Assembly (NCBI RefSeq): GCF_900105925.1
Contig: NZ_LT629791.1
Location: 4,806,001 to 4,870,000 of the forward strand
Length of the DNA stretch: 64,000 nucleotides
Source of the DNA: Jiangella alkaliphila
Lineage (GTDB): Bacteria > Actinomycetota > Actinomycetes > Jiangellales > Jiangellaceae
Direction: 5' to 3'
Shown one piece after another: positions 1 through 64,000 of this stretch (positions within the stretch are counted from its first letter, which is position 1; each line of letters starts with the position of its first letter). The translations under genes were made by a program, and so were the position numbers. The notes beneath the pieces were generated by a model, which saw only the letters and a list, made by a program, of their open reading frames with translations, was not told where the DNA came from and did not search any database.

Positions 1-159
1 GTCGTCGCCGTCCAGCTCGAACACGACCGGCTCGATCGCCGGCAATGCGCCCTCGGTGAAGACCAGTCGGCCGATCGGGGCGCGCGCGAGGAGCGCATAA
101 CAGGTAGGCCGGTCCAGTGGATCCGCGCCACCCGGGCCGGCAGGGGTCGAGGGAAGCAC
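1..159 (-). CDS. Pyridoxamine 5'-phosphate oxidase-family protein (3' part missing)
   Basis: Only the N-terminal 53 codons lie in the window; the gene runs off the left edge. The stretch ending in ARAPIGRLVFTEGALPAIEP is typical of the split-barrel flavin-binding PNPOx-like proteins common in actinobacteria, which bind FMN or F420 and are often stress genes. Two GTG starts are in frame, at 168 (with a GGGAGG ribosome site at 172-177) and at 159. I chose 159 because a GAGCGT hexamer at 172-167 lies exactly 23 nt from the DevR-type box at 196-209 and 7 nt before this GTG, giving a leaderless start. It is divergent from the DevR-like gene and probably shares its control. The family call is good; the substrate is unknown. 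Confidence 0.75.
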   Translation of the reverse strand, partial: MLPSTPAGPGGADPLDRPTCYALLARAPIGRLVFTEGALPAIEPVVFELDGDD

Positions 160-195
160 CCGATCCACGCTCCTCCCGAACGGCCCTGGCCGGAA

Positions 196-209
196 GGGAC
201 GAAGGTCCC
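196..209. promoter_or_regulatory. DevR/DosR-type box between divergent genes
   Basis: GGGACGAAGGTCCC is a near-perfect dyad with the layout of the mycobacterial DevR box (GGGACT-WW-AGTCCC). Towards the right, 23 nt separate it from TAGCGT (233-238), then 7 nt to GTG 246. Towards the left, 23 nt separate it from GAGCGT (172-167), then 7 nt to GTG 159. The symmetric spacing places the dyad at about -43 of both predicted transcripts, suiting an activator that touches RNA polymerase. Confidence 0.75.
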
Positions 210-245
210 ATGACGGCGCCCGCGGGACGCAGTAGCGTCGGCACC

Positions 246-914
246 GTGAGCACCGACCGCGTCGTCCGCGTCTTCCTGCTCGACGACCACGAGGTGGTCC
301 GCCGCGGCGTCTCCGCCCTGCTGGAGACCGAACCCGACATCGAGGTGGTCGGCGAGGCCGGCACCGCCGAGCAGGCGATGGCCCGCATCCCCGCCCTCCA
401 GCCCGACGTCGCCATCCTCGACGTCCGCCTCCCCGACGGTGACGGCGTCACCGTCTGCCGCGAGATGCGCTCGCGGCTGCCGGGACTGCAGTGCCTCATG
501 TTCACGTCGTTCGCCGACGACGACGCGCTGTTCGACGCCGTCATGGCCGGCGCCGCGGGCTACGTCCTCAAGCAGGTCCACGGCACCGACCTCATCGGCG
601 CGGTCCGGGCACTGGCCGACGGCAAGTCGCTGATCGACCCCGAGAGCACGGCCCGCATGCTGGCCCGGCTGCGCGACCGCGCCACCCGCGCCGACCCGCT
701 GGCCGCGCTGACCGACCAGGAGCGGCGCATCCTCGACCTCATCGGCGAGGGCCTGACGAACCGGCAGATCGGCGAGCGGATGTTCCTCGCCGAGAAGACC
801 ATCAAGAACTACGTCTCCAACCTGCTCGCCAAGCTCGACCTGAGCCGGCGCACCCAGGCGGCGGCGCTGTCGGCGCAGCTCAAGGCCGCGGCCAAAGACC
901 ATCCCGGCCGCTGA
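246..914 (+). CDS. devR: DevR/DosR-like NarL-family response regulator
   Basis: This 222-residue response regulator should activate dormancy or hypoxia genes when phosphorylated by a DevS-type kinase. The receiver domain has the acidic pair D13/D14, phospho-acceptor D59, T87 and K109. The C-terminal LuxR-type helix-turn-helix (about residues 150-210) contains TNRQIGERMFLAEKTIKNYV, whose recognition helix matches M. tuberculosis DevR almost exactly. The start is GTG 246 rather than ATG 210, because ATG 210 abuts the DevR box while GTG 246 follows TAGCGT by 7 nt (leaderless). Autoregulation through the box at 196-209 is likely. The cognate kinase is probably the DevS-like gene beyond the next ATPase gene. 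Confidence 0.9.
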   Translation: MSTDRVVRVFLLDDHEVVRRGVSALLETEPDIEVVGEAGTAEQAMARIPALQPDVAILDVRLPDGDGVTVCREMRSRLPGLQCLMFTSFADDDALFDAVMAGAAGYVLKQVHGTDLIGAVRALADGKSLIDPESTARMLARLRDRATRADPLAALTDQERRILDLIGEGLTNRQIGERMFLAEKTIKNYVSNLLAKLDLSRRTQAAALSAQLKAAAKDHPGR

Positions 915-936
915 CGCGCGCCGATAGGGTCCTCCC

Positions 937-3330
937 ATGACCTCCGACCGGACGACCCTGCCCGCCGACGTCGCACGCGGGCTCACGACGGCGGAGGTGG
1001 CAGAGCGCGTCGCAGCCGGTCGCACCAACGACGTGCCGGCCCGGGCCAGCCGCGGCGTCTGGGAGATCGTCCGCGCCAACGTCTTCACCCGTATCAACGC
1101 GATCCTGTTGGTGCTGTTCCTGATCGTGCTGTCGACGGGCTCGCTGCTCGACGGCCTGTTCGGCGGGATGATCGTCGCCAACAGCGTCGTCGGCCTGGTG
1201 CAGGAGATGCGGGCCAAGCGCACCCTCGACCGCCTCACCATCGTGGGGCAGGCCCGGCCGCGGGTCCGACGCGACGGCGCCACCGTCGACCTCGCGCCGA
1301 ACGAGGTGGTCGCCGACGACGTCATCGAGATGAGCGCGGGCGACCAGGTCGTCGTCGACGGCGAGGTCGTCGCGGCCGACGCGCTGGAGGTCGACGAGTC
1401 GCTGCTCACCGGCGAGTCCGACCCGGTGGTGAAGCACCCGGGCGACCCGGTGATGTCCGGCAGCTTCGTCGTGGCCGGCAACGGCGCCTACCGCGCCACC
1501 AAGGTGGGCCGCGAGGCGTACGCGGCCAAGCTGGCCGAGGAGGCCAGCCGGTTCACCCTGGTCAACTCCGACCTGCGCAACGGCGTCAACACCATCCTGC
1601 GGTTCATCACCTACCTGCTGATCCCGGCCGGCGCGCTGTCGATCTACAACCAGCTGTCCGGCGACCAGGACCTCCCCGACGCGCTGAACGGCATGGTGGC
1701 GGCGCTGGTGCCGATGGTGCCCGAGGGCCTGGTCCTCATGCTGTCCATCGCGTTCGCGGTCGGCGTGGTGCGGCTCGGCCGGCGCCAGTGCCTGGTCAAC
1801 GAGCTGCCCGCGATCGAGGGGCTGGCCCGGGTCGACACCGTCTGCGCCGACAAGACCGGCACGCTGACGGAGAACGCCATGCGACTGGCCGAGGTGCGCG
1901 ACCTCGACGGCGACCCCGCCGGCGTCCGGACGGCGCTGGGCGCGCTGGCCGCCGCCGACCCGCGGCCCAACGCCAGCCTGCAGGCCATCGCCGAGGCGCA
2001 CCCCGACGACCCCGGCTGGCGGGTCACCGGCGTCGCGCCGTTCTCGTCGGCGCGCAAGTGGAGCGGCGCCAGCTTCGACGGGAACGGTCACTGGGTGCTC
2101 GGCGCACCCGACGTGCTGCTGCCGGCCGGCGACCCCACCCGCGACGACGCCGAGCGCACCGGCGCGCAGGGGCTGCGGGTGCTGCTGCTCGGCCGCTCCG
2201 ACGGGCCTGTCGACGCCGTGGGCGCGCCCGGCGCCGTCACGCCGGCGGCGCTGGTCGTCCTGGAGCAGAAGGTCCGCCCCGACGCGAAGGACACGCTCGC
2301 GTACTTCGCCGAGCAGGACGTCACCGTCAAGGTCATCTCCGGCGACAACGCGGCCTCCGTCGGCGCGGTCGCCGGGTCGCTCGGGCTGCCCGGCGCCACG
2401 CACACCGTCGACGCCCGCACGCTGCCCGGCGACCGCGAGGCGCTGGCCGACGTGCTGAACGACAACGCCGTCTTCGGCCGCGTCACGCCCGACCAGAAGC
2501 GGGCCATGGTCGGCGCGCTGCAGTCGCGCGGGCACACGGTCGCGATGACCGGCGACGGCGTCAACGACGTGCTCGCACTCAAGGACGCCGACATCGGCGT
2601 GGCCATGGGCGCCGGCAGCCCGGCCACCCGGTCGGTGGCGCAGATCGTGCTGCTCGACAACAAGTTCGCGACGCTGCCGCACGTCGTGGCCGAGGGCCGC
2701 CGCGTCATCGGCAACATCGAGCGGGTCGCCACGCTGTTCCTCACCAAGACGGTCTACTCGGTGCTGCTGGCGTTCATGGTCGGTGTGCCCGGCCTGGTCG
2801 GCTTCGACGCGCTGCCGTACCCGTTCTACCCGCGGCACGTCACGATCACCGGCTGGTTCACCATCGGCGTGCCGGCGTTCGTGCTGTCGCTGGCGCCGAA
2901 CACCGAGCGGGCCCGGCCGGGCTTCGTCCGCCGGGTGATGCGCACGTCGGTGCCGGCCGGCATCGTCATCGGGGTGGCGTGTTTCGTCGCCTACATTCTC
3001 ACCTACGAAGGCGCCGACGCCGGTGAGGAGGCGCGCACGCAGTCCACCACCACAGCGCTGATCACGCTGACGATCATCGCGCTGTGGGTGCTGGCCATCG
3101 TCGCCCGTCCCTACGCGCCGTGGAAGATCGCGCTGGTGGTCCTCATGGCGTCGTCGTCGGCGCTGATGTTCGTGCTGCCGTTCACCCAGGACCTGTTCCT
3201 GCTCGACCCCAGCAACACCGGGTACACCGTCATCGGGCTGATCTGCGCGGCCGTCGGCGTCGTGCTGGTCGAGCTGGTCTGGGCGTGGAGCGGCCGCGAC
3301 GCCCGCGAGCGTCAGGCCGTCGCGGACTGA
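937..3330 (+). CDS. ctpE: CtpE-like cation-translocating P-type ATPase
   Basis: This 797-residue protein is a P-type ATPase of the inner membrane. It has the actuator TGES motif near residue 165, phosphorylation site DKTGT (D305), hinge TGDGVND, an M4 motif PEGL, and about ten membrane segments. The length and the run [20 protein letters not shown] resemble mycobacterial CtpE, which is linked to calcium uptake; the ion here is not shown by sequence. TAGGGT (925-930) sits 6 nt before ATG 937, so the transcript looks leaderless and independent of the upstream regulator gene 22 nt away. The 3' end overlaps the convergent kinase gene by 19 nt. Confidence 0.85.
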
Positions 3331-5030
3331 GCGCCGGCCGGGACGTCCCAGCACACCTCGGTGCCGCCCTCCGGGGCCGGCTCAGCGGTGAACGTGCCGC
3401 CCAGCCGCCCGGCCCGCTCGGCCAGGTTGGCCAGGCCGCTGCTGTGGTGCTCAGGCGGCAACCCCACCCCGTTGTCGGTGACGGTGACGCGCAGCCGGCC
3501 GCCGGACAGCTCGACGACGGCGCTCGCCCGCGACGCCTTGGCGTGGCGCACGACGTTGGACAGCGACTCCTGCAGCACCGGCACCAGCTGGTCGCCGACG
3601 TCGTCGGGCACGGCGTTGTCCAGCTCGCCGATCAGCTGCAGGCCGGGCGCGAACCCGAGCTGCTCCCCCGCCGACTGCACGACGGCGACCAGCCGGCCGC
3701 GCAGCGTGTCGATGACGTCCTCGTTGGCCGACTGCAGCGCGAAGATGGTCGAGCGGATCTGCCGGATGGTCGCGTCGAGGTCGTCGACGGTGCGCTCCAC
3801 CCGCGTCGCGACGTCCGGCCGGTCGATCAGCCGGGCGGCGGCCGTGAGGCTCATCGCGCTGGCGAACAGCCGCTGGACCACGACGTCGTGCAGGTCGCGG
3901 GCGATGCGCTCGCGGTCGTCGACCAGCCCGTGCCGTTCGGCGTCCTTGCGGGCGTCGGCCAGCTCCAGCCCGACCGCGGCCTGGCTGGCGAAGGCCTGCA
4001 ACATGCGCACCGCCGGACCGGCGAACGGCTGCTCGCCGCGCCGCCTGACCAGCACCAGCACGCCGCGCACCAGCCGCGGCGGTGCGCCCAGCGGCACCAG
4101 CACCGCCGGCCCGGCGGGCAGCCGGTCCAGCAGCGGCGCCGGCTCGGCGCCCGCACGGATCTCGGCGACGACCCGCGGCTCACCGGTCCGCAGCACCGAT
4201 TCGGACAGCGTGCCGCCGGCGGAGAACCGCAGTCCGTCCAGCTCGCCGGCGTGGTCGCCGTCGGCCGTGAGCACCCGCATGAGCCCGGCCGCTCCATCGT
4301 CGGGCGCGACGACGATCGCCGCGTGCGCCGACGACATGGCCCGCGCGCGCGAGGCGATCAGCGCCAGCGCGTCGTCGAGCTCGGTACCCGACAGCAGCGC
4401 CTGGGTGACCTCGGCCGACGCGTCCAGCCAGGTCTCGCGGCGGCGGCTGGCGTCGTACAGGCGGGCGTTCTCGATGGCGATGCCCGCGGCCGTGGCCAGC
4501 GCCGTCACCACGGTCTCGTCCTGCTCGTCGAAGTCGCGGCCGCCGTTCTTCTCCGTCAGGTACAGGTTGCCGAACACGGCGTCGCGGACCCGGATCGGCA
4601 CCCCGAGGAAGCTGCGCATCGGCGGGTGCCCCGCCGGGAACCCGTACGACTCGGGGTGCTCGGCGATCTCGCCCAGCCGCAGCGGCTTCGGTTCCTTGAT
4701 CAGCAGGCCGAGCAGGCCGCGCCCGTGCGGCCACTCCGCGATGTGGGCGATCTCGCCGGCCGTCACGCCGATCGGGATGAACTGCGACAGCTGGCCGTCG
4801 TCGCCGATGATGCCGAGCGCGCCGTAGCGGCAGTCGGCGAGGTCGATCGCGACCTCGACGATGCGGCGCAGCGCCGCCTCGAGCTCCAGCTCCCGCCCGA
4901 TCGACACCACGGCCTCGAGCAGTGCGTGCACCCCGTCCCTGGCGGCCACCACCGCCTGCAGCCGTGCCTGCACCTCGGCCAGCAGCTGATCGAGTGGGAC
5001 CTTCGGGAGGAGGTGCTCAGACTCATACAC
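3312..5030 (-). CDS. devS: DevS/DosT-like GAF-GAF histidine kinase
   Basis: This 572-residue cytosolic sensor kinase has GAF-A (about residues 40-190), GAF-B (about 205-360), a HisKA_3 dimerisation box with RDLHD (phospho-acceptor H381) and a HATPase domain with [12 protein letters not shown] keeps [17 protein letters not shown]135 aligns with the haem-ligating H149 of M. tuberculosis DevS, and Y157 with its distal Y171. It is therefore likely a haem sensor of oxygen, NO or CO, or of redox state. The start is GTG 5030; an alternative in-frame start is not obvious. A perfect DevR-type dyad lies 90-103 nt upstream. The probable partner is the DevR-like regulator at 246-914. Confidence 0.9.
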
Positions 5031-5119
5031 GCGCGATCAACCCCCTGCCGCCCGGGGTCAGTGTCGCATCGAGCAGCAGCGATGTCGAGGACGGCGCGGT
5101 CAGAGGGCCCGGCCCGGCC

Positions 5120-5133
5120 GGGACCTTGGTCCC
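5120..5133. promoter_or_regulatory. Perfect DevR-type box upstream of the kinase gene
   Basis: GGGACCTTGGTCCC is a perfect 14-bp palindrome in the 264-nt gap between the kinase gene and the DUF1905 gene. It matches the DevR box layout. No GAnnnT or TAnnnT hexamer stands at the 22-23 nt spacing seen elsewhere, so its promoter is uncertain. Confidence 0.6.
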
Positions 5134-5294
5134 ATCGGAGGCCGACCTTCGCCCGGTCCGCGAGCGCCCCGGGCGCGGTGCACTGGGTACGGGCGGAGCA
5201 CGTGGCCGCACCGCGGGGGAAGGCTCGGGGCCGGTCGGGGGTGCCGGCCCCGAGTCGCGCCCGGGCTGTCAGTGGCGGCTGCCAGACTGGCCCG

Positions 5295-5594
5295 GTGCAG
5301 CAGGCGTACACGTTCGACGGCGACCTGTGGGCCTACGGCGGCGAGGCCTCGTGGGTGTTCGTCACGGTGCCGTCCGAGGTCTCGGCCGACATCCGCGCTC
5401 GTCCACGCCCGCCGCGGCCGGGGTTCGGCTCGCTGAAGGTCGGCGTGCGGGTCGGCGGCACGTCCTGGTCCACGTCGATCTTCCCCGACGCGAAGAGCGG
5501 CTGCTACGTGCTGCCGGTCAAGAAGGCGGTACGGACCGCCGAGAGGCTCGACGACGGCGACACGCTGACGGTCGAGCTGACCCTCCGCGAGTAG
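5295..5594 (+). CDS. DUF1905 domain protein
   Basis: This is a 99-residue protein beginning VQQAYTFDGDLWAYGGEASWVFVTVP. The pattern of an opening W-Y-x-G-E strand, then VTVP, F-G-S-x-K-V and a basic VLPVKKAVR segment, is that of the small DUF1905 fold, which often occurs alone or joined to YdeI-type domains. No biochemical role is established. GTG 5295 is 6 nt after CAGACT (5283-5288), a plausible leaderless start; no ribosome site is visible. Upstream is the 264-nt gap that carries the DevR-type dyad, too far away to be sure of a link. Confidence 0.8.
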   Translation: MQQAYTFDGDLWAYGGEASWVFVTVPSEVSADIRARPRPPRPGFGSLKVGVRVGGTSWSTSIFPDAKSGCYVLPVKKAVRTAERLDDGDTLTVELTLRE

Positions 5595-5627
5595 TCCGCC
5601 GGGCCGCCGGGCCGCCGTCGAGACAGG

Positions 5628-5978
5628 TCAGGAGGTCCAGACGGCGATCAGCCCGATCTGCACCGCCAGCACGATCGCGACGGTGAGCCACTGCCGGCCG
5701 ATCGACCAGTGCTTGGCAACGGCCACGAGCACCAGGACCGCCCCGCCGACGCCGCCCACGACGCCGGTGACCCCCTGACCGGCCGAACCCGCCAGCAGCC
5801 CGCCGGCGGCGACGAACAGTCCGAGCGCGGCCGTGCCGATGATCATCGAGTCGCGCAGGAAGCCCTCGGCCAGCGCCGTCAGCAGGGCGGGCACCGCGCG
5901 AGCGGCGGACCGCCGGCGCTGCGGCGGCGTCCGGACGCGGTCGGGCTCGGTCTCCCCCGCGGGCTCGTCTCCGGACAT
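5628..5978 (-). CDS. Small membrane protein of unknown family
   Basis: The protein has 116 residues: an acidic, Arg-rich N-terminal cytosolic stretch (about 1-25), then three hydrophobic segments (roughly 45-65, 70-90 and 95-115). I do not recognise a named family. The start ATG 5978 is favoured because TAGAGT stands 7 nt before it (leaderless). The TCACCC palindrome at 6008-6024 lies about 38 nt upstream but at shorter spacing (16 nt) than in its other promoters, so this gene may be only a bystander of the divergent DUF7144 promoter. Confidence 0.65.
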   Translation of the reverse strand: MSGDEPAGETEPDRVRTPPQRRRSAARAVPALLTALAEGFLRDSMIIGTAALGLFVAAGGLLAGSAGQGVTGVVGGVGGAVLVLVAVAKHWSIGRQWLTVAIVLAVQIGLIAVWTS

Positions 5979-6007
5979 ATCGGTCACTCTATCGGCCGGC
6001 GGCGGTA

Positions 6008-6024
6008 TCACCCCTGGTGGGTGA
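6008..6024 (+). promoter_or_regulatory. TCACCC-N5-GGGTGA box 1 (DUF7144 promoter)
   Basis: TCACCCCTGGTGGGTGA is the first of nine copies. GATCGT at 6048-6053 follows after 23 nt, giving a predicted start near 6060 for the gene at 6095. Inverted repeat arms GTCCCCGCATC (6035-6045) and GATGCGGGGAC (6056-6066) bracket that -10, and GGGGACGTCCCC (6061-6072) overlaps the right arm. Confidence 0.7.
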
Positions 6025-6094
6025 TGCCGGGGCCGTCCCCGCATCGGGATCGTGAGATGCGGGGACGTCCCCGTGTCAGCTCGCAGGAGGAGTC

Positions 6095-6520
6095 ATGACC
6101 GATTTCCGCACGTCGCCGACCGAGTCGACCCGGTCCGAGCCGCCCGGCTGGGCGTCCGGCGGGGTCATCTTCGCCGCGACGATGATGATCATCATCGGCG
6201 TCTTCCAGGCGCTCGAGGGACTGGCGGCGATCATCGACGACGAGTTCTACGTCGTGCTGCCCAATTACACGTTCGACCTGGACATCACCGCATGGGGCTG
6301 GGTGCACCTGATCATCGGCGTCCTCATCGCCCTGGCCGGCTTCTTCCTGTTCACCGGCAGCAGCGTCGCCGGAGGGGTGGCGATCGGGCTCGCCGCCGTG
6401 AGCGCGATCAGCAACTTCTTCTTCATCCCCTACTACCCGTTCTGGTCGCTGCTGATCATCGCGATCAACGTGTTCGTGATCTGGGCGATCGCGAGGTCCG
6501 GCATCCTCAGCGCCAGGTGA
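6095..6520 (+). CDS. DUF7144-family four-helix membrane protein
   Basis: This 141-residue protein has a short polar N-terminus and four membrane segments (about 25-50, 68-88, 92-110 and 113-135). It carries the family marks ASGGVIFAATMMIIIGVFQALEG near the first helix and an aromatic PYYPFWSLL before the last. It is a paralogue of the protein encoded at 47904-48314, which heads a CtpF-PPK2 operon. The family has no known activity; the context suggests membrane stress or energy maintenance. AGGAGG lies 5-11 nt before ATG. The promoter carries box 1 and a hairpin over the -10. Confidence 0.85.
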   Translation: MTDFRTSPTESTRSEPPGWASGGVIFAATMMIIIGVFQALEGLAAIIDDEFYVVLPNYTFDLDITAWGWVHLIIGVLIALAGFFLFTGSSVAGGVAIGLAAVSAISNFFFIPYYPFWSLLIIAINVFVIWAIARSGILSAR

Positions 6521-6551
6521 CGGCGCACGGCGTTGCGGGCTCGCCCGCCGC

Positions 6552-6601
6552 GATGGTTGGCAGTTTGGTGGGTCTATGGCACCACCAAACTGCCAACCAT
6601 C
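6552..6601. terminator. 20-bp perfect hairpin between convergent genes
   Basis: Arms 6552-6571 and 6582-6601 are perfect 20-bp complements with a 10-nt loop. The element lies between the convergent ends of DUF7144 and the FGE gene, so it could terminate both transcripts; there is no U-tract. Its core GGTTGGCAGTTTGGTGG recurs at 59077-59122 with one base changed, also between convergent genes. Confidence 0.6.
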
Positions 6602-6629
6602 GGCAGTGTGAGGGCCGCGGGCGTGGGAC

Positions 6630-7550
6630 TCACTCGTCGGCGACGCAGCGGAAGCCGATGTTGCCGGCCGAGCTGTCAGGCGTGTTGGAGCTGCGTGCGT
6701 CGACCCGGTAGCGGAAGCAGTAGCTGTCGTGGCACAGGTAGGAGCCGCCGCGCATCGCCTTGGCGCCGGCCCGCGCGGGGTCGCGCTGGTCGAACCAGTT
6801 CGCGCACCACTCCCACACGTTGCCGGTCATGTTGTGCAGGCCGTAGCCGTTGGGCGGGTAGGCGTCGGCCGGCGCGGTGCCGACGAAGCCGTCGGCGGCG
6901 GTGTTCTTCGCCGGGAAGCTGCCCTGCCAGACGTTCATGCGGTGCTCGCCGCCGGGCTCGCGCTCGTCGCCCCACGGGTAGCGGCTCTGCACCAGCCCGC
7001 CGCGGGCGGCGTACTCCCACTCCTCCTCGGTGGGCAGCCGCTTGCCCGCCCAGCGGGCGTAGGCGCGAGCGTCGCGCCAGGTGACGTGGACGACGGGGTG
7101 GTCCATGCGCTCGTCGATGCCCGACGCCGGGCCCTCCGGGTGCCGCCAGTCGGCCCCGTACACCTCACGCCACCACGGCGCCGCCGCGACGCCGCGGGTC
7201 GGCGGGTGGTCGCCGGGCAGCAGGCCGGCGAAGACGAACGACGTGCCGAACCGCTCGGCCAGCGTGATCCAGCCGGTGGCCTCGGTGAACTCGGCGAAGG
7301 CCGCGTTCGTCACCGTGGTGACGTCGATGCGGAACGGCTCGAGCCTCACCTCGCGGACCGGGCCCTCGCCGTCGGCCGGGTAGCCGTCGCCGGCGTCGGT
7401 GCCCATGAGGAACGCGCCGCCGGGCAGCGTCACCATCGCGCCGCCGGGCGCCGACGCGGCTGGTGGCGGCGCCGTCAGCGACGGCACCGCCACCAGGTGC
7501 GGCTCGCGGGCGGCCGCACAGCACGGCGCCGGGTCACTCGGCGAAGGCAT
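6630..7550 (-). CDS. Formylglycine-generating enzyme (sulfatase-activating)
   Basis: This 306-residue FGE-sulfatase domain protein converts the active-site Cys of sulfatases into formylglycine. It has the fold's marks GGAFLMGTD near residue 47, HPVVHVTWRDARAYARWAGK, LPTEEEWEYAARGG, GNVWEWC and GGSYLCHDSYCFRYR. The catalytic copper-binding pair is C273 and C278 (C-x4-C). It is the last gene of an operon led by a Cys-type sulfatase, overlapping the preceding DUF1269 gene by 17 nt, and its only obvious local client is that sulfatase. Maturation should occur in the cytosol, as no signal peptide is visible. Confidence 0.93.
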   Translation of the reverse strand: MPSPSDPAPCCAAAREPHLVAVPSLTAPPPAASAPGGAMVTLPGGAFLMGTDAGDGYPADGEGPVREVRLEPFRIDVTTVTNAAFAEFTEATGWITLAERFGTSFVFAGLLPGDHPPTRGVAAAPWWREVYGADWRHPEGPASGIDERMDHPVVHVTWRDARAYARWAGKRLPTEEEWEYAARGGLVQSRYPWGDEREPGGEHRMNVWQGSFPAKNTAADGFVGTAPADAYPPNGYGLHNMTGNVWEWCANWFDQRDPARAGAKAMRGGSYLCHDSYCFRYRVDARSSNTPDSSAGNIGFRCVADE

Positions 7551-8025
7551 CCCGGAGTTTCTCCTCCTGCTCCATGGTCAGGTTGGACTGGACCAGCTCG
7601 GCCCGCAGCCCGGACTCCTCGAACGCCTGGAGGACCTTGTCCTGCACGGCGCCGCTGGTGAGGACGAACAGCGCGGACGTCCCAGGGGTGACTTTATCGC
7701 GGGTCTGCCGGATGAAGTCGTCGTCGATGCCGACGTCGCTGAGCGACCCGCCCAGCGCGCCGGCGGCCGCGCCGACCGCCGCGCCCAGCAGCGGGACGAA
7801 GAACAGCAGGCCGAACAGCATCCCCCAGAACGCCCCGCCGAGCGCGCCGATCCTGGTCATGCTGGACAGCTGGCGGGTCTTCGGCTTCTTCTTGTCCGGC
7901 TCCCAGGACACCGTGGCGGCGTCGTGGACCTGGATCAGCTCCTGTTTCTGCAGCGACTCCAGCAGCGTGACGGAGCGGTCGGCGGCGGTGGGGTCGTCGA
8001 ACTTCCAGACGGTGAACGTGGCCAT
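7534..8025 (-). CDS. DUF1269-family membrane-associated protein
   Basis: The protein has 163 residues. The N-terminal alpha/beta part (1-60, MATFTVWKFDDPTAADRSVT) is followed by a Gly/Ala-rich membrane hairpin (about 60-95) and a C-terminal part with TPGTSALFVLT, the typical DUF1269 layout. Function is unknown; the family often sits in stress operons. It is the middle gene of sulfatase-DUF1269-FGE, 19 nt after the sulfatase stop. A paralogue lies at 23678-24184 in another box-controlled operon. The start ATG 8025 has GGAGACC just upstream. Confidence 0.85.
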   Translation of the reverse strand: MATFTVWKFDDPTAADRSVTLLESLQKQELIQVHDAATVSWEPDKKKPKTRQLSSMTRIGALGGAFWGMLFGLLFFVPLLGAAVGAAAGALGGSLSDVGIDDDFIRQTRDKVTPGTSALFVLTSGAVQDKVLQAFEESGLRAELVQSNLTMEQEEKLRDAFAE

Positions 8026-8044
8026 GAGCGGGTCTCCTTGTGTG

Positions 8045-10366
8045 CTAGTCGCGGGCGAGAGCGGCGTTGAGCTGCCGCTCGAGGTCCAGATAGCGGTCGT
8101 CGGCCACGTTGACCTCGACCTTCACGATGCGGCCGCCGGTGAACGGGAACCGCTGCGGGTACTGCCGGGTGACGGCGTCGCCGCCGTCGTAGCCGACGCA
8201 CAGGCCCTCGCCGCACAGCGCGAAGTGCCCGGTCTGGGTGCGCAGCGCGCCCTTGGCCACCGCCGTCTCGTCGACGTAGAGCGTGGCGGTGCCGTGCGAC
8301 TCGCCGTGCTCGCCGGTCCGCTCCTTGGCGAACTCGACGCCGAGGACGTGCCGGCCGTCGGGCAGCGCGCCGGAGACCAGCTCCTGCTCCGGCGCGAGGC
8401 CGAGGAAGTTGTAGACGTAGTGCAGCCGGCCGTCCTGGACGAACAGCGTGTGGCCGCCGAACCGCGACCCGTGCGCCAGGAGCACGCCCTGCGCCGACGC
8501 CGTCAGCTCCACCTCGGCGAGGATCCGGTACGAGACGCCGTGCGTGCTGGCGGCCGAACGCTCCGGCACGTCGGCGGTGCCCGGGTAGTAGGTGTACGTG
8601 CCGCCGGCCGGTGCCGGCGCCTGGAACTCGTAGGTGATGTAGTCGAGCACCCCGAGGTCGTTGAGCGGCAGCACGTCGTACTTGCCGGCCTCCTCGAACC
8701 AGAGGTCCACCAGCTCGCGCAGCTTCTCCGGGTGCTCGTCGGCGAGGTCGTGCGCCTCGGCGCGGTCGGCGTCGGTGTGGAACAGCTGCCACCGGTCGTC
8801 GGCGAAGTGCCCGAGGTCCGACGGCATCGGGCCGTGGACGGCGACGGCCTTCCAGCCGTCGTGCCACAGCGCCCGGGTGCCGAGCATCTCGTAGTACTGT
8901 GTGCGCCGGTTCGTCGGCGCGGCGTCGTCGTCGAAGCTGTACCGCATCGACGCGCCCGGCAGCGGCGTCTGCGCGTACCCGAGCACCGTGTCAGGCAGCT
9001 CGACGCCGCAGCAGTCGAGGATCGTCGGCACGACGTCGATCGCGTGGTGGTACTGGTCGCGCACCTCGCCGCGGGCCTTGATCCCGCTCGGCCAGGAGAT
9101 CACCAGCGGGTCGCAGACGCCGCCCTGGTACGAGTACCGCTTGAACATGCGGTACGGCGTCGAGAACGCCATCGCCCAGCCGGTCGGGTAGTGGTTGTAG
9201 GTGTCCGGGCCGCCCAGCCGGTCGATCATCGGCAGGTTGTCCTCGATGGTGTCCGGCCAGCCGTTGAAGAACTTGTTCTCGTTGACCGAGCCGTTCGGGC
9301 TGCCCTCCCCCGACGCGCCGTTATCCGCGCAGTAGAAGACGAGGGTGTTGTCCAGCTGCCCGGACTCGTCCAGGTAGTCGATCAGCCGGCCGGTCTCGTG
9401 GTCGGTGTACTCGGAGAACGCGGCGTAGACCTCGGCCATCCGGCTGAACAGCCGCTGCTCGTCCGCGCTGAGCGAGTCCCACGGCCGGACGGCGTCCTGC
9501 GGGCTGGTGGTGCCGTCCGGCATCGGGTTCATCGGGGTCAGCTCGGTGTCGTCCGGCAGGATCCCGCGCGCCTTCATCCGCGGCAGGACCCACTCGCGGT
9601 AGGCCTCGTAGCCGGCGTCGAAGGCGCCGCGGTACTTGTCGATCCACTCGCGCGGGGCATGGTGCGGCGCGTGGTTGGCGCCCGGGCAGTAGAACAGGTA
9701 CCAGGGCTTGTCCGGCGCGGTCTGCCGGCTGTCGCGGACGAACTCGATCGCCTTGTCCGCGAGGTCCTTGGACAGGTGGTAGCCGTCCTCGGGCAGGTAC
9801 GGCTGCTCGGTGTAGTGGTCGTCCTCGGCGAGGTCGGGGTACCACTGGTTGGTCTCGCCGCCGATGAAGCCGTAGAACCGGTCGAAGCCGCGGCGGATCG
9901 GCCAGTTCCGCTTCGACGCGCCCATGGCGAACTCGTCGACCGGGACGTTGTGGTTCTTGCCGACCCAGAACGTGTTCCAGCCGGCGTCGCCGAGCACCTG
10001 CGCCAGGTAGGCGTTCTCCATCGGGATGTGCGTGTGGTTGCCGGGGAAGCCGGTGGCCGACTCGGCGATCGTCGCGAACGCGTTCTGGTGGTGGTTGCGG
10101 CCGGTGAGCAGGCACGACCGGGTCGGCCCGCACAACGCGGTCGTGTGCCACTGGCTGTACGTCAGCCCGTTCGCGGCCAGCCGGTCCAGCGTCGGCATCT
10201 CGATCCGTCCGCCGTACGGCGACCACGCCGCCTGCCCGGTGTCGTCGTAAAGGATGACCAGGACGTTCGGCGCGCCCTCCGGAGCCCGGCGGGCCAGGAA
10301 CGGCGTCCAGTCGGGTACGGAGTCGCGGATGTCGAGGTTGATGACGCCGTCGAACCGCTCGGCCAT
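8045..10366 (-). CDS. Type I (formylglycine) arylsulfatase
   Basis: This 773-residue enzyme hydrolyses sulfate esters. The metal-binding start NVLVILYDDTG (D41, D42) and the signature C79-G-P-T-R-S-C-L-L-T-G-R mark a Cys-type sulfatase; C79 would become formylglycine. Further active-site pieces are GKNHN and ADNGASGEG. No signal peptide is visible, so it looks cytosolic. After about residue 560 a C-terminal beta-rich domain follows, as in large bacterial arylsulfatases. It leads the operon with DUF1269 and FGE. GAGGGGG precedes ATG 10366; box 2 and GACGAT (10413-10408) form the promoter. The substrate is unknown. Confidence 0.92.
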   Translation of the reverse strand: MAERFDGVINLDIRDSVPDWTPFLARRAPEGAPNVLVILYDDTGQAAWSPYGGRIEMPTLDRLAANGLTYSQWHTTALCGPTRSCLLTGRNHHQNAFATIAESATGFPGNHTHIPMENAYLAQVLGDAGWNTFWVGKNHNVPVDEFAMGASKRNWPIRRGFDRFYGFIGGETNQWYPDLAEDDHYTEQPYLPEDGYHLSKDLADKAIEFVRDSRQTAPDKPWYLFYCPGANHAPHHAPREWIDKYRGAFDAGYEAYREWVLPRMKARGILPDDTELTPMNPMPDGTTSPQDAVRPWDSLSADEQRLFSRMAEVYAAFSEYTDHETGRLIDYLDESGQLDNTLVFYCADNGASGEGSPNGSVNENKFFNGWPDTIEDNLPMIDRLGGPDTYNHYPTGWAMAFSTPYRMFKRYSYQGGVCDPLVISWPSGIKARGEVRDQYHHAIDVVPTILDCCGVELPDTVLGYAQTPLPGASMRYSFDDDAAPTNRRTQYYEMLGTRALWHDGWKAVAVHGPMPSDLGHFADDRWQLFHTDADRAEAHDLADEHPEKLRELVDLWFEEAGKYDVLPLNDLGVLDYITYEFQAPAPAGGTYTYYPGTADVPERSAASTHGVSYRILAEVELTASAQGVLLAHGSRFGGHTLFVQDGRLHYVYNFLGLAPEQELVSGALPDGRHVLGVEFAKERTGEHGESHGTATLYVDETAVAKGALRTQTGHFALCGEGLCVGYDGGDAVTRQYPQRFPFTGGRIVKVEVNVADDRYLDLERQLNAALARD

Positions 10367-10405
10367 GGGTCCCCCTCGCTGTCGCCCCCGTCGTCCCCCG
10401 TCTGC

Positions 10406-12124
10406 TCATCGTCGGGCGGCGCCGTCGCCGGCGGCCTCACCTTCTCCGGGTGAGGTCGCCGCGACCGCCGCGTCGACCGTCGGGTACAGCCGGTTCAGCA
10501 CCGTCGCCGCGCCGGTCCGCCGCAGCACGTCGCGCACCTGCCCCACGTCGCCGACGGCGAGCAGCTCTACGCCGCGAGCGCGCAGCTCGGCGGCGGTGTC
10601 GCGGAGCATCCCCGCCGCGGTGACGTCGACGGACGGGACGGTGGCGGCGTCGAGCACCAGCGCGTGGACGCCGTCGGCGGCGGCCAGCTCCAGCAGCCGC
10701 TCCTGGACCGCGTCGGCGTTGGCGAAGTACAGCCCGCTCTCCACCCGAACCACCACGACGCCGTCAGCCGGGGAGCTCCCCGGTTCCCGGGCGAGGTCCA
10801 CCCACTGGCCGCCCGGGACGCGGCCGAGCACGGCGACGTGCGGGTGCGCCGTCCGGGCCAGCAGCAGGATCACCGACAGCACGACGCCGATGAGCAGGCC
10901 CGGCAGCGTGTCGAAGACGAGGACGCCGAGCAGGGCGCCGGAGGCGCAGATGAAGTCCGCCCGCGCGGCCCGGCCGTAGATGGTGGTCAGCGCGGCCGTG
11001 TTGACGTCGTACAACCGCCGCAGCCCGCCGACGTCGACCAGTTCGATCACCGCCGCGATGACGACGGCGGCCAGCGCCGGCTCCGGCAGGTCCGCGAACA
11101 GCGGCGTCAGCAGCAGCAACGTCAGCACCGTCAGCGCGGCGACCGTCCAGCCGGACACCTGCGACCGCGCGCCCGCGCCGCCGTTGACCGCCGTCTTCGA
11201 CAGGCTGCCGTTCACCACCATGCCGTTGAGGAACCCGGCGCCGAGGTTGGCCGCGCCCAGCCCGGCCAGCTCCCGGTCGGCGTCGATCCGGTAGCCGTCG
11301 CGGCGGGCGTAGGTCTTGGCCGCGCCGAGGCCCTCGGCGAAGCCGACCAGCATCACCCCGGCCGCGCCCGACAGCAGCAGCGGGATGTCCGCGGCCGCGG
11401 CCAGGTCCGGCACGTTCGGCGCCGGCAGCCCCGCCTCGATGTCCCCGACGACGGCGACGCCGCGGTCCTGCAGGTTCAGCGCGGCCGACAGGACGATGCC
11501 GAGGACGACCGCCGCCAGCGATCCGGGGACCAGCGGCGCCGTGCGGCGCAGGACGAGCACCAGTGCGAGGCAGAGTCCGCCGACGGCCGCGGCCCAGCCG
11601 TTGGCGTCCTGGAGCGACGTCAGGACGGCCCAGAGCTTCTGGAAGAAGTTGCCCTCGCCGCCCTCGAGCCCGAACAGCTTCGGCAACTGCCCGACGATGA
11701 TCACCAGCGCCATCCCGACGATGAAGCCCTTGAGCACCGGTTCGGAGACGAAGTTGGCCAGGAAGCCCAGCCGCAGCAGCCCGGCCAGCACCGCCAGCGT
11801 ACCGACCGCGAGCGCCAGGCCCGCCGTATAAGCGGGGAAGTCCCCGGATCCGCTCGACACGATCCCGCCGACCACTCCCGCCGACAACGCCGCCGTCGCC
11901 GACATCGGCCCGACGACCAGGTGCCGGGAGCTGCCGAACAGCGGGTACAGGATCAGGGCCGGGATCGCCGCGTACAGCCCCACCACCGGCGATACCCCGG
12001 CGATCGACGCGTAGGCCAGCGACTCCGGGATCAGCACCGCCCACACCGTCAGCCCGGCCACCAGGTCGCGGCGCAGCCACGACCGCCGGTAGCCGCGCAA
12101 CGACCCCAACAACCACGCCGGCAT
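10406..12124 (-). CDS. SulP-family anion transporter with STAS domain (A)
   Basis: This 572-residue inner-membrane transporter has the SulP opening DLVAGLTVWAVLIPESLAYASIAGVSP, a core of about 12-14 membrane segments, and a C-terminal STAS domain (about 430-550, with VVRVESGLYFANADAVQERL). Family substrates are sulfate, bicarbonate or related anions. Its neighbour is the sulfatase operon, so sulfate is a reasonable guess. The start ATG 12124 follows GACGAT (12136-12131) by 6 nt, so the mRNA looks leaderless; box 3 is upstream. The 3' end reaches to within 40 nt of the sulfatase start. Confidence 0.88.
   Translation of the reverse strand: MPAWLLGSLRGYRRSWLRRDLVAGLTVWAVLIPESLAYASIAGVSPVVGLYAAIPALILYPLFGSSRHLVVGPMSATAALSAGVVGGIVSSGSGDFPAYTAGLALAVGTLAVLAGLLRLGFLANFVSEPVLKGFIVGMALVIIVGQLPKLFGLEGGEGNFFQKLWAVLTSLQDANGWAAAVGGLCLALVLVLRRTAPLVPGSLAAVVLGIVLSAALNLQDRGVAVVGDIEAGLPAPNVPDLAAAADIPLLLSGAAGVMLVGFAEGLGAAKTYARRDGYRIDADRELAGLGAANLGAGFLNGMVVNGSLSKTAVNGGAGARSQVSGWTVAALTVLTLLLLTPLFADLPEPALAAVVIAAVIELVDVGGLRRLYDVNTAALTTIYGRAARADFICASGALLGVLVFDTLPGLLIGVVLSVILLLARTAHPHVAVLGRVPGGQWVDLAREPGSSPADGVVVVRVESGLYFANADAVQERLLELAAADGVHALVLDAATVPSVDVTAAGMLRDTAAELRARGVELLAVGDVGQVRDVLRRTGAATVLNRLYPTVDAAVAATSPGEGEAAGDGAARR
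10437..10453 (-). promoter_or_regulatory. TCACCC-N5-GGGTGA box 2 (sulfatase operon)
   Basis: TCACCTTCTCCGGGTGA differs from the consensus at one base. GACGAT (10413-10408) follows after 23 nt, with a predicted start near 10401. The box lies within the last codons of the upstream SulP gene. Confidence 0.7.
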
Positions 12125-12159
12125 GCGGCCATCGTCGGCTCCGACCGGCGGCCGCTGCC

Positions 12160-12176
12160 TCACCCCCTTCGGGTGA
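12160..12176 (-). promoter_or_regulatory. TCACCC-N5-GGGTGA box 3 (SulP-A)
   Basis: TCACCCCCTTCGGGTGA. On the minus strand 23 nt lead to GACGAT (12136-12131), then 6 nt to the SulP-A start codon. Box 4 serves the divergent gene. Confidence 0.75.
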
Positions 12177-12213
12177 CGCCGCCCTCCCCCGCCCCGCGCC
12201 CCCGCACCCCGCG

Positions 12214-12289
12214 ACGTTGATCTTGGAGTTGTTCGGCATTCACGGGGCGAAATGTCCGGTAGATGGCCGAAGAACTCCAAGATCAACGT
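12214..12289. repeat. Long hairpin, GTTGATCTTGGAG family
   Basis: Arms 12214-12237 and 12266-12289 pair over 24 bp with one mismatch and a 28-nt loop. It lies between divergent genes and between boxes 3 and 4, so it is not a terminator of either. The core GTTGATCTTGGAG recurs at 16075-16146, and GTTGATCATGG variants at 34817 and 43091. Confidence 0.7.
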
Positions 12290-12299
12290 GGGCGGGGGG

Positions 12300-12316
12300 T
12301 CACCCCGTTCGGGTGA
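12300..12316 (+). promoter_or_regulatory. TCACCC-N5-GGGTGA box 4 (GAP-SulP-B operon)
   Basis: TCACCCCGTTCGGGTGA. GACGAT at 12340-12345 follows after 23 nt, then a short leader with GGAGG before ATG 12375. Confidence 0.75.
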
Positions 12317-12374
12317 CGCCGCGCCTGGCCGGCCGCCGCGACGATGGCCGGGACTCGGGCGGGTGGAGGCGGGC

Positions 12375-13052
12375 ATGGGCGAGGCGATCGGGGCGGTCCT
12401 GCCGCTCGGGGTGGGCGTGGCACTGAGCCCGCTGCCGATCGTCGCGGTCGTCCTGATGCTGAGCAGCCGCCGCGGCCGCGTGACCGGGCCGGCGTTCCTG
12501 ATCGGCTGGCTGGCCGGCCTGGCCGTCGCCGGGACGGTGGTGCTGCTGGCGGCGGCCGCTGCCGATCCGGCCGACGGCGGCGAGCCGGCGGACTGGGTCG
12601 GCTGGCTGAAGCTGGCGCTCGGCCTGCTCGTCCTGCTCCTCGCCGTCCGGACCTGGCGGCAACGGCCCATCGGCGACGCCGAGCCGGAGCTGCCGGGCTG
12701 GATGGCGGCGCTCGACTCCTGGTCGGCCGTCCGCTCATGCGGCCTCGGCGCCGCGCTGTCCGCCGTCAACCCGAAGAACCTCATGCTCACCGTCGCGGCG
12801 GGCGCGGCCATCGCGCAGACCGGCATCGGCGCCGGCGAGCAGGCGGTCGCGCTGGCGGTGTTCGTGGTTCTCGGCACGCTCGGGGTCGGGTTGCCGGTCG
12901 TGCTCACGTGGGTGCTGGGCGAGCGCGCCGACGCGATGCTGGCCGACCTCAAGACGTGGCTGGCCCGGAACAACGCGGCCGTGCTGACGGTCGTGCTGCT
13001 GGTGATCGGCGCCAAGCTGGTCGGCGACGGCATCGCCGGGCTGTCCGGGTGA
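12375..13052 (+). CDS. GAP-family (Sap-like) six-helix membrane protein
   Basis: The protein has 225 residues and about six membrane segments. It opens MGEAIGAVLPLGVGVALSPLPIVAVVLML and contains the family mark SAVNPKNLMLT near residue 133. GAP proteins of mycobacteria take part in surface glycolipid or sulfolipid export and belong to the LysE-like exporter superfamily; no substrate can be assigned here. GGAGG precedes ATG 12375. It shares an operon with SulP-B through a GTGA stop/start overlap. Confidence 0.85.
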   Translation: MGEAIGAVLPLGVGVALSPLPIVAVVLMLSSRRGRVTGPAFLIGWLAGLAVAGTVVLLAAAAADPADGGEPADWVGWLKLALGLLVLLLAVRTWRQRPIGDAEPELPGWMAALDSWSAVRSCGLGAALSAVNPKNLMLTVAAGAAIAQTGIGAGEQAVALAVFVVLGTLGVGLPVVLTWVLGERADAMLADLKTWLARNNAAVLTVVLLVIGAKLVGDGIAGLSG

Positions 13053-14674
13053 CCAGCGCCGCCGTCCCCGCCAGGACGACCGCCGCGGTCCGCGCCGACG
13101 TCGTCGCGGGGGTCGTGGCGGGCGCGGTGGTGATCCCGCAGGCGATGGGGTACGCGGGCGTGGCCGGGCTGCCGGTGGAGGTCGGCCTGTACACGTGCAT
13201 CGTGCCGATGGTGGCGTACGCGCTGCTCGGCGGCGCCCGGAAGCTGAGCATGAGCACGACGTCCACCATCGTCGCGCTGGCGGGGCTGGCGCTGGCCGCC
13301 GCGGGCACGCCGGACGACCCGGACGAGGCGATGGCCGCGGTCAGCACGCTGACGCTGCTCACCGGACTGGCGCTGCTGCTGTTCTGGCTGCTCCGCCTCG
13401 GCTGGGTGGTCGACGCGATCTCGGACACCGTCGTCAGCGGGCTGAAGGTGGGCGTCGGGCTGACGATCATCGTCGACCAGCTGCCGCACCTGCTCGGCAT
13501 CGACGCCGGGCCGGACGGGTTCCTGCGCGGCATCGGGCACATCGTGACGCACCTCGACGACGCGAACCGCGCCACCGTCGTCCTCGCCGCTCTGACGTTG
13601 GCCGGGCTGTGGGCGGTGCACCGGTGGGTGCCGCGGGTGCCCGGCCCGCTGCTCGCCGTCGCCGGTGGGATCGCGGCGACAGCGTGGGCGGACCTGCCCG
13701 CGCGCGGCGTCGAGCTGATCCCGGAGGTGCCGAGCGGCCTGCCCGTCCCGGCCGTCCCGCCGCTCGACGGCGCGACGACGATGCTGCCGTACGCGCTGGC
13801 CATCGCGCTGATGGCGTTCATGGAGACGATCGCCGTCGGCCGCAGCACCCGCGAGCCGGCCGACCCGCCGATCGGCACCGGCCGCGAGTTGCTCGCCAAC
13901 GGGACCGCGGCGGTCGCCGGGGCGTTCGTCGCGACCGCGCCGCCGGCCGGCGGGTTCTCGCAGACGATGGTCAACGTCGGCGCCGGCGCCCGGACCCAGC
14001 TCAGCTCGCTAGTGACCGCCGCGGTCGCCGTGGCCGCGGCGCTGTTCCTCGCGCCGGTGCTCAGCGACCTGCCGGAGGCCACGCTGGCCGCCGTCGTCGT
14101 GGTCGCGGTGACCGGCCTGCTCGACGTCGACGAGCTGCGCCGCATCGCCCGGATCGATCGGGCCGAGGTGTGGGTCGCGGCGGCGACGGGGCTGCTCGCG
14201 CTGGTGACGAACCTGCTGGTGGGTGTTCTTGCAGGAGTGCTCCTGACCTACTACCTCGTCCTACGCCGACTGAACCATCCACTCCTATTTCAGGAGTCGC
14301 CACTACCCGGACTGCTAGTGGTCCGGATCGAGGGCGCCCTCTACACGATGAACGTGCGCACCGTTCAGACGGAACTGGTACGCCGCGCGACGACGGCCGA
14401 CCCGCCTCCGCGGGTGCTGCTGCTGGACCTCGGCGCGACGCTGGACACGTCGGTGACGGTGATGGACGCCTTCGCGGCGACCGAGCAGCAGCTGGCCAGG
14501 GACGGCATCGCTCTCTGGGTGGCCGCCGTCCCGGAGGCGGCGCTGGTGAAGGCGCGGCGCACGGCGGCCTGGCCGTCCTGGCGCGACGGCGGCCGCGTGC
14601 ACCCCTCGGTGCGGGCCGCCGTCGACGCCTACGAGCGCCTGGTCGCCGAGGGTCCGGACGACGCCGCCACCTGA
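13049..14674 (+). CDS. SulP-family anion transporter with STAS domain (B)
   Basis: This 541-residue second SulP protein has an N-terminal DVVAGVVAGAVVIPQAMGYAGVAGLPV, multiple membrane segments to about residue 410, and a STAS domain (about 425-530, with LLVVRIEGALYTMNVRTVQ). GTG 13049 overlaps the stop of the GAP gene (GTGA), so the two are translationally coupled. Around 14218-14345, at the junction of membrane and STAS parts, codons with A or T in the third position are suddenly common (GTT CTT GCA GGA CTA CCA TTT), unlike the rest of the gene. The transported anion is unknown. Confidence 0.87.
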   Translation: MTSAAVPARTTAAVRADVVAGVVAGAVVIPQAMGYAGVAGLPVEVGLYTCIVPMVAYALLGGARKLSMSTTSTIVALAGLALAAAGTPDDPDEAMAAVSTLTLLTGLALLLFWLLRLGWVVDAISDTVVSGLKVGVGLTIIVDQLPHLLGIDAGPDGFLRGIGHIVTHLDDANRATVVLAALTLAGLWAVHRWVPRVPGPLLAVAGGIAATAWADLPARGVELIPEVPSGLPVPAVPPLDGATTMLPYALAIALMAFMETIAVGRSTREPADPPIGTGRELLANGTAAVAGAFVATAPPAGGFSQTMVNVGAGARTQLSSLVTAAVAVAAALFLAPVLSDLPEATLAAVVVVAVTGLLDVDELRRIARIDRAEVWVAAATGLLALVTNLLVGVLAGVLLTYYLVLRRLNHPLLFQESPLPGLLVVRIEGALYTMNVRTVQTELVRRATTADPPPRVLLLDLGATLDTSVTVMDAFAATEQQLARDGIALWVAAVPEAALVKARRTAAWPSWRDGGRVHPSVRAAVDAYERLVAEGPDDAAT

Positions 14675-14685
14675 CCGTCCATCCC

Positions 14686-16173
14686 CTACGACGGCCGGGC
14701 GGCCGGCGGTCCGGGTCGCGCCGCCACCTGGCCCGTCGCCAGCTCGAGCGCCGCCAGCAACACACCCGCGACCAGCAGGATCGACAGCACCACGCCGGCG
14801 TTCGGGTAGTTCCAGAACACGAACACGAGCGCCGCGACCACCAGGACGGCCACCTGCACCGGCCGCTTGTGCTCGCGCAGCCAGCCGACCGCCGGCGAGT
14901 CGCGCCAACCCCAGCCGGTGCCGACGGAGCCCAGCCGCGCGACGCCGCGACGCACCGCGACCGCCTGTGGAGACGGCCCGGTCAGCCACGCCACCAGCGC
15001 CACGACCAGCCCGGCCGCCAGCACCGTGCGCAGGGTCGTCCGCAGCAGCGACACCACCTGGTCGAACAGCGCGCCCGCCGCGGCGTCGTCCACGGACGCC
15101 GGCAGCGCACCCAGGTAGACCGGCCGGACGACGGTGAGCGCGGCGCCGAGGGCGAGCATCGCCAGCCCGAGCCCGATCCCGGCGCCGATCAGCGCCCGCC
15201 GCCGGCCGCGGGCCACGAGCGCCCCGGCCGCGATCAGCCCCAGCGCGATGACCGGCAGCCACGTGCCCAGCCGGTCGATCAGCCGGAACCCGGCCTGCGC
15301 CGTCTCCACGTCGTCGGACTGGAACAGCGTCAGCTGCATGTCCACCGCCGGGATCGACCCGGCGCGCTGGAACCCCGCATCGACGAGCCGCTGCTTCGCG
15401 TCCTCGACGACCGGCGCCAGCTGGATGCTGACGGTGTTGCCCTCGACCTGGACGGCGCCGTTCTCGTTCTCGCCTGTCAGTACCGCCAGGAGCGCCTGGT
15501 GGGCGACCCGGTTGGCCTGCGTCCAGGCGTCGGCGAACCGGTCACTGGCGACGACGGCGCCGACCTGGTCGCCCACCCAGCCCTGGACGGCCCCGTCGAT
15601 CGGCCCGGCCAGGTCGTTGAGCGTCGACGTCAGCCGCGGGCGGGCGCCCTGCGACGCGAGCAGGGCCGACGCCTCATTCACCACCGCCGGCACGTCGATC
15701 TCCTGCATCAGCCGGGCGGTGACGCGGTTCGTGACGGCCCGCTCGATGTCCGGGTCGCGGGCCAGCGGGCCGACGGTCTCGACGTACCGGTCGGTGTCGG
15801 TGACGACGGAGTCCAGCCACACCGCCGCGGTCGCCGGGATCGCGAGCAGGCAGCCGAGCACGATCAGGATCGGTGCGACCACCGCCCGCCAGCGTCCGCC
15901 GCCGGAGCCCGTCCCGGCCGCCGTCTCCCCCGGCGACGCGCCGCCGGAGCCGCCCGCCGAAGCGTCGGCGCCGGGCGGACCCGCCGCCCGCAGCCGCGTC
16001 ACCTCGGAGCGCAGCCGCTCCAGCTCGGCCCGCTCCTCGTCACCGAGCGCCCTCTCACCCCCGGCCGCCGCCGAGTTGATCTTGGAGTTCTCGCGGGGTT
16101 GCGGTCCCTTTTGCCCGGTTGATTCCGCGGTTTCTCCAAGATCAACGTCTGGTGGGCGGGGCTCGCCGGCCAT
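14686..16173 (-). CDS. Actinobacterial integral membrane protein, unknown function
   Basis: This protein has 495 residues. A charged N-terminal region with a short helix (ELERLRSEVTRLRAA) precedes a first membrane segment (about 97-120), an extracytoplasmic alpha-helical domain (about 120-310), then membrane segments near 320-360, 395-415 and 445-480. I recognise the layout from actinobacterial conserved membrane proteins but know no role. ATG 16173 has GGAG upstream. The hairpin repeat at 16075-16146 falls inside the first codons and encodes DVDLGE and NSKINS, so the true start or N-terminus may have been altered by it. Confidence 0.7.
   Translation of the reverse strand: MAGEPRPPDVDLGETAESTGQKGPQPRENSKINSAAAGGERALGDEERAELERLRSEVTRLRAAGPPGADASAGGSGGASPGETAAGTGSGGGRWRAVVAPILIVLGCLLAIPATAAVWLDSVVTDTDRYVETVGPLARDPDIERAVTNRVTARLMQEIDVPAVVNEASALLASQGARPRLTSTLNDLAGPIDGAVQGWVGDQVGAVVASDRFADAWTQANRVAHQALLAVLTGENENGAVQVEGNTVSIQLAPVVEDAKQRLVDAGFQRAGSIPAVDMQLTLFQSDDVETAQAGFRLIDRLGTWLPVIALGLIAAGALVARGRRRALIGAGIGLGLAMLALGAALTVVRPVYLGALPASVDDAAAGALFDQVVSLLRTTLRTVLAAGLVVALVAWLTGPSPQAVAVRRGVARLGSVGTGWGWRDSPAVGWLREHKRPVQVAVLVVAALVFVFWNYPNAGVVLSILLVAGVLLAALELATGQVAARPGPPAARPS
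16075..16146. repeat. Imperfect hairpin of the GTTGATCTTGGAG family inside a reading frame
   Basis: GTTGATCTTGGAG at 16075-16087 pairs with CTCCAAGATCAAC at 16134-16146; CGCGG pairs add to the stem. It is the same core as at 12214-12289. Here it lies within the 5' codons of the membrane protein gene. Confidence 0.6.
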
Positions 16174-16177
16174 CGAG

Positions 16178-16402
16178 TCAGTCTCCGCCCGGCCGGGCCG
16201 CCACCAGCCGCTGTCCGGGCCGGTCCGCGCGGTCCACCTCCGGCGCACCGGCACCAGGCGCACCCGCGCCCGGAGCCGCCGGAGCCGGCCGGCGGGCGGT
16301 GGAGTGCGTCACCACGTTCGTGATCACCTGTGCGGTCCCGTCCAGGATCGCGGCTCGCGTCACCGCGCCCAGCAGTCCGGGCCGGTCGAATCGTCCGGTC
16401 AT
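16178..16402 (-). CDS. Small protein downstream of DUF6325 (no SHOCT)
   Basis: The protein has 74 residues. Its N-terminal PGLLGAVTRAAILDGTAQVITNVV resembles the start of the SHOCT protein at 20954-21253 (GLLRGMARTAVVAGTATAVSNRV), but the tail here is Pro/Ala/Gly-rich and ends without the SHOCT helices. It overlaps the DUF6325 gene by ATGA. The pair is thus a shortened duplicate of the pair at 20503-21253. Function is unknown. Confidence 0.65.
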   Translation of the reverse strand: MTGRFDRPGLLGAVTRAAILDGTAQVITNVVTHSTARRPAPAAPGAGAPGAGAPEVDRADRPGQRLVAARPGGD

Positions 16403-16812
16403 GGGTTCCCCCTCAACACGTCGTCGGCAGCTTCCGACGGGATCAAGACATGCAGCGCCACCTGGCCGCCGGCGTCGCGGATCGCCTCCGAGACGCGCCG
16501 CACCCAGGTGTTCTCGTACGCGATCAGCACCGCCGAGTGCCCCGGCGCCAGCGCGTCGGCGACCACGGCGATGTCCTCGTCGTTCACCAGCTCGCCCTCG
16601 GCGATCTCCACCCCGCCGAAGCCGAACGTGTCAGCGCCGTCGGCGAACTCGACGACCCGCAGGTCGCCGTTCGCCTCGCGCGTGGCGAACACGATGTCCA
16701 GCAGCGTGACGTCGCCCATGTCGACGACGCCGCGCAACGCTTCGACGGCGAGCGGGTCGACCCGCTCGCCGGGAAACGTCAGTATCAACACCTCCACCGG
16801 CCGGAACCTCAT
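16399..16812 (-). CDS. DUF6325-family protein (copy A)
   Basis: This 137-residue soluble protein contains PVEVLILTFPGE, a central acidic region, AEGELVNDEDIAVVADALAPGHSAVLIAYENTWV and a final alpha-helical part. It is clearly paralogous to the protein at 20503-20940. DUF6325 has no known activity; it is often found with SHOCT-type small proteins. The start ATG 16812 is preceded by GGGGG. Box 5 (16908-16924) lies 96 nt upstream. Confidence 0.85.
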   Translation of the reverse strand: MRFRPVEVLILTFPGERVDPLAVEALRGVVDMGDVTLLDIVFATREANGDLRVVEFADGADTFGFGGVEIAEGELVNDEDIAVVADALAPGHSAVLIAYENTWVRRVSEAIRDAGGQVALHVLIPSEAADDVLRGNP

Positions 16813-16907
16813 CGCAGCCCCCGTCTGCGTGTGGCCATGCACCACCCCATTCCCCCAGCCCGCCCAACAGCGTGCCCACAGCCTGCTCGTCGATGATCCT
16901 CCGCGCC

Positions 16908-16924
16908 TCACCCCCAGCGGGTGA
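16908..16924 (-). promoter_or_regulatory. TCACCC-N5-GGGTGA box 5 (DUF6325-A)
   Basis: TCACCCCCAGCGGGTGA, 7 nt beyond the stop of the large LuxR regulator gene. The hexamer 22 nt downstream is CAGGCT (16885-16880), the only one of the nine that does not fit GAnnnT. Confidence 0.65.
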
Positions 16925-16930
16925 GCCGCG

Positions 16931-19618
16931 CTACAACAGTCCCAACTCCCGTGCCCGGTCGACGGCCTGGCGGCGGCTGCCGACGTCGAACTTGCGGTAG
17001 ATCGCCTTGAGATGTGTCTTGACGGTGTTGACGCTCAGCACGTGCGCGCCGGCGATCTCCTCCAGCGACAGCAGCGACGGCAGGTCGCGCAGCAGCTCCA
17101 GCTCGCGTGCCGTCAGAGCCTCGCCGGACACCGCCGCGACATGGAAGTCGCCGACGCCGTCCAAGCCGCCGTCGCCGAACAGCGCCACTACCGAGCGCAC
17201 GAACGCCTCGTACCGCCCGAACCTCCCCTCCCCGTGGATGAGCAGCGACCGGACCCGGCCCGACGCGGCGACGAACTCCCGGTACATCCGCCGCGGCTCG
17301 GCCAGCTCCAACGCGTGCAGCAGCGCGTCGTGCGCCCGTGCCGGCTCGTCCAGCTCGGCCGCGAAGTGCGCCGACAGCAGCCAGCCGGTGACCTCGGACC
17401 CGATCAGGTGACACCGCGCCGTGCCGGCCAGCACCGGCTGCAGCGCCGCCCGGGCCGCCGCCTTGCGGCCGTCGTGCGCGTGTGCCAGCGCGCGCAGCAC
17501 CAGCACGTCGCCGGACTCCCCCAGCAGCCGCTCGGCCCGGCCGAGCACCTCGACGGCCGCCGGGCGGTCGCCCGCGGCCAGCGCCAGCCGCAGTTGCGTC
17601 AGACTGAAGAAGGACGCGCTCAGCGGCGGCAGCGCCGTGTCGTCGTACGGCCAGGCCCGGCGCAGCAGCCGGACCGCGTCGTGCCGGTTCGGGGTCTCCG
17701 CGGCCGCCAGGCTGGCGCGCAGCAGCCGTGCGGACAGCTCGACCTCCGGCTCGAGGTCGGCGTCGACGGCACCGGCCAGCGACAGGTACCGCCGGGTCCC
17801 GGCGTCGTCCATGCGCTCGTACGCCGCACCGGCCGCCAGCAGGTACACCGGCGGCATCCGCCCGGTGGCCGCCCAGCCGCGCCGCGCGGCGAAGTCGATC
17901 GCCTCGGTGATCAGCCGGTCGACGGTGTCGGCGTCACCCCGCGCCGCGGCGCTCACCGCGAGGTACGACAAGCACTCCAGCGCGAGCGCGTCGCGGCCGT
18001 CACGGCGGGCCATCCGCAGCGCGTCGCGCAGGTCCTCCTCGGCCGCCGTGTGCTCGCCGAACCAGATCCGGAGGATTCCCCGGTTCACCGCGGCGAGCAG
18101 CAGCAGGTCCGGCTCGCCCGGCGCCTGCTCGTCGCTCAGCGCGAGCAGCTCCAGCAGCTTCGGGCCGCGGTCGCCGCGCAGCCGGGCCTCGTACATGAGC
18201 GCGGTGGTGTGCAGCAGCCGCAGCCGGGGCGACGCGTGCACGGTCGGGTCGCGGCCGACGAGGTCGATGTGCCGGCGGGCCACCGCCAGCGCGCCGCCGT
18301 GCAGCGCCGCCAGCGCGGCGACCAGCGCCGTCACCGGTTCGGTGACGAGGTCGTCGGGCAGCCGCCGGACCGTCGCCGTCAGCTGCGCCGCGTCGCCGGA
18401 GAGCAGCAGCCGCAGCCCGTACCGGTCGACCAGCTCGGCGGTGCGCGGCCACTCACCACCGGCGGCGGCGTGGTCGAGCGCCAGCGCGGGCAGCCCGTGG
18501 TCGGCGAACCAGCGCGACGCCTCGACGTGGTGCCGCCGCTGCGCGACGACGTCGCGCCGGTTGCCCTCGGCCAGCAGGAAGCTGCGCAGCAGGCCGTGCA
18601 CGCGGTACGTCGTCGGCGCCCGGCCCACCCGCGCCACCAGCGCGTTGTCGCGGGCCAGCCGGGCCAGGACGGCGCCCGCGTCGGCCCGGCCGGACAGCCG
18701 GCTGGCGAGGTCGGCGGTGAGCGTCTCGGCCACCGCGGTCGCCAGCAGCAGGTCGACGGTGTCAGCGGAGAGCGCGTCGAGCACCTCCGCGACGAGGTAG
18801 TCGGCCAGCGGCCGCTCGTCGCCGGCGAACCCGGCGATGTACTTGGTGACGTCCTCCTGCGACGCCAATGACAGCGCCGCCAGGCTGAGCCCGGCCGCCC
18901 AGCCCTCGGTCCGCTCCAGCAGCAGCGCGATGTCCGGATCGGTCAGCTCGAGGTGCCGGCGGCGCAGCAGCTGGCCGGCCTCGTGGCGGTCGAACGCCAG
19001 GTCGGCCGCGCGCACCTCCGCCACCTGGCCGTCGACCACCATCCGGGCCACCGGCAGCGGCGGGTCGAACCGGCTGCCGAGCATGAGCCGCAGCCCCGGT
19101 GGGCGATACCGGATCAGCCCGGCCAGGCAGGCCAGCCCGTGCGGCGACGCGATGACGTGCACGTCGTCGAGCAGCACCCACATCGGCGCCCGCAGCGCGT
19201 CGACCGCCTCGGCGAACGCGGTCAGGAAGCCCCGGTTGCCGGCGTCGGCCGGCGGGGTCAGCGCGGCCAGCCGCACCTCGGCGGCCGCGTCGACGCCGCG
19301 CACCGCCCGTCCGCACGCCCGCAACAGCCCCGACCACAGCACGTACGGGTCGTCGTCATGCTCGTCGAGTGCCAGCCAGGCGACCGGGACGCCGGCCGAG
19401 CGCTGCCGCTGCCACCACTGGGACATCAGCATGGTCTTCCCCGCGCCGGCCGGGGCCGAGACGAGGGCGAGCACACGCCCCTCCTCCTCCGCGGACCCCA
19501 GGCCGCGAAGCAGTCGGGTGCGGGGCACCACGCTGGCCGGCATCCGAGGAACCCGCAGCTTCTGTTCCAGGATCCTCGCACGCCCCGCGTGGGGGGCAGC
19601 TACGACCACGATCTTCAC
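16931..19618 (-). CDS. Large ATP-binding LuxR/MalT-type (LAL) transcription regulator
   Basis: This 895-residue regulator has the MalT-like opening ILEQKLRVPRMP, Walker A APAGAGKT (55-62), an AAA/STAND ATPase region to about 350, a long helical TPR-like part, and a C-terminal LuxR helix-turn-helix (LTARELELLRDLPSLLSLEEIA then VLSVNTVKTHLKAIYRKF). MalT-type proteins bind ATP and an inducer and then activate promoters. GTG 19618 is the start that keeps the conserved opening; no strong ribosome site is visible. It sits between boxes 5 and 6 and is the best local candidate to bind the TCACCC boxes. Confidence 0.85.
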   Translation of the reverse strand: MKIVVVAAPHAGRARILEQKLRVPRMPASVVPRTRLLRGLGSAEEEGRVLALVSAPAGAGKTMLMSQWWQRQRSAGVPVAWLALDEHDDDPYVLWSGLLRACGRAVRGVDAAAEVRLAALTPPADAGNRGFLTAFAEAVDALRAPMWVLLDDVHVIASPHGLACLAGLIRYRPPGLRLMLGSRFDPPLPVARMVVDGQVAEVRAADLAFDRHEAGQLLRRRHLELTDPDIALLLERTEGWAAGLSLAALSLASQEDVTKYIAGFAGDERPLADYLVAEVLDALSADTVDLLLATAVAETLTADLASRLSGRADAGAVLARLARDNALVARVGRAPTTYRVHGLLRSFLLAEGNRRDVVAQRRHHVEASRWFADHGLPALALDHAAAGGEWPRTAELVDRYGLRLLLSGDAAQLTATVRRLPDDLVTEPVTALVAALAALHGGALAVARRHIDLVGRDPTVHASPRLRLLHTTALMYEARLRGDRGPKLLELLALSDEQAPGEPDLLLLAAVNRGILRIWFGEHTAAEEDLRDALRMARRDGRDALALECLSYLAVSAAARGDADTVDRLITEAIDFAARRGWAATGRMPPVYLLAAGAAYERMDDAGTRRYLSLAGAVDADLEPEVELSARLLRASLAAAETPNRHDAVRLLRRAWPYDDTALPPLSASFFSLTQLRLALAAGDRPAAVEVLGRAERLLGESGDVLVLRALAHAHDGRKAAARAALQPVLAGTARCHLIGSEVTGWLLSAHFAAELDEPARAHDALLHALELAEPRRMYREFVAASGRVRSLLIHGEGRFGRYEAFVRSVVALFGDGGLDGVGDFHVAAVSGEALTARELELLRDLPSLLSLEEIAGAHVLSVNTVKTHLKAIYRKFDVGSRRQAVDRARELGLL

Positions 19619-19695
19619 AGTAGCGGCGAATGGTCGATCTCGACCCTGCTCAGGGCCCCTCACCTCGGACGGGTTTCGGCGCGCCGACGCACCCC

Positions 19696-19712
19696 TCACC
19701 CCGTGCGGGTGA
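19696..19712 (+). promoter_or_regulatory. TCACCC-N5-GGGTGA box 6
   Basis: TCACCCCGTGCGGGTGA. GAAGGT at 19735-19740 follows after 22 nt; GTG 19746 is 5 nt further. A separate dyad GGGACGTGTCCC overlaps at 19741-19752. Confidence 0.7.
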
Positions 19713-19745
19713 GCCGTCCCGGCCCCCGGACGGCGAAGGTGGGAC

Positions 19746-19979
19746 GTGTCCCGCTCCGAAGCCTGGGGGCGCATCGACATGCGCTACGAGTTCCTCGTCC
19801 CCGGACGCGTCTCCGACACCGTCCGGGCGGCGTTCCCCGAGTTCGGCGTCGCCGACGGCCCGGCCGGCGGCACGTCGATCTTCGGGCCGGTGCGCGACCG
19901 GGCGGACCTGCGGGGCGTGCTCGCCCGGCTGGACGCCCTGGGGCTGACGGTCGTGGAGATGCGCAAGCTGCCCGATTGA
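19746..19979 (+). CDS. Small conserved protein of unknown function
   Basis: The protein has 77 residues from GTG 19746, or 66 from ATG 19779. The core MRYEFLVPGRVSDTVRAAFPEF followed by GGTSIFGPVRDRADLRGVLARL and a closing beta strand suggests a small alpha/beta domain of the kind found beside actinobacterial stress genes; I cannot name it. GTG 19746 would be leaderless, 5 nt after GAAGGT. It is followed after 20 nt by the DUF6069 gene, probably in one operon. Confidence 0.7.
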   Translation: MSRSEAWGRIDMRYEFLVPGRVSDTVRAAFPEFGVADGPAGGTSIFGPVRDRADLRGVLARLDALGLTVVEMRKLPD

Positions 19980-19999
19980 GGCCCGAGGAGGCCGTGCCG

Positions 20000-20467
20000 A
20001 TGACCAGCTACCCCGCCAACCGGTCCGGACCACCTGCCGTCGTCGCGAGCCGGCTCTGGGCCGGCGGCGCCGCGACCGCCGTCATCGCCGCCCTCATCGC
20101 GATCGTCGGGATCGTGCTGGTCCGCGGCGTCTTCGACATCCCGGTCCTCGCGCCGGAGGGCGAGGGCACCTGGGGCGACGCGAGCACCGGCTGGTACGCG
20201 GCCGGTGCGGCCCTGGCGGCGCTGCTGGCGACCGGGCTGGCGCACGTCCTGCTCCTGACGACGCCGCAGCCGCTGCGGTTCCTCGGCTGGGTGATCGCGC
20301 TGGCGACGGTGATCGGCGTCGTGGCGCCGTTCACGTCCGGCGCGGACCTCGACGCGCAGCTGGCCACGGCCGGGCTGAACCTGGTGCTCGGGATAGCGAT
20401 CGGCTCGCTGGTCTCGTCGGTGGCGCGCAGCTCGAGCCGGCGGAGGCCCCTCACCCCGGACGGGTGA
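20000..20467 (+). CDS. DUF6069-family four-helix membrane protein
   Basis: This 155-residue protein has membrane segments at about 18-42, 66-90, 95-112 and 122-142. The first carries LWAGGAATAVIAALIAIVG, and TTPQPLRFLGWVIALATV precedes the third. Function is unknown. AGGAGG lies 8-13 nt before ATG 20000. Its stop codon TGA (20465-20467) forms the end of box 7, so transcription of the next operon begins just past this gene. Confidence 0.8.
   Translation: MTSYPANRSGPPAVVASRLWAGGAATAVIAALIAIVGIVLVRGVFDIPVLAPEGEGTWGDASTGWYAAGAALAALLATGLAHVLLLTTPQPLRFLGWVIALATVIGVVAPFTSGADLDAQLATAGLNLVLGIAIGSLVSSVARSSSRRRPLTPDG
20451..20467 (+). promoter_or_regulatory. TCACCC-N5-GGGTGA box 7 (DUF6325-B operon)
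   Basis: TCACCCCGGACGGGTGA. GAGGCT at 20490-20495 follows after 22 nt and is 7 nt before ATG 20503, giving a leaderless mRNA. The box overlaps the stop codon of the upstream gene. Confidence 0.78.
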
Positions 20468-20502
20468 GGCGGCCGGTGGTCCCGCGGCGGAGGCTGGGCC
20501 GC

Positions 20503-20940
20503 ATGGACACCGTGGACGTGGGACCGGTCGATGTGCTGATGCTGAGGTTCCCGGGCAACCGGTTCAAGGGCGAGATCGTGCCGGCGATGCGCGACCTCGT
20601 CGTGAACGGGCTGGTCCGGATCGTGGACCTGATGTTCGTGTACCGCGATGACGAGGGCGTCGTCGGCTCGGTCGAGCTGGCCGGGCTCGGGCCGGACCTG
20701 GAACCGGCCTTCGCCGACCTCGACGGGCAGCTCGGCGGCGGGCTGCTCGACGCCGAGGACGTGGAGGAGGTCGCGGCCGCGCTGCCGCCGGGCAACTCCG
20801 TCGCCGTCCTCGTCGTCGAGAACACTTGGGCGATCCCGTTCGTCAACGCGGTCCGCGGGGCCGGCGGCGACGTCGTCGACCAGGCCCGCATCCCGGCCGA
20901 GACGGCCGCCCGCGCGCTGCGCGGCCTCGACCTCGGCTGA
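20503..20940 (+). CDS. DUF6325-family protein (copy B)
   Basis: This 145-residue soluble acidic protein opens MDTVDVGPVDVLMLRFPGNRF, with a middle LEPAFADLDGQLGGGLLDAEDVEEVAAALPPGNSVAVLVVENTWA. It is a paralogue of copy A at 16399-16812. The start is ATG 20503, 7 nt after the -10-like GAGGCT. It leads an operon of five genes (DUF6325, SHOCT, GH15, lipoprotein, DUF1269) with almost no gaps. No activity is known for the family. Confidence 0.85.
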   Translation: MDTVDVGPVDVLMLRFPGNRFKGEIVPAMRDLVVNGLVRIVDLMFVYRDDEGVVGSVELAGLGPDLEPAFADLDGQLGGGLLDAEDVEEVAAALPPGNSVAVLVVENTWAIPFVNAVRGAGGDVVDQARIPAETAARALRGLDLG

Positions 20941-20953
20941 GGGGGCGATCGCG

Positions 20954-21253
20954 ATGGGACTGCTCCGCGGGATGGCCCGGACGGCGGTCGTGGCCGGCAC
21001 GGCGACGGCGGTGTCGAACCGCGTGTCGCGCCGCCAGGCCCAGCGCTGGCAAGGTCAGGAGTACGAGCAGCAGGCGCAGGCGGCCTACGCCGCCCAGCCG
21101 CCGCCCGCGCCCGCCGCGCCCGCGCCAGCGCCGGCCGCGCCGGCCGAGGACTCGTTGTCCGACCAGCTGGCCCGGCTGGCCGACCTCAAGGCTCAGGGCG
21201 TGCTCACCGACGAGGAGTTCACCGCGGCCAAGGCGCGGTTGCTGGGCGGATGA
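20954..21253 (+). CDS. SHOCT-domain small protein
   Basis: The protein has 99 residues. The N-terminal helix GLLRGMARTAVVAGTATAVSNRVSRR could associate with the membrane. A Pro/Ala linker (about 40-67) follows, then a C-terminal SHOCT motif: DQLARLADLKAQGVLTDEEF then AAKARLL. SHOCT is a short oligomerisation helix pair. It follows DUF6325 by 13 nt and overlaps the GH15 start by ATGA. Confidence 0.85.
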   Translation: MGLLRGMARTAVVAGTATAVSNRVSRRQAQRWQGQEYEQQAQAAYAAQPPPAPAAPAPAPAAPAEDSLSDQLARLADLKAQGVLTDEEFTAAKARLLGG

Positions 21254-23088
21254 CCGGCTACCCGCCCATCGAGGACCACGGGCTGATCGGCGACCTGCAG
21301 ACCGCCGCGCTCGTGGCCACCGACGGCACCGTCGACTGGTTCTGCACGCCCCGGTTCGACTCACCCAGCGTGTTCGCGTCGCTGCTGGACGCCGGGCGCG
21401 GCGGGCGGTTCCGGATCGCGCCGGCCAGCGACGGCTGGGTGAGCAAGCAGCTCTACCTGCCCGGGACGGCGATCCTCATCACGCGGTTCCTCACCGAGGA
21501 GGGCGTCGGCGAGATCGTCGACTTCATGCCGGTGATCGACGGCGCGGCCACCGACCGGCACCGGCTGGTCCGGCTGCTGCGCGTGGTCCGCGGCCAGATG
21601 CGCGTCGCCATCGACGTCGAGCCGCGGTTCGACTACGGCCGCGGCACCCACACCACCGAGATCACCGAGGCCGGTGTGCTGTTCCACGGCTCCGACGGCA
21701 CCGAGCTGGCGCTGCACGTGGCCCGGCGGGCGAACCTCCGGCCCGAGGACCGGATGCGGGTCGAGGAGGACGCCGCCGGCGTGCACGCGGTCCTCACCGC
21801 GTCGGCCGGCGAGATCGGCGGCGTCGTGCTGGAGACGGCGCCGGACGGCCCGCCGCGCGAGCCCGGCCGCGACGAGCTCCTCGCGCTGTTCGAGCAGACC
21901 CGCGAGTTCTGGCGCCGCTGGGTCGGCCGGTCCACCTACCGGGGCCGCTGGCGCGAGCGGGTCGACCGGTCCGCGATCACGCTCAAGCTGCTGACGTACC
22001 GGCCTACCGGCGCGCTGGTCGCGGCGCCGACCGCCGGGCTGCCGGAGCAGGCGGGCGGCGAGCGGAACTGGGACTACCGGTACACGTGGGTGCGCGACGG
22101 GTCGCTGTCGATCCATGCGCTGCTCGGCCTCGGCTACACCGAGGAGGCCGGCGCGTTCCTGAACTGGCTGAGCGACCGCGTCCGGGCGCCGTTGCCCGCG
22201 GACGGCGGCGCGCCGCCGTTGCAGATCATGTACCGGATCGACGGCTCGTCCGACCTGTCCGAGGAGGAGCTCGGCCACTTCGACGGCTGGCGCGGCTCGC
22301 GGCCGGTGCGGGTCGGAAACGGCGCCGCCGGCCAGCTGCAGCTGGACATCTTCGGCGAGGCGCTGGACTCCGTCCACCTCGCCGCCACCCACGGGCTGCC
22401 GGTGACGCACGCCGGCTGGCAGCGGGTCACCGCGCTGCTGGACTGGTTGTGCGACGCGTGGGACCAGCCCGACGACGGCATCTGGGAGACCCGCGGCGGC
22501 CGGCAGCACTTCACCTACGGCCGGGTGATGTCGTGGGTGGCCTTCGACCGCGCGCTGCGGCTGGCCGACCGCCACGCCCGTCCGGCCGACGTCACCCGCT
22601 GGCGGGCGCACCGCGACGCGATCTACCAGCAGGTCATGGAGCGCGCGTGGAACCAGCAGCGGCAGGCGTTCGTGCAGCACTACGACACGTCGGTGCTCGA
22701 CGCCGCCAACCTCTACCTGCCGCTGGTCGGCTTCGTCGACGCCCGCGACCCGAGGTGGCACTCGACGCTGGCGGCGATGGACGGCGAGCTGGTGTCGGAC
22801 AGCCTGGTGTACCGGTACGACCCGGCCGCCTCGCCGGACGGCCTGCGCGGCGACGAGGGCACGTTCTCGATGTGCACGTTCTGGTACGTCGACGCGCTGG
22901 CGCGGTCCGGGCGGCTGGACGACGCTGTCCTGACCTTCGAGAAGATGCTCACCTACGCCAACCACGTCGGCCTGTACGCCGAGGAGATCGGCCGCACCGG
23001 CGAGCAGCTCGGCAACTTCCCGCAGGCCTTCAGCCACCTGGCGCTGATCACGGCGGCGACGACGCTCGACCAGCGGCTGGAGCGGTGA
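21250..23088 (+). CDS. GH15 glucoamylase/trehalase-type glycoside hydrolase
   Basis: This 612-residue enzyme has an N-terminal super-sandwich domain (YPPIEDHGLIGDLQTAALVATDGTVDWFC) and an (alpha/alpha)6 catalytic domain from about residue 245. RNWDYRYTWVRDGSLSIHAL and GIWETRGGRQHFTYGRVMSW are GH15 landmarks, the latter including a candidate catalytic Glu. Actinobacterial members act on trehalose or alpha-glucans; the sequence alone does not decide. There is no signal peptide, so it is cytosolic. Trehalose or glycogen turnover would suit a stress operon. Confidence 0.9.
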   Translation: MTGYPPIEDHGLIGDLQTAALVATDGTVDWFCTPRFDSPSVFASLLDAGRGGRFRIAPASDGWVSKQLYLPGTAILITRFLTEEGVGEIVDFMPVIDGAATDRHRLVRLLRVVRGQMRVAIDVEPRFDYGRGTHTTEITEAGVLFHGSDGTELALHVARRANLRPEDRMRVEEDAAGVHAVLTASAGEIGGVVLETAPDGPPREPGRDELLALFEQTREFWRRWVGRSTYRGRWRERVDRSAITLKLLTYRPTGALVAAPTAGLPEQAGGERNWDYRYTWVRDGSLSIHALLGLGYTEEAGAFLNWLSDRVRAPLPADGGAPPLQIMYRIDGSSDLSEEELGHFDGWRGSRPVRVGNGAAGQLQLDIFGEALDSVHLAATHGLPVTHAGWQRVTALLDWLCDAWDQPDDGIWETRGGRQHFTYGRVMSWVAFDRALRLADRHARPADVTRWRAHRDAIYQQVMERAWNQQRQAFVQHYDTSVLDAANLYLPLVGFVDARDPRWHSTLAAMDGELVSDSLVYRYDPAASPDGLRGDEGTFSMCTFWYVDALARSGRLDDAVLTFEKMLTYANHVGLYAEEIGRTGEQLGNFPQAFSHLALITAATTLDQRLER

Positions 23089-23681
23089 GCGGGGTGAGCG
23101 GGGCGCGGCGACGGCGGCGGCTCGGGGCGGCGGTGGCGGCGTCGGTGCTGCTGCTGGCCGGCTGCAGCGACGAGGCGTCCGCCGAGACGTCGTGGGCCGA
23201 CGACGTCTGCTCGGCGTGGAGTGACCTCGGCGACGACCTGCGCGGCCTGACCGACGGGCTGAACGTCGACTCGCTGTCGCAGGAGTCGCTGGACGAGCTG
23301 CGCTCGGAGCTCGAGGACCGGGCCGGCGACGTCCAGGACGGCGCCGACGAGCTCTCCGAGGCCATCGAGGACGTGCCCGACGGCGCCGATCAGGCCGTCG
23401 AGAACGCTCGGCAGGAGCTCGCCGACGACGCCGACGACGTCCGCGCCGGGCTGGACGCCGTCGGGCAGGCGCTGCAGGGCCTCACCGGAGCGACCAGCGC
23501 CGAGGGCCTCACCGCCGCGCTGTCCGAGGCGCAGGCCGGGCTGACGCAGACCGGCCAGGCGCTCAGCACGCTCGGCGACACCGTCGCCGGCTTCCTGTCG
23601 GCGGCCGACGACACGCTCCGGCAGGCCTTCGACGACGCGCCGGCCTGCCAAGAGACCCGCACGGGAGGGACACCATCATGA
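23085..23681 (+). CDS. Acidic coiled-coil lipoprotein
   Basis: The protein has 198 residues. A signal peptide with lipobox LLAGC (Cys 27) is followed by a strongly acidic helical domain with heptad-like repeats (LRSELEDRAGDVQDGADELSEA and similar). It probably anchors in the outer leaflet of the cell membrane. No enzymatic motif is visible. GTG 23085 overlaps the GH15 stop (GTGA), and its own stop overlaps the next ATG. Confidence 0.75.
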   Translation: MSGVSGARRRRRLGAAVAASVLLLAGCSDEASAETSWADDVCSAWSDLGDDLRGLTDGLNVDSLSQESLDELRSELEDRAGDVQDGADELSEAIEDVPDGADQAVENARQELADDADDVRAGLDAVGQALQGLTGATSAEGLTAALSEAQAGLTQTGQALSTLGDTVAGFLSAADDTLRQAFDDAPACQETRTGGTPS

Positions 23682-24184
23682 GTGACAGCACCATCGAGGT
23701 CTTCGTGGCCGCCTTCGGCACCGAGGACGAGGCCGGCGAGGCCCTGAAGGACTTCCGCGCCATGGACCGCGAGGGGTCGATCGACCTGATCGACGCCGCC
23801 GTCGTCGTCCGCCGCGCCGACGGCCAGGTGACGTTCCAGGAGACCGCCGACCCCGGCGGCAAGACGTGGGCCAAGCGCGGCGCCGTCGCCGGCGGGATCG
23901 TCGGGCTGATCTTCCCGCCCAGCCTGTTGGTCTCGGCCGCGGTCGGCGCGGCCGGCGGAGGCATCTGGGGCAAGCTGCGCGACAAGGGCTTCCAGGACGA
24001 CGACCTGCGCACCGTCGGCGACAGCCTCCAGCCCGGCACGTCCGCCATCATCGCGGTCGCCGAGGACCGGATGATCGAACGGCTGCAGGCCGGGATCGAG
24101 GGGTACCGCACCATCGCCCGGCACGCCGTCAGCGCGGAGGCCGCCGCTGCCGTCGTCGCCGCCGAGCCGGAGTCAGGGTCCTGA
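23678..24184 (+). CDS. DUF1269-family membrane-associated protein (second copy)
   Basis: The protein has 168 residues. The N-terminal DSTIEVFVAAFGTEDEAGEAL is followed by a membrane hairpin (about 68-95, AVAGGIVGLIFPPSLLVSAAVG) and the PGTSAIIAV strand typical of DUF1269. It is paralogous to 7534-8025. It is the last gene of the box 7 operon and overlaps the convergent CYTH gene by 12 nt. Function is unknown. Confidence 0.85.
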   Translation: MSDSTIEVFVAAFGTEDEAGEALKDFRAMDREGSIDLIDAAVVVRRADGQVTFQETADPGGKTWAKRGAVAGGIVGLIFPPSLLVSAAVGAAGGGIWGKLRDKGFQDDDLRTVGDSLQPGTSAIIAVAEDRMIERLQAGIEGYRTIARHAVSAEAAAAVVAAEPESGS

Positions 24185-24961
24185 CGCGCCGCTGCCGGTG
24201 AGCTGCCCGGAGAAGTAGCTCAGCGCCGTCCGGGTCTTCGTCTGCTGCACGCCGCCCACGTCGATGCCGTGCTCGCCGAGGAAGGCCCGCGACTCCGCGG
24301 CGACGTTGAGCGCCTCGCCGGGTTGGCACTTGGTGGACAGCTCGAGGATGCGGGTGCCGTCCGGGTAGAACCACAGCTCGGCGACCAGCCGGCGGCCGTA
24401 CTCGCCGGGCGAGAACTTGAGCTTCATGATCGGGATCGGGCCGAGCGGGCGCAGGTCGTCCAGCTCGATGCCCTCCGGGGCGTGCGCGGCGAACAGCTCA
24501 CGCTGCTGCTTGGTGAACAGCTTGCGGATCGGCCGCCGCCCGGCCAGCACGTCGGTGACGTGGGCGTTGTCGAGCGGCGCCTTCAGCCGCCCAGAGGCGA
24601 CGAACGAGCCGCCGGGCATCGCGTCGACCTCGACCCCGAAGTCCGGCGACCGGCGCAGCCCCGGCGACAGTTGTCCGGGCTCCACCGGCCGCAGCTTCAC
24701 CACCGCGTCGCCGGGCCGGCGCTGCACCCGCCGGGCCCGGACCACCACCCCGGCGCCGTCCAGCACGAGGTCCGGCGTATCGAAGAACACCACCTGCCGG
24801 ATCTGCGCGTCGAGCGGGTCCATCCCCAGCTCCGTGACCGCGGAGCGCTGGTCCGCGTCCGGCACGCTCAGCTTCAGCTCGACCGTGTCCGCCTCCTTCA
24901 GCAGCCGGAGCAACTCCCCCAACCGCCGGCTCGACATGATCGGCAGCGTCGTCTCGCTCAT
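24173..24961 (-). CDS. CYTH-like domain protein
   Basis: This 262-residue protein's TVELKLSVPDADQRSAV and the strands IRQVVFFDTPDLVLDGAGVVVRAR and DAVVKLRPV resemble the EXEXK-type tunnel fold of CYTH proteins (triphosphate hydrolases, class IV cyclases). The canonical ExExK is degenerate (ELKLS), so activity is uncertain. GGAGG lies before ATG 24961. The promoter has box 8 with GAGGAT at 24985-24980. It is the only gene of its unit. Confidence 0.7.
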   Translation of the reverse strand: MSETTLPIMSSRRLGELLRLLKEADTVELKLSVPDADQRSAVTELGMDPLDAQIRQVVFFDTPDLVLDGAGVVVRARRVQRRPGDAVVKLRPVEPGQLSPGLRRSPDFGVEVDAMPGGSFVASGRLKAPLDNAHVTDVLAGRRPIRKLFTKQQRELFAAHAPEGIELDDLRPLGPIPIMKLKFSPGEYGRRLVAELWFYPDGTRILELSTKCQPGEALNVAAESRAFLGEHGIDVGGVQQTKTRTALSYFSGQLTGSGASGP

Positions 24962-25007
24962 GAGACCACCCCCCTCCGGATCCTCGCGTGCGGGCGGCGG
25001 CCCGGCC

Positions 25008-25024
25008 CCACCCGAACCGGGTGA
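25008..25024 (-). promoter_or_regulatory. TCACCC-N5-GGGTGA box 8 (CYTH gene)
   Basis: CCACCCGAACCGGGTGA, with one mismatch in the first arm. GAGGAT (24985-24980) follows after 22 nt. Confidence 0.65.
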
Positions 25025-25038
25025 TGCCGGTCGCCCAC

Positions 25039-25069
25039 TTGACCTCAACTTCGGTTGAGGTAGCAAGCT
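25039..25069 (+). promoter_or_regulatory. MerR/SoxR-type operator in a 19-bp-spacer promoter
   Basis: ACCTCAAC (25042-25049) and GTTGAGGT (25054-25061) form a perfect dyad around TTCG. A -35 TTGACC (25039-25044) and a -10 CAAGCT (25064-25069) are 19 bp apart, the long spacing bent by MerR-family activators. CCTCAA...TTGAGG arms are typical of SoxR-like sites. ATG 25076 is 6 nt after the -10. No MerR gene is in the window. Confidence 0.65.
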
Positions 25070-25075
25070 GGTGGT

Positions 25076-25525
25076 ATGACAACAGACATCGACACCGTGG
25101 CCGCCGAGGCCGAGCTGGACGCGATCCGCCACGTCATCGACACCGTCGAGCACGCGCAGAACAACGAGCTGCCCGACGAGTTCCTGGCCCTGTTCCGCTC
25201 CGACGCCATCTGGACCACTGGCGGCGGCAAGCGGCTGTACGGGCTGGACGAGATCGCCGAGTTCACCCGCCAGGTCCTCCCCGGCGGCATGCGGGGCATG
25301 TCGATGCGGTTCGAACTGGAGCACGTCCTGTTCATCCGCCCCGACGTCGCCGCCGTGAAGCTGCGCCAGGTCTACACCACCCCCGACGGCCTCGACGTCG
25401 GCTCGCCGCTCTGGATCATGGCCAAGGAGGACGGCCGCTGGCTGCTCACCGCCTGCCAGAACATCGGCGTCCCCGACGACGAGGACGTCGCGCCCGGCCG
25501 GCCCGTGTTCGGCGCCGCCTCCTGA
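25076..25525 (+). CDS. SnoaL/SgcJ-type NTF2-like protein
   Basis: This 149-residue protein has a cone-shaped NTF2 fold: helix AELDAIRHVIDTVEHAQNNEL, FLALFRSDAIWTTGGGKRLYGLDEIAEF, and strands with VKLRQVYTTPDG and WLLTACQN. Such proteins are calcium/calmodulin-kinase-associated-type or SgcJ/EcaC-like; the substrate is unknown. The start is leaderless after a MerR-type promoter, suggesting induction by redox-active drugs or oxidants through a distant regulator. Confidence 0.8.
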   Translation: MTTDIDTVAAEAELDAIRHVIDTVEHAQNNELPDEFLALFRSDAIWTTGGGKRLYGLDEIAEFTRQVLPGGMRGMSMRFELEHVLFIRPDVAAVKLRQVYTTPDGLDVGSPLWIMAKEDGRWLLTACQNIGVPDDEDVAPGRPVFGAAS

Positions 25526-25562
25526 TCACAGCGCCGCAGACGCGGTCGCCTAAGGTCGTGGG

Positions 25563-26357
25563 GTGCGGATCGCGGTGACCGGGGCGAGTGGACGGGTGGG
25601 CGGCCAGGTCGCCGAGCTGCTGGCGGCCGAGCCCGGCCACGAGGTGGTCGCGCTGGTGCGCCCGTCGAGCAGGTACGTCCCGCCGGCCGGCGTGACCGTC
25701 GCGGCGGCGGACTACGGCGACCCGGCGTCGCTGCACGCGGCGCTGAAGGGCGCCGACACGCTGGTCTTCGTGTCCAGCGACGGCCACGCGGCCACCGTCA
25801 TGCTGCACCACGTCAACGTCGTGCGGGCCGCCGCCGAGACCGGGGTCGGGCACGTCGTCGCGCTGAGCGGGCTGGACGTCGACGTCGAGTCGCCGTTCTG
25901 CTACGCGGTCACCAACGGGCACACCGAGGAGCTGCTGGCCGCGAGCGGCTGCGGCCTCTCGCTGGCGCGCGCCTCGGTGTACACCGAGTTCTTCGCCGGG
26001 CTGGTCCGCGGCGCACGGCGCGGCGACGAGGTCCGGCTGCCGGCCGGCGACGCCCGGGTGTCGCTGGTCGCGCGGGCCGACGTCGGGCGGTCGCTGGCCG
26101 CGCTGGCGCTGCGCCCGCCGTCGAACCGGCACCACGACCTCACCGGCCCCGCGGCGCTGGACCTCGCCGAGATCGTCGCCGCCCTCGAGCCCGGCGCCCG
26201 CTACGTCGATGTCCCACCGGCCGAGTACGTCGCCGCCCTGCTGGACGGCGGCGAGACGTCCTGGTGGGCGCACGCCTACGCGACGATGCTGGAGTCCATC
26301 CGGCTCGGCCGCTGGGCCACCGTGAGCGACGAGGTCGCCGCGCTCACCGGCGGCTGA
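25563..26357 (+). CDS. NmrA/QOR2-like NAD(P)-binding protein
   Basis: This 264-residue atypical short-chain dehydrogenase opens RIAVTGASGRVGGQVAELL (dinucleotide-binding GxxGxxG) and has an NmrA-like body with LVRPSSRY (basic, NADP-preferring) and VALSGLDVD. Members act as NADPH-dependent quinone reductases or redox sensors. TAAGGT (25551-25556) is 6 nt before GTG 25563, so it is leaderless. Its end overlaps the convergent FAD reductase gene by 14 nt. Confidence 0.85.
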   Translation: MRIAVTGASGRVGGQVAELLAAEPGHEVVALVRPSSRYVPPAGVTVAAADYGDPASLHAALKGADTLVFVSSDGHAATVMLHHVNVVRAAAETGVGHVVALSGLDVDVESPFCYAVTNGHTEELLAASGCGLSLARASVYTEFFAGLVRGARRGDEVRLPAGDARVSLVARADVGRSLAALALRPPSNRHHDLTGPAALDLAEIVAALEPGARYVDVPPAEYVAALLDGGETSWWAHAYATMLESIRLGRWATVSDEVAALTGG

Positions 26358-27741
26358 CGACCTGCGCCGGCAGCAGGTGCTCGCGGACCCACGCCTGGGT
26401 GGCCAGCTGGGTCGCGTCCCACGGTGACCCGAGCGGCGGGGTGTACGACAGGTCGAGCTCGCTGAAGGCGTCGACGGTCATGCCGTGGAACAGCGCGGTG
26501 GCGTAGGTGTCGACGCGCTTGGCGGTCTCGGTGCCGCGCGGCCCGACGAGCTGGGCGCCGAGCAGCAGGCCGGTGCCGGCGTCGCCGGTGATGCGGATGG
26601 CGATCGGCCGCGCACCCGGGTAGTACGCCTTGTGGTCGTCCGGGGTGGCGGTCGTGCTGACCGGCGCGAACCCGGCCGCAGCCGCCTCGTGCTCGCGCAG
26701 TCCCGTGCGGGCGGCCACCAGGTCGAACACCTTCACGACCTGGGTGCCGAGGCTGCCGGCGAACCCGGCCTGTCCGCCGAGCGCGTTCTCGCCGGCGACG
26801 CGGCCCTGCTTGTGCGCGGTGGTGCCCAGCGGCAGGTAGGTGACGCCGAGCTGACGATGATGCGTCACGACGCAGTCGCCGGCGGCCCACACGTGCGGCA
26901 GCCCGGTGGCCATGGTCTCGTCCACGACGACGGCGCCGCGCGGCCCGGTCCGCGCCCCGGCGGCCACGAGCAGGTCGGTGTCCGGCCGCACGCCCACCAC
27001 GACGAGGACGAGGTCGACGTCCCAGGCCAGCGGCTCGCCGTCCGGGCCGGCGCCGTCGACGTGCAGGCCGGACGTGCCGCGGGAGATCGCGGTGACCGTC
27101 GCGCTGGTGTGGACGGTGACGCCGTGCCGGTCCAGCTCGGCATGAACCAGCGCGCCGAGCTCCGGGTTGACGGTCGGCAGCACTTCGGGCAGCATCTCCA
27201 CCTGCGTCACGGCGATCCCGCGCGTGGTCAGGCCTTCGGCCATCTCCAGCCCGACGTACCCGGCGCCGACGATCAGCGCCGTCGACGGCTCGATTCGGTC
27301 CAGGCTCCGCTCCAGCGCGAACGTGTCGCCCATCGAATGCAGCACGTGCACCCCGTCGGCCGCGCCCAGCTCGTCCAGGCCGGCGATCGGCGGGCGCACC
27401 GGGAGCGCACCGGTGCCGACGATCAGCTCGTCGTAGTCCAGCGTCGTCTCGCTGCCGTCGCTCTCGCGCAGCGCCAGCCGCCGCCCGCCGACGTCGATCG
27501 CGGTGGCCAGCGTGTCCAGCCGCAGCCGCATCCCGGTCGCCTCGAGGTCGGCGTGGGTGCGGTGGGCCAGGTTCGACCAGTGGCCCACCTCGCCGGAGAG
27601 GTAGTACGGGATGCCGCAGATGGAGAAGTTCGGGTAGGCGTCGGCGACCACTACGGTCACGTCCGCGGACGGGTCCAGCTCGCGGGCGCGCAGCGCGGCG
27701 GAGATGCCGGCGTCGCTCCCGCCGATGGCGACGATGTGCAC
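26344..27741 (-). CDS. FAD-dependent CoA-disulfide-reductase-type oxidoreductase
   Basis: This 465-residue protein belongs to the pyridine nucleotide-disulfide oxidoreductase family. It has an N-terminal FAD site VAIGGSDAGISAALRAR, active-site NFSICGIPYY with a single Cys (C42) as in CoA disulfide reductase, NADH site VGAGYVGLEMAEGL, ATG-type GDCV motif and a C-terminal dimer domain. It follows the aquaporin gene by 11 nt and so belongs to the arsenic operon. A role in thiol or arsenic redox chemistry is inferred from context. GTG 27741 has GAGAGG upstream. Confidence 0.85.
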   Translation of the reverse strand: MHIVAIGGSDAGISAALRARELDPSADVTVVVADAYPNFSICGIPYYLSGEVGHWSNLAHRTHADLEATGMRLRLDTLATAIDVGGRRLALRESDGSETTLDYDELIVGTGALPVRPPIAGLDELGAADGVHVLHSMGDTFALERSLDRIEPSTALIVGAGYVGLEMAEGLTTRGIAVTQVEMLPEVLPTVNPELGALVHAELDRHGVTVHTSATVTAISRGTSGLHVDGAGPDGEPLAWDVDLVLVVVGVRPDTDLLVAAGARTGPRGAVVVDETMATGLPHVWAAGDCVVTHHRQLGVTYLPLGTTAHKQGRVAGENALGGQAGFAGSLGTQVVKVFDLVAARTGLREHEAAAAGFAPVSTTATPDDHKAYYPGARPIAIRITGDAGTGLLLGAQLVGPRGTETAKRVDTYATALFHGMTVDAFSELDLSYTPPLGSPWDATQLATQAWVREHLLPAQVVSRR

Positions 27742-27752
27742 GAGCGTTCCTC

Positions 27753-28433
27753 TCAGATGCGGACGGGTGTGGGCACGGGGTACAGGACGAGGACGAGCAG
27801 GACGCCGACGGCGCCACCCACCAGTTGGGCGCCGACGAAGGGCAGCACCGACGACGGCGCGATGCCGGCAAAGGTGTCGGTGAACATCCGCCCGACGGTG
27901 ACGGCCGGGTTGGCGAACGACGTCGAGCTGGTGAACCAGTACGCCGCCCCGATGTAGGCGCCGACCGCCGGCGCGACCACCGCGGCACGGCCGGAACGGA
28001 CCAGCGCGAAGATCAGCAGCACCAGCCCGGCCGTCGCGACCACCTCGCCGGCCAGCAGGCCGGTTCCGGTGCGCTCGGTCGTCGCCATCGCAGCGTCGAC
28101 GGAGAACATGACGTTCGCCAGCAGCGCCCCGACGATCCCACCGGCACCCTGCGCGACCACATACGCCGCCAGCTCGGCGCCGGACAGCCCGCCGCCCGAC
28201 CGGCGGCCCAGCCACCAGTCCGCCACCGACACCACCGGGTTGAAGTGCGCGCCGGACACCGGCCCGAACAGCAGGATCAACACCGCCAACCCCAGCACGG
28301 TCGCCGTGCTGTTCTGCAGCAGCTGCAGGCCCACGTCGTCCGGGGACAGCCGCTCGGCGGCGATCCCGGAGCCGACCACGACAGCGACCAGCAGACCTGT
28401 GCCGAGGAACTCGGCGAGCAAGCGTCGATGCAT
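27753..28433 (-). CDS. aqpS: MIP-family aquaglyceroporin (AqpS-like)
   Basis: This 226-residue channel protein has six membrane segments and the two half-helix motifs HFNPVVS and FANPAVT (first NPV instead of NPA). In ars operons such channels let arsenite made by arsenate reductase leave the cell down its gradient, as described for Sinorhizobium AqpS. It is divergent from the ArsR-ArsC fusion and shares its operator region. ATG 28433 or GTG 28436 may start it. Confidence 0.87.
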   Translation of the reverse strand: MHRRLLAEFLGTGLLVAVVVGSGIAAERLSPDDVGLQLLQNSTATVLGLAVLILLFGPVSGAHFNPVVSVADWWLGRRSGGGLSGAELAAYVVAQGAGGIVGALLANVMFSVDAAMATTERTGTGLLAGEVVATAGLVLLIFALVRSGRAAVVAPAVGAYIGAAYWFTSSTSFANPAVTVGRMFTDTFAGIAPSSVLPFVGAQLVGGAVGVLLVLVLYPVPTPVRI

Positions 28434-28462
28434 CACGGCGTCAGCTTGACGGCTCGCTTTAA

Positions 28463-28478
28463 CTCAGTCAAGATTGAG
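28463..28478. promoter_or_regulatory. ArsR operator between aqpS and the arsR-arsC fusion
   Basis: CTCAGTCAAGATTGAG is an imperfect 16-bp dyad (12 of 16 positions symmetric) 3 nt upstream of ATG 28482. It overlaps the likely -10 AAGATT (28470-28475), so repressor binding would block a leaderless transcript. Confidence 0.65.
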
Positions 28479-28481
28479 ACA

Positions 28482-29153
28482 ATGAACGTTGAGCGAACTG
28501 CCCTGGAGCGGCGCGCCGCCAAGCACGCGGCGCTGGCCGACCCGTCCAGGCTGCACATCGTCGACGTCCTCAGCCTCGGCGACCGCTCCCCCGGCGAGCT
28601 GCAGGCTGACCTGGGCATGCCGTCGAACCTGCTGGCCCATCACCTCAGGACGCTCGAATCGGCGGGGCTGCTGACGCGCACCAGGTCCGAGGCGGACCGG
28701 CGGCGCAGCTACGTCCGGCTCACGCCCGGCGCGCTCGACGGCCTCGTGCCCGGCGCCGCCGGCGAGGCACACCGGGTCGTGTTCGTCTGCACCGCCAACT
28801 CCGCCCGCTCACAGCTCGCCGCCGCGCTCTGGCGACGGGCCAGCGAGATCCCCGCCGCGTCCGCGGGCACCCACCCGGCCGGCCGCGTCGACCCCGGCGC
28901 CGCCGCCGCGGCCCGGCGGCACCGCTTCGCGCTGCGGGCGACCCGGCCGCGTCGCCTGGCCGACATCGCCGCCGCCGACGACTTCGTCATCACCGTCTGC
29001 GACCACGCCCACGAGGAGCTAGGCGACCTCGGCGGCCTGCACTGGTCCATCCCCGACCCCGTCCGCGTCGGCACCGACGACGCCTTCGACGCCACCGTCA
29101 GCACGCTCGCCCACCGCGTCGACGGACTCGCCGCACGCCTCGCGGCCACCTGA
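28482..29153 (+). CDS. ArsR repressor fused to LMW-phosphatase-type arsenate reductase
   Basis: The protein has 223 residues. The N-terminal winged helix (1-90, HTH around LQADLGMPSNLLAHHLRTLE) is ArsR-like. The C-terminal part (97-223) is low-molecular-weight phosphatase/ArsC-like, with P-loop C103-TANSA-R109-S and an Asp in SIPDPV. The ArsR part contains no cysteine, so the usual arsenite-binding Cys set is absent; the inducer may be sensed by the fused domain. It is divergent from aqpS and followed by a second reductase after 25 nt. The fusion is complete and in one frame. Confidence 0.85.
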   Translation: MNVERTALERRAAKHAALADPSRLHIVDVLSLGDRSPGELQADLGMPSNLLAHHLRTLESAGLLTRTRSEADRRRSYVRLTPGALDGLVPGAAGEAHRVVFVCTANSARSQLAAALWRRASEIPAASAGTHPAGRVDPGAAAAARRHRFALRATRPRRLADIAAADDFVITVCDHAHEELGDLGGLHWSIPDPVRVGTDDAFDATVSTLAHRVDGLAARLAAT

Positions 29154-29178
29154 GGGGCACCCGAGAGGAGCAACCGTC

Positions 29179-29832
29179 ATGACGAACACCGGCGAACGCG
29201 AACCGATCACCCTGGACCAGCAGTACGCCCTCACCACCGCCGCCACCCGGCTGGCCGGCGACTTCGAGGGGACGTTCGGCCAGGAGACGATCGAGCGGTT
29301 CCTGCACACGTCCTACGACCAGTTCGCCGGCCGCGCCGTCGTCGCGAACTTCCTGCCGCTGCTGGCCGAACGCTTCGCCCGCCAGCGACTCACCGCGCTG
29401 GCCCGGGTCGAGGGACGCAGCCACGACGGCCGGCCCACCGTGCTGTTCCTGTGCGTGCACAACGCCGGACGGTCACAGATGGCGCTCGGCTTCTTCCAGC
29501 ACCACGCCGGCGACGACGCCGTCGCGTGGTCCGGCGGCTCCGAGCCCGGCGAGCGGATCAACCCGGTCGCCGTCGCCGCCATGACCGAACGCGGCATCGA
29601 CATCTCCGGCGAGTTCCCCAAGCCCTGGACCGACGAGATCGTCAAGGCCGCCGACGTCGTCGTCACCATGGGCTGCGGCGACGCCTGCCCCGTCTTCCCC
29701 GGCAAGCGCTACGAGGACTGGACCCTCGACGACCCCGCCGGCCAGGACCTCGCGGACGTCCGGCCGATCCGCGACGAGATCGAGCGGCGAGTGCTCACCC
29801 TGCTGGACGAGGTCGGCGTGCGGGCTCGCTAG
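29179..29832 (+). CDS. arsC: Arsenate reductase with N-terminal three-helix domain
   Basis: This 217-residue protein has a helical N-terminal part (10-75, LDQQYALTTAATRLAGDFEG) followed by a LMW-phosphatase fold with LFLCVHNAGRSQMA (C92, R98), VVTMGCGDACPVFPGKRYEDW and DPAG. This two-part layout is that of actinobacterial mycothiol-linked arsenate reductases. It reduces arsenate to arsenite. GAGAGGAG precedes ATG 29179. Its stop overlaps the convergent cation-transporter gene by 4 nt. Confidence 0.9.
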   Translation: MTNTGEREPITLDQQYALTTAATRLAGDFEGTFGQETIERFLHTSYDQFAGRAVVANFLPLLAERFARQRLTALARVEGRSHDGRPTVLFLCVHNAGRSQMALGFFQHHAGDDAVAWSGGSEPGERINPVAVAAMTERGIDISGEFPKPWTDEIVKAADVVVTMGCGDACPVFPGKRYEDWTLDDPAGQDLADVRPIRDEIERRVLTLLDEVGVRAR

Positions 29833-30524
29833 CCGTCGCAGCAGTCGCAGTCCGGTCCGCAGCCGTCCGCCTCCGGGTCGCGCAGCAGCGCGCCGGCCGT
29901 CGTCGCGCAGGCGTCGCCGCGCCAGGCCTCGAGCCCTTCACGGACCGCGAACCCGGCGATGACCAGCGCCGCCAGCGGGTCGGCCCACCACCAGCCGAGC
30001 GCCGAGTTCAGCACCAGGCCGGTCAGCAGCACCGCCGACAGGTAGCTGCAGATCAGCGTCTGCTTCGAGTCGGCGATGACAGCGGCCGAGCCCAGCGCGC
30101 GCCCGGTGCGCCGCTCGGCGTAGGACAACGCCGGCATGACCCCGAGGCTGACGGCCGCGAGGACGATCCCGACGGTGCTGTGGTCGGCGTCGGCGCCGCC
30201 GACGAGGGCGCGGACCGCCTCGAACCCGACGTACGCGGCCAGCGCGAAGAACGAGAACGCGACGATCCGCAGCGCCGTCCGCTCGCGCGTCTCGTGGTCG
30301 CGCCCGGCGAACTGCCAGGCGATCGCGGCGGCCGACACGACCTCGACGACGGAGTCCAGCCCGAACCCGATCAGCGCGGCCGACGACGCCGCCGCGCCGG
30401 CCGAGATCGCGACGACCGCCTCGACCACGTTGTAGCCGATGGTGGTCGCGACGATCAGCCGGACCCGTCGGCGCAGCACCTCGCGCCGGCGCGGATCGGT
30501 CAGCGGCGTGATGGGAAGGCTCAT
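29829..30524 (-). CDS. Cation-diffusion-facilitator-type metal transporter with Cys-rich tail
   Basis: The protein has 231 residues and about five to six membrane segments, with the metal-site motifs GFGLDSVVEVVSA and WWADPLAALVIAG. The C-terminus CGPDCDCCDG is a short Cys-rich tail likely to bind soft metals. It is co-transcribed with the CmtR-like repressor through an ATGA overlap, so the probable substrate is Cd, Pb or a similar metal ion. It lacks the usual long cytosolic CDF domain. Confidence 0.85.
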   Translation of the reverse strand: MSLPITPLTDPRRREVLRRRVRLIVATTIGYNVVEAVVAISAGAAASSAALIGFGLDSVVEVVSAAAIAWQFAGRDHETRERTALRIVAFSFFALAAYVGFEAVRALVGGADADHSTVGIVLAAVSLGVMPALSYAERRTGRALGSAAVIADSKQTLICSYLSAVLLTGLVLNSALGWWWADPLAALVIAGFAVREGLEAWRGDACATTAGALLRDPEADGCGPDCDCCDG

Positions 30525-30853
30525 CGGCAGGAGCACCCCTCGGGCCCACAGCAGTCCGGATCGACCACGAGCACCAGCTCCAGCAACTCGCCCAGCGCCG
30601 CGCCGAGGTGGGCGTCGGCCAGCCGGTACCGCGTCCGCCGCCCCTCCGGCGTCGCCTCGACCAGCCCGCAGCCACGCAGGCAGGTGAGCTGGTTCGACAT
30701 CACCTGACGCGACACCCCCAGCTCGTCGGCGAGGTCGGACGGGAACGCCGGCCCGTCGCGCAGCGCCAGCAGGATCCGCGCCCGCGTTCCGTCGGACAGC
30801 GCGTACCCGAGCCGGGCCAGCGCGTCGGTGTGCGACGCCGTCACCGTGGTCAT
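30521..30853 (-). CDS. cmtR: CmtR-like ArsR/SmtB metal-sensing repressor
   Basis: This 110-residue winged-helix protein has Cys positions in LTCLRGCGLV (C58, C62) that match the DNA-helix cysteines of mycobacterial CmtR, a Cd/Pb sensor. The C-terminus DCCGPEGCSCR supplies further thiols, as does the Cys of CmtR's C-terminal region. It should repress itself and the transporter. TACTGT (30866-30861) is 7 nt before ATG 30853, giving a leaderless mRNA whose -10 lies inside the operator dyad. Confidence 0.9.
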   Translation of the reverse strand: MTTVTASHTDALARLGYALSDGTRARILLALRDGPAFPSDLADELGVSRQVMSNQLTCLRGCGLVEATPEGRRTRYRLADAHLGAALGELLELVLVVDPDCCGPEGCSCR

Positions 30854-30862
30854 GCGACGGAC

Positions 30863-30882
30863 AGTACAGCAATCGCTGTACT
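30863..30882. promoter_or_regulatory. CmtR-like operator dyad
   Basis: AGTACAGC and GCTGTACT form a perfect 8-bp inverted repeat around AATC. The -10 hexamer TACTGT of the repressor gene lies in the proximal arm, so binding would exclude RNA polymerase. Confidence 0.75.
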
Positions 30883-30937
30883 CCCGGCAGCCGGCCGGTG
30901 GAGAGAGTATGCGTGGTCGCGGGGTGACTAGCGGCGG

Positions 30938-32257
30938 TCAGCTGCGACCGGACGGCACCCGCGCCGGCGAGCTCAGCTGCAGCAGCTCGGGCTCCGCCGT
31001 GGCGGCGGCCCCGCAGCAGCCGCCGGCCCCGTCGCCGTCGAACCCGCCCGACCCGCCGCAGACGCCGGACTCGGGCAGCACCAGCTCGACCCGCTCGGCG
31101 GCGGCGTGGTCGCCGGCGAACGCGGCGGCGATGCTGCGGACCTGCTCGTACCCGGTGAGCGCGAGGAACGTCGGCGCGCGGCCGTAGCTCTTCATGCCGG
31201 CGAGGTAGACGCCGGACTCGGGGTGGGCCAGCTCGCGGACACCGTGCGGCGGCACGCTGCCGCAGGAGTGCACGTTCGGGTCGATCAGCGGCGCCAGCCG
31301 AGTCGGCGCCTGCAGCGCCGGGTCCAGCTCCAGACGCAGCTCCGACAGCCAGCTCAGGTCCGGCCGCAGCCCGGTCAGCGCGACGACGTGGTCGACGGCG
31401 TCGACGGTACGGCCGTCTTCGGACGTCAGCGTCAGGCGTCCGTCCGCCCCCGCCTCGACCGCCGCCGTGCGGAACCCCGTCACGACCCGGACGCCGCCGG
31501 CCTCGACCGCCGCGCGAGCCTGCCGGCCGAGCCGTCCGCGAGCCGGCAGCTCATCCGCGTCGCCGCCGCCGAAGGTGTCACCGATGCCACCGCGCCGCAG
31601 GATCCACGTCACCGTTGTGTCACTGTTGTGCCTGGTCAGGGACACGAGGGCGGTCAGGGCGGAATGTCCGCTCCCGGCGACGACGACGTGCCCGCCGGGC
31701 GCCGTGCGCGGGATGCGGTACGTCAGCCGCCCGGCCGCGGCGGCGGCGCGCTCCCCCAGTGCGGGCAGGCCGTCGCCGCCCAGCGGGTTCGGCGCGGTCC
31801 AGGTGCCCGACGCGTCGACGAGGCCGCCGGCGCGCACCCGCTCCTCGCGACCGTCGGCGTGGCGGACGTGGACGGTGAGCGGCTGGCTGTCGCGGCCGTC
31901 GTCGACCATCCGGTCGCGGCCGGTGCGGGCGGCGCCGACGACCTCGACGCCGGTGCGCACCCGGTCGCGGAGCGCGGCGGCCAGCGGGGCCAGGTAGTCG
32001 CGCACCCACTCGGCGCCGGTCGGGTACACGTCGGGCGGCGGCGGGGTCCAGCCGGTCGGTTCGAGCAGCCGCCGGGCCGCCGGCGCGACCAGTTCCGGCC
32101 ACGCGGAGAACAGCCGGACGTGGCCCCACTCCGCGACCGCCGCGCCGGCCTTCGCGCCCCGTTCGTACACGACGACCTCGAGACCGCGCTCGGCCAGTTC
32201 GGCCGCGGCCGCCAGCCCCACCGGGCCGCCGCCGGCCACCACCACCGGATCCGTCAT
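30938..32257 (-). CDS. ArsO-like FAD-dependent flavoprotein
   Basis: This 439-residue protein has an N-terminal FAD site VVVAGGGPVGLAAAAELAER, a second dinucleotide site HVVVAGSGHSALTALVSL and LVDASGTWT. It resembles the ArsO-type flavoproteins found in arsenic clusters. The C-terminus is Cys-rich (ESGVCGGSGG then GGCCGAA). It is divergent from the ArsR-acetyltransferase fusion and shares three operator dyads with it. The substrate is not established; oxidation of an organoarsenical or a thiol is a guess. Confidence 0.8.
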   Translation of the reverse strand: MTDPVVVAGGGPVGLAAAAELAERGLEVVVYERGAKAGAAVAEWGHVRLFSAWPELVAPAARRLLEPTGWTPPPPDVYPTGAEWVRDYLAPLAAALRDRVRTGVEVVGAARTGRDRMVDDGRDSQPLTVHVRHADGREERVRAGGLVDASGTWTAPNPLGGDGLPALGERAAAAAGRLTYRIPRTAPGGHVVVAGSGHSALTALVSLTRHNSDTTVTWILRRGGIGDTFGGGDADELPARGRLGRQARAAVEAGGVRVVTGFRTAAVEAGADGRLTLTSEDGRTVDAVDHVVALTGLRPDLSWLSELRLELDPALQAPTRLAPLIDPNVHSCGSVPPHGVRELAHPESGVYLAGMKSYGRAPTFLALTGYEQVRSIAAAFAGDHAAAERVELVLPESGVCGGSGGFDGDGAGGCCGAAATAEPELLQLSSPARVPSGRS

Positions 32258-32272
32258 GAGCCACTCACTTTC

Positions 32273-32347
32273 ATCGAAGAACGTCGATGGACTGGTGCCG
32301 ACTCTATCGACGAGTGTCGATCCTCGCAACCATCGACATCTGTCGAT
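32273..32347. promoter_or_regulatory. Three tandem ArsR-type operators (ATCGAC-N4-GTCGAT)
   Basis: Dyads lie at 32273-32288 (ATCGAAGAACGTCGAT), 32306-32321 (ATCGACGAGTGTCGAT) and 32332-32347 (ATCGACATCTGTCGAT, perfect arms of 7). They fill the gap between divergent genes. The last abuts TAGACT (32347-32352), the -10 of the leaderless gene at 32360. Confidence 0.8.
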
Positions 32348-32359
32348 AGACTGCGTCGC

Positions 32360-33196
32360 ATGACGACCCTGGCCGCCCCGGCGGCGCTGCTCCCGGCCGA
32401 CTCCGCCGCCGACTACGCCGAGTGCTTCGCCGCGCTCTCCGACCCCACCCGAGTCCGGCTGCTGCACGCCGTCGCCACCTCGAACGGCGGCCTGACCGTG
32501 GGCGAGCTGGCCGAACAGCTCGGCGTCAGCCAGTCGACCTGCTCTCACCACGTGCGCAAACTCGCGGCCGCCCGGTTCGTGCACGTGTCGAAGGTCGGCA
32601 CCAGCACGCGCGTCACCGTCAACGAGGCGTGCTGCACCGGTCTCCCCCACATGGCCGACGTCGTCATGGGCAGCGTCGGCGCGACCCGCCCGTGCTGCCC
32701 CGACGACGTCCCGGCCGACGTCACCGTCCGGGCGCTCGACGACGCGGACTGGCCGGCGGTGCGGCGGATCTACCGCGAGGGCATCGACACCGGCATCGCC
32801 ACCTTCGAGACGTCGGTGCCGCCGAGCACGCGGCTGGCGGCGAAGTGGCTGCCCGGGCACCGCTGGGTCGCCGAGATCGACGGCGCCGTCGTCGGCTGGA
32901 CCTCAGTCGCCCCCGTCTCCACCCGCGACTGCTACCGCGGCGTCGGCGAGACGTCCGTCTACGTCGCCGACGGCGCGCGCGGCCGCGGGGTCGGGAAGGC
33001 GCTGCTGCGGCGGCAGGTGACGGCGGCCGACGCGGACGGGCTGTGGACGCTGCAGACGTCGGTGTTCACCGAGAACCGGGCCAGCCTGTCCCTGCACCAC
33101 CAGGCCGGCTACCGCACCGTCGGCGTCCGCGAGCGCATCGCGCAGCGCGACGGTGGCTGGCACGACACCGTTCTGCTGGAGCGGCGGGCATCATGA
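32360..33196 (+). CDS. ArsR repressor fused to ArsN-like GNAT acetyltransferase
   Basis: The protein has 278 residues. The N-terminal ArsR winged helix (18-85) contains C61 in the recognition region (QSTCSHHV), and the Cys pairs C91-C92 and C112-C113 follow, likely an As(III)-binding set. The C-terminal GNAT domain (about 120-278) carries VRRIYREGIDTGIATFET, SVYVADGARGRGVGKALL and FTENRASLSLHHQAGY, as in phosphinothricin/arsinothricin N-acetyltransferases. It probably controls itself and the ArsO-like gene. ATG 32360 is 7 nt after TAGACT (leaderless). Confidence 0.88.
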   Translation: MTTLAAPAALLPADSAADYAECFAALSDPTRVRLLHAVATSNGGLTVGELAEQLGVSQSTCSHHVRKLAAARFVHVSKVGTSTRVTVNEACCTGLPHMADVVMGSVGATRPCCPDDVPADVTVRALDDADWPAVRRIYREGIDTGIATFETSVPPSTRLAAKWLPGHRWVAEIDGAVVGWTSVAPVSTRDCYRGVGETSVYVADGARGRGVGKALLRRQVTAADADGLWTLQTSVFTENRASLSLHHQAGYRTVGVRERIAQRDGGWHDTVLLERRAS

Positions 33197-33200
33197 GCGC

Positions 33201-33545
33201 ATGACCGCTGCGCTCAGCCCCGCCGACGGCGACGCGACGCTGCGGCTGCCGTGGAGCGACCGCCTGGCCCGCGAGGGCGGCGCGCTGTCCGGGCAGGCGC
33301 TCATGGCCGCCGCCGACACCGCGACGGTCATCGCGTTGAGCGCCGCCCGCGGTGGCTACGGCCCGATGACGACCGTCCAGCAGTCGACGACGTTCCAGCG
33401 GCCGGTCATGGGCGCGGACGTGTTCGTGACGGCTCGCGTCAGCAAGCGGGGACGCACCCTGGCCTTCGTCGACGTCACCATGACCGCCGACGGCGACGAC
33501 CGCCCCGTCGCGAAGGCATCGACGGTGTACGCGCTGCTCGGCTGA
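33201..33545 (+). CDS. PaaI-type hotdog thioesterase
   Basis: This 114-residue single hotdog domain contains GGALSGQALMAAADTATVIAL (the long hotdog helix) and TTVQQSTTFQRPVMG, then KRGRTLAFVDVTM. Members hydrolyse acyl- or aryl-CoA thioesters. It starts 5 nt after the acetyltransferase stop, so they are probably co-transcribed, though a link to arsenic is not evident. A 28-bp perfect hairpin follows. Confidence 0.83.
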   Translation: MTAALSPADGDATLRLPWSDRLAREGGALSGQALMAAADTATVIALSAARGGYGPMTTVQQSTTFQRPVMGADVFVTARVSKRGRTLAFVDVTMTADGDDRPVAKASTVYALLG

Positions 33546-33557
33546 TCTCCTGCGGCG

Positions 33558-33628
33558 CTTTGCAATGAGCACCTATACGCACCACCGGCGGAGTGGCGGA
33601 GTGGTGCGTATAGGTGCTCATTGCAAAG
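33558..33628. terminator. 28-bp perfect hairpin between convergent genes
   Basis: Arms 33558-33585 and 33601-33628 are perfectly complementary over 28 bp with a 15-nt loop. The element stands between the thioesterase and the convergent aldo/keto reductase gene. The stem is unusually AT-rich for this region (TTTGCAATGAGCACCTATAC). Confidence 0.65.
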
Positions 33629-33730
33629 GCGTCAGAACGACTGCAGGCCCCCGCCGCCCCAGGCCCACCGGAGCGCACCCAGCCGGGCCGGTCCCGTGGC
33701 CGCCACCGTGCAACCCGCCGCCGGGGCACG

Positions 33731-34702
33731 TCAGGAGAAGCCGCTCGGCAGCCGCGGCGTGTACGGCTCCTCCAGCGCGCTCACCTCGTCGTCGCTGAGC
33801 TCGACGTCGAGTGCCGCCACGGCGTCGGGCAGATGGTGCGGCTTGGTCGGCCCGACGATCGGCGCGCTGACGGCCGGGTTGCGCAGCACCCAGGCGAGCG
33901 CGACCTGCGCCATCGGCAGGCCGCGCGCCTCGGCGACCCGCTCGACGGCGTCGGTGATCGGCTTGTCGGCGGCCTCGGTGTAGCGCTCGCGCAGCAGCGA
34001 GTCGGACTCGCCGCGCACGGTCCGCTCGGCCCACGGCCGGGTGAGGCGGCCGCGGCTCAGCGGGCTCCACGGGATGCTGCCGACGCCCTGGTCGGCCAGC
34101 AGTCCGAACAGCTCTCGCTCGTCCTCGCGCTGCATGAGGTTGTACTGGTTCTGCATCGACACGAACCGGGTCCAGCCGCCGAGGTCGGCGGTGTACTGGA
34201 ACTTCGCGAACTGCCACGCCCACATCGACGACGCGCCGATGTAGCGGGCCTTGCCCGCCTTGACGACGTCGTGCAGCGCCTCCATCGTCTCCTCGATCGG
34301 CGTGTCCGGGTCGAACCGATGGATCTGGTAGACGTCGACGTAGTCGGTGTCGAGCCGCCGCAGCGAGGCGTCGATCTGCTCCATGATCGCCCGGCGGGAC
34401 AGCCCGGAGCCGCCGGGGCCGTCGTGCATCGGGAAGAACACCTTCGTCGCCAGCACGACGTCCTCGCGCCGGGTGTAGCGCCTGATCGCCCGCCCGACGA
34501 TCTCCTCGGACGACCCGTTCCAGTACACGTTCGCGGTGTCCCAGAACGTGATGCCGAGCTCCAGCGCCTGCCGGAAGATCGGCTCCGCCGCATCGTCGTC
34601 GAGCGTCCAGCCCTCGCCGCCGGACCGGTCACCGAAACTCATGCAGCCGAGCGCGATGCGGCTCACCTTCAGCCCCGAGCCGCCCAGCCGGGTGTACTCC
34701 AT
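33731..34702 (-). CDS. Aldo/keto reductase
   Basis: This 323-residue NADPH-dependent TIM-barrel reductase has MEYTRLGGSGLKVSRIALGCMSFG, FWDTANVYWNGSSEEIVGRA (catalytic Asp and Tyr), ATKVFFP (Lys) and VYQIHRFD (His), which complete the catalytic tetrad. SAPIVGPTKPHHL is the usual cofactor-binding end. It resembles YajO/PhlB-like AKRs of broad specificity. It stands alone, with hairpins on both sides. Confidence 0.92.
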   Translation of the reverse strand: MEYTRLGGSGLKVSRIALGCMSFGDRSGGEGWTLDDDAAEPIFRQALELGITFWDTANVYWNGSSEEIVGRAIRRYTRREDVVLATKVFFPMHDGPGGSGLSRRAIMEQIDASLRRLDTDYVDVYQIHRFDPDTPIEETMEALHDVVKAGKARYIGASSMWAWQFAKFQYTADLGGWTRFVSMQNQYNLMQREDERELFGLLADQGVGSIPWSPLSRGRLTRPWAERTVRGESDSLLRERYTEAADKPITDAVERVAEARGLPMAQVALAWVLRNPAVSAPIVGPTKPHHLPDAVAALDVELSDDEVSALEEPYTPRLPSGFS

Positions 34703-34816
34703 GTCCGCGCTCCCGTCATCGTGGCTGCGACGGGTCCATCCTCTCCCACCGCCGTCCGCCGCGCTCAGTCCCGCGCCGCAGCCGATCATGGCGCACACCC
34801 AGGACTGAACCAGCCG

Positions 34817-34879
34817 GGTTGATCATGGAGAAGGTCGGGCTTCTCCGACCCGGAAGCCCGACCTTCTCCATGATCAACC
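34817..34879. repeat. 27-bp perfect hairpin, GTTGATCATGGAG family
   Basis: Arms 34817-34843 and 34853-34879 are perfect complements with a 9-nt loop. It lies after the metallo-hydrolase stop (minus strand), so it could end that operon. The core GTTGATCATGGAGAAGGTCGG recurs at 43128-43151. Confidence 0.7.
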
Positions 34880-34910
34880 GGCTCGGGCCGGTCAGGAGGG
34901 GCCGGGAGCG

Positions 34911-35699
34911 TCAGTCGTCGACCGAGGTCGGGACGCCGGGGTCGAGGCGGCGGACGCGGGCGCGGACGTCGTCCGGGGCGGCGGCGAGGGCGGCGTCGAG
35001 GCCGGAGGGGCCGTCGGCGAAGTGGGACCAGCCTTCGTAGTGGACGGGGACGGCGACGCGGGGGCGGGTGAGGCCGATCAGGGTGACCGCGTCGCGGCCG
35101 GTCATGGTGTAGCGGATGGGGCCGGTGAGGCCGAACCGGACCCCGCCGACGTGCACCAGGGCGACGTCGACTGGCAGGGACGTCGCCGTCGAGCGGAGCG
35201 GGCCGTAGAGGACGGTGTCGCCGGTGATCCACAGCGCTACGGCCGGCGCGTCGCCCAGGCGCAGGGCGAAGCCGATCACGTCGCCGGCGATCGGACGGGA
35301 CAGCGGCGGGCCGTGCCGGGCCGGCGTCGCCGTCACCGAGAGGTCCGGCCGGACGTCGCCTCCCGGCAGCACCGTCGACGCCCCCGCGGCCAGGCCGCGG
35401 ACGGACCCGCCGCCGAGCCGCCGCGCTCCCGACGCCGTCGTCACCACCGTGCCGGCCGACGCCAGTATGGACCGTCCGAGACGGTCGAGGTTGTCGGCGT
35501 GGCGGTCGTGGGTGAGCAGCACGACGTCGACCGCGCCCACCTCATCAGGAGCAACCGAAGGCCCGGTCAGCTTCACCGACGACGTCCCCCACCCGAAGGA
35601 GTAGCGCTCTCCGGGTGGGTCGAACGTCGGGTCGGTCAGCAGCCGCCAGCCGTCCAGCTCGACGAGGACGGTGGGGCCGCCGATGTGGGTGAGGATCAA
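34911..35699 (-). CDS. UlaG-like metallo-beta-lactamase-fold hydrolase
   Basis: The protein has 262 residues. The opening LILTHIGGPTVLVELDGWRLLTDPTFD and metal-binding LLTHDRHADNLD, then PARHGP and ITGDTV, follow the UlaG/L-ascorbate lactonase-like branch. The start is TTG 35699, overlapping the stop of the upstream alpha/beta hydrolase as TTGA; no ATG or GTG is available nearby. The substrate is unknown. Confidence 0.82.
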   Translation of the reverse strand: MILTHIGGPTVLVELDGWRLLTDPTFDPPGERYSFGWGTSSVKLTGPSVAPDEVGAVDVVLLTHDRHADNLDRLGRSILASAGTVVTTASGARRLGGGSVRGLAAGASTVLPGGDVRPDLSVTATPARHGPPLSRPIAGDVIGFALRLGDAPAVALWITGDTVLYGPLRSTATSLPVDVALVHVGGVRFGLTGPIRYTMTGRDAVTLIGLTRPRVAVPVHYEGWSHFADGPSGLDAALAAAPDDVRARVRRLDPGVPTSVDD

Positions 35700-36490
35700 C
35701 GAGCGTGCTCCACGGCCCAGGCCAGGACGTCGTCGGCGATCTGCTCCCAGCCCTTCTGGGCGGGCAGCAGGTGCGCGTAGCCCTCGTACTCGCGGATCTC
35801 GGTGACGGTGTTCGACTTGTAGTGCTTGAGGTTCGACTGCTGGATCGCCGGCGGCATGATGTGGTCCTCGCTGCCCGAGACGAACAGCAGCGGCGCGCGG
35901 TCGTCGTTCTTGTAGTCGACCCAGGTCTCCTGCGGGCCGGGCTGGAAGTTGGCCAGCACGCTCCCCCACAGGATGCCGCCGTTGGCCGGGATGTGGTAGC
36001 GCTCGTACAGCGCCGCCGACTCCTCCTCGGTGAACGTGTTGGTGAACGCGTAGTGCCACTGCTCGGCCGTCAGGCCGACGGCCTTGTGCCGGTTCGCCGG
36101 GCTCTTCAGCACCGGGAACGTCGACTTGACCTGCGAGAACGGCACCACCTTCACGCCCTCGGTCGGCGCGGAGTTCATCGCCACGCCGGCGGCGCCGAAG
36201 CCGTGGTCGAGCAGGATCTGGGTGAACGCGCCGCCGGCCGAGTGCCCCATGATGATGGGCGGACGGTCCAGCTCGCGGAGGATCCCCTCGATCTTCTCGA
36301 TGAGCGCGGGGACGGTGACGTCGACGATGATCTGCGGGTTCTCGCGCAGGGCCTCGACCTCGACCTCGAAGCCCGGGTAGCCCGGCGCGATGACGGTGTA
36401 CCCCTTGGCCTCGTAGTGGGTGATCCAGTGTTCCCAGCTCCGGGGCGTCACCCAGAAGCCGTGCACGAGCACGATGGTGTCCGGTTCCAT
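35696..36490 (-). CDS. Alpha/beta hydrolase
   Basis: This 264-residue protein has HGFWVTPRSWE (oxyanion region), nucleophile elbow GHSAGG and acid/His elements FVSGSEDHIMP and YEGYAHLLPAQ. It resembles non-haem peroxidase or lysophospholipase-type hydrolases; the substrate is unknown. It is coupled to the downstream metallo-hydrolase by a 4-nt overlap, and divergent from the GlxA-type regulator, which may control it. Confidence 0.9.
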   Translation of the reverse strand: MEPDTIVLVHGFWVTPRSWEHWITHYEAKGYTVIAPGYPGFEVEVEALRENPQIIVDVTVPALIEKIEGILRELDRPPIIMGHSAGGAFTQILLDHGFGAAGVAMNSAPTEGVKVVPFSQVKSTFPVLKSPANRHKAVGLTAEQWHYAFTNTFTEEESAALYERYHIPANGGILWGSVLANFQPGPQETWVDYKNDDRAPLLFVSGSEDHIMPPAIQQSNLKHYKSNTVTEIREYEGYAHLLPAQKGWEQIADDVLAWAVEHAR

Positions 36491-36574
36491 CCCCCGATCA
36501 TCGTGGGCAACCCGCTGGCCAGGCACTACGCTGAGCGCCAGAGTTGCCACGATTCCGGCCACGGGGGGTAGGAG

Positions 36575-37555
36575 TTGGGACGTCATCGGGTGGCCATGAT
36601 CGTCCTCGGCGGGACGTTCGTCCTCGACCTGGCAGTGGCCGTGCAGGCGTTCGGCCGCCGGCCGTCGGTGTTCTCGAAGATCCGCGACGAGCCCGAGCCA
36701 CCGTACGAGATCGGGGTCTGCGGCCTGGCGCCCACGCCGACGTCGCTCGGGTTCACCATGAGCGACCTCAAGCCGGTCGACTGGATCACCGGCGCCGACA
36801 CCGTCGTCGTGCCGGGGCTGGAGGCGCCCTGGGCGCCGCAGGACCCGGCCGTCCTCGCCGCCGTCGCCCGGGCCGCGGCCGACGGCGCCCGCTTGGTCTC
36901 GCTGTGCGCCGGCGCGTTCGTGCTCGGGCAGGCCGGTGTGCTGGACGGGCGCCGCGTCACCACCCACTGGGCGCTGGCCGACGAGTTCCGCGCGGCGTTC
37001 CCGCGGGCCGACCTGGTCGAGCACGCCCTGTACGTCGACGACGGGCAGATCCTGTCGTCGGGCGGCATGCTCGCCTCGGCCGACCTGTGCCTGTACGTAC
37101 TCGGCCAGGACCACGGCCAGTCCTACGCCAACGACGTCTCGCGCGTGCTGGTCAGCCCGCCGCACCGCACGGGCGGGCAGGCCCAGTACGTCAAGTCCGG
37201 GCCGCGCCCGTCCGGCCCGCTCTCACCCGTCCTCGACTGGCTCGACGAGCACCTCGCCGAGCCGCTGAGCCTCGGCCACGTCGCGGCGCAGGCGCACATG
37301 AGCCAGCGCACGCTCGTGCGCCGGTTCCGCGAGGAGACCGGCGACAGCCTGTCCGTCTGGATCGCCCGCCGGCGGGTCGAGCGGGCCCGCGCCCTGCTCG
37401 AGGACTCCCGCCTGACGGTGACGCAGATCGCCCACACCGCCGGGTTCGGCTCGACGGAGTCGATGCGCCGGCACTTCCTGACCTACGCCGGCACGACGCC
37501 GCGCGCCTATCGCGACACCTTCCGCGGCGGCATGCCGGCGACCTCGGCACGCTAG
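36575..37555 (+). CDS. GlxA-type regulator (DJ-1/PfpI plus AraC domains)
   Basis: The protein has 326 residues. An N-terminal DJ-1/PfpI-like domain (1-190) has the elbow VSLCAGAFVLGQAGVLDG. A C-terminal AraC double helix-turn-helix (about 215-320) has AAQAHMSQRTLVRRFREETG and IAHTAGFGSTESMRRHF. Such proteins usually activate catabolic genes in response to small molecules. The start is TTG 36575 next to GGAG; GTG 15 nt later is possible. The divergent hydrolase operon is the likely target. Confidence 0.87.
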   Translation: MGRHRVAMIVLGGTFVLDLAVAVQAFGRRPSVFSKIRDEPEPPYEIGVCGLAPTPTSLGFTMSDLKPVDWITGADTVVVPGLEAPWAPQDPAVLAAVARAAADGARLVSLCAGAFVLGQAGVLDGRRVTTHWALADEFRAAFPRADLVEHALYVDDGQILSSGGMLASADLCLYVLGQDHGQSYANDVSRVLVSPPHRTGGQAQYVKSGPRPSGPLSPVLDWLDEHLAEPLSLGHVAAQAHMSQRTLVRRFREETGDSLSVWIARRRVERARALLEDSRLTVTQIAHTAGFGSTESMRRHFLTYAGTTPRAYRDTFRGGMPATSAR

Positions 37556-37564
37556 GGACGCGCG

Positions 37565-37846
37565 TCAGCGCCAGTACCAGAAGAAGTAGCCCTGCGCGGA
37601 GCTGTAGCACGGCCCGGTGCCCGGCATCGTGGGGACGCCGGCGGCGCGCTGCGAAGCCAGGACCGCCATGCAGGTGGCCGCGTTCGGGTAGTAGGGCGAG
37701 CGGTGCCACGACATCGCGGTGATCGGGCCCGACGACGGCGCCGGCTCGGCCTGCGTCGTGGCGGCCGTAGCCGCGGTCGCGCCGCCGGCCAGTGTGGCGG
37801 CGCTCAGCGCCGCGGCGGCGAGCAGGCCCGTGAACTTCTTCAGCAT
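37565..37846 (-). CDS. Small secreted protein with one Cys pair
   Basis: This 93-residue protein has a clear Sec signal peptide (MLKKFTGLLAAAALSAATLA, cleavage near 25-30), then a short mature part with two cysteines (C59, C80), probably one disulfide, and an aromatic C-terminus YFFWYWR. No family is recognised. AGGAGGAAC precedes ATG. It lies between convergent GlxA and divergent NYN genes as a single unit. Confidence 0.75.
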   Translation of the reverse strand: MLKKFTGLLAAAALSAATLAGGATAATAATTQAEPAPSSGPITAMSWHRSPYYPNAATCMAVLASQRAAGVPTMPGTGPCYSSAQGYFFWYWR

Positions 37847-37952
37847 GCGTTCCTCCTGGTCATCGGTAGCGAGACCGACTCTAGGGAGCCACGTCTTCAT
37901 CACGGCTTCAGATCTGTGTCTCCCCAGAGCAGTGGAGGCGTAGCCTGCCGGT

Positions 37953-38966
37953 GTGGACGACGAAGATCGCATCGCCCTCTTCCTGGACTACGAGAACCTC
38001 GCCATCGGCGCCCGTGAGGACCTGGGCGGCCTGGCCTTCGACGTGCGCCCGATCGCCGACGCGCTGGCCGAACGCGGCCGGGTCGTCGTGCGGCGGGCCT
38101 ACGCCGACTGGTCCTACTTCGACGAGGACCGGCGCATGCTCACCCGCTCGCACGTCGAGCTGATCGAGATGCCGCAGCGGATGGGCGCCTCGCGCAAGAA
38201 CGCCGCCGACATCAAGATGGCCGTCGACGCGGTCGAGCTGGCGTTCGTGCGCGACTACGTGTCGACGTTCGTCATCTGCACGGGCGACAGCGACTTCACG
38301 CCGCTGGTGTACAAGCTGCGCGAGCTCAACAAGCGGGTCATCGGCGTCGGCATCCGCAAGTCGACGTCCGCTCTGCTGCCGCCGGCCTGCGACGAGTTCC
38401 TGTACTACGACGACCTCGAGGGCGTCGAGCCCGCACCGGCGGTGACCGCCGCGGCCGAGCCGATCCCCGACCGCGCCGACCGCGACCTCGACGACCTCGC
38501 CGGTGTGGTCGCCCAGAGCGTCGCAGGCCTGCAGCGCACGGGCGGCCAGGTGACGGCGTCGACGCTGAAACGCACGCTGCTGCGCAAGGACCCGACCTTC
38601 AACGAGGCCGACCACGGCTTCCGGGCGTTCGGCGAGCTGCTGCGGCACCTGGCCGAGCGGCACGTCGTCGAGCTGGCGGACGGCCCCACCAAGGGCGACC
38701 CCGAGGTCCTGCTGCCGGCGCTGGACGGGCAGCAGGAGGCGTTCGACCTGCTCCGCTCCGTCGTTCAGGACCTGACGGCGAAGAACGGCCGGGCCGCGCT
38801 GTCCGGGCTCAAGGACCAGCTGCGCCGGGTCCGGCCCGGCTTCAGCGAGCAGGCGCTCGGGTTCCGCAGCTTCCTCCAGTTCGTCCGCGCCGCCGCCACC
38901 AACGGCGCCATCGAGCTGCGCTGGGACGACGGCGCCGACGACTACCTGCTCACCGTCCCGGCCTGA
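37953..38966 (+). CDS. NYN-domain protein with two OST-HTH (LOTUS) domains
   Basis: The protein has 337 residues. The N-terminal PIN-like NYN domain (1-160) has the acidic residues in ALFLDYENLAIG and VICTGDSDFTPLV, typical of RNA-cleaving nucleases of this fold. Two OST-HTH/LOTUS modules follow (about 182-250 and 262-332), each with an alpha-rich pattern and a G-F-R-x-F motif. A role in RNA turnover is inferred. TAGCCT is 6 nt before GTG 37953 (leaderless). Confidence 0.87.
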   Translation: MDDEDRIALFLDYENLAIGAREDLGGLAFDVRPIADALAERGRVVVRRAYADWSYFDEDRRMLTRSHVELIEMPQRMGASRKNAADIKMAVDAVELAFVRDYVSTFVICTGDSDFTPLVYKLRELNKRVIGVGIRKSTSALLPPACDEFLYYDDLEGVEPAPAVTAAAEPIPDRADRDLDDLAGVVAQSVAGLQRTGGQVTASTLKRTLLRKDPTFNEADHGFRAFGELLRHLAERHVVELADGPTKGDPEVLLPALDGQQEAFDLLRSVVQDLTAKNGRAALSGLKDQLRRVRPGFSEQALGFRSFLQFVRAAATNGAIELRWDDGADDYLLTVPA

Positions 38967-38988
38967 CCGGACCGAGTCGTGTCATCCT

Positions 38989-39024
38989 TGGTTGACAACC
39001 AGGACGCCGTCAACCTATGTTGAC
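38989..39024 (+). promoter_or_regulatory. Promoter with overlapping dyads for the serine hydrolase
   Basis: TTGACA (38992-38997) and TATGTT (39016-39021) are spaced by 18 nt. Dyads TGGTTGACAACCA (38989-39001) and GTCAACCTATGTTGAC (39009-39024) cover both elements, so a repressor is likely. No regulator gene is adjacent. Confidence 0.65.
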
Positions 39025-39027
39025 GGC

Positions 39028-39999
39028 ATGAGCCCACGAGTGGACGGCGACGCCCAGCTCGGACTGCGCCTGGCCGAGCTGCTCGGCCGGCGCCACCCGG
39101 CCGCCGCGGCCGCCGTCGTCACCCCGTCCGCCATCCGCATGGCCGCGCACGGCGCGGACCTCGACTCCGACTTCGAGCTCGCCTCGGTGTCCAAGGGCCT
39201 GACCGGGCTGCTCTACGCCGACGCACTGGCGCGCGGCGAGGTCCGGCCCGGCACCACGCTGGGCGAATTGCTCCCGCTGGACGGCACGCCCGTCGCCCGG
39301 GCGCGGCTGGACGCCCTGAGCACACACCGCGCCGGACTCCCCCGGCTGCCGTCCGCCGCGCAACCCTGGCGGCGCACGTTCCAGCTGTGGCGGCACGGCA
39401 CCAACCCGTACCGCGAGAGCCTGGACGAGCTGCTGGGGCAGGCCCGCGGCGTGCGGGTCCGCCGGCGGGTCAAGCCGCGCTACTCCAACATCGGCTTCGA
39501 GCTGCTCGGGCACGCCGTCGCCGCCGCGGCCGGCACGACGTACGCGGAGCTGGTCGCGCAGCGGTTGGCCGGGCCGCTCGAGCTGTCCGGCCTCTACGTC
39601 CCGGCCGACGCGTCCGAGCTGCGGCAGACGGCGCTGGCCGGGCACGGCCGGCGAGGGCAGCCGCGCGAGCCGTGGGCCAACGCCGCGCTCGGACCGGCCG
39701 GCGGCGTCCGCGCGTCGATCCGCGACCTCGGCCGGCTGCTCGAAGCACTGCTCGACGGGACGGCGCCCGGTGTCGCCGCGCTGGAGCCGGTCGCCCGGTT
39801 CGGCACCGGGGCGCGCATCGGCGCCGGCTGGCTCACGACGAAGCTCCGCGGCCGCGAGATCACCTGGCACAACGGCGGGTCCGGCGGGTTCCGGTCCTGG
39901 GTCGGGCTGGACCGCGCGGCCGACGCCGGCGTCGCCGTCCTCTCCGCCACCGCCGTCTCCGTCGACGGCGCCGGCTTCCGGCTGCTCACCCCGCCCTGA
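39028..39999 (+). CDS. Beta-lactamase-fold serine hydrolase
   Basis: This 323-residue class C/esterase-type serine hydrolase has S53-V-S-K56 (catalytic SxxK), Y152-S-N (second motif) and HNGGSGGF (third). No signal peptide is visible, so it is probably a cytosolic esterase or peptidase. ATG 39028 is 6 nt after TATGTT, giving a leaderless start. It is a single gene. Confidence 0.87.
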   Translation: MSPRVDGDAQLGLRLAELLGRRHPAAAAAVVTPSAIRMAAHGADLDSDFELASVSKGLTGLLYADALARGEVRPGTTLGELLPLDGTPVARARLDALSTHRAGLPRLPSAAQPWRRTFQLWRHGTNPYRESLDELLGQARGVRVRRRVKPRYSNIGFELLGHAVAAAAGTTYAELVAQRLAGPLELSGLYVPADASELRQTALAGHGRRGQPREPWANAALGPAGGVRASIRDLGRLLEALLDGTAPGVAALEPVARFGTGARIGAGWLTTKLRGREITWHNGGSGGFRSWVGLDRAADAGVAVLSATAVSVDGAGFRLLTPP

Positions 40000-40009
40000 C
40001 CCGGACTAC

Positions 40010-40028
40010 TATGGCACTGGGTGCCATA
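40010..40028. promoter_or_regulatory. TetR-type palindrome before the SDR gene
   Basis: TATGGCAC-TGG-GTGCCATA is a perfect 8-bp inverted repeat, 35 nt before ATG 40064. It looks like a repressor site; the regulator is not in the window. Confidence 0.65.
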
Positions 40029-40063
40029 AGGCGCTCGCCTGGCTTCGGAGAGGGGAACGAACG

Positions 40064-40879
40064 ATGACTGGACGCGTCGAGGGCAAGGTCGCCTTCGTCA
40101 CCGGGGCGGCCCGCGGGCAGGGCCGCGCGCACGCGGTGGCGCTGGCCAGGGAGGGCGCGGACATCGTCGCCGTCGACCTCGCCGGCGAACTGCCGGGCGT
40201 GCCGTACGACTCCCCCACGCCGGCCGACCTCGAGGAGACCGTCCGCCTGGTCGAGGCCGAGGACCGGCGCATCATCGCCGAGCGCGGCGACGTCCGCGAC
40301 CACGACGCGCTGAAGGCGTTCGCCGACCGCGCCGCCGGCGAGCTGGGCCGCCTCGACATCGTCGTCGCCAACGCCGGCATCTGCATCCCGCACGCGTGGG
40401 ACCAGATCGGCGTCGACGAGTTCCGCGCGGTCATGGACACCAACGTGCTCGGCGTCTGGAACACCGTCATGGCCGGCGCGCCGCACCTGATCGCGGCCGG
40501 CGGCGGCTCGATCATCCTGACCAGCTCGTACGCGGGCGCCAAGATGCAGCCGTTCATGATCCACTACACCGCCAGCAAGCACGCCGTCACCGGCATGACG
40601 CGCGCGTTCGCCGCCGAGCTGGGCCGCCACAACATCCGCGTCAACAGCATCCACCCGGGCGCGGTGAACACCCCGATGGGCTCCGGCGACATGCAGGCCG
40701 AGCTGCAGCGGGCCGGCGAGACCAACCCGCCGCTCAACCAGATGGGCACGCCGTTCCTGCCCAAGTGGGCGGCAGAACCGGAGGAGATCGCGGCGGCCGT
40801 CGTGTTCCTCGCCTCGGACGAGTCCGCGTTCATCAGCGCCGAGCACCTGTCCATCGATGGTGGCGCCGCTCACTTCTGA
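40064..40879 (+). CDS. Mycofactocin-type SDR oxidoreductase
   Basis: This 271-residue short-chain dehydrogenase contains GKVAFVTGAARGQGRAHAVA, IVVANAGI, the catalytic Ser in LTSSYAG and YTASK. The opening GAARGQGRAHA and an insert after IVAVDLA are marks of the mycofactocin-dependent SDR group with tightly bound NAD. The substrate is likely an alcohol. GGAGAGGGG precedes ATG 40064. No mft genes are in the window. Confidence 0.87.
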   Translation: MTGRVEGKVAFVTGAARGQGRAHAVALAREGADIVAVDLAGELPGVPYDSPTPADLEETVRLVEAEDRRIIAERGDVRDHDALKAFADRAAGELGRLDIVVANAGICIPHAWDQIGVDEFRAVMDTNVLGVWNTVMAGAPHLIAAGGGSIILTSSYAGAKMQPFMIHYTASKHAVTGMTRAFAAELGRHNIRVNSIHPGAVNTPMGSGDMQAELQRAGETNPPLNQMGTPFLPKWAAEPEEIAAAVVFLASDESAFISAEHLSIDGGAAHF

Positions 40880-40887
40880 CCGATATA

Positions 40888-40906
40888 TGGTTGCAACAGG
40901 CAACCA
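40888..40906. promoter_or_regulatory. Palindrome before the MFS gene
   Basis: TGGTTGC-AACAG-GCAACCA has perfect 7-bp arms. TAGGCT (40913-40918) just after it is a possible -10, so this looks like a TetR-type operator for the transporter. Confidence 0.65.
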
Positions 40907-40977
40907 AACGAGTAGGCTGACGTAGCACGTCGCCGCCGCCGTGCCGCTCACTCACTCCCGGTACGGCAGGAGCCCGC

Positions 40978-42420
40978 ATGACAGCCACGGTCGTCGACGA
41001 TCGTCCGGAGACCCGCCGGACCCGGACCCCGGGGCTGACACTGCTGGCACTGGGCGGCGCCGGGCTCGTCGTCTCCCTCCAGCAGACTCTGGTGCTGCCC
41101 CTGCTCCCGCGGCTGCAGCAGGCGTTCGGCACGTCGGTCACGTCGGTCACCTGGGTGTTCACGGCGACGCTGCTGGCCGGGGCGGTCGCGACGCCGCTGC
41201 TGTCGCGGTTCGGCGACATGTACGGCAAGAAGCGCATGGTCATGGTGACGATGGCGCTGTTGGTGGCCGGCTCGGTGGTGTGCGCGCTGTCGGACTCGCT
41301 CGGCGTGCTGATCGCCGGCCGGGCCCTGCAGGGCGCGGCGTCGGCGGTCATCCCGCTGGCCATCGGCATGATCCGCGACACCTTCCCGCGCGAGCGGGTC
41401 ATGGCCTCGATCGGCATCGTCAGCGCGACGCTCGGCGTCGGTGGCAGCGCCGGCATGCTCGTCACCGGCGTCATCGCCGACCGCACCAGCAGCTACCACC
41501 CGGTGTTCTGGATCTCCGCCGGCATGGGCCTGCTCGCGCTGATCCTCGTGCTCGCGTTCACCTCGTCGACCGGCACGCGGCCCGGCGGCCGGCCCGACGT
41601 CGTGGGCGCGCTGCTGCTGGCCGGCCTGCTGGTCACGCTGCTGCTGGGGATCAGCCAGGGCAACACCTGGGGCTGGACCGACGGCCGCACGCTCGGCCTG
41701 TTCGCCGCGGCCGTCGTGCTGACCACTACCTGGGTCCTGGTGGAGCAGCGGGTCCGCGAGCCGCTGGTGCAGCTGCGGCTGCTGAGCGGGCCGCGGTCGC
41801 TGTCGGCGAACCTGGCGTCGGTGCTGCTCGGCTTCTCGATGTTCGCCGGGTTCACGCTCGTGTCGAACCTCATCCAGACGCCGTCCGCCGTCGCCGGCTA
41901 CGGGCTCAGCGGCGAGGTCATCGACGTCGGCCTGTACCTGCTGCCGAGCACGGTGACGATGCTGCTCTTCTCGGTGCTGGCCGGACGGTTCGAGGCCCGG
42001 CTCGGCGCGGCGTTCACGCTGGCCGTCGGCGCGACGTTCGCCGCCGTCGCCTACGTGTGGCTGGCGGTGCGGCACGACACCCCGCTGGACATCATGATCT
42101 TCAGCGGCGTGCAGGGCATCGGCTTCGGCATCGCCTACGCCGCGCTCGGCACGATCGCCGTCGAGCACGTCCCGATGAGTCAGAGCGGCATCGCCAGCGG
42201 CATCAACTCGCTGGTCCGCACGGCCGGCGGCAGCATCGCCAGCGCGGCGACGGCGGCCATCCTGACCTCCCAGCTGATCGCGAACACGTCCATCCCGCGG
42301 ATCGACGGCTACGTCCTCTCGTTCGTCATCGCCGGCATCGCCGCCGCGGTGACCGCCGTCATCGCCGCTCTCCACGGCGTCCGGCACCGCCGCCCGGAAT
42401 CCATCCCGGTCCCCAGTTGA
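40978..42420 (+). CDS. MFS drug:proton antiporter (14-helix type)
   Basis: This 480-residue inner-membrane protein has about 14 membrane segments. Motif A is SRFGDMYGKKRMV, motif B-like LIAGRALQGAASAVIP, and motif C-like GIVSATLGVGGSAGMLVTG, as in DHA2 exporters. It probably expels a hydrophobic compound. AGGAG precedes ATG. The palindrome 72-90 nt upstream suggests substrate-induced derepression. Confidence 0.9.
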   Translation: MTATVVDDRPETRRTRTPGLTLLALGGAGLVVSLQQTLVLPLLPRLQQAFGTSVTSVTWVFTATLLAGAVATPLLSRFGDMYGKKRMVMVTMALLVAGSVVCALSDSLGVLIAGRALQGAASAVIPLAIGMIRDTFPRERVMASIGIVSATLGVGGSAGMLVTGVIADRTSSYHPVFWISAGMGLLALILVLAFTSSTGTRPGGRPDVVGALLLAGLLVTLLLGISQGNTWGWTDGRTLGLFAAAVVLTTTWVLVEQRVREPLVQLRLLSGPRSLSANLASVLLGFSMFAGFTLVSNLIQTPSAVAGYGLSGEVIDVGLYLLPSTVTMLLFSVLAGRFEARLGAAFTLAVGATFAAVAYVWLAVRHDTPLDIMIFSGVQGIGFGIAYAALGTIAVEHVPMSQSGIASGINSLVRTAGGSIASAATAAILTSQLIANTSIPRIDGYVLSFVIAGIAAAVTAVIAALHGVRHRRPESIPVPS

Positions 42421-42439
42421 GGGTTGGCGCAGCGCAACC

Positions 42440-42486
42440 TGGCCGTCTCGTGGCCAAAGTCTCAAAAAGGACTTCAATGAGACGAT
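42440..42486 (+). promoter_or_regulatory. TGGCC dyad and GACGAT promoter of a 59-residue gene
   Basis: TGGCC-N7-GGCCA (42440-42456) is a 17-nt dyad. GACGAT (42481-42486) follows after 24 nt and is 6 nt before ATG 42493. The layout mirrors the TCACCC box promoters with a different arm sequence. Confidence 0.45.
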
Positions 42487-42492
42487 AGAAGC

Positions 42493-42672
42493 ATGAAGTT
42501 CGTTCTCGAGGTGAGCCTGGACGGGATGGACGACGCCGCCAAGGAACTGGGCCGCGTCCTGCGCTACTGGGGCGGCAACCTGCACCACTACGAGCTGAAG
42601 CCCGGCGACGGCTCCGCGATCTACGACTCCGCCTACCGCGACGTCGGCCGCTGGAGCATCACGGCGAGCTAG
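42493..42672 (+). CDS. 59-residue small protein
   Basis: The translation begins MKFVLEVSLDGMDDAAKELG and ends RDVGRWSITAS. G/C third-position bias and a sensible alpha/beta pattern support a real gene. Similar small proteins occur in actinobacteria, but I cannot give a function. GACGAT is 6 nt before ATG (leaderless). The stop overlaps the convergent VOC gene by 4 nt. Confidence 0.75.
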   Translation: MKFVLEVSLDGMDDAAKELGRVLRYWGGNLHHYELKPGDGSAIYDSAYRDVGRWSITAS

Positions 42673-43049
42673 CGCGCGGCCTCGTCGCCGGTGTGGGCGA
42701 TCACCGTGATCCGCTCGCCGTTGTGGTCGACGAAGGAGAACCGGCGGATGCCCCACGGCTTCGTCGTGAGCGGTTCGACGACCGGCAGCCCGCGCTCGAG
42801 GATCGCCGCGTGAATCGCCTCGACCTCGGCGGGGCTGCCGACGTCGATGGCGAATCCGGGCGGCAGCCCTTCGTGGCCGTTGTCATTGACGACCAGTTGG
42901 GCGGCCGGGGTGTCGGGTGACCCGAACATGAGGAAACCCGACTCCTCGTCGCGCATGTTCACCTCCAGCCCGAGCACGGTGCAGTAGAGCTCCTCCGTCG
43001 CACGCGGGTTCTGGCTCCGGAGCTCCGGGATGATGCGCGTGATCGCCAC
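42669..43049 (-). CDS. VOC-family (glyoxalase-like) protein
   Basis: This 126-residue protein has two beta-alpha-beta-beta-beta modules: ITRIIPELRSQNPRATEELYCTVLGLEVNM and AIDVGSPAEVEAIHAAILERGLPVVEPLTTKPWGIRRFSFVDHNGERITV. Metal ligands are not clearly conserved, so it could be an isomerase-type enzyme or a resistance protein of the VOC superfamily. GTG 43049 has AGAAAGG upstream. Confidence 0.85.
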   Translation of the reverse strand: MAITRIIPELRSQNPRATEELYCTVLGLEVNMRDEESGFLMFGSPDTPAAQLVVNDNGHEGLPPGFAIDVGSPAEVEAIHAAILERGLPVVEPLTTKPWGIRRFSFVDHNGERITVIAHTGDEAAR

Positions 43050-43090
43050 GCCGCCGCCCTTTCTCTCGCCGTTTGCCGCCGACGTTAGCT

Positions 43091-43151
43091 GTTGATCATG
43101 GAAAAAGTCGGCTCCCACCGCGGTTTTGAGCCGACCTTCTCCATGATCAAC
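43091..43151. repeat. 24-bp hairpin, GTTGATCATGGAG family, decayed
   Basis: Arms 43091-43114 and 43128-43151 pair except at two positions, with a 13-nt loop. The right arm matches the perfect copy at 34817-34879. It sits just upstream of a gene lacking its 5' end. Confidence 0.65.
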
Positions 43152-43183
43152 GGGGGGCGCGGCGGGGCGGACGGGGCTCAGGC

Positions 43184-43468
43184 GTCATCGTCGGCCGCTG
43201 GGACGAGCTGGCCGGGGCGCCGGACCAGGCGCACACCGTCGAGCAGATCATCGGCGACTACCTGCCGACCTCGATCCAGCGCTACCTCGACCTCCCCCGC
43301 CAGCTGCGCGCAGGCGCGGCGCACGACGAGCTGCAGAACCAGCTTGGCATCCTCGAGCGGGAGAGCGAGCGGATCCGCGCGGCCGTGCACTCGCGCGCCG
43401 TCCAGGCACTCGGCGACCAGGGCCGGTTCCTGCGGGAGAAGTTCGGCCGGTCCGAGCTGGACCTCTAG
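43184..43468 (+). pseudogene. 5'-truncated gene remnant
   Basis: The reading frame ending at TAG 43466 encodes VIVGRWDELAGAPDQ...EQIIGDYLPTSIQRYLDLPRQLR and ends FLREKFGRSELDL, a natural-looking helical protein C-terminus. No ATG, GTG or TTG stands in frame before it, and a stop lies at about 43126. Only CTG 43208 could start it. The hairpin repeat lies directly upstream. I take it as the 3' remnant of a longer gene; the family is not identified. Confidence 0.55.
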
Positions 43469-43478
43469 TCTGCCGTCC

Positions 43479-44225
43479 ATGATTCTCGCCCACGCCAGCG
43501 ACACCCACGTCGGCAGCGACCACGACGCCGCGCTCGCCACGGCCCTCGCGGCACTGCCCGCCGCCCTCGGCTCCGTCCGGCCCGGGCCGGGCCTGCTGCT
43601 GATCACCGGCGACCTCACCGACCACGGCACCCCCGACGAGTACCGGCGGCTGTCGGCGCTGCTCGAGCCGCTGGGCGTGCGCTGCCTGGTGGTCGCCGGC
43701 AACCACGACGACCCCGCCGTGCTGCGCGACGAGCTGCCGCAGCTGCTGGGCGCGACGCCGGGTGCGGGCTCGCCGGCGGCGTGGACCGAGACCGTCGGCG
43801 GCGTGACGCTGGCCGGCCTGGACAGCTCGTCCGGCACGCTCGGCACCGAGCAGCTGGCCTGGCTGGACGGCCTGCTCGCGGCGGCGTCCGGCCCGGTCCT
43901 CGTCACGCTGCACCACCCGCCGTTCCGCACCGGCCTCGCCCAGCTCGACACCGAGTGGCCGCTCACCGACGCGGCGGCGCTGCGGGCCGTCGTCGCCCGG
44001 CACCCGGTGGTCGCCGGTGTCCTGTGCGGCCACGACCACCGTCACATCGCGACGCGGCTGGACGGCACGGTGCCGATGGTGTCGGCGCCCGCGCTGTCGT
44101 GGCGGCCCCGGCTCGACCTGCGCGCGGACGTGCCGCTGACGCCGTCACCCGAGCCCGCCGCCCTCCTCGTCCACGTCGTCGACGAGCTCGGCCTGCGCAC
44201 GCACCATCTCGCGCTGGGCGCCTGA
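43479..44225 (+). CDS. Calcineurin-type metallophosphoesterase
   Basis: This 248-residue phosphoesterase shows all five metal motifs: SDTHVG, TGDLTDHG, AGNHDD, LHHPPF and GHDHRH. It resembles cyclic-nucleotide phosphodiesterases of the CpdA group. It is cytosolic. TAGTCT (43466-43471), which includes the stop of the remnant upstream, lies 7 nt before ATG 43479, giving a leaderless start. Confidence 0.9.
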   Translation: MILAHASDTHVGSDHDAALATALAALPAALGSVRPGPGLLLITGDLTDHGTPDEYRRLSALLEPLGVRCLVVAGNHDDPAVLRDELPQLLGATPGAGSPAAWTETVGGVTLAGLDSSSGTLGTEQLAWLDGLLAAASGPVLVTLHHPPFRTGLAQLDTEWPLTDAAALRAVVARHPVVAGVLCGHDHRHIATRLDGTVPMVSAPALSWRPRLDLRADVPLTPSPEPAALLVHVVDELGLRTHHLALGA

Positions 44226-45146
44226 TCAGCCGCGCGGCGTCACCGTCTCGGCCTCGAGGACCTCGCGGGCGCGGGCGTTCTCCGCGCGCGCCGCGTCCGT
44301 GACGACCGGCCAGCGCAGGTCCAGCCCACCGATGGTCTCGAGGATGACGGCGCCGACCAGGGCCTGCGTGACGCTCTTCTGGTCGGCCGGCACGACGTAC
44401 CAGGGCGCCCACGCCGTGGACGTGGCGGAGATGGCACTCTCGTAAGCGGCCTGGTAATCCGCCCACAGCGCACGCTCCTCGACGTCGGCGGCGTTGAACT
44501 TCCATTCCTTGTCCGGGTTGTCGAGGCGGGCCATGAAGCGGCGGTGCTGCTCGTCTTTCGACACCTGCAGGAAGAACTTGACGATCTTGGTGCCGTTGCG
44601 GTCGAGGTGCCGCTCGAAGGCGTTGATGTCGTCGTAGCGATCCGCCCAGAAGCCCGGTCCGCGGTCGCCGTCCGGCAGCTTCTGCGCGTCGAGCCATTCC
44701 GGGTGGACGCGCAGCGCGATGACCTCTTCGTAGTGCGACCGGTTGAAGATGCCGATGCGGCCGCGCTCGGGCACGGCCTTGGCGATGCGCCACAGGTACG
44801 TGTGGTCGAGTTCCTCGGCCGACGGCTTGCGGAAGCCGACCACATCGACGCCCTGGGGGTTGACGCCGGACATGACGTGCTCGATGGCCGAGTCCTTGCC
44901 GGCCGCGTCCATCGCCTGGAACACGATCAGCATCGCGTACCGGTCGCTGGCCCACAGCAGCTCCTGCGCGTCGGACAGGTCGGACACGCCCTCCTTCAAC
45001 AACGCGCGCGCGGCGGCGGCCAGCTGCGGCTCCGTCAGCTCCCCCAGCTCACCGCCCGCGGACCAGCGGGTGTCGCGCTCCGCGAGCGCGGCGGGTGTGC
45101 CGGGCCGCACGCGCAGCCCGTCGACGATGCGGCCGCGTCTGTCCAT
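44226..45146 (-). CDS. ppk2: Polyphosphate kinase 2 family protein
   Basis: This 306-residue protein has Walker A-like FQAMDAAGKDSAIEHV (80-86 loop) and Walker B-like IGIFNRSHYEEV, with an intervening lid DVVGFRKPSAEELDHTYLWR, as in PPK2 enzymes that move phosphate between polyphosphate and nucleotides. It follows the CtpF-like ATPase gene by 4 nt, so it may supply nucleotide triphosphates for that pump under energy limitation. It is the last gene of the box 9 operon. Confidence 0.92.
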   Translation of the reverse strand: MDRRGRIVDGLRVRPGTPAALAERDTRWSAGGELGELTEPQLAAAARALLKEGVSDLSDAQELLWASDRYAMLIVFQAMDAAGKDSAIEHVMSGVNPQGVDVVGFRKPSAEELDHTYLWRIAKAVPERGRIGIFNRSHYEEVIALRVHPEWLDAQKLPDGDRGPGFWADRYDDINAFERHLDRNGTKIVKFFLQVSKDEQHRRFMARLDNPDKEWKFNAADVEERALWADYQAAYESAISATSTAWAPWYVVPADQKSVTQALVGAVILETIGGLDLRWPVVTDAARAENARAREVLEAETVTPRG

Positions 45147-45150
45147 GTCC

Positions 45151-47886
45151 TCACCCCTGTACCGACGCCGTCCGGCGGCGGACGATCAGCTTCTCGATCT
45201 CGGCCAGAACCAGGTAGCCCAGGGGCGCCAGCAGGCAGATCCCCCACTGCGTCGCCGTCAACTCGACGGTGTCGAAGATGCGCTGCAAGGCGCCGATCGC
45301 GGTGACGACGAACGTCAGCGCCCCCGCGACCAGCACCAGCCGGATGAACCGCCCGTTCGCGAGCGTGTCGTGGGTGAAGATCGTCCGTAGCGGGTCGCGC
45401 CATTCCAGCGCCGCGACGATGTGCAGCAGCGAGATCGCGGTCAGTCCCATCGTGGTCGCGACGGCCAGGCTGTACTGGTCCTCGCCGACGGCGACGACCA
45501 CCAGGGTGCCGATCGCGATCAGCAGCCCGTCGATGGCCAGCCGCACGCCCATGGCCGGCCGGATCACCGGCTCGTCCGGCGGGCGCGGACGACGGTCCAT
45601 CAGTCCGGGCGTCGGCTGGTCGAAGCCGAGCCCGACGGCCAGCAGCACGTCGATCGCGAAGTTGATCCACAGGATCTGCAGCGGCAGCAGCGGGGTGCCG
45701 TTCGCGATGGTGAAGATCCCGGCGCCGAGGAAGGTCAGGATGAACCCGGCCAGCATGATCATCTGGACGCGCACGTACTTCATCAGGTTGTCGTAGAGTC
45801 CGCGCCCGCCCTCGACGGCGGTGACGATCGTCGCGAAGTTGTCGTCGGTGAGGATCATCTCCGCCGCGTCCTTGGTCACCTCGGTGCCGGTGATCCCCAT
45901 AGCGACGCCGATGTCGGCGCGGGTCAGCGCGGGCGCGTCGTTCACGCCGTCACCGGTCATCGCGACCACGTTGCCCTGCTTCTTCAGCGCGCCCACCAGC
46001 CGGACCTTGTCCTCCGGCGCGACCCGGGCCACGACGCCGATCTCGCCGACTTCGCGGTCCAGGCGGTCGTCGGACAGCGCGGCGAACTCGGTGCCGGTGA
46101 GGGCGCGTCCTTCGATGCCCAGTTGTCCGGCGATGGCGGCCGCTGTCGTGGCGTGGTCGCCGGTGATCATCCGGACCCGGATCCCGGCCCGCTTGCACTC
46201 CGCGATCGCGTCCCTGGCCTCCTTGCGCGGCGGGTCGACGATGCCGATGAGGGCCAGGAGCTCCAGGTCGGTGACGGCGCCCAGCAGGTCGGACGCGGCG
46301 TCGAACTCGCTGCGCTCGAGGTCGCGCCGGGCCACCGCCAGCACCCGCATCCCCTCGCCGGCCAGCCGGTCGTTCTCGGCCAGCACCTTGGCCGTCCCGG
46401 CCGGGCCGGTGGTCAGCGGAAGCGACGACCCGTCGCCGGCCAGGTACCGCGACGACCGCGCCAGCAGCACGTCGGGTGCGCCCTTGACCAGGCAGCGAAT
46501 GAACCGCCGGCCGTTCTCCTCCTGCTCGTGGAACGTCGCCATCAGCTTGTACTCGGTGTCGAAGGGCACCTCGGCCACGCGCGGGATGCTGCGCCGGGTC
46601 TCCTCGACGTCCAGGCCGCCCTTCTCCGCCAGCACGACCAGCGCGCCCTCCGTCGGGTCGCCGATGCAGGCGCCGTCACGGATCACCGCGTCGTTGGCCA
46701 GCGCCATCGGCAGCAGGAACGGCTCCAGCGTCCCCTCCCCGGACCCGGCGACGCGCATGATGCGGCCCTGCGTCGAGTACCCCTCGCCGTCGACGTCGAA
46801 CCGGCGGCCGGCGACGACCAGCGCCCGCGCCGTCATCTGGTTCAGCGTCAGGGTGCCGGTCTTGTCCGAGCAGATCGCCGACGTCGAGCCGAGCGTCTCG
46901 ACCGAGCGCAGCCGCTTGACGATGGCGCCCTTGGTGGCCAGCCGCTGGGTGCCCATCGAGAGCAGCATCGTCACGACGGCGGGCAGCCCGGTCGGGATGG
47001 CGGCGATGGCCAGGCTGATGCCGACGAGGAACAGCGAGTCGAAGTCCTCGCCGCGGGCCAGGCCGAGCAGGATGATCGCGACCAGCGCGCCGGCGGCCAT
47101 GATCGTGATCAGCACGGTCAGCTGGTCCAGCTGCTTGGTGAGCGGCGTCTTCTCCTGCTCGACGCCGCTGAGCATGCCGGAGATGTGGCCGACCTCGGTA
47201 CCCATGCCGGTCGCGGTGACGACCATCTCGCCGCGGCCGCGGGTGACCTGCGAGTTCATGTACGCCATGTCGATGCGGTCGCCCAGCGGCACGTCGACGC
47301 CGGCGACCGGGGCGATGGTCTTCGAGACCGGGGTGCTCTCACCCGTCAGCCCGGCCTCTTCGATCTCCAGCGTCGCCGCCAGCAGGATGCGGCCGTCCGC
47401 GGGCACCTTGTCGCCGGCCTCGAAGCTGACGATGTCGCCCGGCACCAGCTCCTCGGCCGGGATCTGCAGGATCTGCCCGTCCCGGCGCACGTGCGCCGTC
47501 ATGATCAGCATCTTGCTCAGCGCCGCGACGCTCTGCGCCGCCTTGCCCTCCTGGTGCAGCCCCATGATCGCGTTGACCACCGTCAGCGACAGCACCACCA
47601 GGCCGGTCGACACGTCCTGCAGCGCGACGATGCTCACCACGGCCGCGCCGACGAGGACCAGTTGCATCAGGTCGCGGTACTGGCGCAGGAACGCCTTCCA
47701 CCCGGGCTCCTTCGCGGCCTCGGCCAGCCGGTTCGGCCCGTACGTCGACCGCCGCTCGGCGACCTCGGCCGTGGTCAGGCCGACGCCCGGGTCGACGCGC
47801 AGCTGCCGGCAGGCGTCGATCGCGGAGATCCGATACCACTCGGTGCGGTCCTCGGCGGAGGACGTGGTGGTGGCCGTGGTGCTCAT
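45151..47886 (-). CDS. ctpF: CtpF-like P2-type cation ATPase
   Basis: This 911-residue P-type ATPase has an N-terminal cation ATPase domain (RISAIDACRQLRVDPGVGLT), TGES in the actuator, PTGLPAVV in M4, phosphorylation motif ICSDKTGTLT (D341), TGDGVNDAPAL and four C-terminal membrane segments. It is of the calcium/SERCA-like group; length and layout match mycobacterial CtpF, which is induced by DevR. It is preceded after 17 nt by DUF7144 and followed by PPK2, all under box 9. Confidence 0.88.
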   Translation of the reverse strand: MSTTATTTSSAEDRTEWYRISAIDACRQLRVDPGVGLTTAEVAERRSTYGPNRLAEAAKEPGWKAFLRQYRDLMQLVLVGAAVVSIVALQDVSTGLVVLSLTVVNAIMGLHQEGKAAQSVAALSKMLIMTAHVRRDGQILQIPAEELVPGDIVSFEAGDKVPADGRILLAATLEIEEAGLTGESTPVSKTIAPVAGVDVPLGDRIDMAYMNSQVTRGRGEMVVTATGMGTEVGHISGMLSGVEQEKTPLTKQLDQLTVLITIMAAGALVAIILLGLARGEDFDSLFLVGISLAIAAIPTGLPAVVTMLLSMGTQRLATKGAIVKRLRSVETLGSTSAICSDKTGTLTLNQMTARALVVAGRRFDVDGEGYSTQGRIMRVAGSGEGTLEPFLLPMALANDAVIRDGACIGDPTEGALVVLAEKGGLDVEETRRSIPRVAEVPFDTEYKLMATFHEQEENGRRFIRCLVKGAPDVLLARSSRYLAGDGSSLPLTTGPAGTAKVLAENDRLAGEGMRVLAVARRDLERSEFDAASDLLGAVTDLELLALIGIVDPPRKEARDAIAECKRAGIRVRMITGDHATTAAAIAGQLGIEGRALTGTEFAALSDDRLDREVGEIGVVARVAPEDKVRLVGALKKQGNVVAMTGDGVNDAPALTRADIGVAMGITGTEVTKDAAEMILTDDNFATIVTAVEGGRGLYDNLMKYVRVQMIMLAGFILTFLGAGIFTIANGTPLLPLQILWINFAIDVLLAVGLGFDQPTPGLMDRRPRPPDEPVIRPAMGVRLAIDGLLIAIGTLVVVAVGEDQYSLAVATTMGLTAISLLHIVAALEWRDPLRTIFTHDTLANGRFIRLVLVAGALTFVVTAIGALQRIFDTVELTATQWGICLLAPLGYLVLAEIEKLIVRRRTASVQG

Positions 47887-47903
47887 CGTCGCGCCACCCG
47901 CCG

Positions 47904-48314
47904 TCAGCGGACGAAGACGCCGGAGCGGACGATCGCCCACATCGAGAACACGCACAGCACGATGACCACCACCGACCACACCGGGTAGTAAGGCAGGAAC
48001 ACGAAGTGCGCGATCGCCGACAGGCCGGCCAGCGCCATCGCCACTCCGGCCGCGACCCGGCTGCCGGCGAACAGCGCGAACCCCGCGATGATCAGCAGCA
48101 GCGCCATGATCAGGTGGATCCAGGCCCACGCCCCGACGCTGATGTCGTACGCGTACTCCGGCACGCCCGCGTAGAAGTTCTCGTCGATGAGCGCGGTCAG
48201 GCCCTCCAGGCCCTGGAACATGCCGAGCAGGATCATCATCGTCGCCGCGAAGTTGAGCCCGGCCTCGGCCCACGACCCCGCCCGCGTGCGCGACGGCTCG
48301 TAGATGCTGGTCAT
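47904..48314 (-). CDS. DUF7144-family four-helix membrane protein (second copy)
   Basis: This 136-residue paralogue of the protein at 6095-6520 has AEAGLNFAATMMILLGMFQGLEG, four membrane segments and PYYPVWSVVVIVLCVFSMWAI. It is the first gene of the operon with the CtpF-like ATPase and PPK2, which suggests a role tied to ion pumping or membrane energetics. The promoter is box 9 with GACGAT (48346-48341); GGGGGAGGG lies before ATG. Confidence 0.85.
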   Translation of the reverse strand: MTSIYEPSRTRAGSWAEAGLNFAATMMILLGMFQGLEGLTALIDENFYAGVPEYAYDISVGAWAWIHLIMALLLIIAGFALFAGSRVAAGVAMALAGLSAIAHFVFLPYYPVWSVVVIVLCVFSMWAIVRSGVFVR

Positions 48315-48368
48315 GACGCCCTCCCCCGGTCTGCCGGGCCATCGTCCACCCGCGGCCGGGGCGCGGCC

Positions 48369-48385
48369 TCACCCGCGCGGGGTGA
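48369..48385 (-). promoter_or_regulatory. TCACCC-N5-GGGTGA box 9 (DUF7144-ctpF-ppk2 operon)
   Basis: TCACCCGCGCGGGGTGA, followed after 22 nt by GACGAT (48346-48341). It lies between the stop of the SRAP gene and the operon start, more than 23 kb from box 8. Confidence 0.75.
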
Positions 48386-48388
48386 GGG

Positions 48389-49132
48389 TCAGGAGCCGAG
48401 CAGGTCGGCCTGCGCGGGCACGTGCTCGGCCAGCAGGCCGGCATGGTTGTTGCGGACGTTCCCGACGTCGGGGCCGACGGGGCGCGCGGTGAGGCCGGCG
48501 CCGACCCGGCCGGCCGCCGCGCGGGCGAGGTCCAGCAGCGCCGCCGCGTCGTCGTTGCTCCGGTCCAGCCAGTCCGGGATCTCCGCCGGCGTCAGCAACA
48601 CCGGCATCCGGTCGTGGATGTGCGACAGCCCCGGCACCGGCGCGGTCGTCAAGACGCTGGCCGACAGCACCCAGCGGTCCGGGTCCTCGGCCGGCACCGA
48701 CGGGTCGCGCCACCACTCGAACACGCCGGCCATGGCCAGCAGGCCGCCCGTCGGGTGGATGAAGTACGGCTGTTTCGCCCGGCCGGTCCCCCGCTGCCAC
48801 TCGAAGTACCCGCGGGCCGGGACGACGCAGCGGCGGCGGGCGACCGGGCCGCGGAACGCCGGTTTGTCCGCGACGGTCTCGATACGCGCGTTGATCACCG
48901 TCGCGGCGGCGCCGGGGTCCTTCGCCCACGACGGGATCAGCCCCCAGCGCGCCGCGTGCAACTGCCGGGTCCGCTCGGGCGCCTCGTCGGTGCGTTCCAG
49001 CACGACGGGCACGCGATCGGTCGGCGCGACGTTGTACGACGGCATCAGCTCCGCGACCGCGCCCTCGGCGATGGCGTCGAACTCGGCCGCGAGGTCGTCG
49101 ATCGACGCGTCAGCGACGTAGCGTCCGCACAT
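48389..49132 (-). CDS. SRAP-family DNA-abasic-site shield (HMCES/YedK)
   Basis: The protein has 247 residues. It starts MCGRY, so C2 becomes the N-terminal nucleophile that forms a covalent link to abasic sites in single-stranded DNA. Other landmarks are SYNVAPTDRVPVV, WGLIPSWAKD, INARIETV, RGYFEWQ (Glu) and LSHIHDRMPVLL (His). ATG 49132 must be the start because the Cys has to follow Met. It is a single gene and not obviously under a box. Confidence 0.93.
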   Translation of the reverse strand: MCGRYVADASIDDLAAEFDAIAEGAVAELMPSYNVAPTDRVPVVLERTDEAPERTRQLHAARWGLIPSWAKDPGAAATVINARIETVADKPAFRGPVARRRCVVPARGYFEWQRGTGRAKQPYFIHPTGGLLAMAGVFEWWRDPSVPAEDPDRWVLSASVLTTAPVPGLSHIHDRMPVLLTPAEIPDWLDRSNDDAAALLDLARAAAGRVGAGLTARPVGPDVGNVRNNHAGLLAEHVPAQADLLGS

Positions 49133-49546
49133 CCCCCGATTGTCCCCCACCGACGTGTTGTGCCTGCCCCCTGCTGCTTTCCATTGTCGGGGGCGCGGGA
49201 GGCCGCCTCAAGCGGACTATGGAGCGCTTCGCGCGACGATGACCGCTTGACCCGACCTCCCGCGCCACCGGTACAGCAGCGTCAGGGGGCCGCCCAAGAC
49301 TGGGCCTGGCTTCCAGCCTGCTTCTCCTGGCTCCGCTAGCCCCTCACCCTCCTGGGTGGTGTTCCGGCGACCGGCTCCGCTGTTGGTTCCGGTCCTCAGG
49401 CCGCCTCCGGCCGCCCGCCAACCCATGCACCTCACCCGCCGCTGGTGCACCTCACCCGCCAGAGGTACCCCATCTGCGTCCGACCCGGTCATGACGCAGC
49501 CGCCAGGCGAGTGACGTGCATCCCAGGCGAGCGAGGTGCCGACCGT
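49133..49546. other. Non-coding stretch with short direct repeats
   Basis: More than 400 nt without a convincing gene. Between 49430 and 49540 the string CACCTCACCCGCC occurs twice, then related GGCGAG-GAGGTGC strings in the opposite sense. A weak frame on the minus strand (49217-49492) has no family features. TCACCCTCCTGGGTGG near 49336 only resembles the TCACCC boxes. It may be degraded mobile or genic DNA. Confidence 0.4.
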
Positions 49547-49604
49547 CCCATGATCATCAACCTTTTGTGCTGTGGTAGCAGCACGAAAGGTTGATGATCA
49601 TGGG
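49547..49604. terminator. 26-bp hairpin downstream of the ABM gene
   Basis: Arms 49547-49572 and 49579-49604 pair with one mismatch and a 6-nt loop. It overlaps the last codons of the monooxygenase gene at 49598 and could end that transcript. GTTGATGATCATGG relates it to the GTTGATCATGG repeat family. Confidence 0.55.
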
Positions 49605-49903
49605 GCGGTGGTGCCCTCCTCGGCGGAGACCAGTTCGGCGATCGCCGAGAAGAATGCCTCGATGCCGGGCCGGTTGGCGCCCTTGGCCCGTGAGGCGGCG
49701 AAGTCCTCGGGCGAGCGCCAGGTGACGATGTCGAGCCACTCGTCGCCGGACAGGCGGACGAGGACGGCGTCGAGGAAGCCGGCGCGGTCGGCGCGGAAGT
49801 CGGCGAGCATGGCGGGCCGAGCGGCCAGCAGTGCGTCGGTGTTCTCGGGCAGGACGCGGAAGCGAGTCAGCTCGACCGTCGTGGCGGTGTTCTCAGCGGT
49901 CAC
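49598..49903 (-). CDS. Antibiotic-biosynthesis-monooxygenase-like (ABM) protein
   Basis: This 101-residue ferredoxin-like ABM fold contains TVELTRFRVLPENTDALLAARPAMLADF and GDEWLDIVTWRSPEDFAAS. Members are small cofactor-free oxygenases or haem-binding proteins; the function here is open. GTG 49903 is 6 nt after TAGGCT on the minus strand (leaderless). The gene abuts the GH51 stop. Confidence 0.8.
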   Translation of the reverse strand: MTAENTATTVELTRFRVLPENTDALLAARPAMLADFRADRAGFLDAVLVRLSGDEWLDIVTWRSPEDFAASRAKGANRPGIEAFFSAIAELVSAEEGTTAP

Positions 49904-49907
49904 GCTC

Positions 49908-51422
49908 TCAGCCTAGTGAGACCGCCGTCCACGACACGGGGGGCAGCGTCACCCGCAGCTCTCCCCCGTCGACCACGGCAGACGGGGTCGGCCGCAAGCC
50001 CACCCGGTTCGGCTGGTCGAGGGTGTTGCGGGCGTGCGGGTCGTCGTCCCACAGGGTGACGGCCTCGGCGACCGACGTGGCGCCCGGAGCGCGCGAGACG
50101 TCCACCGAGACCGTGGCGGACGCGTCGACCGAGCGGTTGACCAGGAACACCGCGGTCGACCCGGCCGCCGCGTCGTGGGTGGCCACGGCGTCGACCAGCG
50201 GGACGTCGCCGTAGGCGGCGGTCGAGTACGTCGGACCCGCGACGGACACGGACAGCGTCTCGCCGCGGGCCAGCCGCGACGTCGTCGCGAACGGGAAGAA
50301 CGTGGTCTGGCGCCAGCTCGGGCCGCCCGGCTCGGTCATGATCGGCGCGATGACGTTGACCAGCTGGGCCATGCTCGCCGCCGTGACGCGGTCGGCGTGG
50401 CGCAACAGCGACATCAGCAGCCCGCCCACCACGACCGCGTCGGCGACGGTGTACGAGTCCTCCAGGATGCGCGGCGCGACGGGCCAGACCTGCGGGTCGG
50501 TGACCTTGTCCTCGTCGTGGTAGCGGTCGACGTACCAGACGTTCCACTCGTCGAAGGAGATGTCGACGCGACGGCGGCCCGGACGCAGCGCGCGGACGTG
50601 GTCGATGGTCGCGGCGACGGACTCGATGAAGCGGTCCATGTCGACCGGCGACGCCAGGAAACCGGGCAGGTCGCCGGGCGTCTCGTGGTAGTACGCGTGG
50701 CAGGACAGATAGTCGATCTCGTCGTACGTGTGCTCCAGGACGGTCCGCTCCCACGCGCCGAACGTCGGCATCTGCCGGTTCGAGCTGCCGCACGCGATCA
50801 GCCGCACACCGGGGTCGAGCTGCCGCATCGCCCGCGCGGTCTGGGCGGCCAGCTTGCCGTAGTCGTCGGCGCTGCGGTGGCCCAGCTGCCACGGCCCGTC
50901 CATCTCGTTGCCCAGGCACCACAGCACGACACCATGCGGGTCGGGGGTGCCGTTGGCGACGCGCAGATCGGCCAGCGTCGATCCGGACCGGACGTTCGCG
51001 TACTCCAGCAGGTCCAGCGCCTCCTGCACGCCGCGGGTGCCGAGGTTGACGGCCAGCATCAGCTCGGTGCCGGCCTTCGCCGACCAGCGGGCGAACTCGT
51101 CCAGCCCGATCTCGTTGGTCTCCAGCGAGTGCCAGGCGAGGTCGAGCCGCCGCGGCCGGTCGGCGACCGGGCCTACCCCGTCCTCCCACCGGTAGCCGGA
51201 GACGAAGTTGCCGCCCGGGTAGCGGACGGTCGACACGCCCAGCTCGCGGACCAGCTCGATGACGTCCTTGCGGAAGCCGTCCTCGTCGGCCGTGGCGTGC
51301 GCCGGCTCGTAGATGCCGTCGTACACCGCGCGGCCCAGGTGCTCGACGAACGAACCGAACAGGCGCCGGTCGACGGCACCGACGACAAACGAGGGATCGA
51401 CGGTCAGCGATGCGTGCGGCAC
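49908..51422 (-). CDS. abfA: GH51 alpha-L-arabinofuranosidase
   Basis: This 504-residue intracellular enzyme removes arabinofuranosyl units from arabino-oligosaccharides. GH51 landmarks are the opening DRRLFGSFVEHLGRAVYDGIY, RYPGGNFVSGYRWEDGVGP, the acid/base Glu in WCLGNEMDG and the nucleophile Glu in FDEWNVWY, with a C-terminal beta-sandwich. There is no signal peptide, so its substrates must be imported, consistent with the adjacent ABC genes. GTG 51422 immediately follows the stop of the GH1-like gene. Confidence 0.95.
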   Translation of the reverse strand: MPHASLTVDPSFVVGAVDRRLFGSFVEHLGRAVYDGIYEPAHATADEDGFRKDVIELVRELGVSTVRYPGGNFVSGYRWEDGVGPVADRPRRLDLAWHSLETNEIGLDEFARWSAKAGTELMLAVNLGTRGVQEALDLLEYANVRSGSTLADLRVANGTPDPHGVVLWCLGNEMDGPWQLGHRSADDYGKLAAQTARAMRQLDPGVRLIACGSSNRQMPTFGAWERTVLEHTYDEIDYLSCHAYYHETPGDLPGFLASPVDMDRFIESVAATIDHVRALRPGRRRVDISFDEWNVWYVDRYHDEDKVTDPQVWPVAPRILEDSYTVADAVVVGGLLMSLLRHADRVTAASMAQLVNVIAPIMTEPGGPSWRQTTFFPFATTSRLARGETLSVSVAGPTYSTAAYGDVPLVDAVATHDAAAGSTAVFLVNRSVDASATVSVDVSRAPGATSVAEAVTLWDDDPHARNTLDQPNRVGLRPTPSAVVDGGELRVTLPPVSWTAVSLG

Positions 51423-52652
51423 TCAGCTCTCCTTGTGCTTGACGGGTACGGCGTTCAGCGGGTCGTGCGCCTGCTCGCGGAACCGCTCGACCAGCGGGGT
51501 GGCGACGCGGTGCAGGACGCCGTCGCGCTCGGACAGCTCCCAGAGGCCCATCGTCAGGCGGTGCGCCTCGCGCGGCTCGGCGGAATGGCGGTACGTCCAC
51601 TCGTACATGTCGAACACCGGCCACCACGTGTAGGCCGCGACGGGGACGCCGCCGGCCCGCAGCCGGCGCACGGACTCGACGGACGCGTCGAGCCAGGCCA
51701 GCCGCTCGGCGACGCTCGCCGTCACGCAGGTCTCGGTGAGCGCGACGGGCACGCCGTAGCGCTCGTGCGCGGCGCGCAGCAGCTCCTCCATGCCGGTGAC
51801 GCCGTCGTCGCGGGTGGGACGGGGGTCGCGGAAGCCGCCGCCGTGCGGCTCACGCGCCGAGACCACCTCGGTGGAGTGCCGCGGGTAGTAGTTGACGCCC
51901 ATGACGTCGGGCCGGACGGCGTGCTCGGCGAACCACGCGAGGTCCTCGTCGCCGAGGCCGTCGGCCGCCCTGCCGGTCACCAGATCCTCCACCAGGTGCA
52001 CGTGCCGCCGCAGCCGCGAGATCAGCGCCGCGTCGTCGCCGTCGTAGCGCATGCCCGCGTCGACGTGCACGAACACGCCCCGCTCCCCCAGCACGTCGCG
52101 CATCGCCCGCTGCGCCAGCACGAACCCGCGGGCCAGCTGGCGCACCATCGTCGCCAGGCCGTCCGGCCCGGACAGGTACGGCGGCCAGTACGCGTACTCG
52201 CCGGAGAACAGCGCGTGGATCATCGGCTCGTTCACCGGCGTGTAGTCGGTGACGCGGTCGGCGTACCGCTCGGCGACCCGTGCGGAGTACTCCGCCACGT
52301 GCGCCGGGTAGTCGGGGTGGGCGAACTGGCCGTCCAGCCACAGCGGCGTGCCGTAGTGCAGCAGGTCGACGACGGGCCGCAGCCCCAGCTCGGCGAACCG
52401 GTCGACGACGCGGTCCAGCCACGACCAGTCCCACCGGCCCTCCGCCGGGTTGACGCGGTACCACGGCACGCCCCAGCGCAGCAGCGTCGCCCCGGCGTCA
52501 GACGCCAGGCCCAGGTCGGACGACCAGAACTCGTAGTGCTGGGTCAGCTCGTACTCGTCGATGGCCCGCTCGCCCGGCCGCTCCTGCGGCACGAAGGTGT
52601 CCTCGACGCCCAGCGCGAAGTGCAGCGCGCCATCCTTGTGCCAAGACGTCAT
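51423..52652 (-). CDS. GH1-like family glycosidase
   Basis: The protein has 409 residues in a TIM barrel. YTPVNEPMIHALF supplies the acid/base Glu as in GH1 TxNEP motifs. The nucleophile position reads ALTETCV instead of the usual TENG, so specificity may differ or the family may be only clan-related. WRWGVPWYRVNPAEGRWDW-like text near residue 60 supports GH1/clan A. It is cytosolic, coupled by ATGA to the permease gene. Role: cleavage of imported arabinan- or plant-derived oligosaccharides. Confidence 0.8.
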   Translation of the reverse strand: MTSWHKDGALHFALGVEDTFVPQERPGERAIDEYELTQHYEFWSSDLGLASDAGATLLRWGVPWYRVNPAEGRWDWSWLDRVVDRFAELGLRPVVDLLHYGTPLWLDGQFAHPDYPAHVAEYSARVAERYADRVTDYTPVNEPMIHALFSGEYAYWPPYLSGPDGLATMVRQLARGFVLAQRAMRDVLGERGVFVHVDAGMRYDGDDAALISRLRRHVHLVEDLVTGRAADGLGDEDLAWFAEHAVRPDVMGVNYYPRHSTEVVSAREPHGGGFRDPRPTRDDGVTGMEELLRAAHERYGVPVALTETCVTASVAERLAWLDASVESVRRLRAGGVPVAAYTWWPVFDMYEWTYRHSAEPREAHRLTMGLWELSERDGVLHRVATPLVERFREQAHDPLNAVPVKHKES

Positions 52653-53479
52653 TTGATCCCCGTCGTCGCGATGCTCTCGATGAACCGCCGCTGCACCAGC
52701 AGGAACGCGACGACCAGCGGCAGGATCGCCACCAGCGCGCCGGCCATCATGACGCCGTACGGGACGATGCCGCCCGGCCCGGTCAGCAGCGTCAGCCCGG
52801 ACGTGATGGTGCCCATTTCGCGTTCCGTGGTGAAGATCAGGGGCCACAGCAGGTCGTTCCAGTTGTTGACGAACGTGAAGATCGCCAAGGTCAGCAGCGC
52901 GGGGACGGCGTTGGGCAGCACGATGCTGCGGAAGATGCGCAACTCCGACGCGCCGTCGATGCGGGCGGCGTTGTCGAGGTCGCGCGGCAGCGCCAGGAAG
53001 AACTGCCGCAGGAAGAAGATGCCGAACGCGTCGGCGGCCCGCGGCGCGATGAGCCCGGCGAACGTGTTCACCCAGCCGAGGTCGCTGACCAGCTGGTACA
53101 CCGGCACCAGAGTGGCCTGGAACGGGATCATCAGCGTCGCGATGATCGCGATCAGCAGCGTCCGCCGCCCGGTGAAGTCGATGCGGGCCAGCGCGTACGC
53201 CGCCAGCGAGTCGAAGACCAGCGCGAACGCCGTCACCCCGCCGGCGAACAGGAAGCTGTTCAGCACCAGCCGCGTGAACGGCAGCTCGTCGACGATGCGG
53301 GTTAGGTTGTCCAGTGTCCAGTCCTGCGGCAGCAGCGTGGGCGGGAACGCGTTCACCTCCGACACCGGCTTGAACGCGGTGAGCACGATGATGGCCAGTG
53401 GCAGCAGCACGGCCGCCGTCACCGCCAGCATGGCGACGGTGCCGAGGACGGTGCCGGGACGGACCCGCGCGGCGTTCAC
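52649..53479 (-). CDS. Carbohydrate ABC permease (MalG-type)
   Basis: This 276-residue protein has six membrane segments and the ATPase-contact loop NAARIDGASELRIFRSIVLP. It belongs to the CUT1 group that imports oligosaccharides. The start GTG 53479 overlaps the partner permease stop (GTGA). As usual in actinobacteria no ATP-binding gene is in the operon; a shared MsiK-type ATPase elsewhere is likely. Confidence 0.93.
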   Translation of the reverse strand: MNAARVRPGTVLGTVAMLAVTAAVLLPLAIIVLTAFKPVSEVNAFPPTLLPQDWTLDNLTRIVDELPFTRLVLNSFLFAGGVTAFALVFDSLAAYALARIDFTGRRTLLIAIIATLMIPFQATLVPVYQLVSDLGWVNTFAGLIAPRAADAFGIFFLRQFFLALPRDLDNAARIDGASELRIFRSIVLPNAVPALLTLAIFTFVNNWNDLLWPLIFTTEREMGTITSGLTLLTGPGGIVPYGVMMAGALVAILPLVVAFLLVQRRFIESIATTGIK

Positions 53480-54435
53480 TGGGCGTCCTTCTCGCGGCGG
53501 CCGAAGAACACGAACTGGACGACGCTCAGCAGCAGCGTCGCGATCAGCAGTACGTACGACAGCGCCGACGCGAAGCCGAGCTCCAGCCGGCGGAAGCCGG
53601 ACTCGTAGATCTCCATGACGATCGTCTGGGTGTTGCCGTACGGCCCGCCGCCGGTCATGACGTAGATCTGGTCGAACGCCTGCAGCGCCGCGATCATCGC
53701 GAACACCAGCACGAACGCCATCGTGTTGGACAGCAGCGGCAGCGTCACGTGCTGGAACCGCCGCCACACGCCCGCCCCGTCCACGCGGGCCGCCTCGTAC
53801 AGCGTGCCGGGGATGTCCTGCAGCCCGGCCAGGAAGATCACCAGGTAGAAGCCGAAGTTCTTCCAGACGGCGACCAGCGCCACCGCCGGCATCGCCAGCT
53901 GCGGGTCCTCGAGGACGTTGCCCAGCTGGATGCCGAGGCCGCCGAGCCAGTGGTTGAGCAGCCCGACCTGCGGGTCGATCAGGTACGTCCACGCGTAGGC
54001 GGCGACCGCCAGCGACACCACGAACGGGATGAACAGCGCGGTGCGGAAGAACCCGCGGAACGGCAGCGCCGGGCTGTTCAACACCAGCGCCAGCGCCAGC
54101 GCCGCGATGACCGCCGTCGGCGTGAACAGCACCGTGTACCAGAGCGTGTTCTGAACAGCGTCGAACAGGTCGGGGTCGGTGAACACCTGGACGTAGTTGT
54201 CGAACCCGACCCACTCGGCCTCGCCGAAGCCGCTGGCGTCGGTGAACGACGTCCGCAGCGCCGACAGCATCGGCCAGCCGACGAAGACGACGAGGATGAG
54301 CAGGGCCGGGCCGAGGAACGCCAGCGCGGTGGCGGTGCGGCGGCCGGACCGGCCCCGTCCGGCCCGGGGCGCCACCCGCCGCCCGCCGAGTGGCGCGGGC
54401 GGCCGGTAGCGCCGTCGTGGTGCGGTGAGGGACAC
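53476..54435 (-). CDS. Carbohydrate ABC permease (MalF-type)
   Basis: This 319-residue protein has a basic N-terminal tail (1-35), six membrane segments and the loop EAARVDGAGVWRRFQHVTLP. It is the second CUT1 permease, pairing with the MalG-type protein. It follows the binding-protein gene by 5 nt. The likely cargo, from neighbours, is arabino-oligosaccharides. Confidence 0.93.
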   Translation of the reverse strand: MSLTAPRRRYRPPAPLGGRRVAPRAGRGRSGRRTATALAFLGPALLILVVFVGWPMLSALRTSFTDASGFGEAEWVGFDNYVQVFTDPDLFDAVQNTLWYTVLFTPTAVIAALALALVLNSPALPFRGFFRTALFIPFVVSLAVAAYAWTYLIDPQVGLLNHWLGGLGIQLGNVLEDPQLAMPAVALVAVWKNFGFYLVIFLAGLQDIPGTLYEAARVDGAGVWRRFQHVTLPLLSNTMAFVLVFAMIAALQAFDQIYVMTGGGPYGNTQTIVMEIYESGFRRLELGFASALSYVLLIATLLLSVVQFVFFGRREKDAQ

Positions 54436-54440
54436 CAGAC

Positions 54441-55709
54441 CTACCCGACGGCCGATTCGATCTCGGCCTGCGCCTCGGACAGCAGCCCGGCGATGTCCTC
54501 GCCGGCCATCGCGCGCTGGGTCAGCTCGTCGACGGCGGTGAGCACGTCGACGCTGTTCACCACGCCGGGCAGCAGCGGCCGGCCGAACTCGGCCTGCTCG
54601 GTGAGCGCGGCCACGACCGGGTTCTCGGCGACGGCGTCGGCGGGGACGTCGGTGCGCAGCGGCGGCCAGCCGGAGCCGAGCGACCACGTGACCGCGTTCT
54701 CGTCGTCGAGGAAGAAGCTGAAGAACCGCTCGGCGGCCTCGACGGCGTCGTCGCCGGCCTGCTCGGTGATGGCCAGCGAGACGCCGATGGCGGACGCGGC
54801 CTGCGCTTCGGGGCCGGCCGGGACCGGCGCGATGCCGTAGTCGATGCCGTTCTCCTCCGAGATCGACGCCATCCACGGCCCGCCCAGGTACATCGCGGCC
54901 TTGCCGCTGCTGAACAGGCCGTCGCCGGCGATGCCGTCGACGCCGGTCGGCGAGATCTTGTCGACCGCGATCGCCTGGTACCAGTACTCCAGCGTGGCGA
55001 GGTTCTCCGGCGAGTCGATGACGACGTCGGTGCCGCCGTCGACGATGTCGCCGCCGCCGCCGTAGAACAGGCTGGGCCAGACGCCGTTCGCGACCGTCGC
55101 GTGGTCCGGGATCGCGACGCCGTACTGCTCGGGCGTGCCGTCGCCGTTCTGGTCGATGGTGAGCGCGCGGGCCGTCTCGACCCAGTCGTCCCAGGTGGCC
55201 GGCGGCTCGGTGATGCCGGCGGCGGCGAACAGCGCCTTGTTGTAGAACATCGCCAGCGGGACGAAGCCGCTGGGGATGCCGTAGCGGGTGTCGTCGACGG
55301 TCACCATGTCGACCGCACCCGGGTTGAGCTCGGCGGTGTTGCTCTCGGGGTCGTCGTAGAACTCGTCCAGCTCGACGAACGCGCCGCGGTCGGCGTAGAC
55401 GGGCAGCCGCTCGGCCGGCATCGCGACGATGTCGGGGCCGTTCCCGGCCGAGAGCGCCGGCAGCAGCGTGTCGTCGATGACGTCCCACGGGTTGATCTCG
55501 GTGCTGATCACGACCTCGTCCTGCGAGGCGTTGAAGTCGTCGACGAGCTGCTCGAGCACGTCACCGTCGGCCTCGGTGTACCCGTGCCAGAAGGTGAGCT
55601 CGACGGGGCCGCCGGCGGACGCGCCGCCGGAGTCGTCGTCGCTGCCGCAGGCGGTCAGACCGGCGGCCAGGACGAGGACGAGTCCCAAGGTGAGGCGGTT
55701 GCGTGTCAT
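54441..55709 (-). CDS. Extracellular sugar-binding lipoprotein
   Basis: This 422-residue solute-binding protein has a lipoprotein signal with LTAC (Cys 21), and then a CUT1-type binding protein with ELTFWHGYTEADGDVLEQLVDDFN and VPLAMFYNKALF. It presents oligosaccharides to the two permeases. First gene of the operon; GGAGAAGG lies before ATG 55709 and a perfect CTTACAACGTTGTAAG operator lies 35-50 nt upstream. Confidence 0.92.
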   Translation of the reverse strand: MTRNRLTLGLVLVLAAGLTACGSDDDSGGASAGGPVELTFWHGYTEADGDVLEQLVDDFNASQDEVVISTEINPWDVIDDTLLPALSAGNGPDIVAMPAERLPVYADRGAFVELDEFYDDPESNTAELNPGAVDMVTVDDTRYGIPSGFVPLAMFYNKALFAAAGITEPPATWDDWVETARALTIDQNGDGTPEQYGVAIPDHATVANGVWPSLFYGGGGDIVDGGTDVVIDSPENLATLEYWYQAIAVDKISPTGVDGIAGDGLFSSGKAAMYLGGPWMASISEENGIDYGIAPVPAGPEAQAASAIGVSLAITEQAGDDAVEAAERFFSFFLDDENAVTWSLGSGWPPLRTDVPADAVAENPVVAALTEQAEFGRPLLPGVVNSVDVLTAVDELTQRAMAGEDIAGLLSEAQAEIESAVG

Positions 55710-55743
55710 GTCCGGTCCTTCTCCACAGTGAGATGATCATGAC

Positions 55744-55759
55744 CTTACAACGTTGTAAG
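55744..55759. promoter_or_regulatory. LacI-type operator (transport operon)
   Basis: CTTACAACGTTGTAAG is a perfect 16-bp palindrome upstream of the binding-protein gene. Two near-identical sites at 56883 and 56909 front the GH93-like gene, so one regulator should control both. Confidence 0.85.
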
Positions 55760-55798
55760 ACCCAGGATGGGGAACGCCGCGGAAGATGTCAAGCGGGC

Positions 55799-56827
55799 TC
55801 AGCCCTGTGACTGGAGGGCGCCTGTCGACTCGCGCTCGACGATCTCGAACGCCGAGCGCAGCTCGCGCCGAGGCTCGTCGGGGCCCTTCTCGATGCGTTC
55901 CAGCAGCACCTCGACGGCCAGCCGGGCGATCTCGCGCCGGCCGGGGTCGACGGTGCTCAGGCTGGGCAGCGAGTACTTGCCCTCGTCGACGTCGTCGAAG
56001 CCGATGATCGCAACGTCGCCCGGCACCCTGATGCCCTGCTCCTGCATGACCCGCAGCGCGCCGAGCGCCAGCTCGTCGTTGAGCGCGAAGACCGCGTCGA
56101 ACTCGACGCCGCGCTGCAGCAGCGCCCGCATGGCCTCGGCGCCGTTGAAGCGGTGCCACGGCCCGGCGTCGACGACCAGCGCCTCGTCGTAGGCCAGGCC
56201 GCGCGCCTCGAGCGCCGCGCGGTAGCCGCTCAGCCGCAGCCCGGCCGAGCCGATGACCTCGCCCTCGTGCGCGCCCAGCGCGGCGATGCGCCGGCGGCCG
56301 AGAGCGAGCAGGTGGTCGGTGGCGGCGCGGGCGGCGTCGACGTTCTCCATCGTCACGTGGTCGACCGGGCCGTCGAAGATGCGCTCGCCCAGCAGCACCA
56401 GCGGGAAGTCGACGGTGAGCAGGCCGCGGTCGGCGTTGCTCAGGCCGAGCGGGCTGAACAGCAGCCCGTCGGTCAGCTGCCGCCGCGACCCGGACAGCAC
56501 GTCCAGCTCGCGCCGGCGGTCACCGCCGGTCTGCTCGATGACGACCACGACGTCGCGCTTCTCGGCCGCCGTGATGACCTCGTCGGCCAGTTCGGCGAAG
56601 TAGGCCAGGCTCAGCTCGGGGACCGCGAGGCCGATGGCGCCGGTGCGGCCGGAGCGCAGGCTGCGCGCCTGGCGGTTCGGCCGGTAGCCCAGTTCGTCGA
56701 TGGCGGCCTGCACCTTGGCGCGCGTGGCGTCGGCGACATACGGATGGTCGTTGACGACGTTCGACACGGTCTTGAACGACACGCCCGCGAGCCGGGCGAC
56801 GTCACGCAGCGTCGCTGTCATGGACAC
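55799..56827 (-). CDS. LacI-family transcription repressor
   Basis: This 342-residue repressor has an N-terminal LacI helix-turn-helix TLRDVARLAGVSFKTVSNVVND, hinge LRSGRTGAIGLAVPELSLAYF, and a periplasmic-binding-protein-like effector domain ending IIGFDDVDEGKYSLPSLSTVDP. It presumably binds the TTACAACGTTGTAA sites and releases them on binding arabinose or an arabino-oligosaccharide. GTG 56827 or ATG 56821 may start it. It is placed between the two controlled units. Confidence 0.92.
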   Translation of the reverse strand: MSMTATLRDVARLAGVSFKTVSNVVNDHPYVADATRAKVQAAIDELGYRPNRQARSLRSGRTGAIGLAVPELSLAYFAELADEVITAAEKRDVVVVIEQTGGDRRRELDVLSGSRRQLTDGLLFSPLGLSNADRGLLTVDFPLVLLGERIFDGPVDHVTMENVDAARAATDHLLALGRRRIAALGAHEGEVIGSAGLRLSGYRAALEARGLAYDEALVVDAGPWHRFNGAEAMRALLQRGVEFDAVFALNDELALGALRVMQEQGIRVPGDVAIIGFDDVDEGKYSLPSLSTVDPGRREIARLAVEVLLERIEKGPDEPRRELRSAFEIVERESTGALQSQG

Positions 56828-56882
56828 ACGGTAGCCGTTGACACGAGCGCTGACCCAACTCTAGGGTGCTGATCACACCGGT

Positions 56883-56924
56883 GTTACAACGTTGTATGAG
56901 CAGGTGACCTTACAACGTTGCATG
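56883..56924. promoter_or_regulatory. Two LacI operators before the GH93-like gene
   Basis: GTTACAACGTTGTATG (56883-56898) and CTTACAACGTTGCATG (56909-56924) are 26 bp apart, on the same face for a looped or cooperative complex. They lie in the gap between lacI and the secreted enzyme gene. Confidence 0.82.
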
Positions 56925-56952
56925 ACTGTGCCCGCCCCGTCAGAGGAGAGTC

Positions 56953-59055
56953 ATGTCCACCGAAGTCCGCAGCCCACGCCGCCGTGCGCTGGCCGCCCTC
57001 GCCGCCGTCGCCGCACTGGCCTCGGCCGCCCTGGCCGCAGCGCCCGACCCCGCCGCCACCGCCGTCACGACCGGCAACGGCGCCCTCGTCTATTCCCCCG
57101 CCGCCGGAACGTCCTTCGACCCCGAGGGCAACCGGCCGGTCGGCACCACCTACGCCAAGGTCATCACGCTCAAGCACAACGGCTCCGCCAACGGCACCCA
57201 GCTGGTGACGTTCGACCAGCTGGTGCTGGTCGGCGGCGTGCAGGTCTACCCCATCCACCGCAGCACCAACGACGGCACCAGCTGGAGCAAGATCGCCGAC
57301 GTCGCGCCCAGCGCCACCTTCCCCACGCTGACCCGCACCGCGCAGCCGTTCCTGTACGAGCTGCCGCAGCAGGTCGGCTCGCTGCCGGCCGGCACGATCC
57401 TGCTGTCCGGGATGATCATGCCGGCCGACCGGTCCAGCAGCCGGCTGGTCGTGTACAAAAGCCAGGATCGCGGCGTCACGTGGTCCTTCCTGAGCACCAT
57501 CGACACCGGCGGGCCGGCGGTCTACGACCCCAGCCCGACATCGACCACCACCACCGTCTGGGAGCCGGCGCTGGCCGTCGACGGCCAGGGCGGGCTGGTC
57601 GCCTACTTCTCCGACGAGCGGCAGAAGGCGAACGGCGTGCTGCAGGCGGTGTCGTACCGGCGCTCCACCGACGGCGGGCAGACCTGGGGCCCGCTGGTCA
57701 ACGTCTCGGCGCCGCCGAACAGCAGCGACCGGCCGGGGATGATCACCGTCACGAAGCTGCCCGACGGCCGCTACTTGGCCACGTTCGAGGTGGTGAACCG
57801 GCCGAGCCTGAGCCAGAACACCGCGCCCGCCTACTACAAGATCTCCCCCGACGGCCTGAACTGGAGCCCGGAGTCCAGCATCGGCACGCCGATCCGGCTG
57901 GCCGACGGCCGCGGCATCGGGTCGTCGCCGTTCGTTCGATGGGTGCCCGGCGGCGGGCCCAACGGCATGGTCATCGTGTCGTCGAAGTGGTCGCTGGACG
58001 CGAGCGGCAACATCAACACCGGCCAGCACTTCTACGTCAACTACAACCTCGGCGAGGGTCCGTGGGAGCGGCTGCCGTACGCCGTCACCTACGACTCCAC
58101 CGACACCCAGGGCGGCGCGTTCAGCGGCTTCGCGCAGGGCCTCCACACCAGCGTCGACGGCCGCACGCTCGTGCACGCCACCAACGTCGAGAACCCGTCG
58201 ACCACCTACAACGACGTCCGCGTCGGCACCATCCCGCTGGACGCCCAGCAGTACGAGGCCGAACGGGCCGCCCGGGTGGACGCGTCCCTCGTCACCCACC
58301 ACGACGCGTCCAACGGGCAGAAGGTCGGCAACATCAACAACGCGGGCAGCTCGGTGACGTTCACCGTCCGGGTGCCGGCCGCCGGGTCGTACCGGCTGAA
58401 CGTGCGCTACGCCAACGGGATGGGCAGCACCAGCACCCACTCCGTCAGCGTCGACGGCGGGTCGGCCACCGCCATCTCCTACCCGCCGACGGTCGACTGG
58501 GGCCGCTATCTGTGGGCGCAGCAGACGGTGAACCTCAACGCCGGCGTCAACACGATCACCTTCACCAAGGCGACCTCGTTCGCCGAGCTCGACGTGCTGC
58601 ACGTCTACCGGACGTCGGCGCCGCTGGACCCGCAGTTCCGCGTCGTCAACCGGACCAGCGGCAAGTTCCTGGAGATCCTGTCGGCGCTGACGACCGACGG
58701 CGCCGGTGCCGGTCAGTGGGGCGATACCAACCACGCCACCCAGGTGTGGAACCTGCGCACCGTCGCCGGCGGCGTCCAGCTGGCCAACGCGAACAGCGGG
58801 AAGCTGCTGGAGATCCCCGGCGCCGCGTTGGGTGACGGCGTCCAGGCCGCGCAGTGGGGGCCGACCGGCCACGCCACGCAGACCTGGGTGCCGACGCTGC
58901 TCAGCGGCGGCTGGTGGCGCCTGGCCAACGCCAACAGCGGCAAGAGCCTCGAGATCGCCGGCAGCTCCACCGCCGACGGCGCCGTCGCCCAGCAGTGGAC
59001 GAGCGGCTCCTGCCAGTGCCAGCAGTGGCGGCTGAGGCGCGAGGGCATCCAGTAG
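56953..59055 (+). CDS. Secreted GH93-like exo-arabinanase with CBM and ricin-B modules
   Basis: This 700-residue secreted protein has a signal peptide (1-30, cleavage near AAA-AP). A six-bladed propeller (about 40-435) has sialidase-type Asp boxes (STNDGTSWS, SQDRGVTWS, STDGGQTWG), compatible with GH93 exo-1,5-alpha-L-arabinanase. A CBM35/CBM6-like module follows (about 435-555, YEAERAARVDASL). A C-terminal ricin-B lectin (about 560-700) has QW repeats (GQWGDTNHATQVW, AQQWTSGSCQCQQW). It should degrade arabinan outside the cell. GGAGAG precedes ATG. The GH93 call rests on fold and context. Confidence 0.78.
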   Translation: MSTEVRSPRRRALAALAAVAALASAALAAAPDPAATAVTTGNGALVYSPAAGTSFDPEGNRPVGTTYAKVITLKHNGSANGTQLVTFDQLVLVGGVQVYPIHRSTNDGTSWSKIADVAPSATFPTLTRTAQPFLYELPQQVGSLPAGTILLSGMIMPADRSSSRLVVYKSQDRGVTWSFLSTIDTGGPAVYDPSPTSTTTTVWEPALAVDGQGGLVAYFSDERQKANGVLQAVSYRRSTDGGQTWGPLVNVSAPPNSSDRPGMITVTKLPDGRYLATFEVVNRPSLSQNTAPAYYKISPDGLNWSPESSIGTPIRLADGRGIGSSPFVRWVPGGGPNGMVIVSSKWSLDASGNINTGQHFYVNYNLGEGPWERLPYAVTYDSTDTQGGAFSGFAQGLHTSVDGRTLVHATNVENPSTTYNDVRVGTIPLDAQQYEAERAARVDASLVTHHDASNGQKVGNINNAGSSVTFTVRVPAAGSYRLNVRYANGMGSTSTHSVSVDGGSATAISYPPTVDWGRYLWAQQTVNLNAGVNTITFTKATSFAELDVLHVYRTSAPLDPQFRVVNRTSGKFLEILSALTTDGAGAGQWGDTNHATQVWNLRTVAGGVQLANANSGKLLEIPGAALGDGVQAAQWGPTGHATQTWVPTLLSGGWWRLANANSGKSLEIAGSSTADGAVAQQWTSGSCQCQQWRLRREGIQ

Positions 59056-59076
59056 GCTGCTGCGCCCGAACGGCAG

Positions 59077-59122
59077 TGGTTGGCGGTTTGGTGGTGCTCT
59101 GGCACCACCAAACCGCCAACCA
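59077..59122. terminator. 21-bp perfect hairpin between convergent genes
   Basis: Arms 59077-59097 and 59102-59122 are perfectly complementary with a 4-nt loop TCTG. The core matches the 6552-6601 hairpin except for one base. It lies 22 nt past the secreted enzyme stop, facing the convergent permease gene. Confidence 0.65.
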
Positions 59123-59181
59123 TTCACGCGTGGGGATATCTCCAGGACGACGGGGTGCACCTCGGCCAGCGCGGCCGCCCG

Positions 59182-60437
59182 TCAGCGGGCGGCGCCGCCT
59201 CGGCGCTTGTTCCAGATGTCGAACGCGACCGCGAGCATGAGCACCAGGCCCTTCACGACCGACTGCACCGACTGGTCGACGCCCATGAGCTGCATGCCGT
59301 TGCTCATGACGGCCATGATCAGGCCGCCGACCATCGCGCCGACGACGGTGCCGACGCCACCCGTCACCGCCGCGCCGCCGATGAACGCCGCCGCGATGGC
59401 GTCCAGCTCGAACATCGTCCCGGCGCCTGGCTGGGCGCCGTTGGACCGGGACGAGTAGATGACGCCGGCGACGCCGGACAGGAAGCCCATGTTGACGAAG
59501 ATCCAGAAGTTCACCGCCCGCACCCGCACGCCGGACAGCAGCGCCGCGGACAGGTTGCCGCCGATCGCGTAGACCTGCCGGCCGAACACCGTCTGCTTGG
59601 TGACGACGGCGTACGCGATGACCAGCACGCCGAGGATGATCAGCACGATCGGCAGGCCGCGGGCGTGCGCGAGCTGCCAGGCGAAATACATGACGACGGC
59701 GCCGACGGCCAGCACGCGGGCGACGAACAGCGGGAACGACTCCACCGGCTGGCGGTAGCGGATCCGCGCGACGCGCGTGCGGAACCCGCTGACGGCGTAG
59801 CCGGCCACCGCGAACGCACCGATGAACAGCGTGAACGCGTCGTAGCCCTGCCCGCCGAACAGGCCGTTGAGGAAGCCGCTGGCGACCCGCTGGTACTCCG
59901 AGGGGAACGGCGACAGCGAGATGTTGTCCAGCACCTGGAGGGTCAGACCGCGGAACAGCAGCATGCCGGCCAGCGTCACGATGAACGCCGGGATGCCGAC
60001 GTAGGCGACCCAGAACCCGTGCCAGGCGCCGACGGCGAGGCCGACCAGCAGCGCGGCCAGGATGCCGATCCACCACGCGTAGCCCTGCTCGATCACCAGC
60101 ACCGCCGACACCGCGCCGGTCAGGGCCACCACCGACCCGACGGACAGGTCGATGTGCCCGGCGATGATGACGATCACCATCCCGATGGCCAGCACCAGGA
60201 TGTAGGAGTACTGCAGCACGATGTTGGTGATGTTGCCGGGGCTGAGCAGCACGCCGTCGGTCAGGATCGCGAACAGCGCGACGATCACCACGAACGCGAC
60301 GTAGATGCCGCTCTGGCGCACGTTGCGGGTCACCAGCGTGCGCAGGTTGCTGGTGCCGGTGTGCAGGGCGGCGGCCTGGGCGCTCTCCGGCTCGGCGCGG
60401 TCGCCGCGCTCGCCGGCCGGCGGCCGCTGGGTGCTCG

Positions 60438-60441
<4 letters not shown>
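59182..60441 (-). CDS. Monosaccharide ABC permease (GguB/XylH-type)
   Basis: This 419-residue protein has about ten membrane segments, [21 protein letters not shown], and a C-terminal [26 protein letters not shown] typical of CUT2 permeases. It is part of a three-gene ChvE-GguA-GguB-like importer for arabinose, galactose or xylose. It overlaps the ATPase gene by ATGA. Confidence 0.92.
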
Positions 60442-61979
<1,538 letters not shown>

Positions 61980-61989
61980 CGCCGCGCCC

Positions 61990-63129
61990 TCACCCGTCCG
62001 TCTGGCCGGCGGCGACCTCCTCGGCCGTGTAGTAGCCGGAGTCGACGAGGATCGGCGCGATGTCGTCGGCATACACGGTCTCGACCGGCAGCAGGTACGA
62101 CGGGACCACCTTGACGCCGTTGTCGTACGTCTCGGTGTCGTTGGCCTCGGGCTCCTCGCCGGCCAGGAACGCCTCCGCCGCGGCGACGGCCTGCTCGGCC
62201 AGCAGCCGGGTGTCCTTGAAGATGGTGGAGTTCTGCACGCCGTCGGCGATCAGCTTCACCGACGCGATCTCCGCGTCCTGTCCCGTCACCACCGCCATCG
62301 GGCTCGCGGCGGCGCCATAGCCGGCGTTCTGCAGCGCCGTGATGATGCCGCGCGACAGCCCGTCGAACGGCGACAGCACGCCGTCGACCCGCGAGCCGTC
62401 GCTGTAGCTGGCCGTCAGCAGGTCCTCCATGCGCCGCTGCGCGGTCTCCTGCTGCCAGCGCAGAATGGCGACCTGCTCGATGTCGAGCTGGCCGGACTTC
62501 ACCACCAGCGAGCCGTCGTCGATGAACGGCTGCAAGGTGTCCATCGCGCCGTCGAAGAAGAAGTGCGCGTTGTTGTCGTCCAGCGAACCGGCGAACAACT
62601 CGATGTTGAACGGCCCGGCCGCGTCGCCCGGCTGCCCGTCGGCGGTCTGCAGGCCCAGCCCGGTGAGCAGCGCCTCGGCCTGGGCGACGCCGACGCGGTA
62701 GTTGTCGAAGCTGACGTAGAAGTCGACGTTCTCGCTGTCGCGGATCAGCCGGTCGTAGGCGATGACCGGGATGTCGGCGTCGGCGGCCGCCTGCAGCTGG
62801 CTGCTCAGCGCCGTGCCGTCGATGGCGGCGATGATCAGGACGTCCGCGCCCTGGGTGATCATCTGGTCCACCTGCTGCGACTGCGTCGGGATGTCGTCGT
62901 TCGCGTACTGCAGGTCGACCTGGTAGCCCAGCTCCTCGAGCTGCTCCTCCACCGAGTCGCCGTCGGCGATCCACCGCTCCGACGTCTGGGTCGGCATCGA
63001 GACGCCGATCGTGCGCTCCTCCGGCGCCGCCGACCCGTCGTCCTCGCCGCCCGCGCCCTCACCGCCGCACGCCACCAGCGTCAGGGCCAGCAACGCGCCT
63101 CCGACCAGCGCTTTGACTCGTGTCTTCAC
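61990..63129 (-). CDS. chvE: Monosaccharide-binding lipoprotein (ChvE-like)
   Basis: The protein has 379 residues. A lipoprotein signal with LVAC (Cys 21) is followed by a periplasmic-binding fold: [58 protein letters not shown]. This resembles ChvE and other sugar-binding proteins of CUT2 systems. GGAGGGG precedes GTG 63129. A LacI-type palindrome sits 67-80 nt upstream. Confidence 0.92.
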
Positions 63130-63195
63130 TAGGCCCCTCCCTTGCGGAAACGGGCCGCTCGACCCGTCAATGGATCACGTCCGGAATATGCCGTT

Positions 63196-63209
63196 TGTGA
63201 ACGTTAACA
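63196..63209. promoter_or_regulatory. LacI-type operator for the ChvE-like operon
   Basis: TGTGAACGTTAACA is a 14-bp dyad (12 of 14 positions symmetric) centred on the CG typical of LacI-family sites. It differs from the CTTACAACGTTGTAAG operators, so a different regulator is likely; none is adjacent in the window. Confidence 0.65.
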
Positions 63210-63337
63210 GCAGTTTCGCGACAGGGCTGTCACGATCCGATAACAGGCTTGTCGGAAGTGGTTCGGACCTCCCGTGAGTCGAATTTCACACGTCGCCGGC
63301 GCAGCCCCGGCGGGCGGTTGTATCTAGGGTCGGCCTC

Positions 63338-64000
63338 ATGCCGGCCGCGCGCGGTGCCGCCGCGGCCGAGCCGCCGCCGGGCGGGTACCGACGGGGCTCG
63401 GCCGGCTACCGGCGGGCCAGTGCGGCGGCCTTCCTCGCCGGCGCCGGCACGTTCGCCCTGCTGTACGGGGCACAGGCGCTGCTCCCCCAGCTCTCCGACG
63501 CGTTCGACGTCTCGGCCGCGACCGCCAGCCTGGCGCTGTCCGCGGCGACGGGCGCGATCGCGGTGTCGCTGCTGCCGATGAGTGCGGCGTCGGCGCGGTG
63601 GGGCACGTCGCGGGTCATCACGGTGTCGCTGGCTGCTGCGACGGTGCTCGCCCTGCTGGTGCCGCTGGCGCCGTCGTTCCCGGTGCTGCTGGTGCTGCGG
63701 GCGGCGCAAGGTGTCGCGATGGCGGGCGTGCCCGCGCTGGCGATCGCCTACCTCGGGCGCATCATCCACCCGTCCGCGCTGGGCGGCGCCGTCGGGCTGC
63801 TCGTCGCCGGCAACACGATGGGCGGGCTGTCCGGGCGGCTCATCGCCGCGGCGGTATCGGACCTGCTCGGCTGGCGGCCCGCGTTCGCCGTCACGGCGGT
63901 GTTCGCGACGGCCTGCCTGGCGGCGTTCTGGTGGCTGCTGCCGACCCGCGAGACCGGCCCCGAGACCGGCCCCGAGACCGGCCGCGAGCGGCGGCGCGGC
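63338..64000 (+). CDS. MFS transporter (3' part missing)
   Basis: The first 221 codons lie in the window and the frame is open to the edge. About six membrane segments are present, with ALLYGAQALLPQLSDAFDVS, LRAAQGVAMAGVPALAIAYL and GNTMGGLSGRL, typical of the YnfM/AraJ-like MFS group. ATG 63338 is 7 nt after TAGGGT (63325-63330), so it is leaderless. Near the edge a loop has three tandem ETGP units. Confidence 0.85.
   Translation, partial: MPAARGAAAAEPPPGGYRRGSAGYRRASAAAFLAGAGTFALLYGAQALLPQLSDAFDVSAATASLALSAATGAIAVSLLPMSAASARWGTSRVITVSLAAATVLALLVPLAPSFPVLLVLRAAQGVAMAGVPALAIAYLGRIIHPSALGGAVGLLVAGNTMGGLSGRLIAAAVSDLLGWRPAFAVTAVFATACLAAFWWLLPTRETGPETGPETGRERRRG

Follow-up and report, generated by a model that had tools for sequence, protein, structure and literature searches.

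A cysteine-free ArsR domain fused to an ArsC-like domain in Jiangella alkaliphila: a candidate arsenate-responsive repressor

How could an ArsR-type repressor respond to arsenic when its DNA-binding part does not contain a single cysteine? This question is raised by a fusion gene of Jiangella alkaliphila, which we analysed within a window of 64,000 nucleotides (positions 4,806,001 to 4,870,000 of contig NZ_LT629791.1); positions below are those of the window unless stated otherwise.

The fusion protein and its cysteines

The open reading frame at 28482–29153 encodes a protein of 223 aa. It had been described in a first-pass annotation as a fusion of ArsR with an arsenate reductase-type domain, and this description was borne out by Pfam, in which HTH_20 (residues 18–66), HTH_5 (20–65) and LMWPc (99–216) all scored above their cut-offs, LMWPc with 54.3 bits against a cut-off of 23.2. 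In NCBIfam, the ArsR/SmtB subfamily model NF033788 fell short of its cut-off (49 bits against 55), and the arsenate-reductase models matched weakly. An ArsR-type winged helix-turn-helix and a domain with the fold and P-loop of the low-molecular-weight phosphatase (LMW-PTP) superfamily are thus present in one frame, which is intact in full-length homologues. The features of the gene are as follows:

28482–29153, plus strand: ArsR–ArsC-like fusion gene, 223 aa
28482–28721, plus strand: winged-helix ArsR/SmtB-type part (residues 1–80), without cysteine (Pfam HTH_20/HTH_5, AlphaFold2 model, cysteine counts)
28770–29150, plus strand: fused LMW-PTP/ArsC-fold domain, about residues 97–223 (Pfam LMWPc, Foldseek)
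28788–28811, plus strand: P-loop CTANSARS with the nucleophile C103, R109 and S110 (conservation)
28998–29000, plus strand: C173, equivalent of ArsC Cys82 (alignment with ArsC, conservation)
29019–29021, plus strand: L180, equivalent of the resolving Cys89 of ArsC (HMMER alignments to 1jl3 and 8p5n)

An AlphaFold2 model was built from 53 aligned sequences (mean pLDDT 91.7, pTM 0.87). In this model, four helices and the wing lead straight into the initial strands of the phosphatase fold, and no alpha5 dimerisation helix intervenes. Alpha5 is the helix through which ArsR/SmtB proteins normally dimerise. The Foldseek matches were ArsC and LMW-PTP structures with a probability of 1.00, and the eighth in rank was 1LK0, entitled 'Disulfide intermediate of C89L Arsenate reductase from pI258'. 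The nearest homologues are Jiangella proteins.

C103 and C173 are the only cysteines of the fusion. Residues 1–102 are free of cysteine, which confirms the earlier remark that the first 100 residues have none and that the classical three-thiol site is missing, and the absence is family-wide. We examined 115 non-identical homologues, falling into 47 clusters at less than 70% identity (a smaller version of the set contained 93 sequences). The ArsR part has no cysteine in 107 of them, one in seven and two in one, and no column of this part is a conserved cysteine column, with at most two sequences carrying the residue at any position. Neither a three-thiol nor a two-thiol As(III) site was found in the ArsR domain of the fusion or across the 115 homologues, and these statistics rule out that cysteine is absent by chance from one protein. 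The stray cysteines in 8 of the 115 nevertheless count against the reading that we favour below. A recent or accidental fusion was also ruled out, since the joined frame is kept in more than 100 homologues and the linker is nearly fixed: from the wing residue Tyr77 to C103 it measures 26 residues in 96 of the 115, and 25–31 residues throughout the family as against 41–54 in other LMW-PTP fusions. A strong family match was obtained in 43 of the 395 sampled genomes of the class Actinomycetes, belonging to 20 of 138 genera.

In the fused domain, C103, R109, C173, D174 and D192 are invariant (115/115), S110 was kept in 93 of 93 homologues, and D192 and P193 form the DP motif, retained in the fusion. 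Position 180 is occupied by leucine in 98 homologues, isoleucine in 11, methionine in four, valine in one and proline in one, so that an equivalent of the resolving Cys89 occurs in none. HMMER placed this residue opposite the second redox cysteine of both B. subtilis ArsC (VVTLCGDAADKC) and D. indicus ArsC2 (VITVCDRAEANC), which is Cys89 in ArsC numbering. Because residue 180 aligns with Cys89 and is never cysteine, the family resembles a natural C89L/I/M variant of ArsC: it has the C-x5-R-S P-loop and the Cys82 equivalent of the thioredoxin-type enzymes and lacks their third cysteine. A mycothiol-type enzyme was ruled out by the P-loop, which reads CTANSARS and not the GNGGKS of the Cg_ArsC1/2 type (CVKNGGKS in Rhodococcus erythropolis PR4). 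Nearly all stand-alone ArsC proteins in the comparison set carry CGDxCP, and the third cysteine is kept in nearly all other ArsC-fold proteins collected, the exceptions being mycothiol-type sequences and two further proteins (L033 and L149).

The first-pass annotation had also suggested that the P-loop of the fused domain senses the oxyanion or arsenite. This part is supported in so far as the conserved reactive groups lie in the fused domain; with the thiol site absent family-wide, it takes the fewest assumptions to place sensing in the P-loop. The annotation had noticed neither C173 nor the lack of the third catalytic cysteine, nor the adjoining second ArsC and the divergent aquaporin described below.

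Upstream region and gene neighbourhood

The genes and putative control elements around the fusion are:

26344–27741, minus strand: CoA-disulfide-reductase-like flavoprotein gene, after the aquaporin gene (TIGR03385, 2e-89, below its cut-off)
27753–28433, minus strand: divergent aquaporin of the MIP family, candidate arsenite exit channel (Pfam MIP, 2e-22)
28443–28471, minus strand: putative aquaporin promoter, −35 TTGACT, 17 nt, −10 CAAGCT (predicted from the sequence)
28446–28474, plus strand: putative fusion promoter, −35 TTGACG (28446–28451), 17-nt spacer, −10 CAAGAT (28469–28474)
28463–28478, unstranded: putative operator CTCAGTCAAGATTGAG, near-palindromic, conserved before the ATG in homologues
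29179–29832, plus strand: separate thioredoxin-type arsenate reductase (ArsC), P-loop CVHNAGRS plus CGDACP

The putative −10 element of the fusion gene lies 7 nt from the ATG; judged by this spacing, the mRNA is probably leaderless. Of 90 distinct upstream regions, 87 have the same −35/−10/ATG geometry, and the element TTGAC...CTCAGTCAAnATTGAG-nCA-ATG is common to regions from Jiangella to Arthrobacter, Microbacterium and Rhodococcus. A strict palindrome was found in 34 of the 90 regions and in none of the shuffles, so in most homologues the putative operator is a near-palindrome, a point against the reading that we favour below. On the opposite strand, the TTGACT of the aquaporin promoter falls inside this near-palindrome and its CAAGCT lies 6 nt before the GTG, and a single dimer on 28463–28478 could thus close both divergent promoters. 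It was found that CTCARTNNNNAYTGAG matches exactly only once in the 7.7 Mb genome, at the putative operator itself; with one mismatch the pattern occurs at six places, compared with four for a reversed-pattern control. A role as a global regulator was ruled out on these counts.

In the window, the gene order is CoA-disulfide-reductase-like gene and aquaporin on the minus strand, fusion and ArsC on the plus strand; this ArsC has an N-terminal three-helix domain and three catalytic cysteines. A scan of the genome collection gave 538 stretches that encode relatives, of which the best 80 were used as loci, their neighbouring genes being identified by searches with reference proteins. Among the 75 of these with enough sequence, a divergent aquaporin was present within 400 bp upstream of the fusion in 64 and a thioredoxin-type ArsC directly downstream in 65. 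The best 80 of 538 also contained a cysteine-type ArsR (44/80), an ArsO-like flavoprotein gene (44/80), a CoA-disulfide-reductase-like gene (40/80), an ArsN-type acetyltransferase (25/80) and a thioredoxin reductase (17/80); a CxC-type motif was seen in 25 of 31 neighbouring ArsR proteins of a sampled cluster. A family search of the J. alkaliphila genome, a single contig with several arsC genes, found neither Acr3 nor ArsB, which makes the aquaporin the likely exit for arsenite. In Sinorhizobium meliloti, an aquaporin and ArsC form such a detoxification route, encoded by arsR-aqpS-arsC.

Several other genes of the region were recorded. Between arsC and a flavoprotein gene, a CmtR-like ArsR/SmtB repressor overlaps a cation-diffusion-facilitator gene (29829–30853, minus strand), and the same pair is present in several homologous loci. 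At a distance of 3 kb, an ArsR helix-turn-helix and an ArsN1-type (arsinothricin/phosphinothricin) N-acetyltransferase share one frame (32360–33196, plus strand), a second regulator–enzyme fusion; the Arthrobacter and Microbacterium loci contain ArsR and GNAT separately. In five loci (L099, L106, L110, L113 and L123), the arsenate island has genes for phosphate uptake (pst, pit) close by.

Proposed mechanism and alternative readings

We consider it about an even chance that the fusion is an autorepressor of the aquaporin/arsC locus in which the fused domain has taken over sensing from the ArsR thiols, a C103–C173 disulfide being the probable signalling state. More tentatively, and with somewhat less than even confidence, we suggest that the catalytic cycle stops after the first disulfide, so that one arsenate turnover, and not the binding of phosphate, releases the repressor from DNA. 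The protein would occupy a single site in the intergenic region shared with the divergent aquaporin gene and keep both the aquaporin and the fusion–arsC operon off. When arsenate (possibly arsenite) reached the P-loop, C103 would attack it; C173 would then attack C103, freeing arsenite and leaving the C103–C173 disulfide. With leucine in place of Cys89, the usual route by which this disulfide passes to thioredoxin would be closed, and it would persist as the signal. Mutation of Cys89 is known to trap the corresponding C10–C82 disulfide in ArsC (pI258 C89L structure, PDB 1LK0). Through the short linker of 26 residues (Tyr77–C103), the disulfide would shift the winged helix off the operator. The adjoining three-cysteine ArsC would carry out bulk reduction, the aquaporin would let arsenite out, and a cellular thiol system would reset the signalling disulfide.

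Cells contain millimolar phosphate and far less arsenate, and a sensor that relied on binding only would therefore struggle to discriminate between them. Phosphate and sulfate can bind a P-loop and cannot be reduced, so it is the chemistry that would give specificity for arsenate. If this is true, the sensor would discriminate because it has to carry out the initial half of arsenate reduction, and an enzyme would have been turned into a signalling domain by the loss of one cysteine. Three residues carry the whole proposal: L180 and the two cysteines. The family, fairly common in Actinomycetes and with an apparently compact conserved control site, might also supply an arsenate-specific part for biosensors.

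The same conservation data from the 115 homologues are consistent with simple adduct formation, in which arsenite (or arsenate) binds at C103 with C173 as a second thiol. C103 could bind arsenite directly and no latch would then be needed, which speaks against the favoured reading; a pI258 ArsC mutant structure with arsenite exists (PDB 1LJU), As(III) is the usual signal of ArsR proteins, and the adjoining ArsC would supply it. We regard this as possible, though rather unlikely: there are two conserved thiols and not the three of classical As(III) sites, a cysteine-containing ArsR is already present in 44 of 80 loci (best 80 of 538), and the invariant D192 and the strict loss of the third cysteine would be left unexplained. 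The proposal of the first-pass annotation that the sensor is also the enzyme seems more doubtful still; mycothiol or some other thiol would then have to stand in for the third cysteine. C103, R109, D192-P193 and C173 are all kept, mycothiol-dependent ArsC enzymes are described in actinobacteria (PMC6514093), and a Paracoccus ArsRC is reported to couple reduction to sensing in one protein (Chen et al. 2022, as presented in PMC9479143). However, the resolving cysteine is found in 0 of 115 homologues, the P-loop is not of the mycothiol type, and a dedicated ArsC adjoins the fusion in 65 of 75 loci (best 80 of 538). Moreover, the ArsR part of our family has no conserved thiols that could receive the product arsenite, so the Paracoccus channelling model is not transferable to it. 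The claim of an enzymatic role was thus not upheld, although slow or mycothiol-assisted turnover may occur.

Sensing of thiol redox state and of phosphate are both less likely than these two alternatives. Active-site cysteines of the LMW-PTP type are prone to oxidation, and a C103–C173 disulfide could form under oxidative or disulfide stress, with arsenic as one cause among others. The CoA-disulfide-reductase-like gene in 40 and thioredoxin reductase in 17 of the best 80 of 538 loci would fit this, but the other neighbours are arsenic genes (ArsC, ArsO-like, ArsN-type, ArsR) and strict conservation of the oxyanion-binding residues R109 and D192 would not be needed; we consider this reading improbable. 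It is slightly more improbable again that the P-loop reads phosphate and not arsenic. P-loops of this fold do bind phosphate and sulfate, as in structures among the Foldseek matches, and a minority of loci have pst or pit genes close to the fusion, in divergent orientation in the case of R. erythropolis PR4. Most loci, however, are arsenic islands, and phosphate binding does not need C173.

Other ArsR–ArsC fusions and known arsenic systems

In trees of the ArsC domain, the fusions formed three groups, each monophyletic: the J. alkaliphila family (group A, support 98/95), a second actinobacterial group (group B) and alphaproteobacterial fusions (group P). Group B has a longer linker, and the palindrome upstream of its genes is another one, for example ATCAAACCAGTTTGAT. 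The third catalytic cysteine is mostly kept in groups B and P; one group B protein, L033, has lost it too (LCDKVREYADEHG), possibly in parallel to group A. A second fusion of the J. alkaliphila genome (L004; about 4974500–4975600 of the contig, minus strand; 333 aa) consists of an ArsR part without cysteine, a three-helix domain and a three-cysteine thioredoxin-type ArsC. It nests among thioredoxin-type ArsC proteins and is therefore a separate event, which gives at least two origins of the fusion.

All six group P genes fetched (L125–L130, from Paracoccus, Rhodobacter, Cereibacter and Leisingera plasmids) lie directly upstream of the ArsJ-associated GAPDH gene and arsJ. These two genes provide an export route for arsenate only, without reduction. 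There would be little need for a reductase in this position, which fits a sensory role of fused ArsC-like domains in general. The ArsR part of these six proteins has a CC...C motif in some and no cysteine in others, which suggests mixed modes of sensing. Unlike group A, the alphaproteobacterial fusions fetched have three cysteines in the ArsC part and longer linkers. The aquaporin and ArsC route is shared with S. meliloti, where ArsR is a stand-alone protein.

The fusion as such is not new, as actinobacterial examples were published as clusters C4 and C7 (Firrincieli et al. 2019, PMC6514093) and a Paracoccus one by Chen et al. 2022 (doi 10.1111/1462-2920.15957, via PMC9479143). The former include RER_RS00775 of R. 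erythropolis PR4 (pREL1), an orthologue with 60% identity that shares both the operator-like element and the downstream ArsC; it precedes ArsC, ArsR, Acr3, ArsC, TrxB, ArsO, ArsD and ArsA and is divergent from the pstSCAB phosphate transport genes. The passages of PMC6514093 that note the fusion do not discuss the cysteine-free ArsR part, the missing third cysteine, the operator or a mechanism. In the literature searched, we found neither the cysteine-free ArsR nor the invariant pattern of two cysteines without a resolving one, the missing alpha5 or the leaderless divergent operator, and we came across no experimental study of a group A protein. The cysteine pattern of group A and its strict conservation appear to be new, with possible overlap with Chen et al. 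2022, whose work we cite through PMC9479143.

According to the account in PMC9479143, Paracoccus ArsRC likewise joins ArsR and ArsC in a single protein, for which arsenate sensing was proposed; its ArsC part reduces As(V) and its ArsR part senses As(III), unlike the arrangement that we propose here. Thermus thermophilus TtSmtB is also an ArsR/SmtB repressor, and arsenate is its reported preferred signal (PMC5658604); it differs in being a stand-alone protein with three cysteines of its own and no attached domain. With the thioredoxin-type ArsC of S. aureus pI258 and B. subtilis, the J. alkaliphila fusion shares the fold, the C-x5-R-S P-loop, the Cys82 equivalent and the DP motif, whereas it has no Cys89 equivalent and carries a DNA-binding domain. 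In this respect it resembles the artificial C89L mutant of ArsC (PDB 1LK0).
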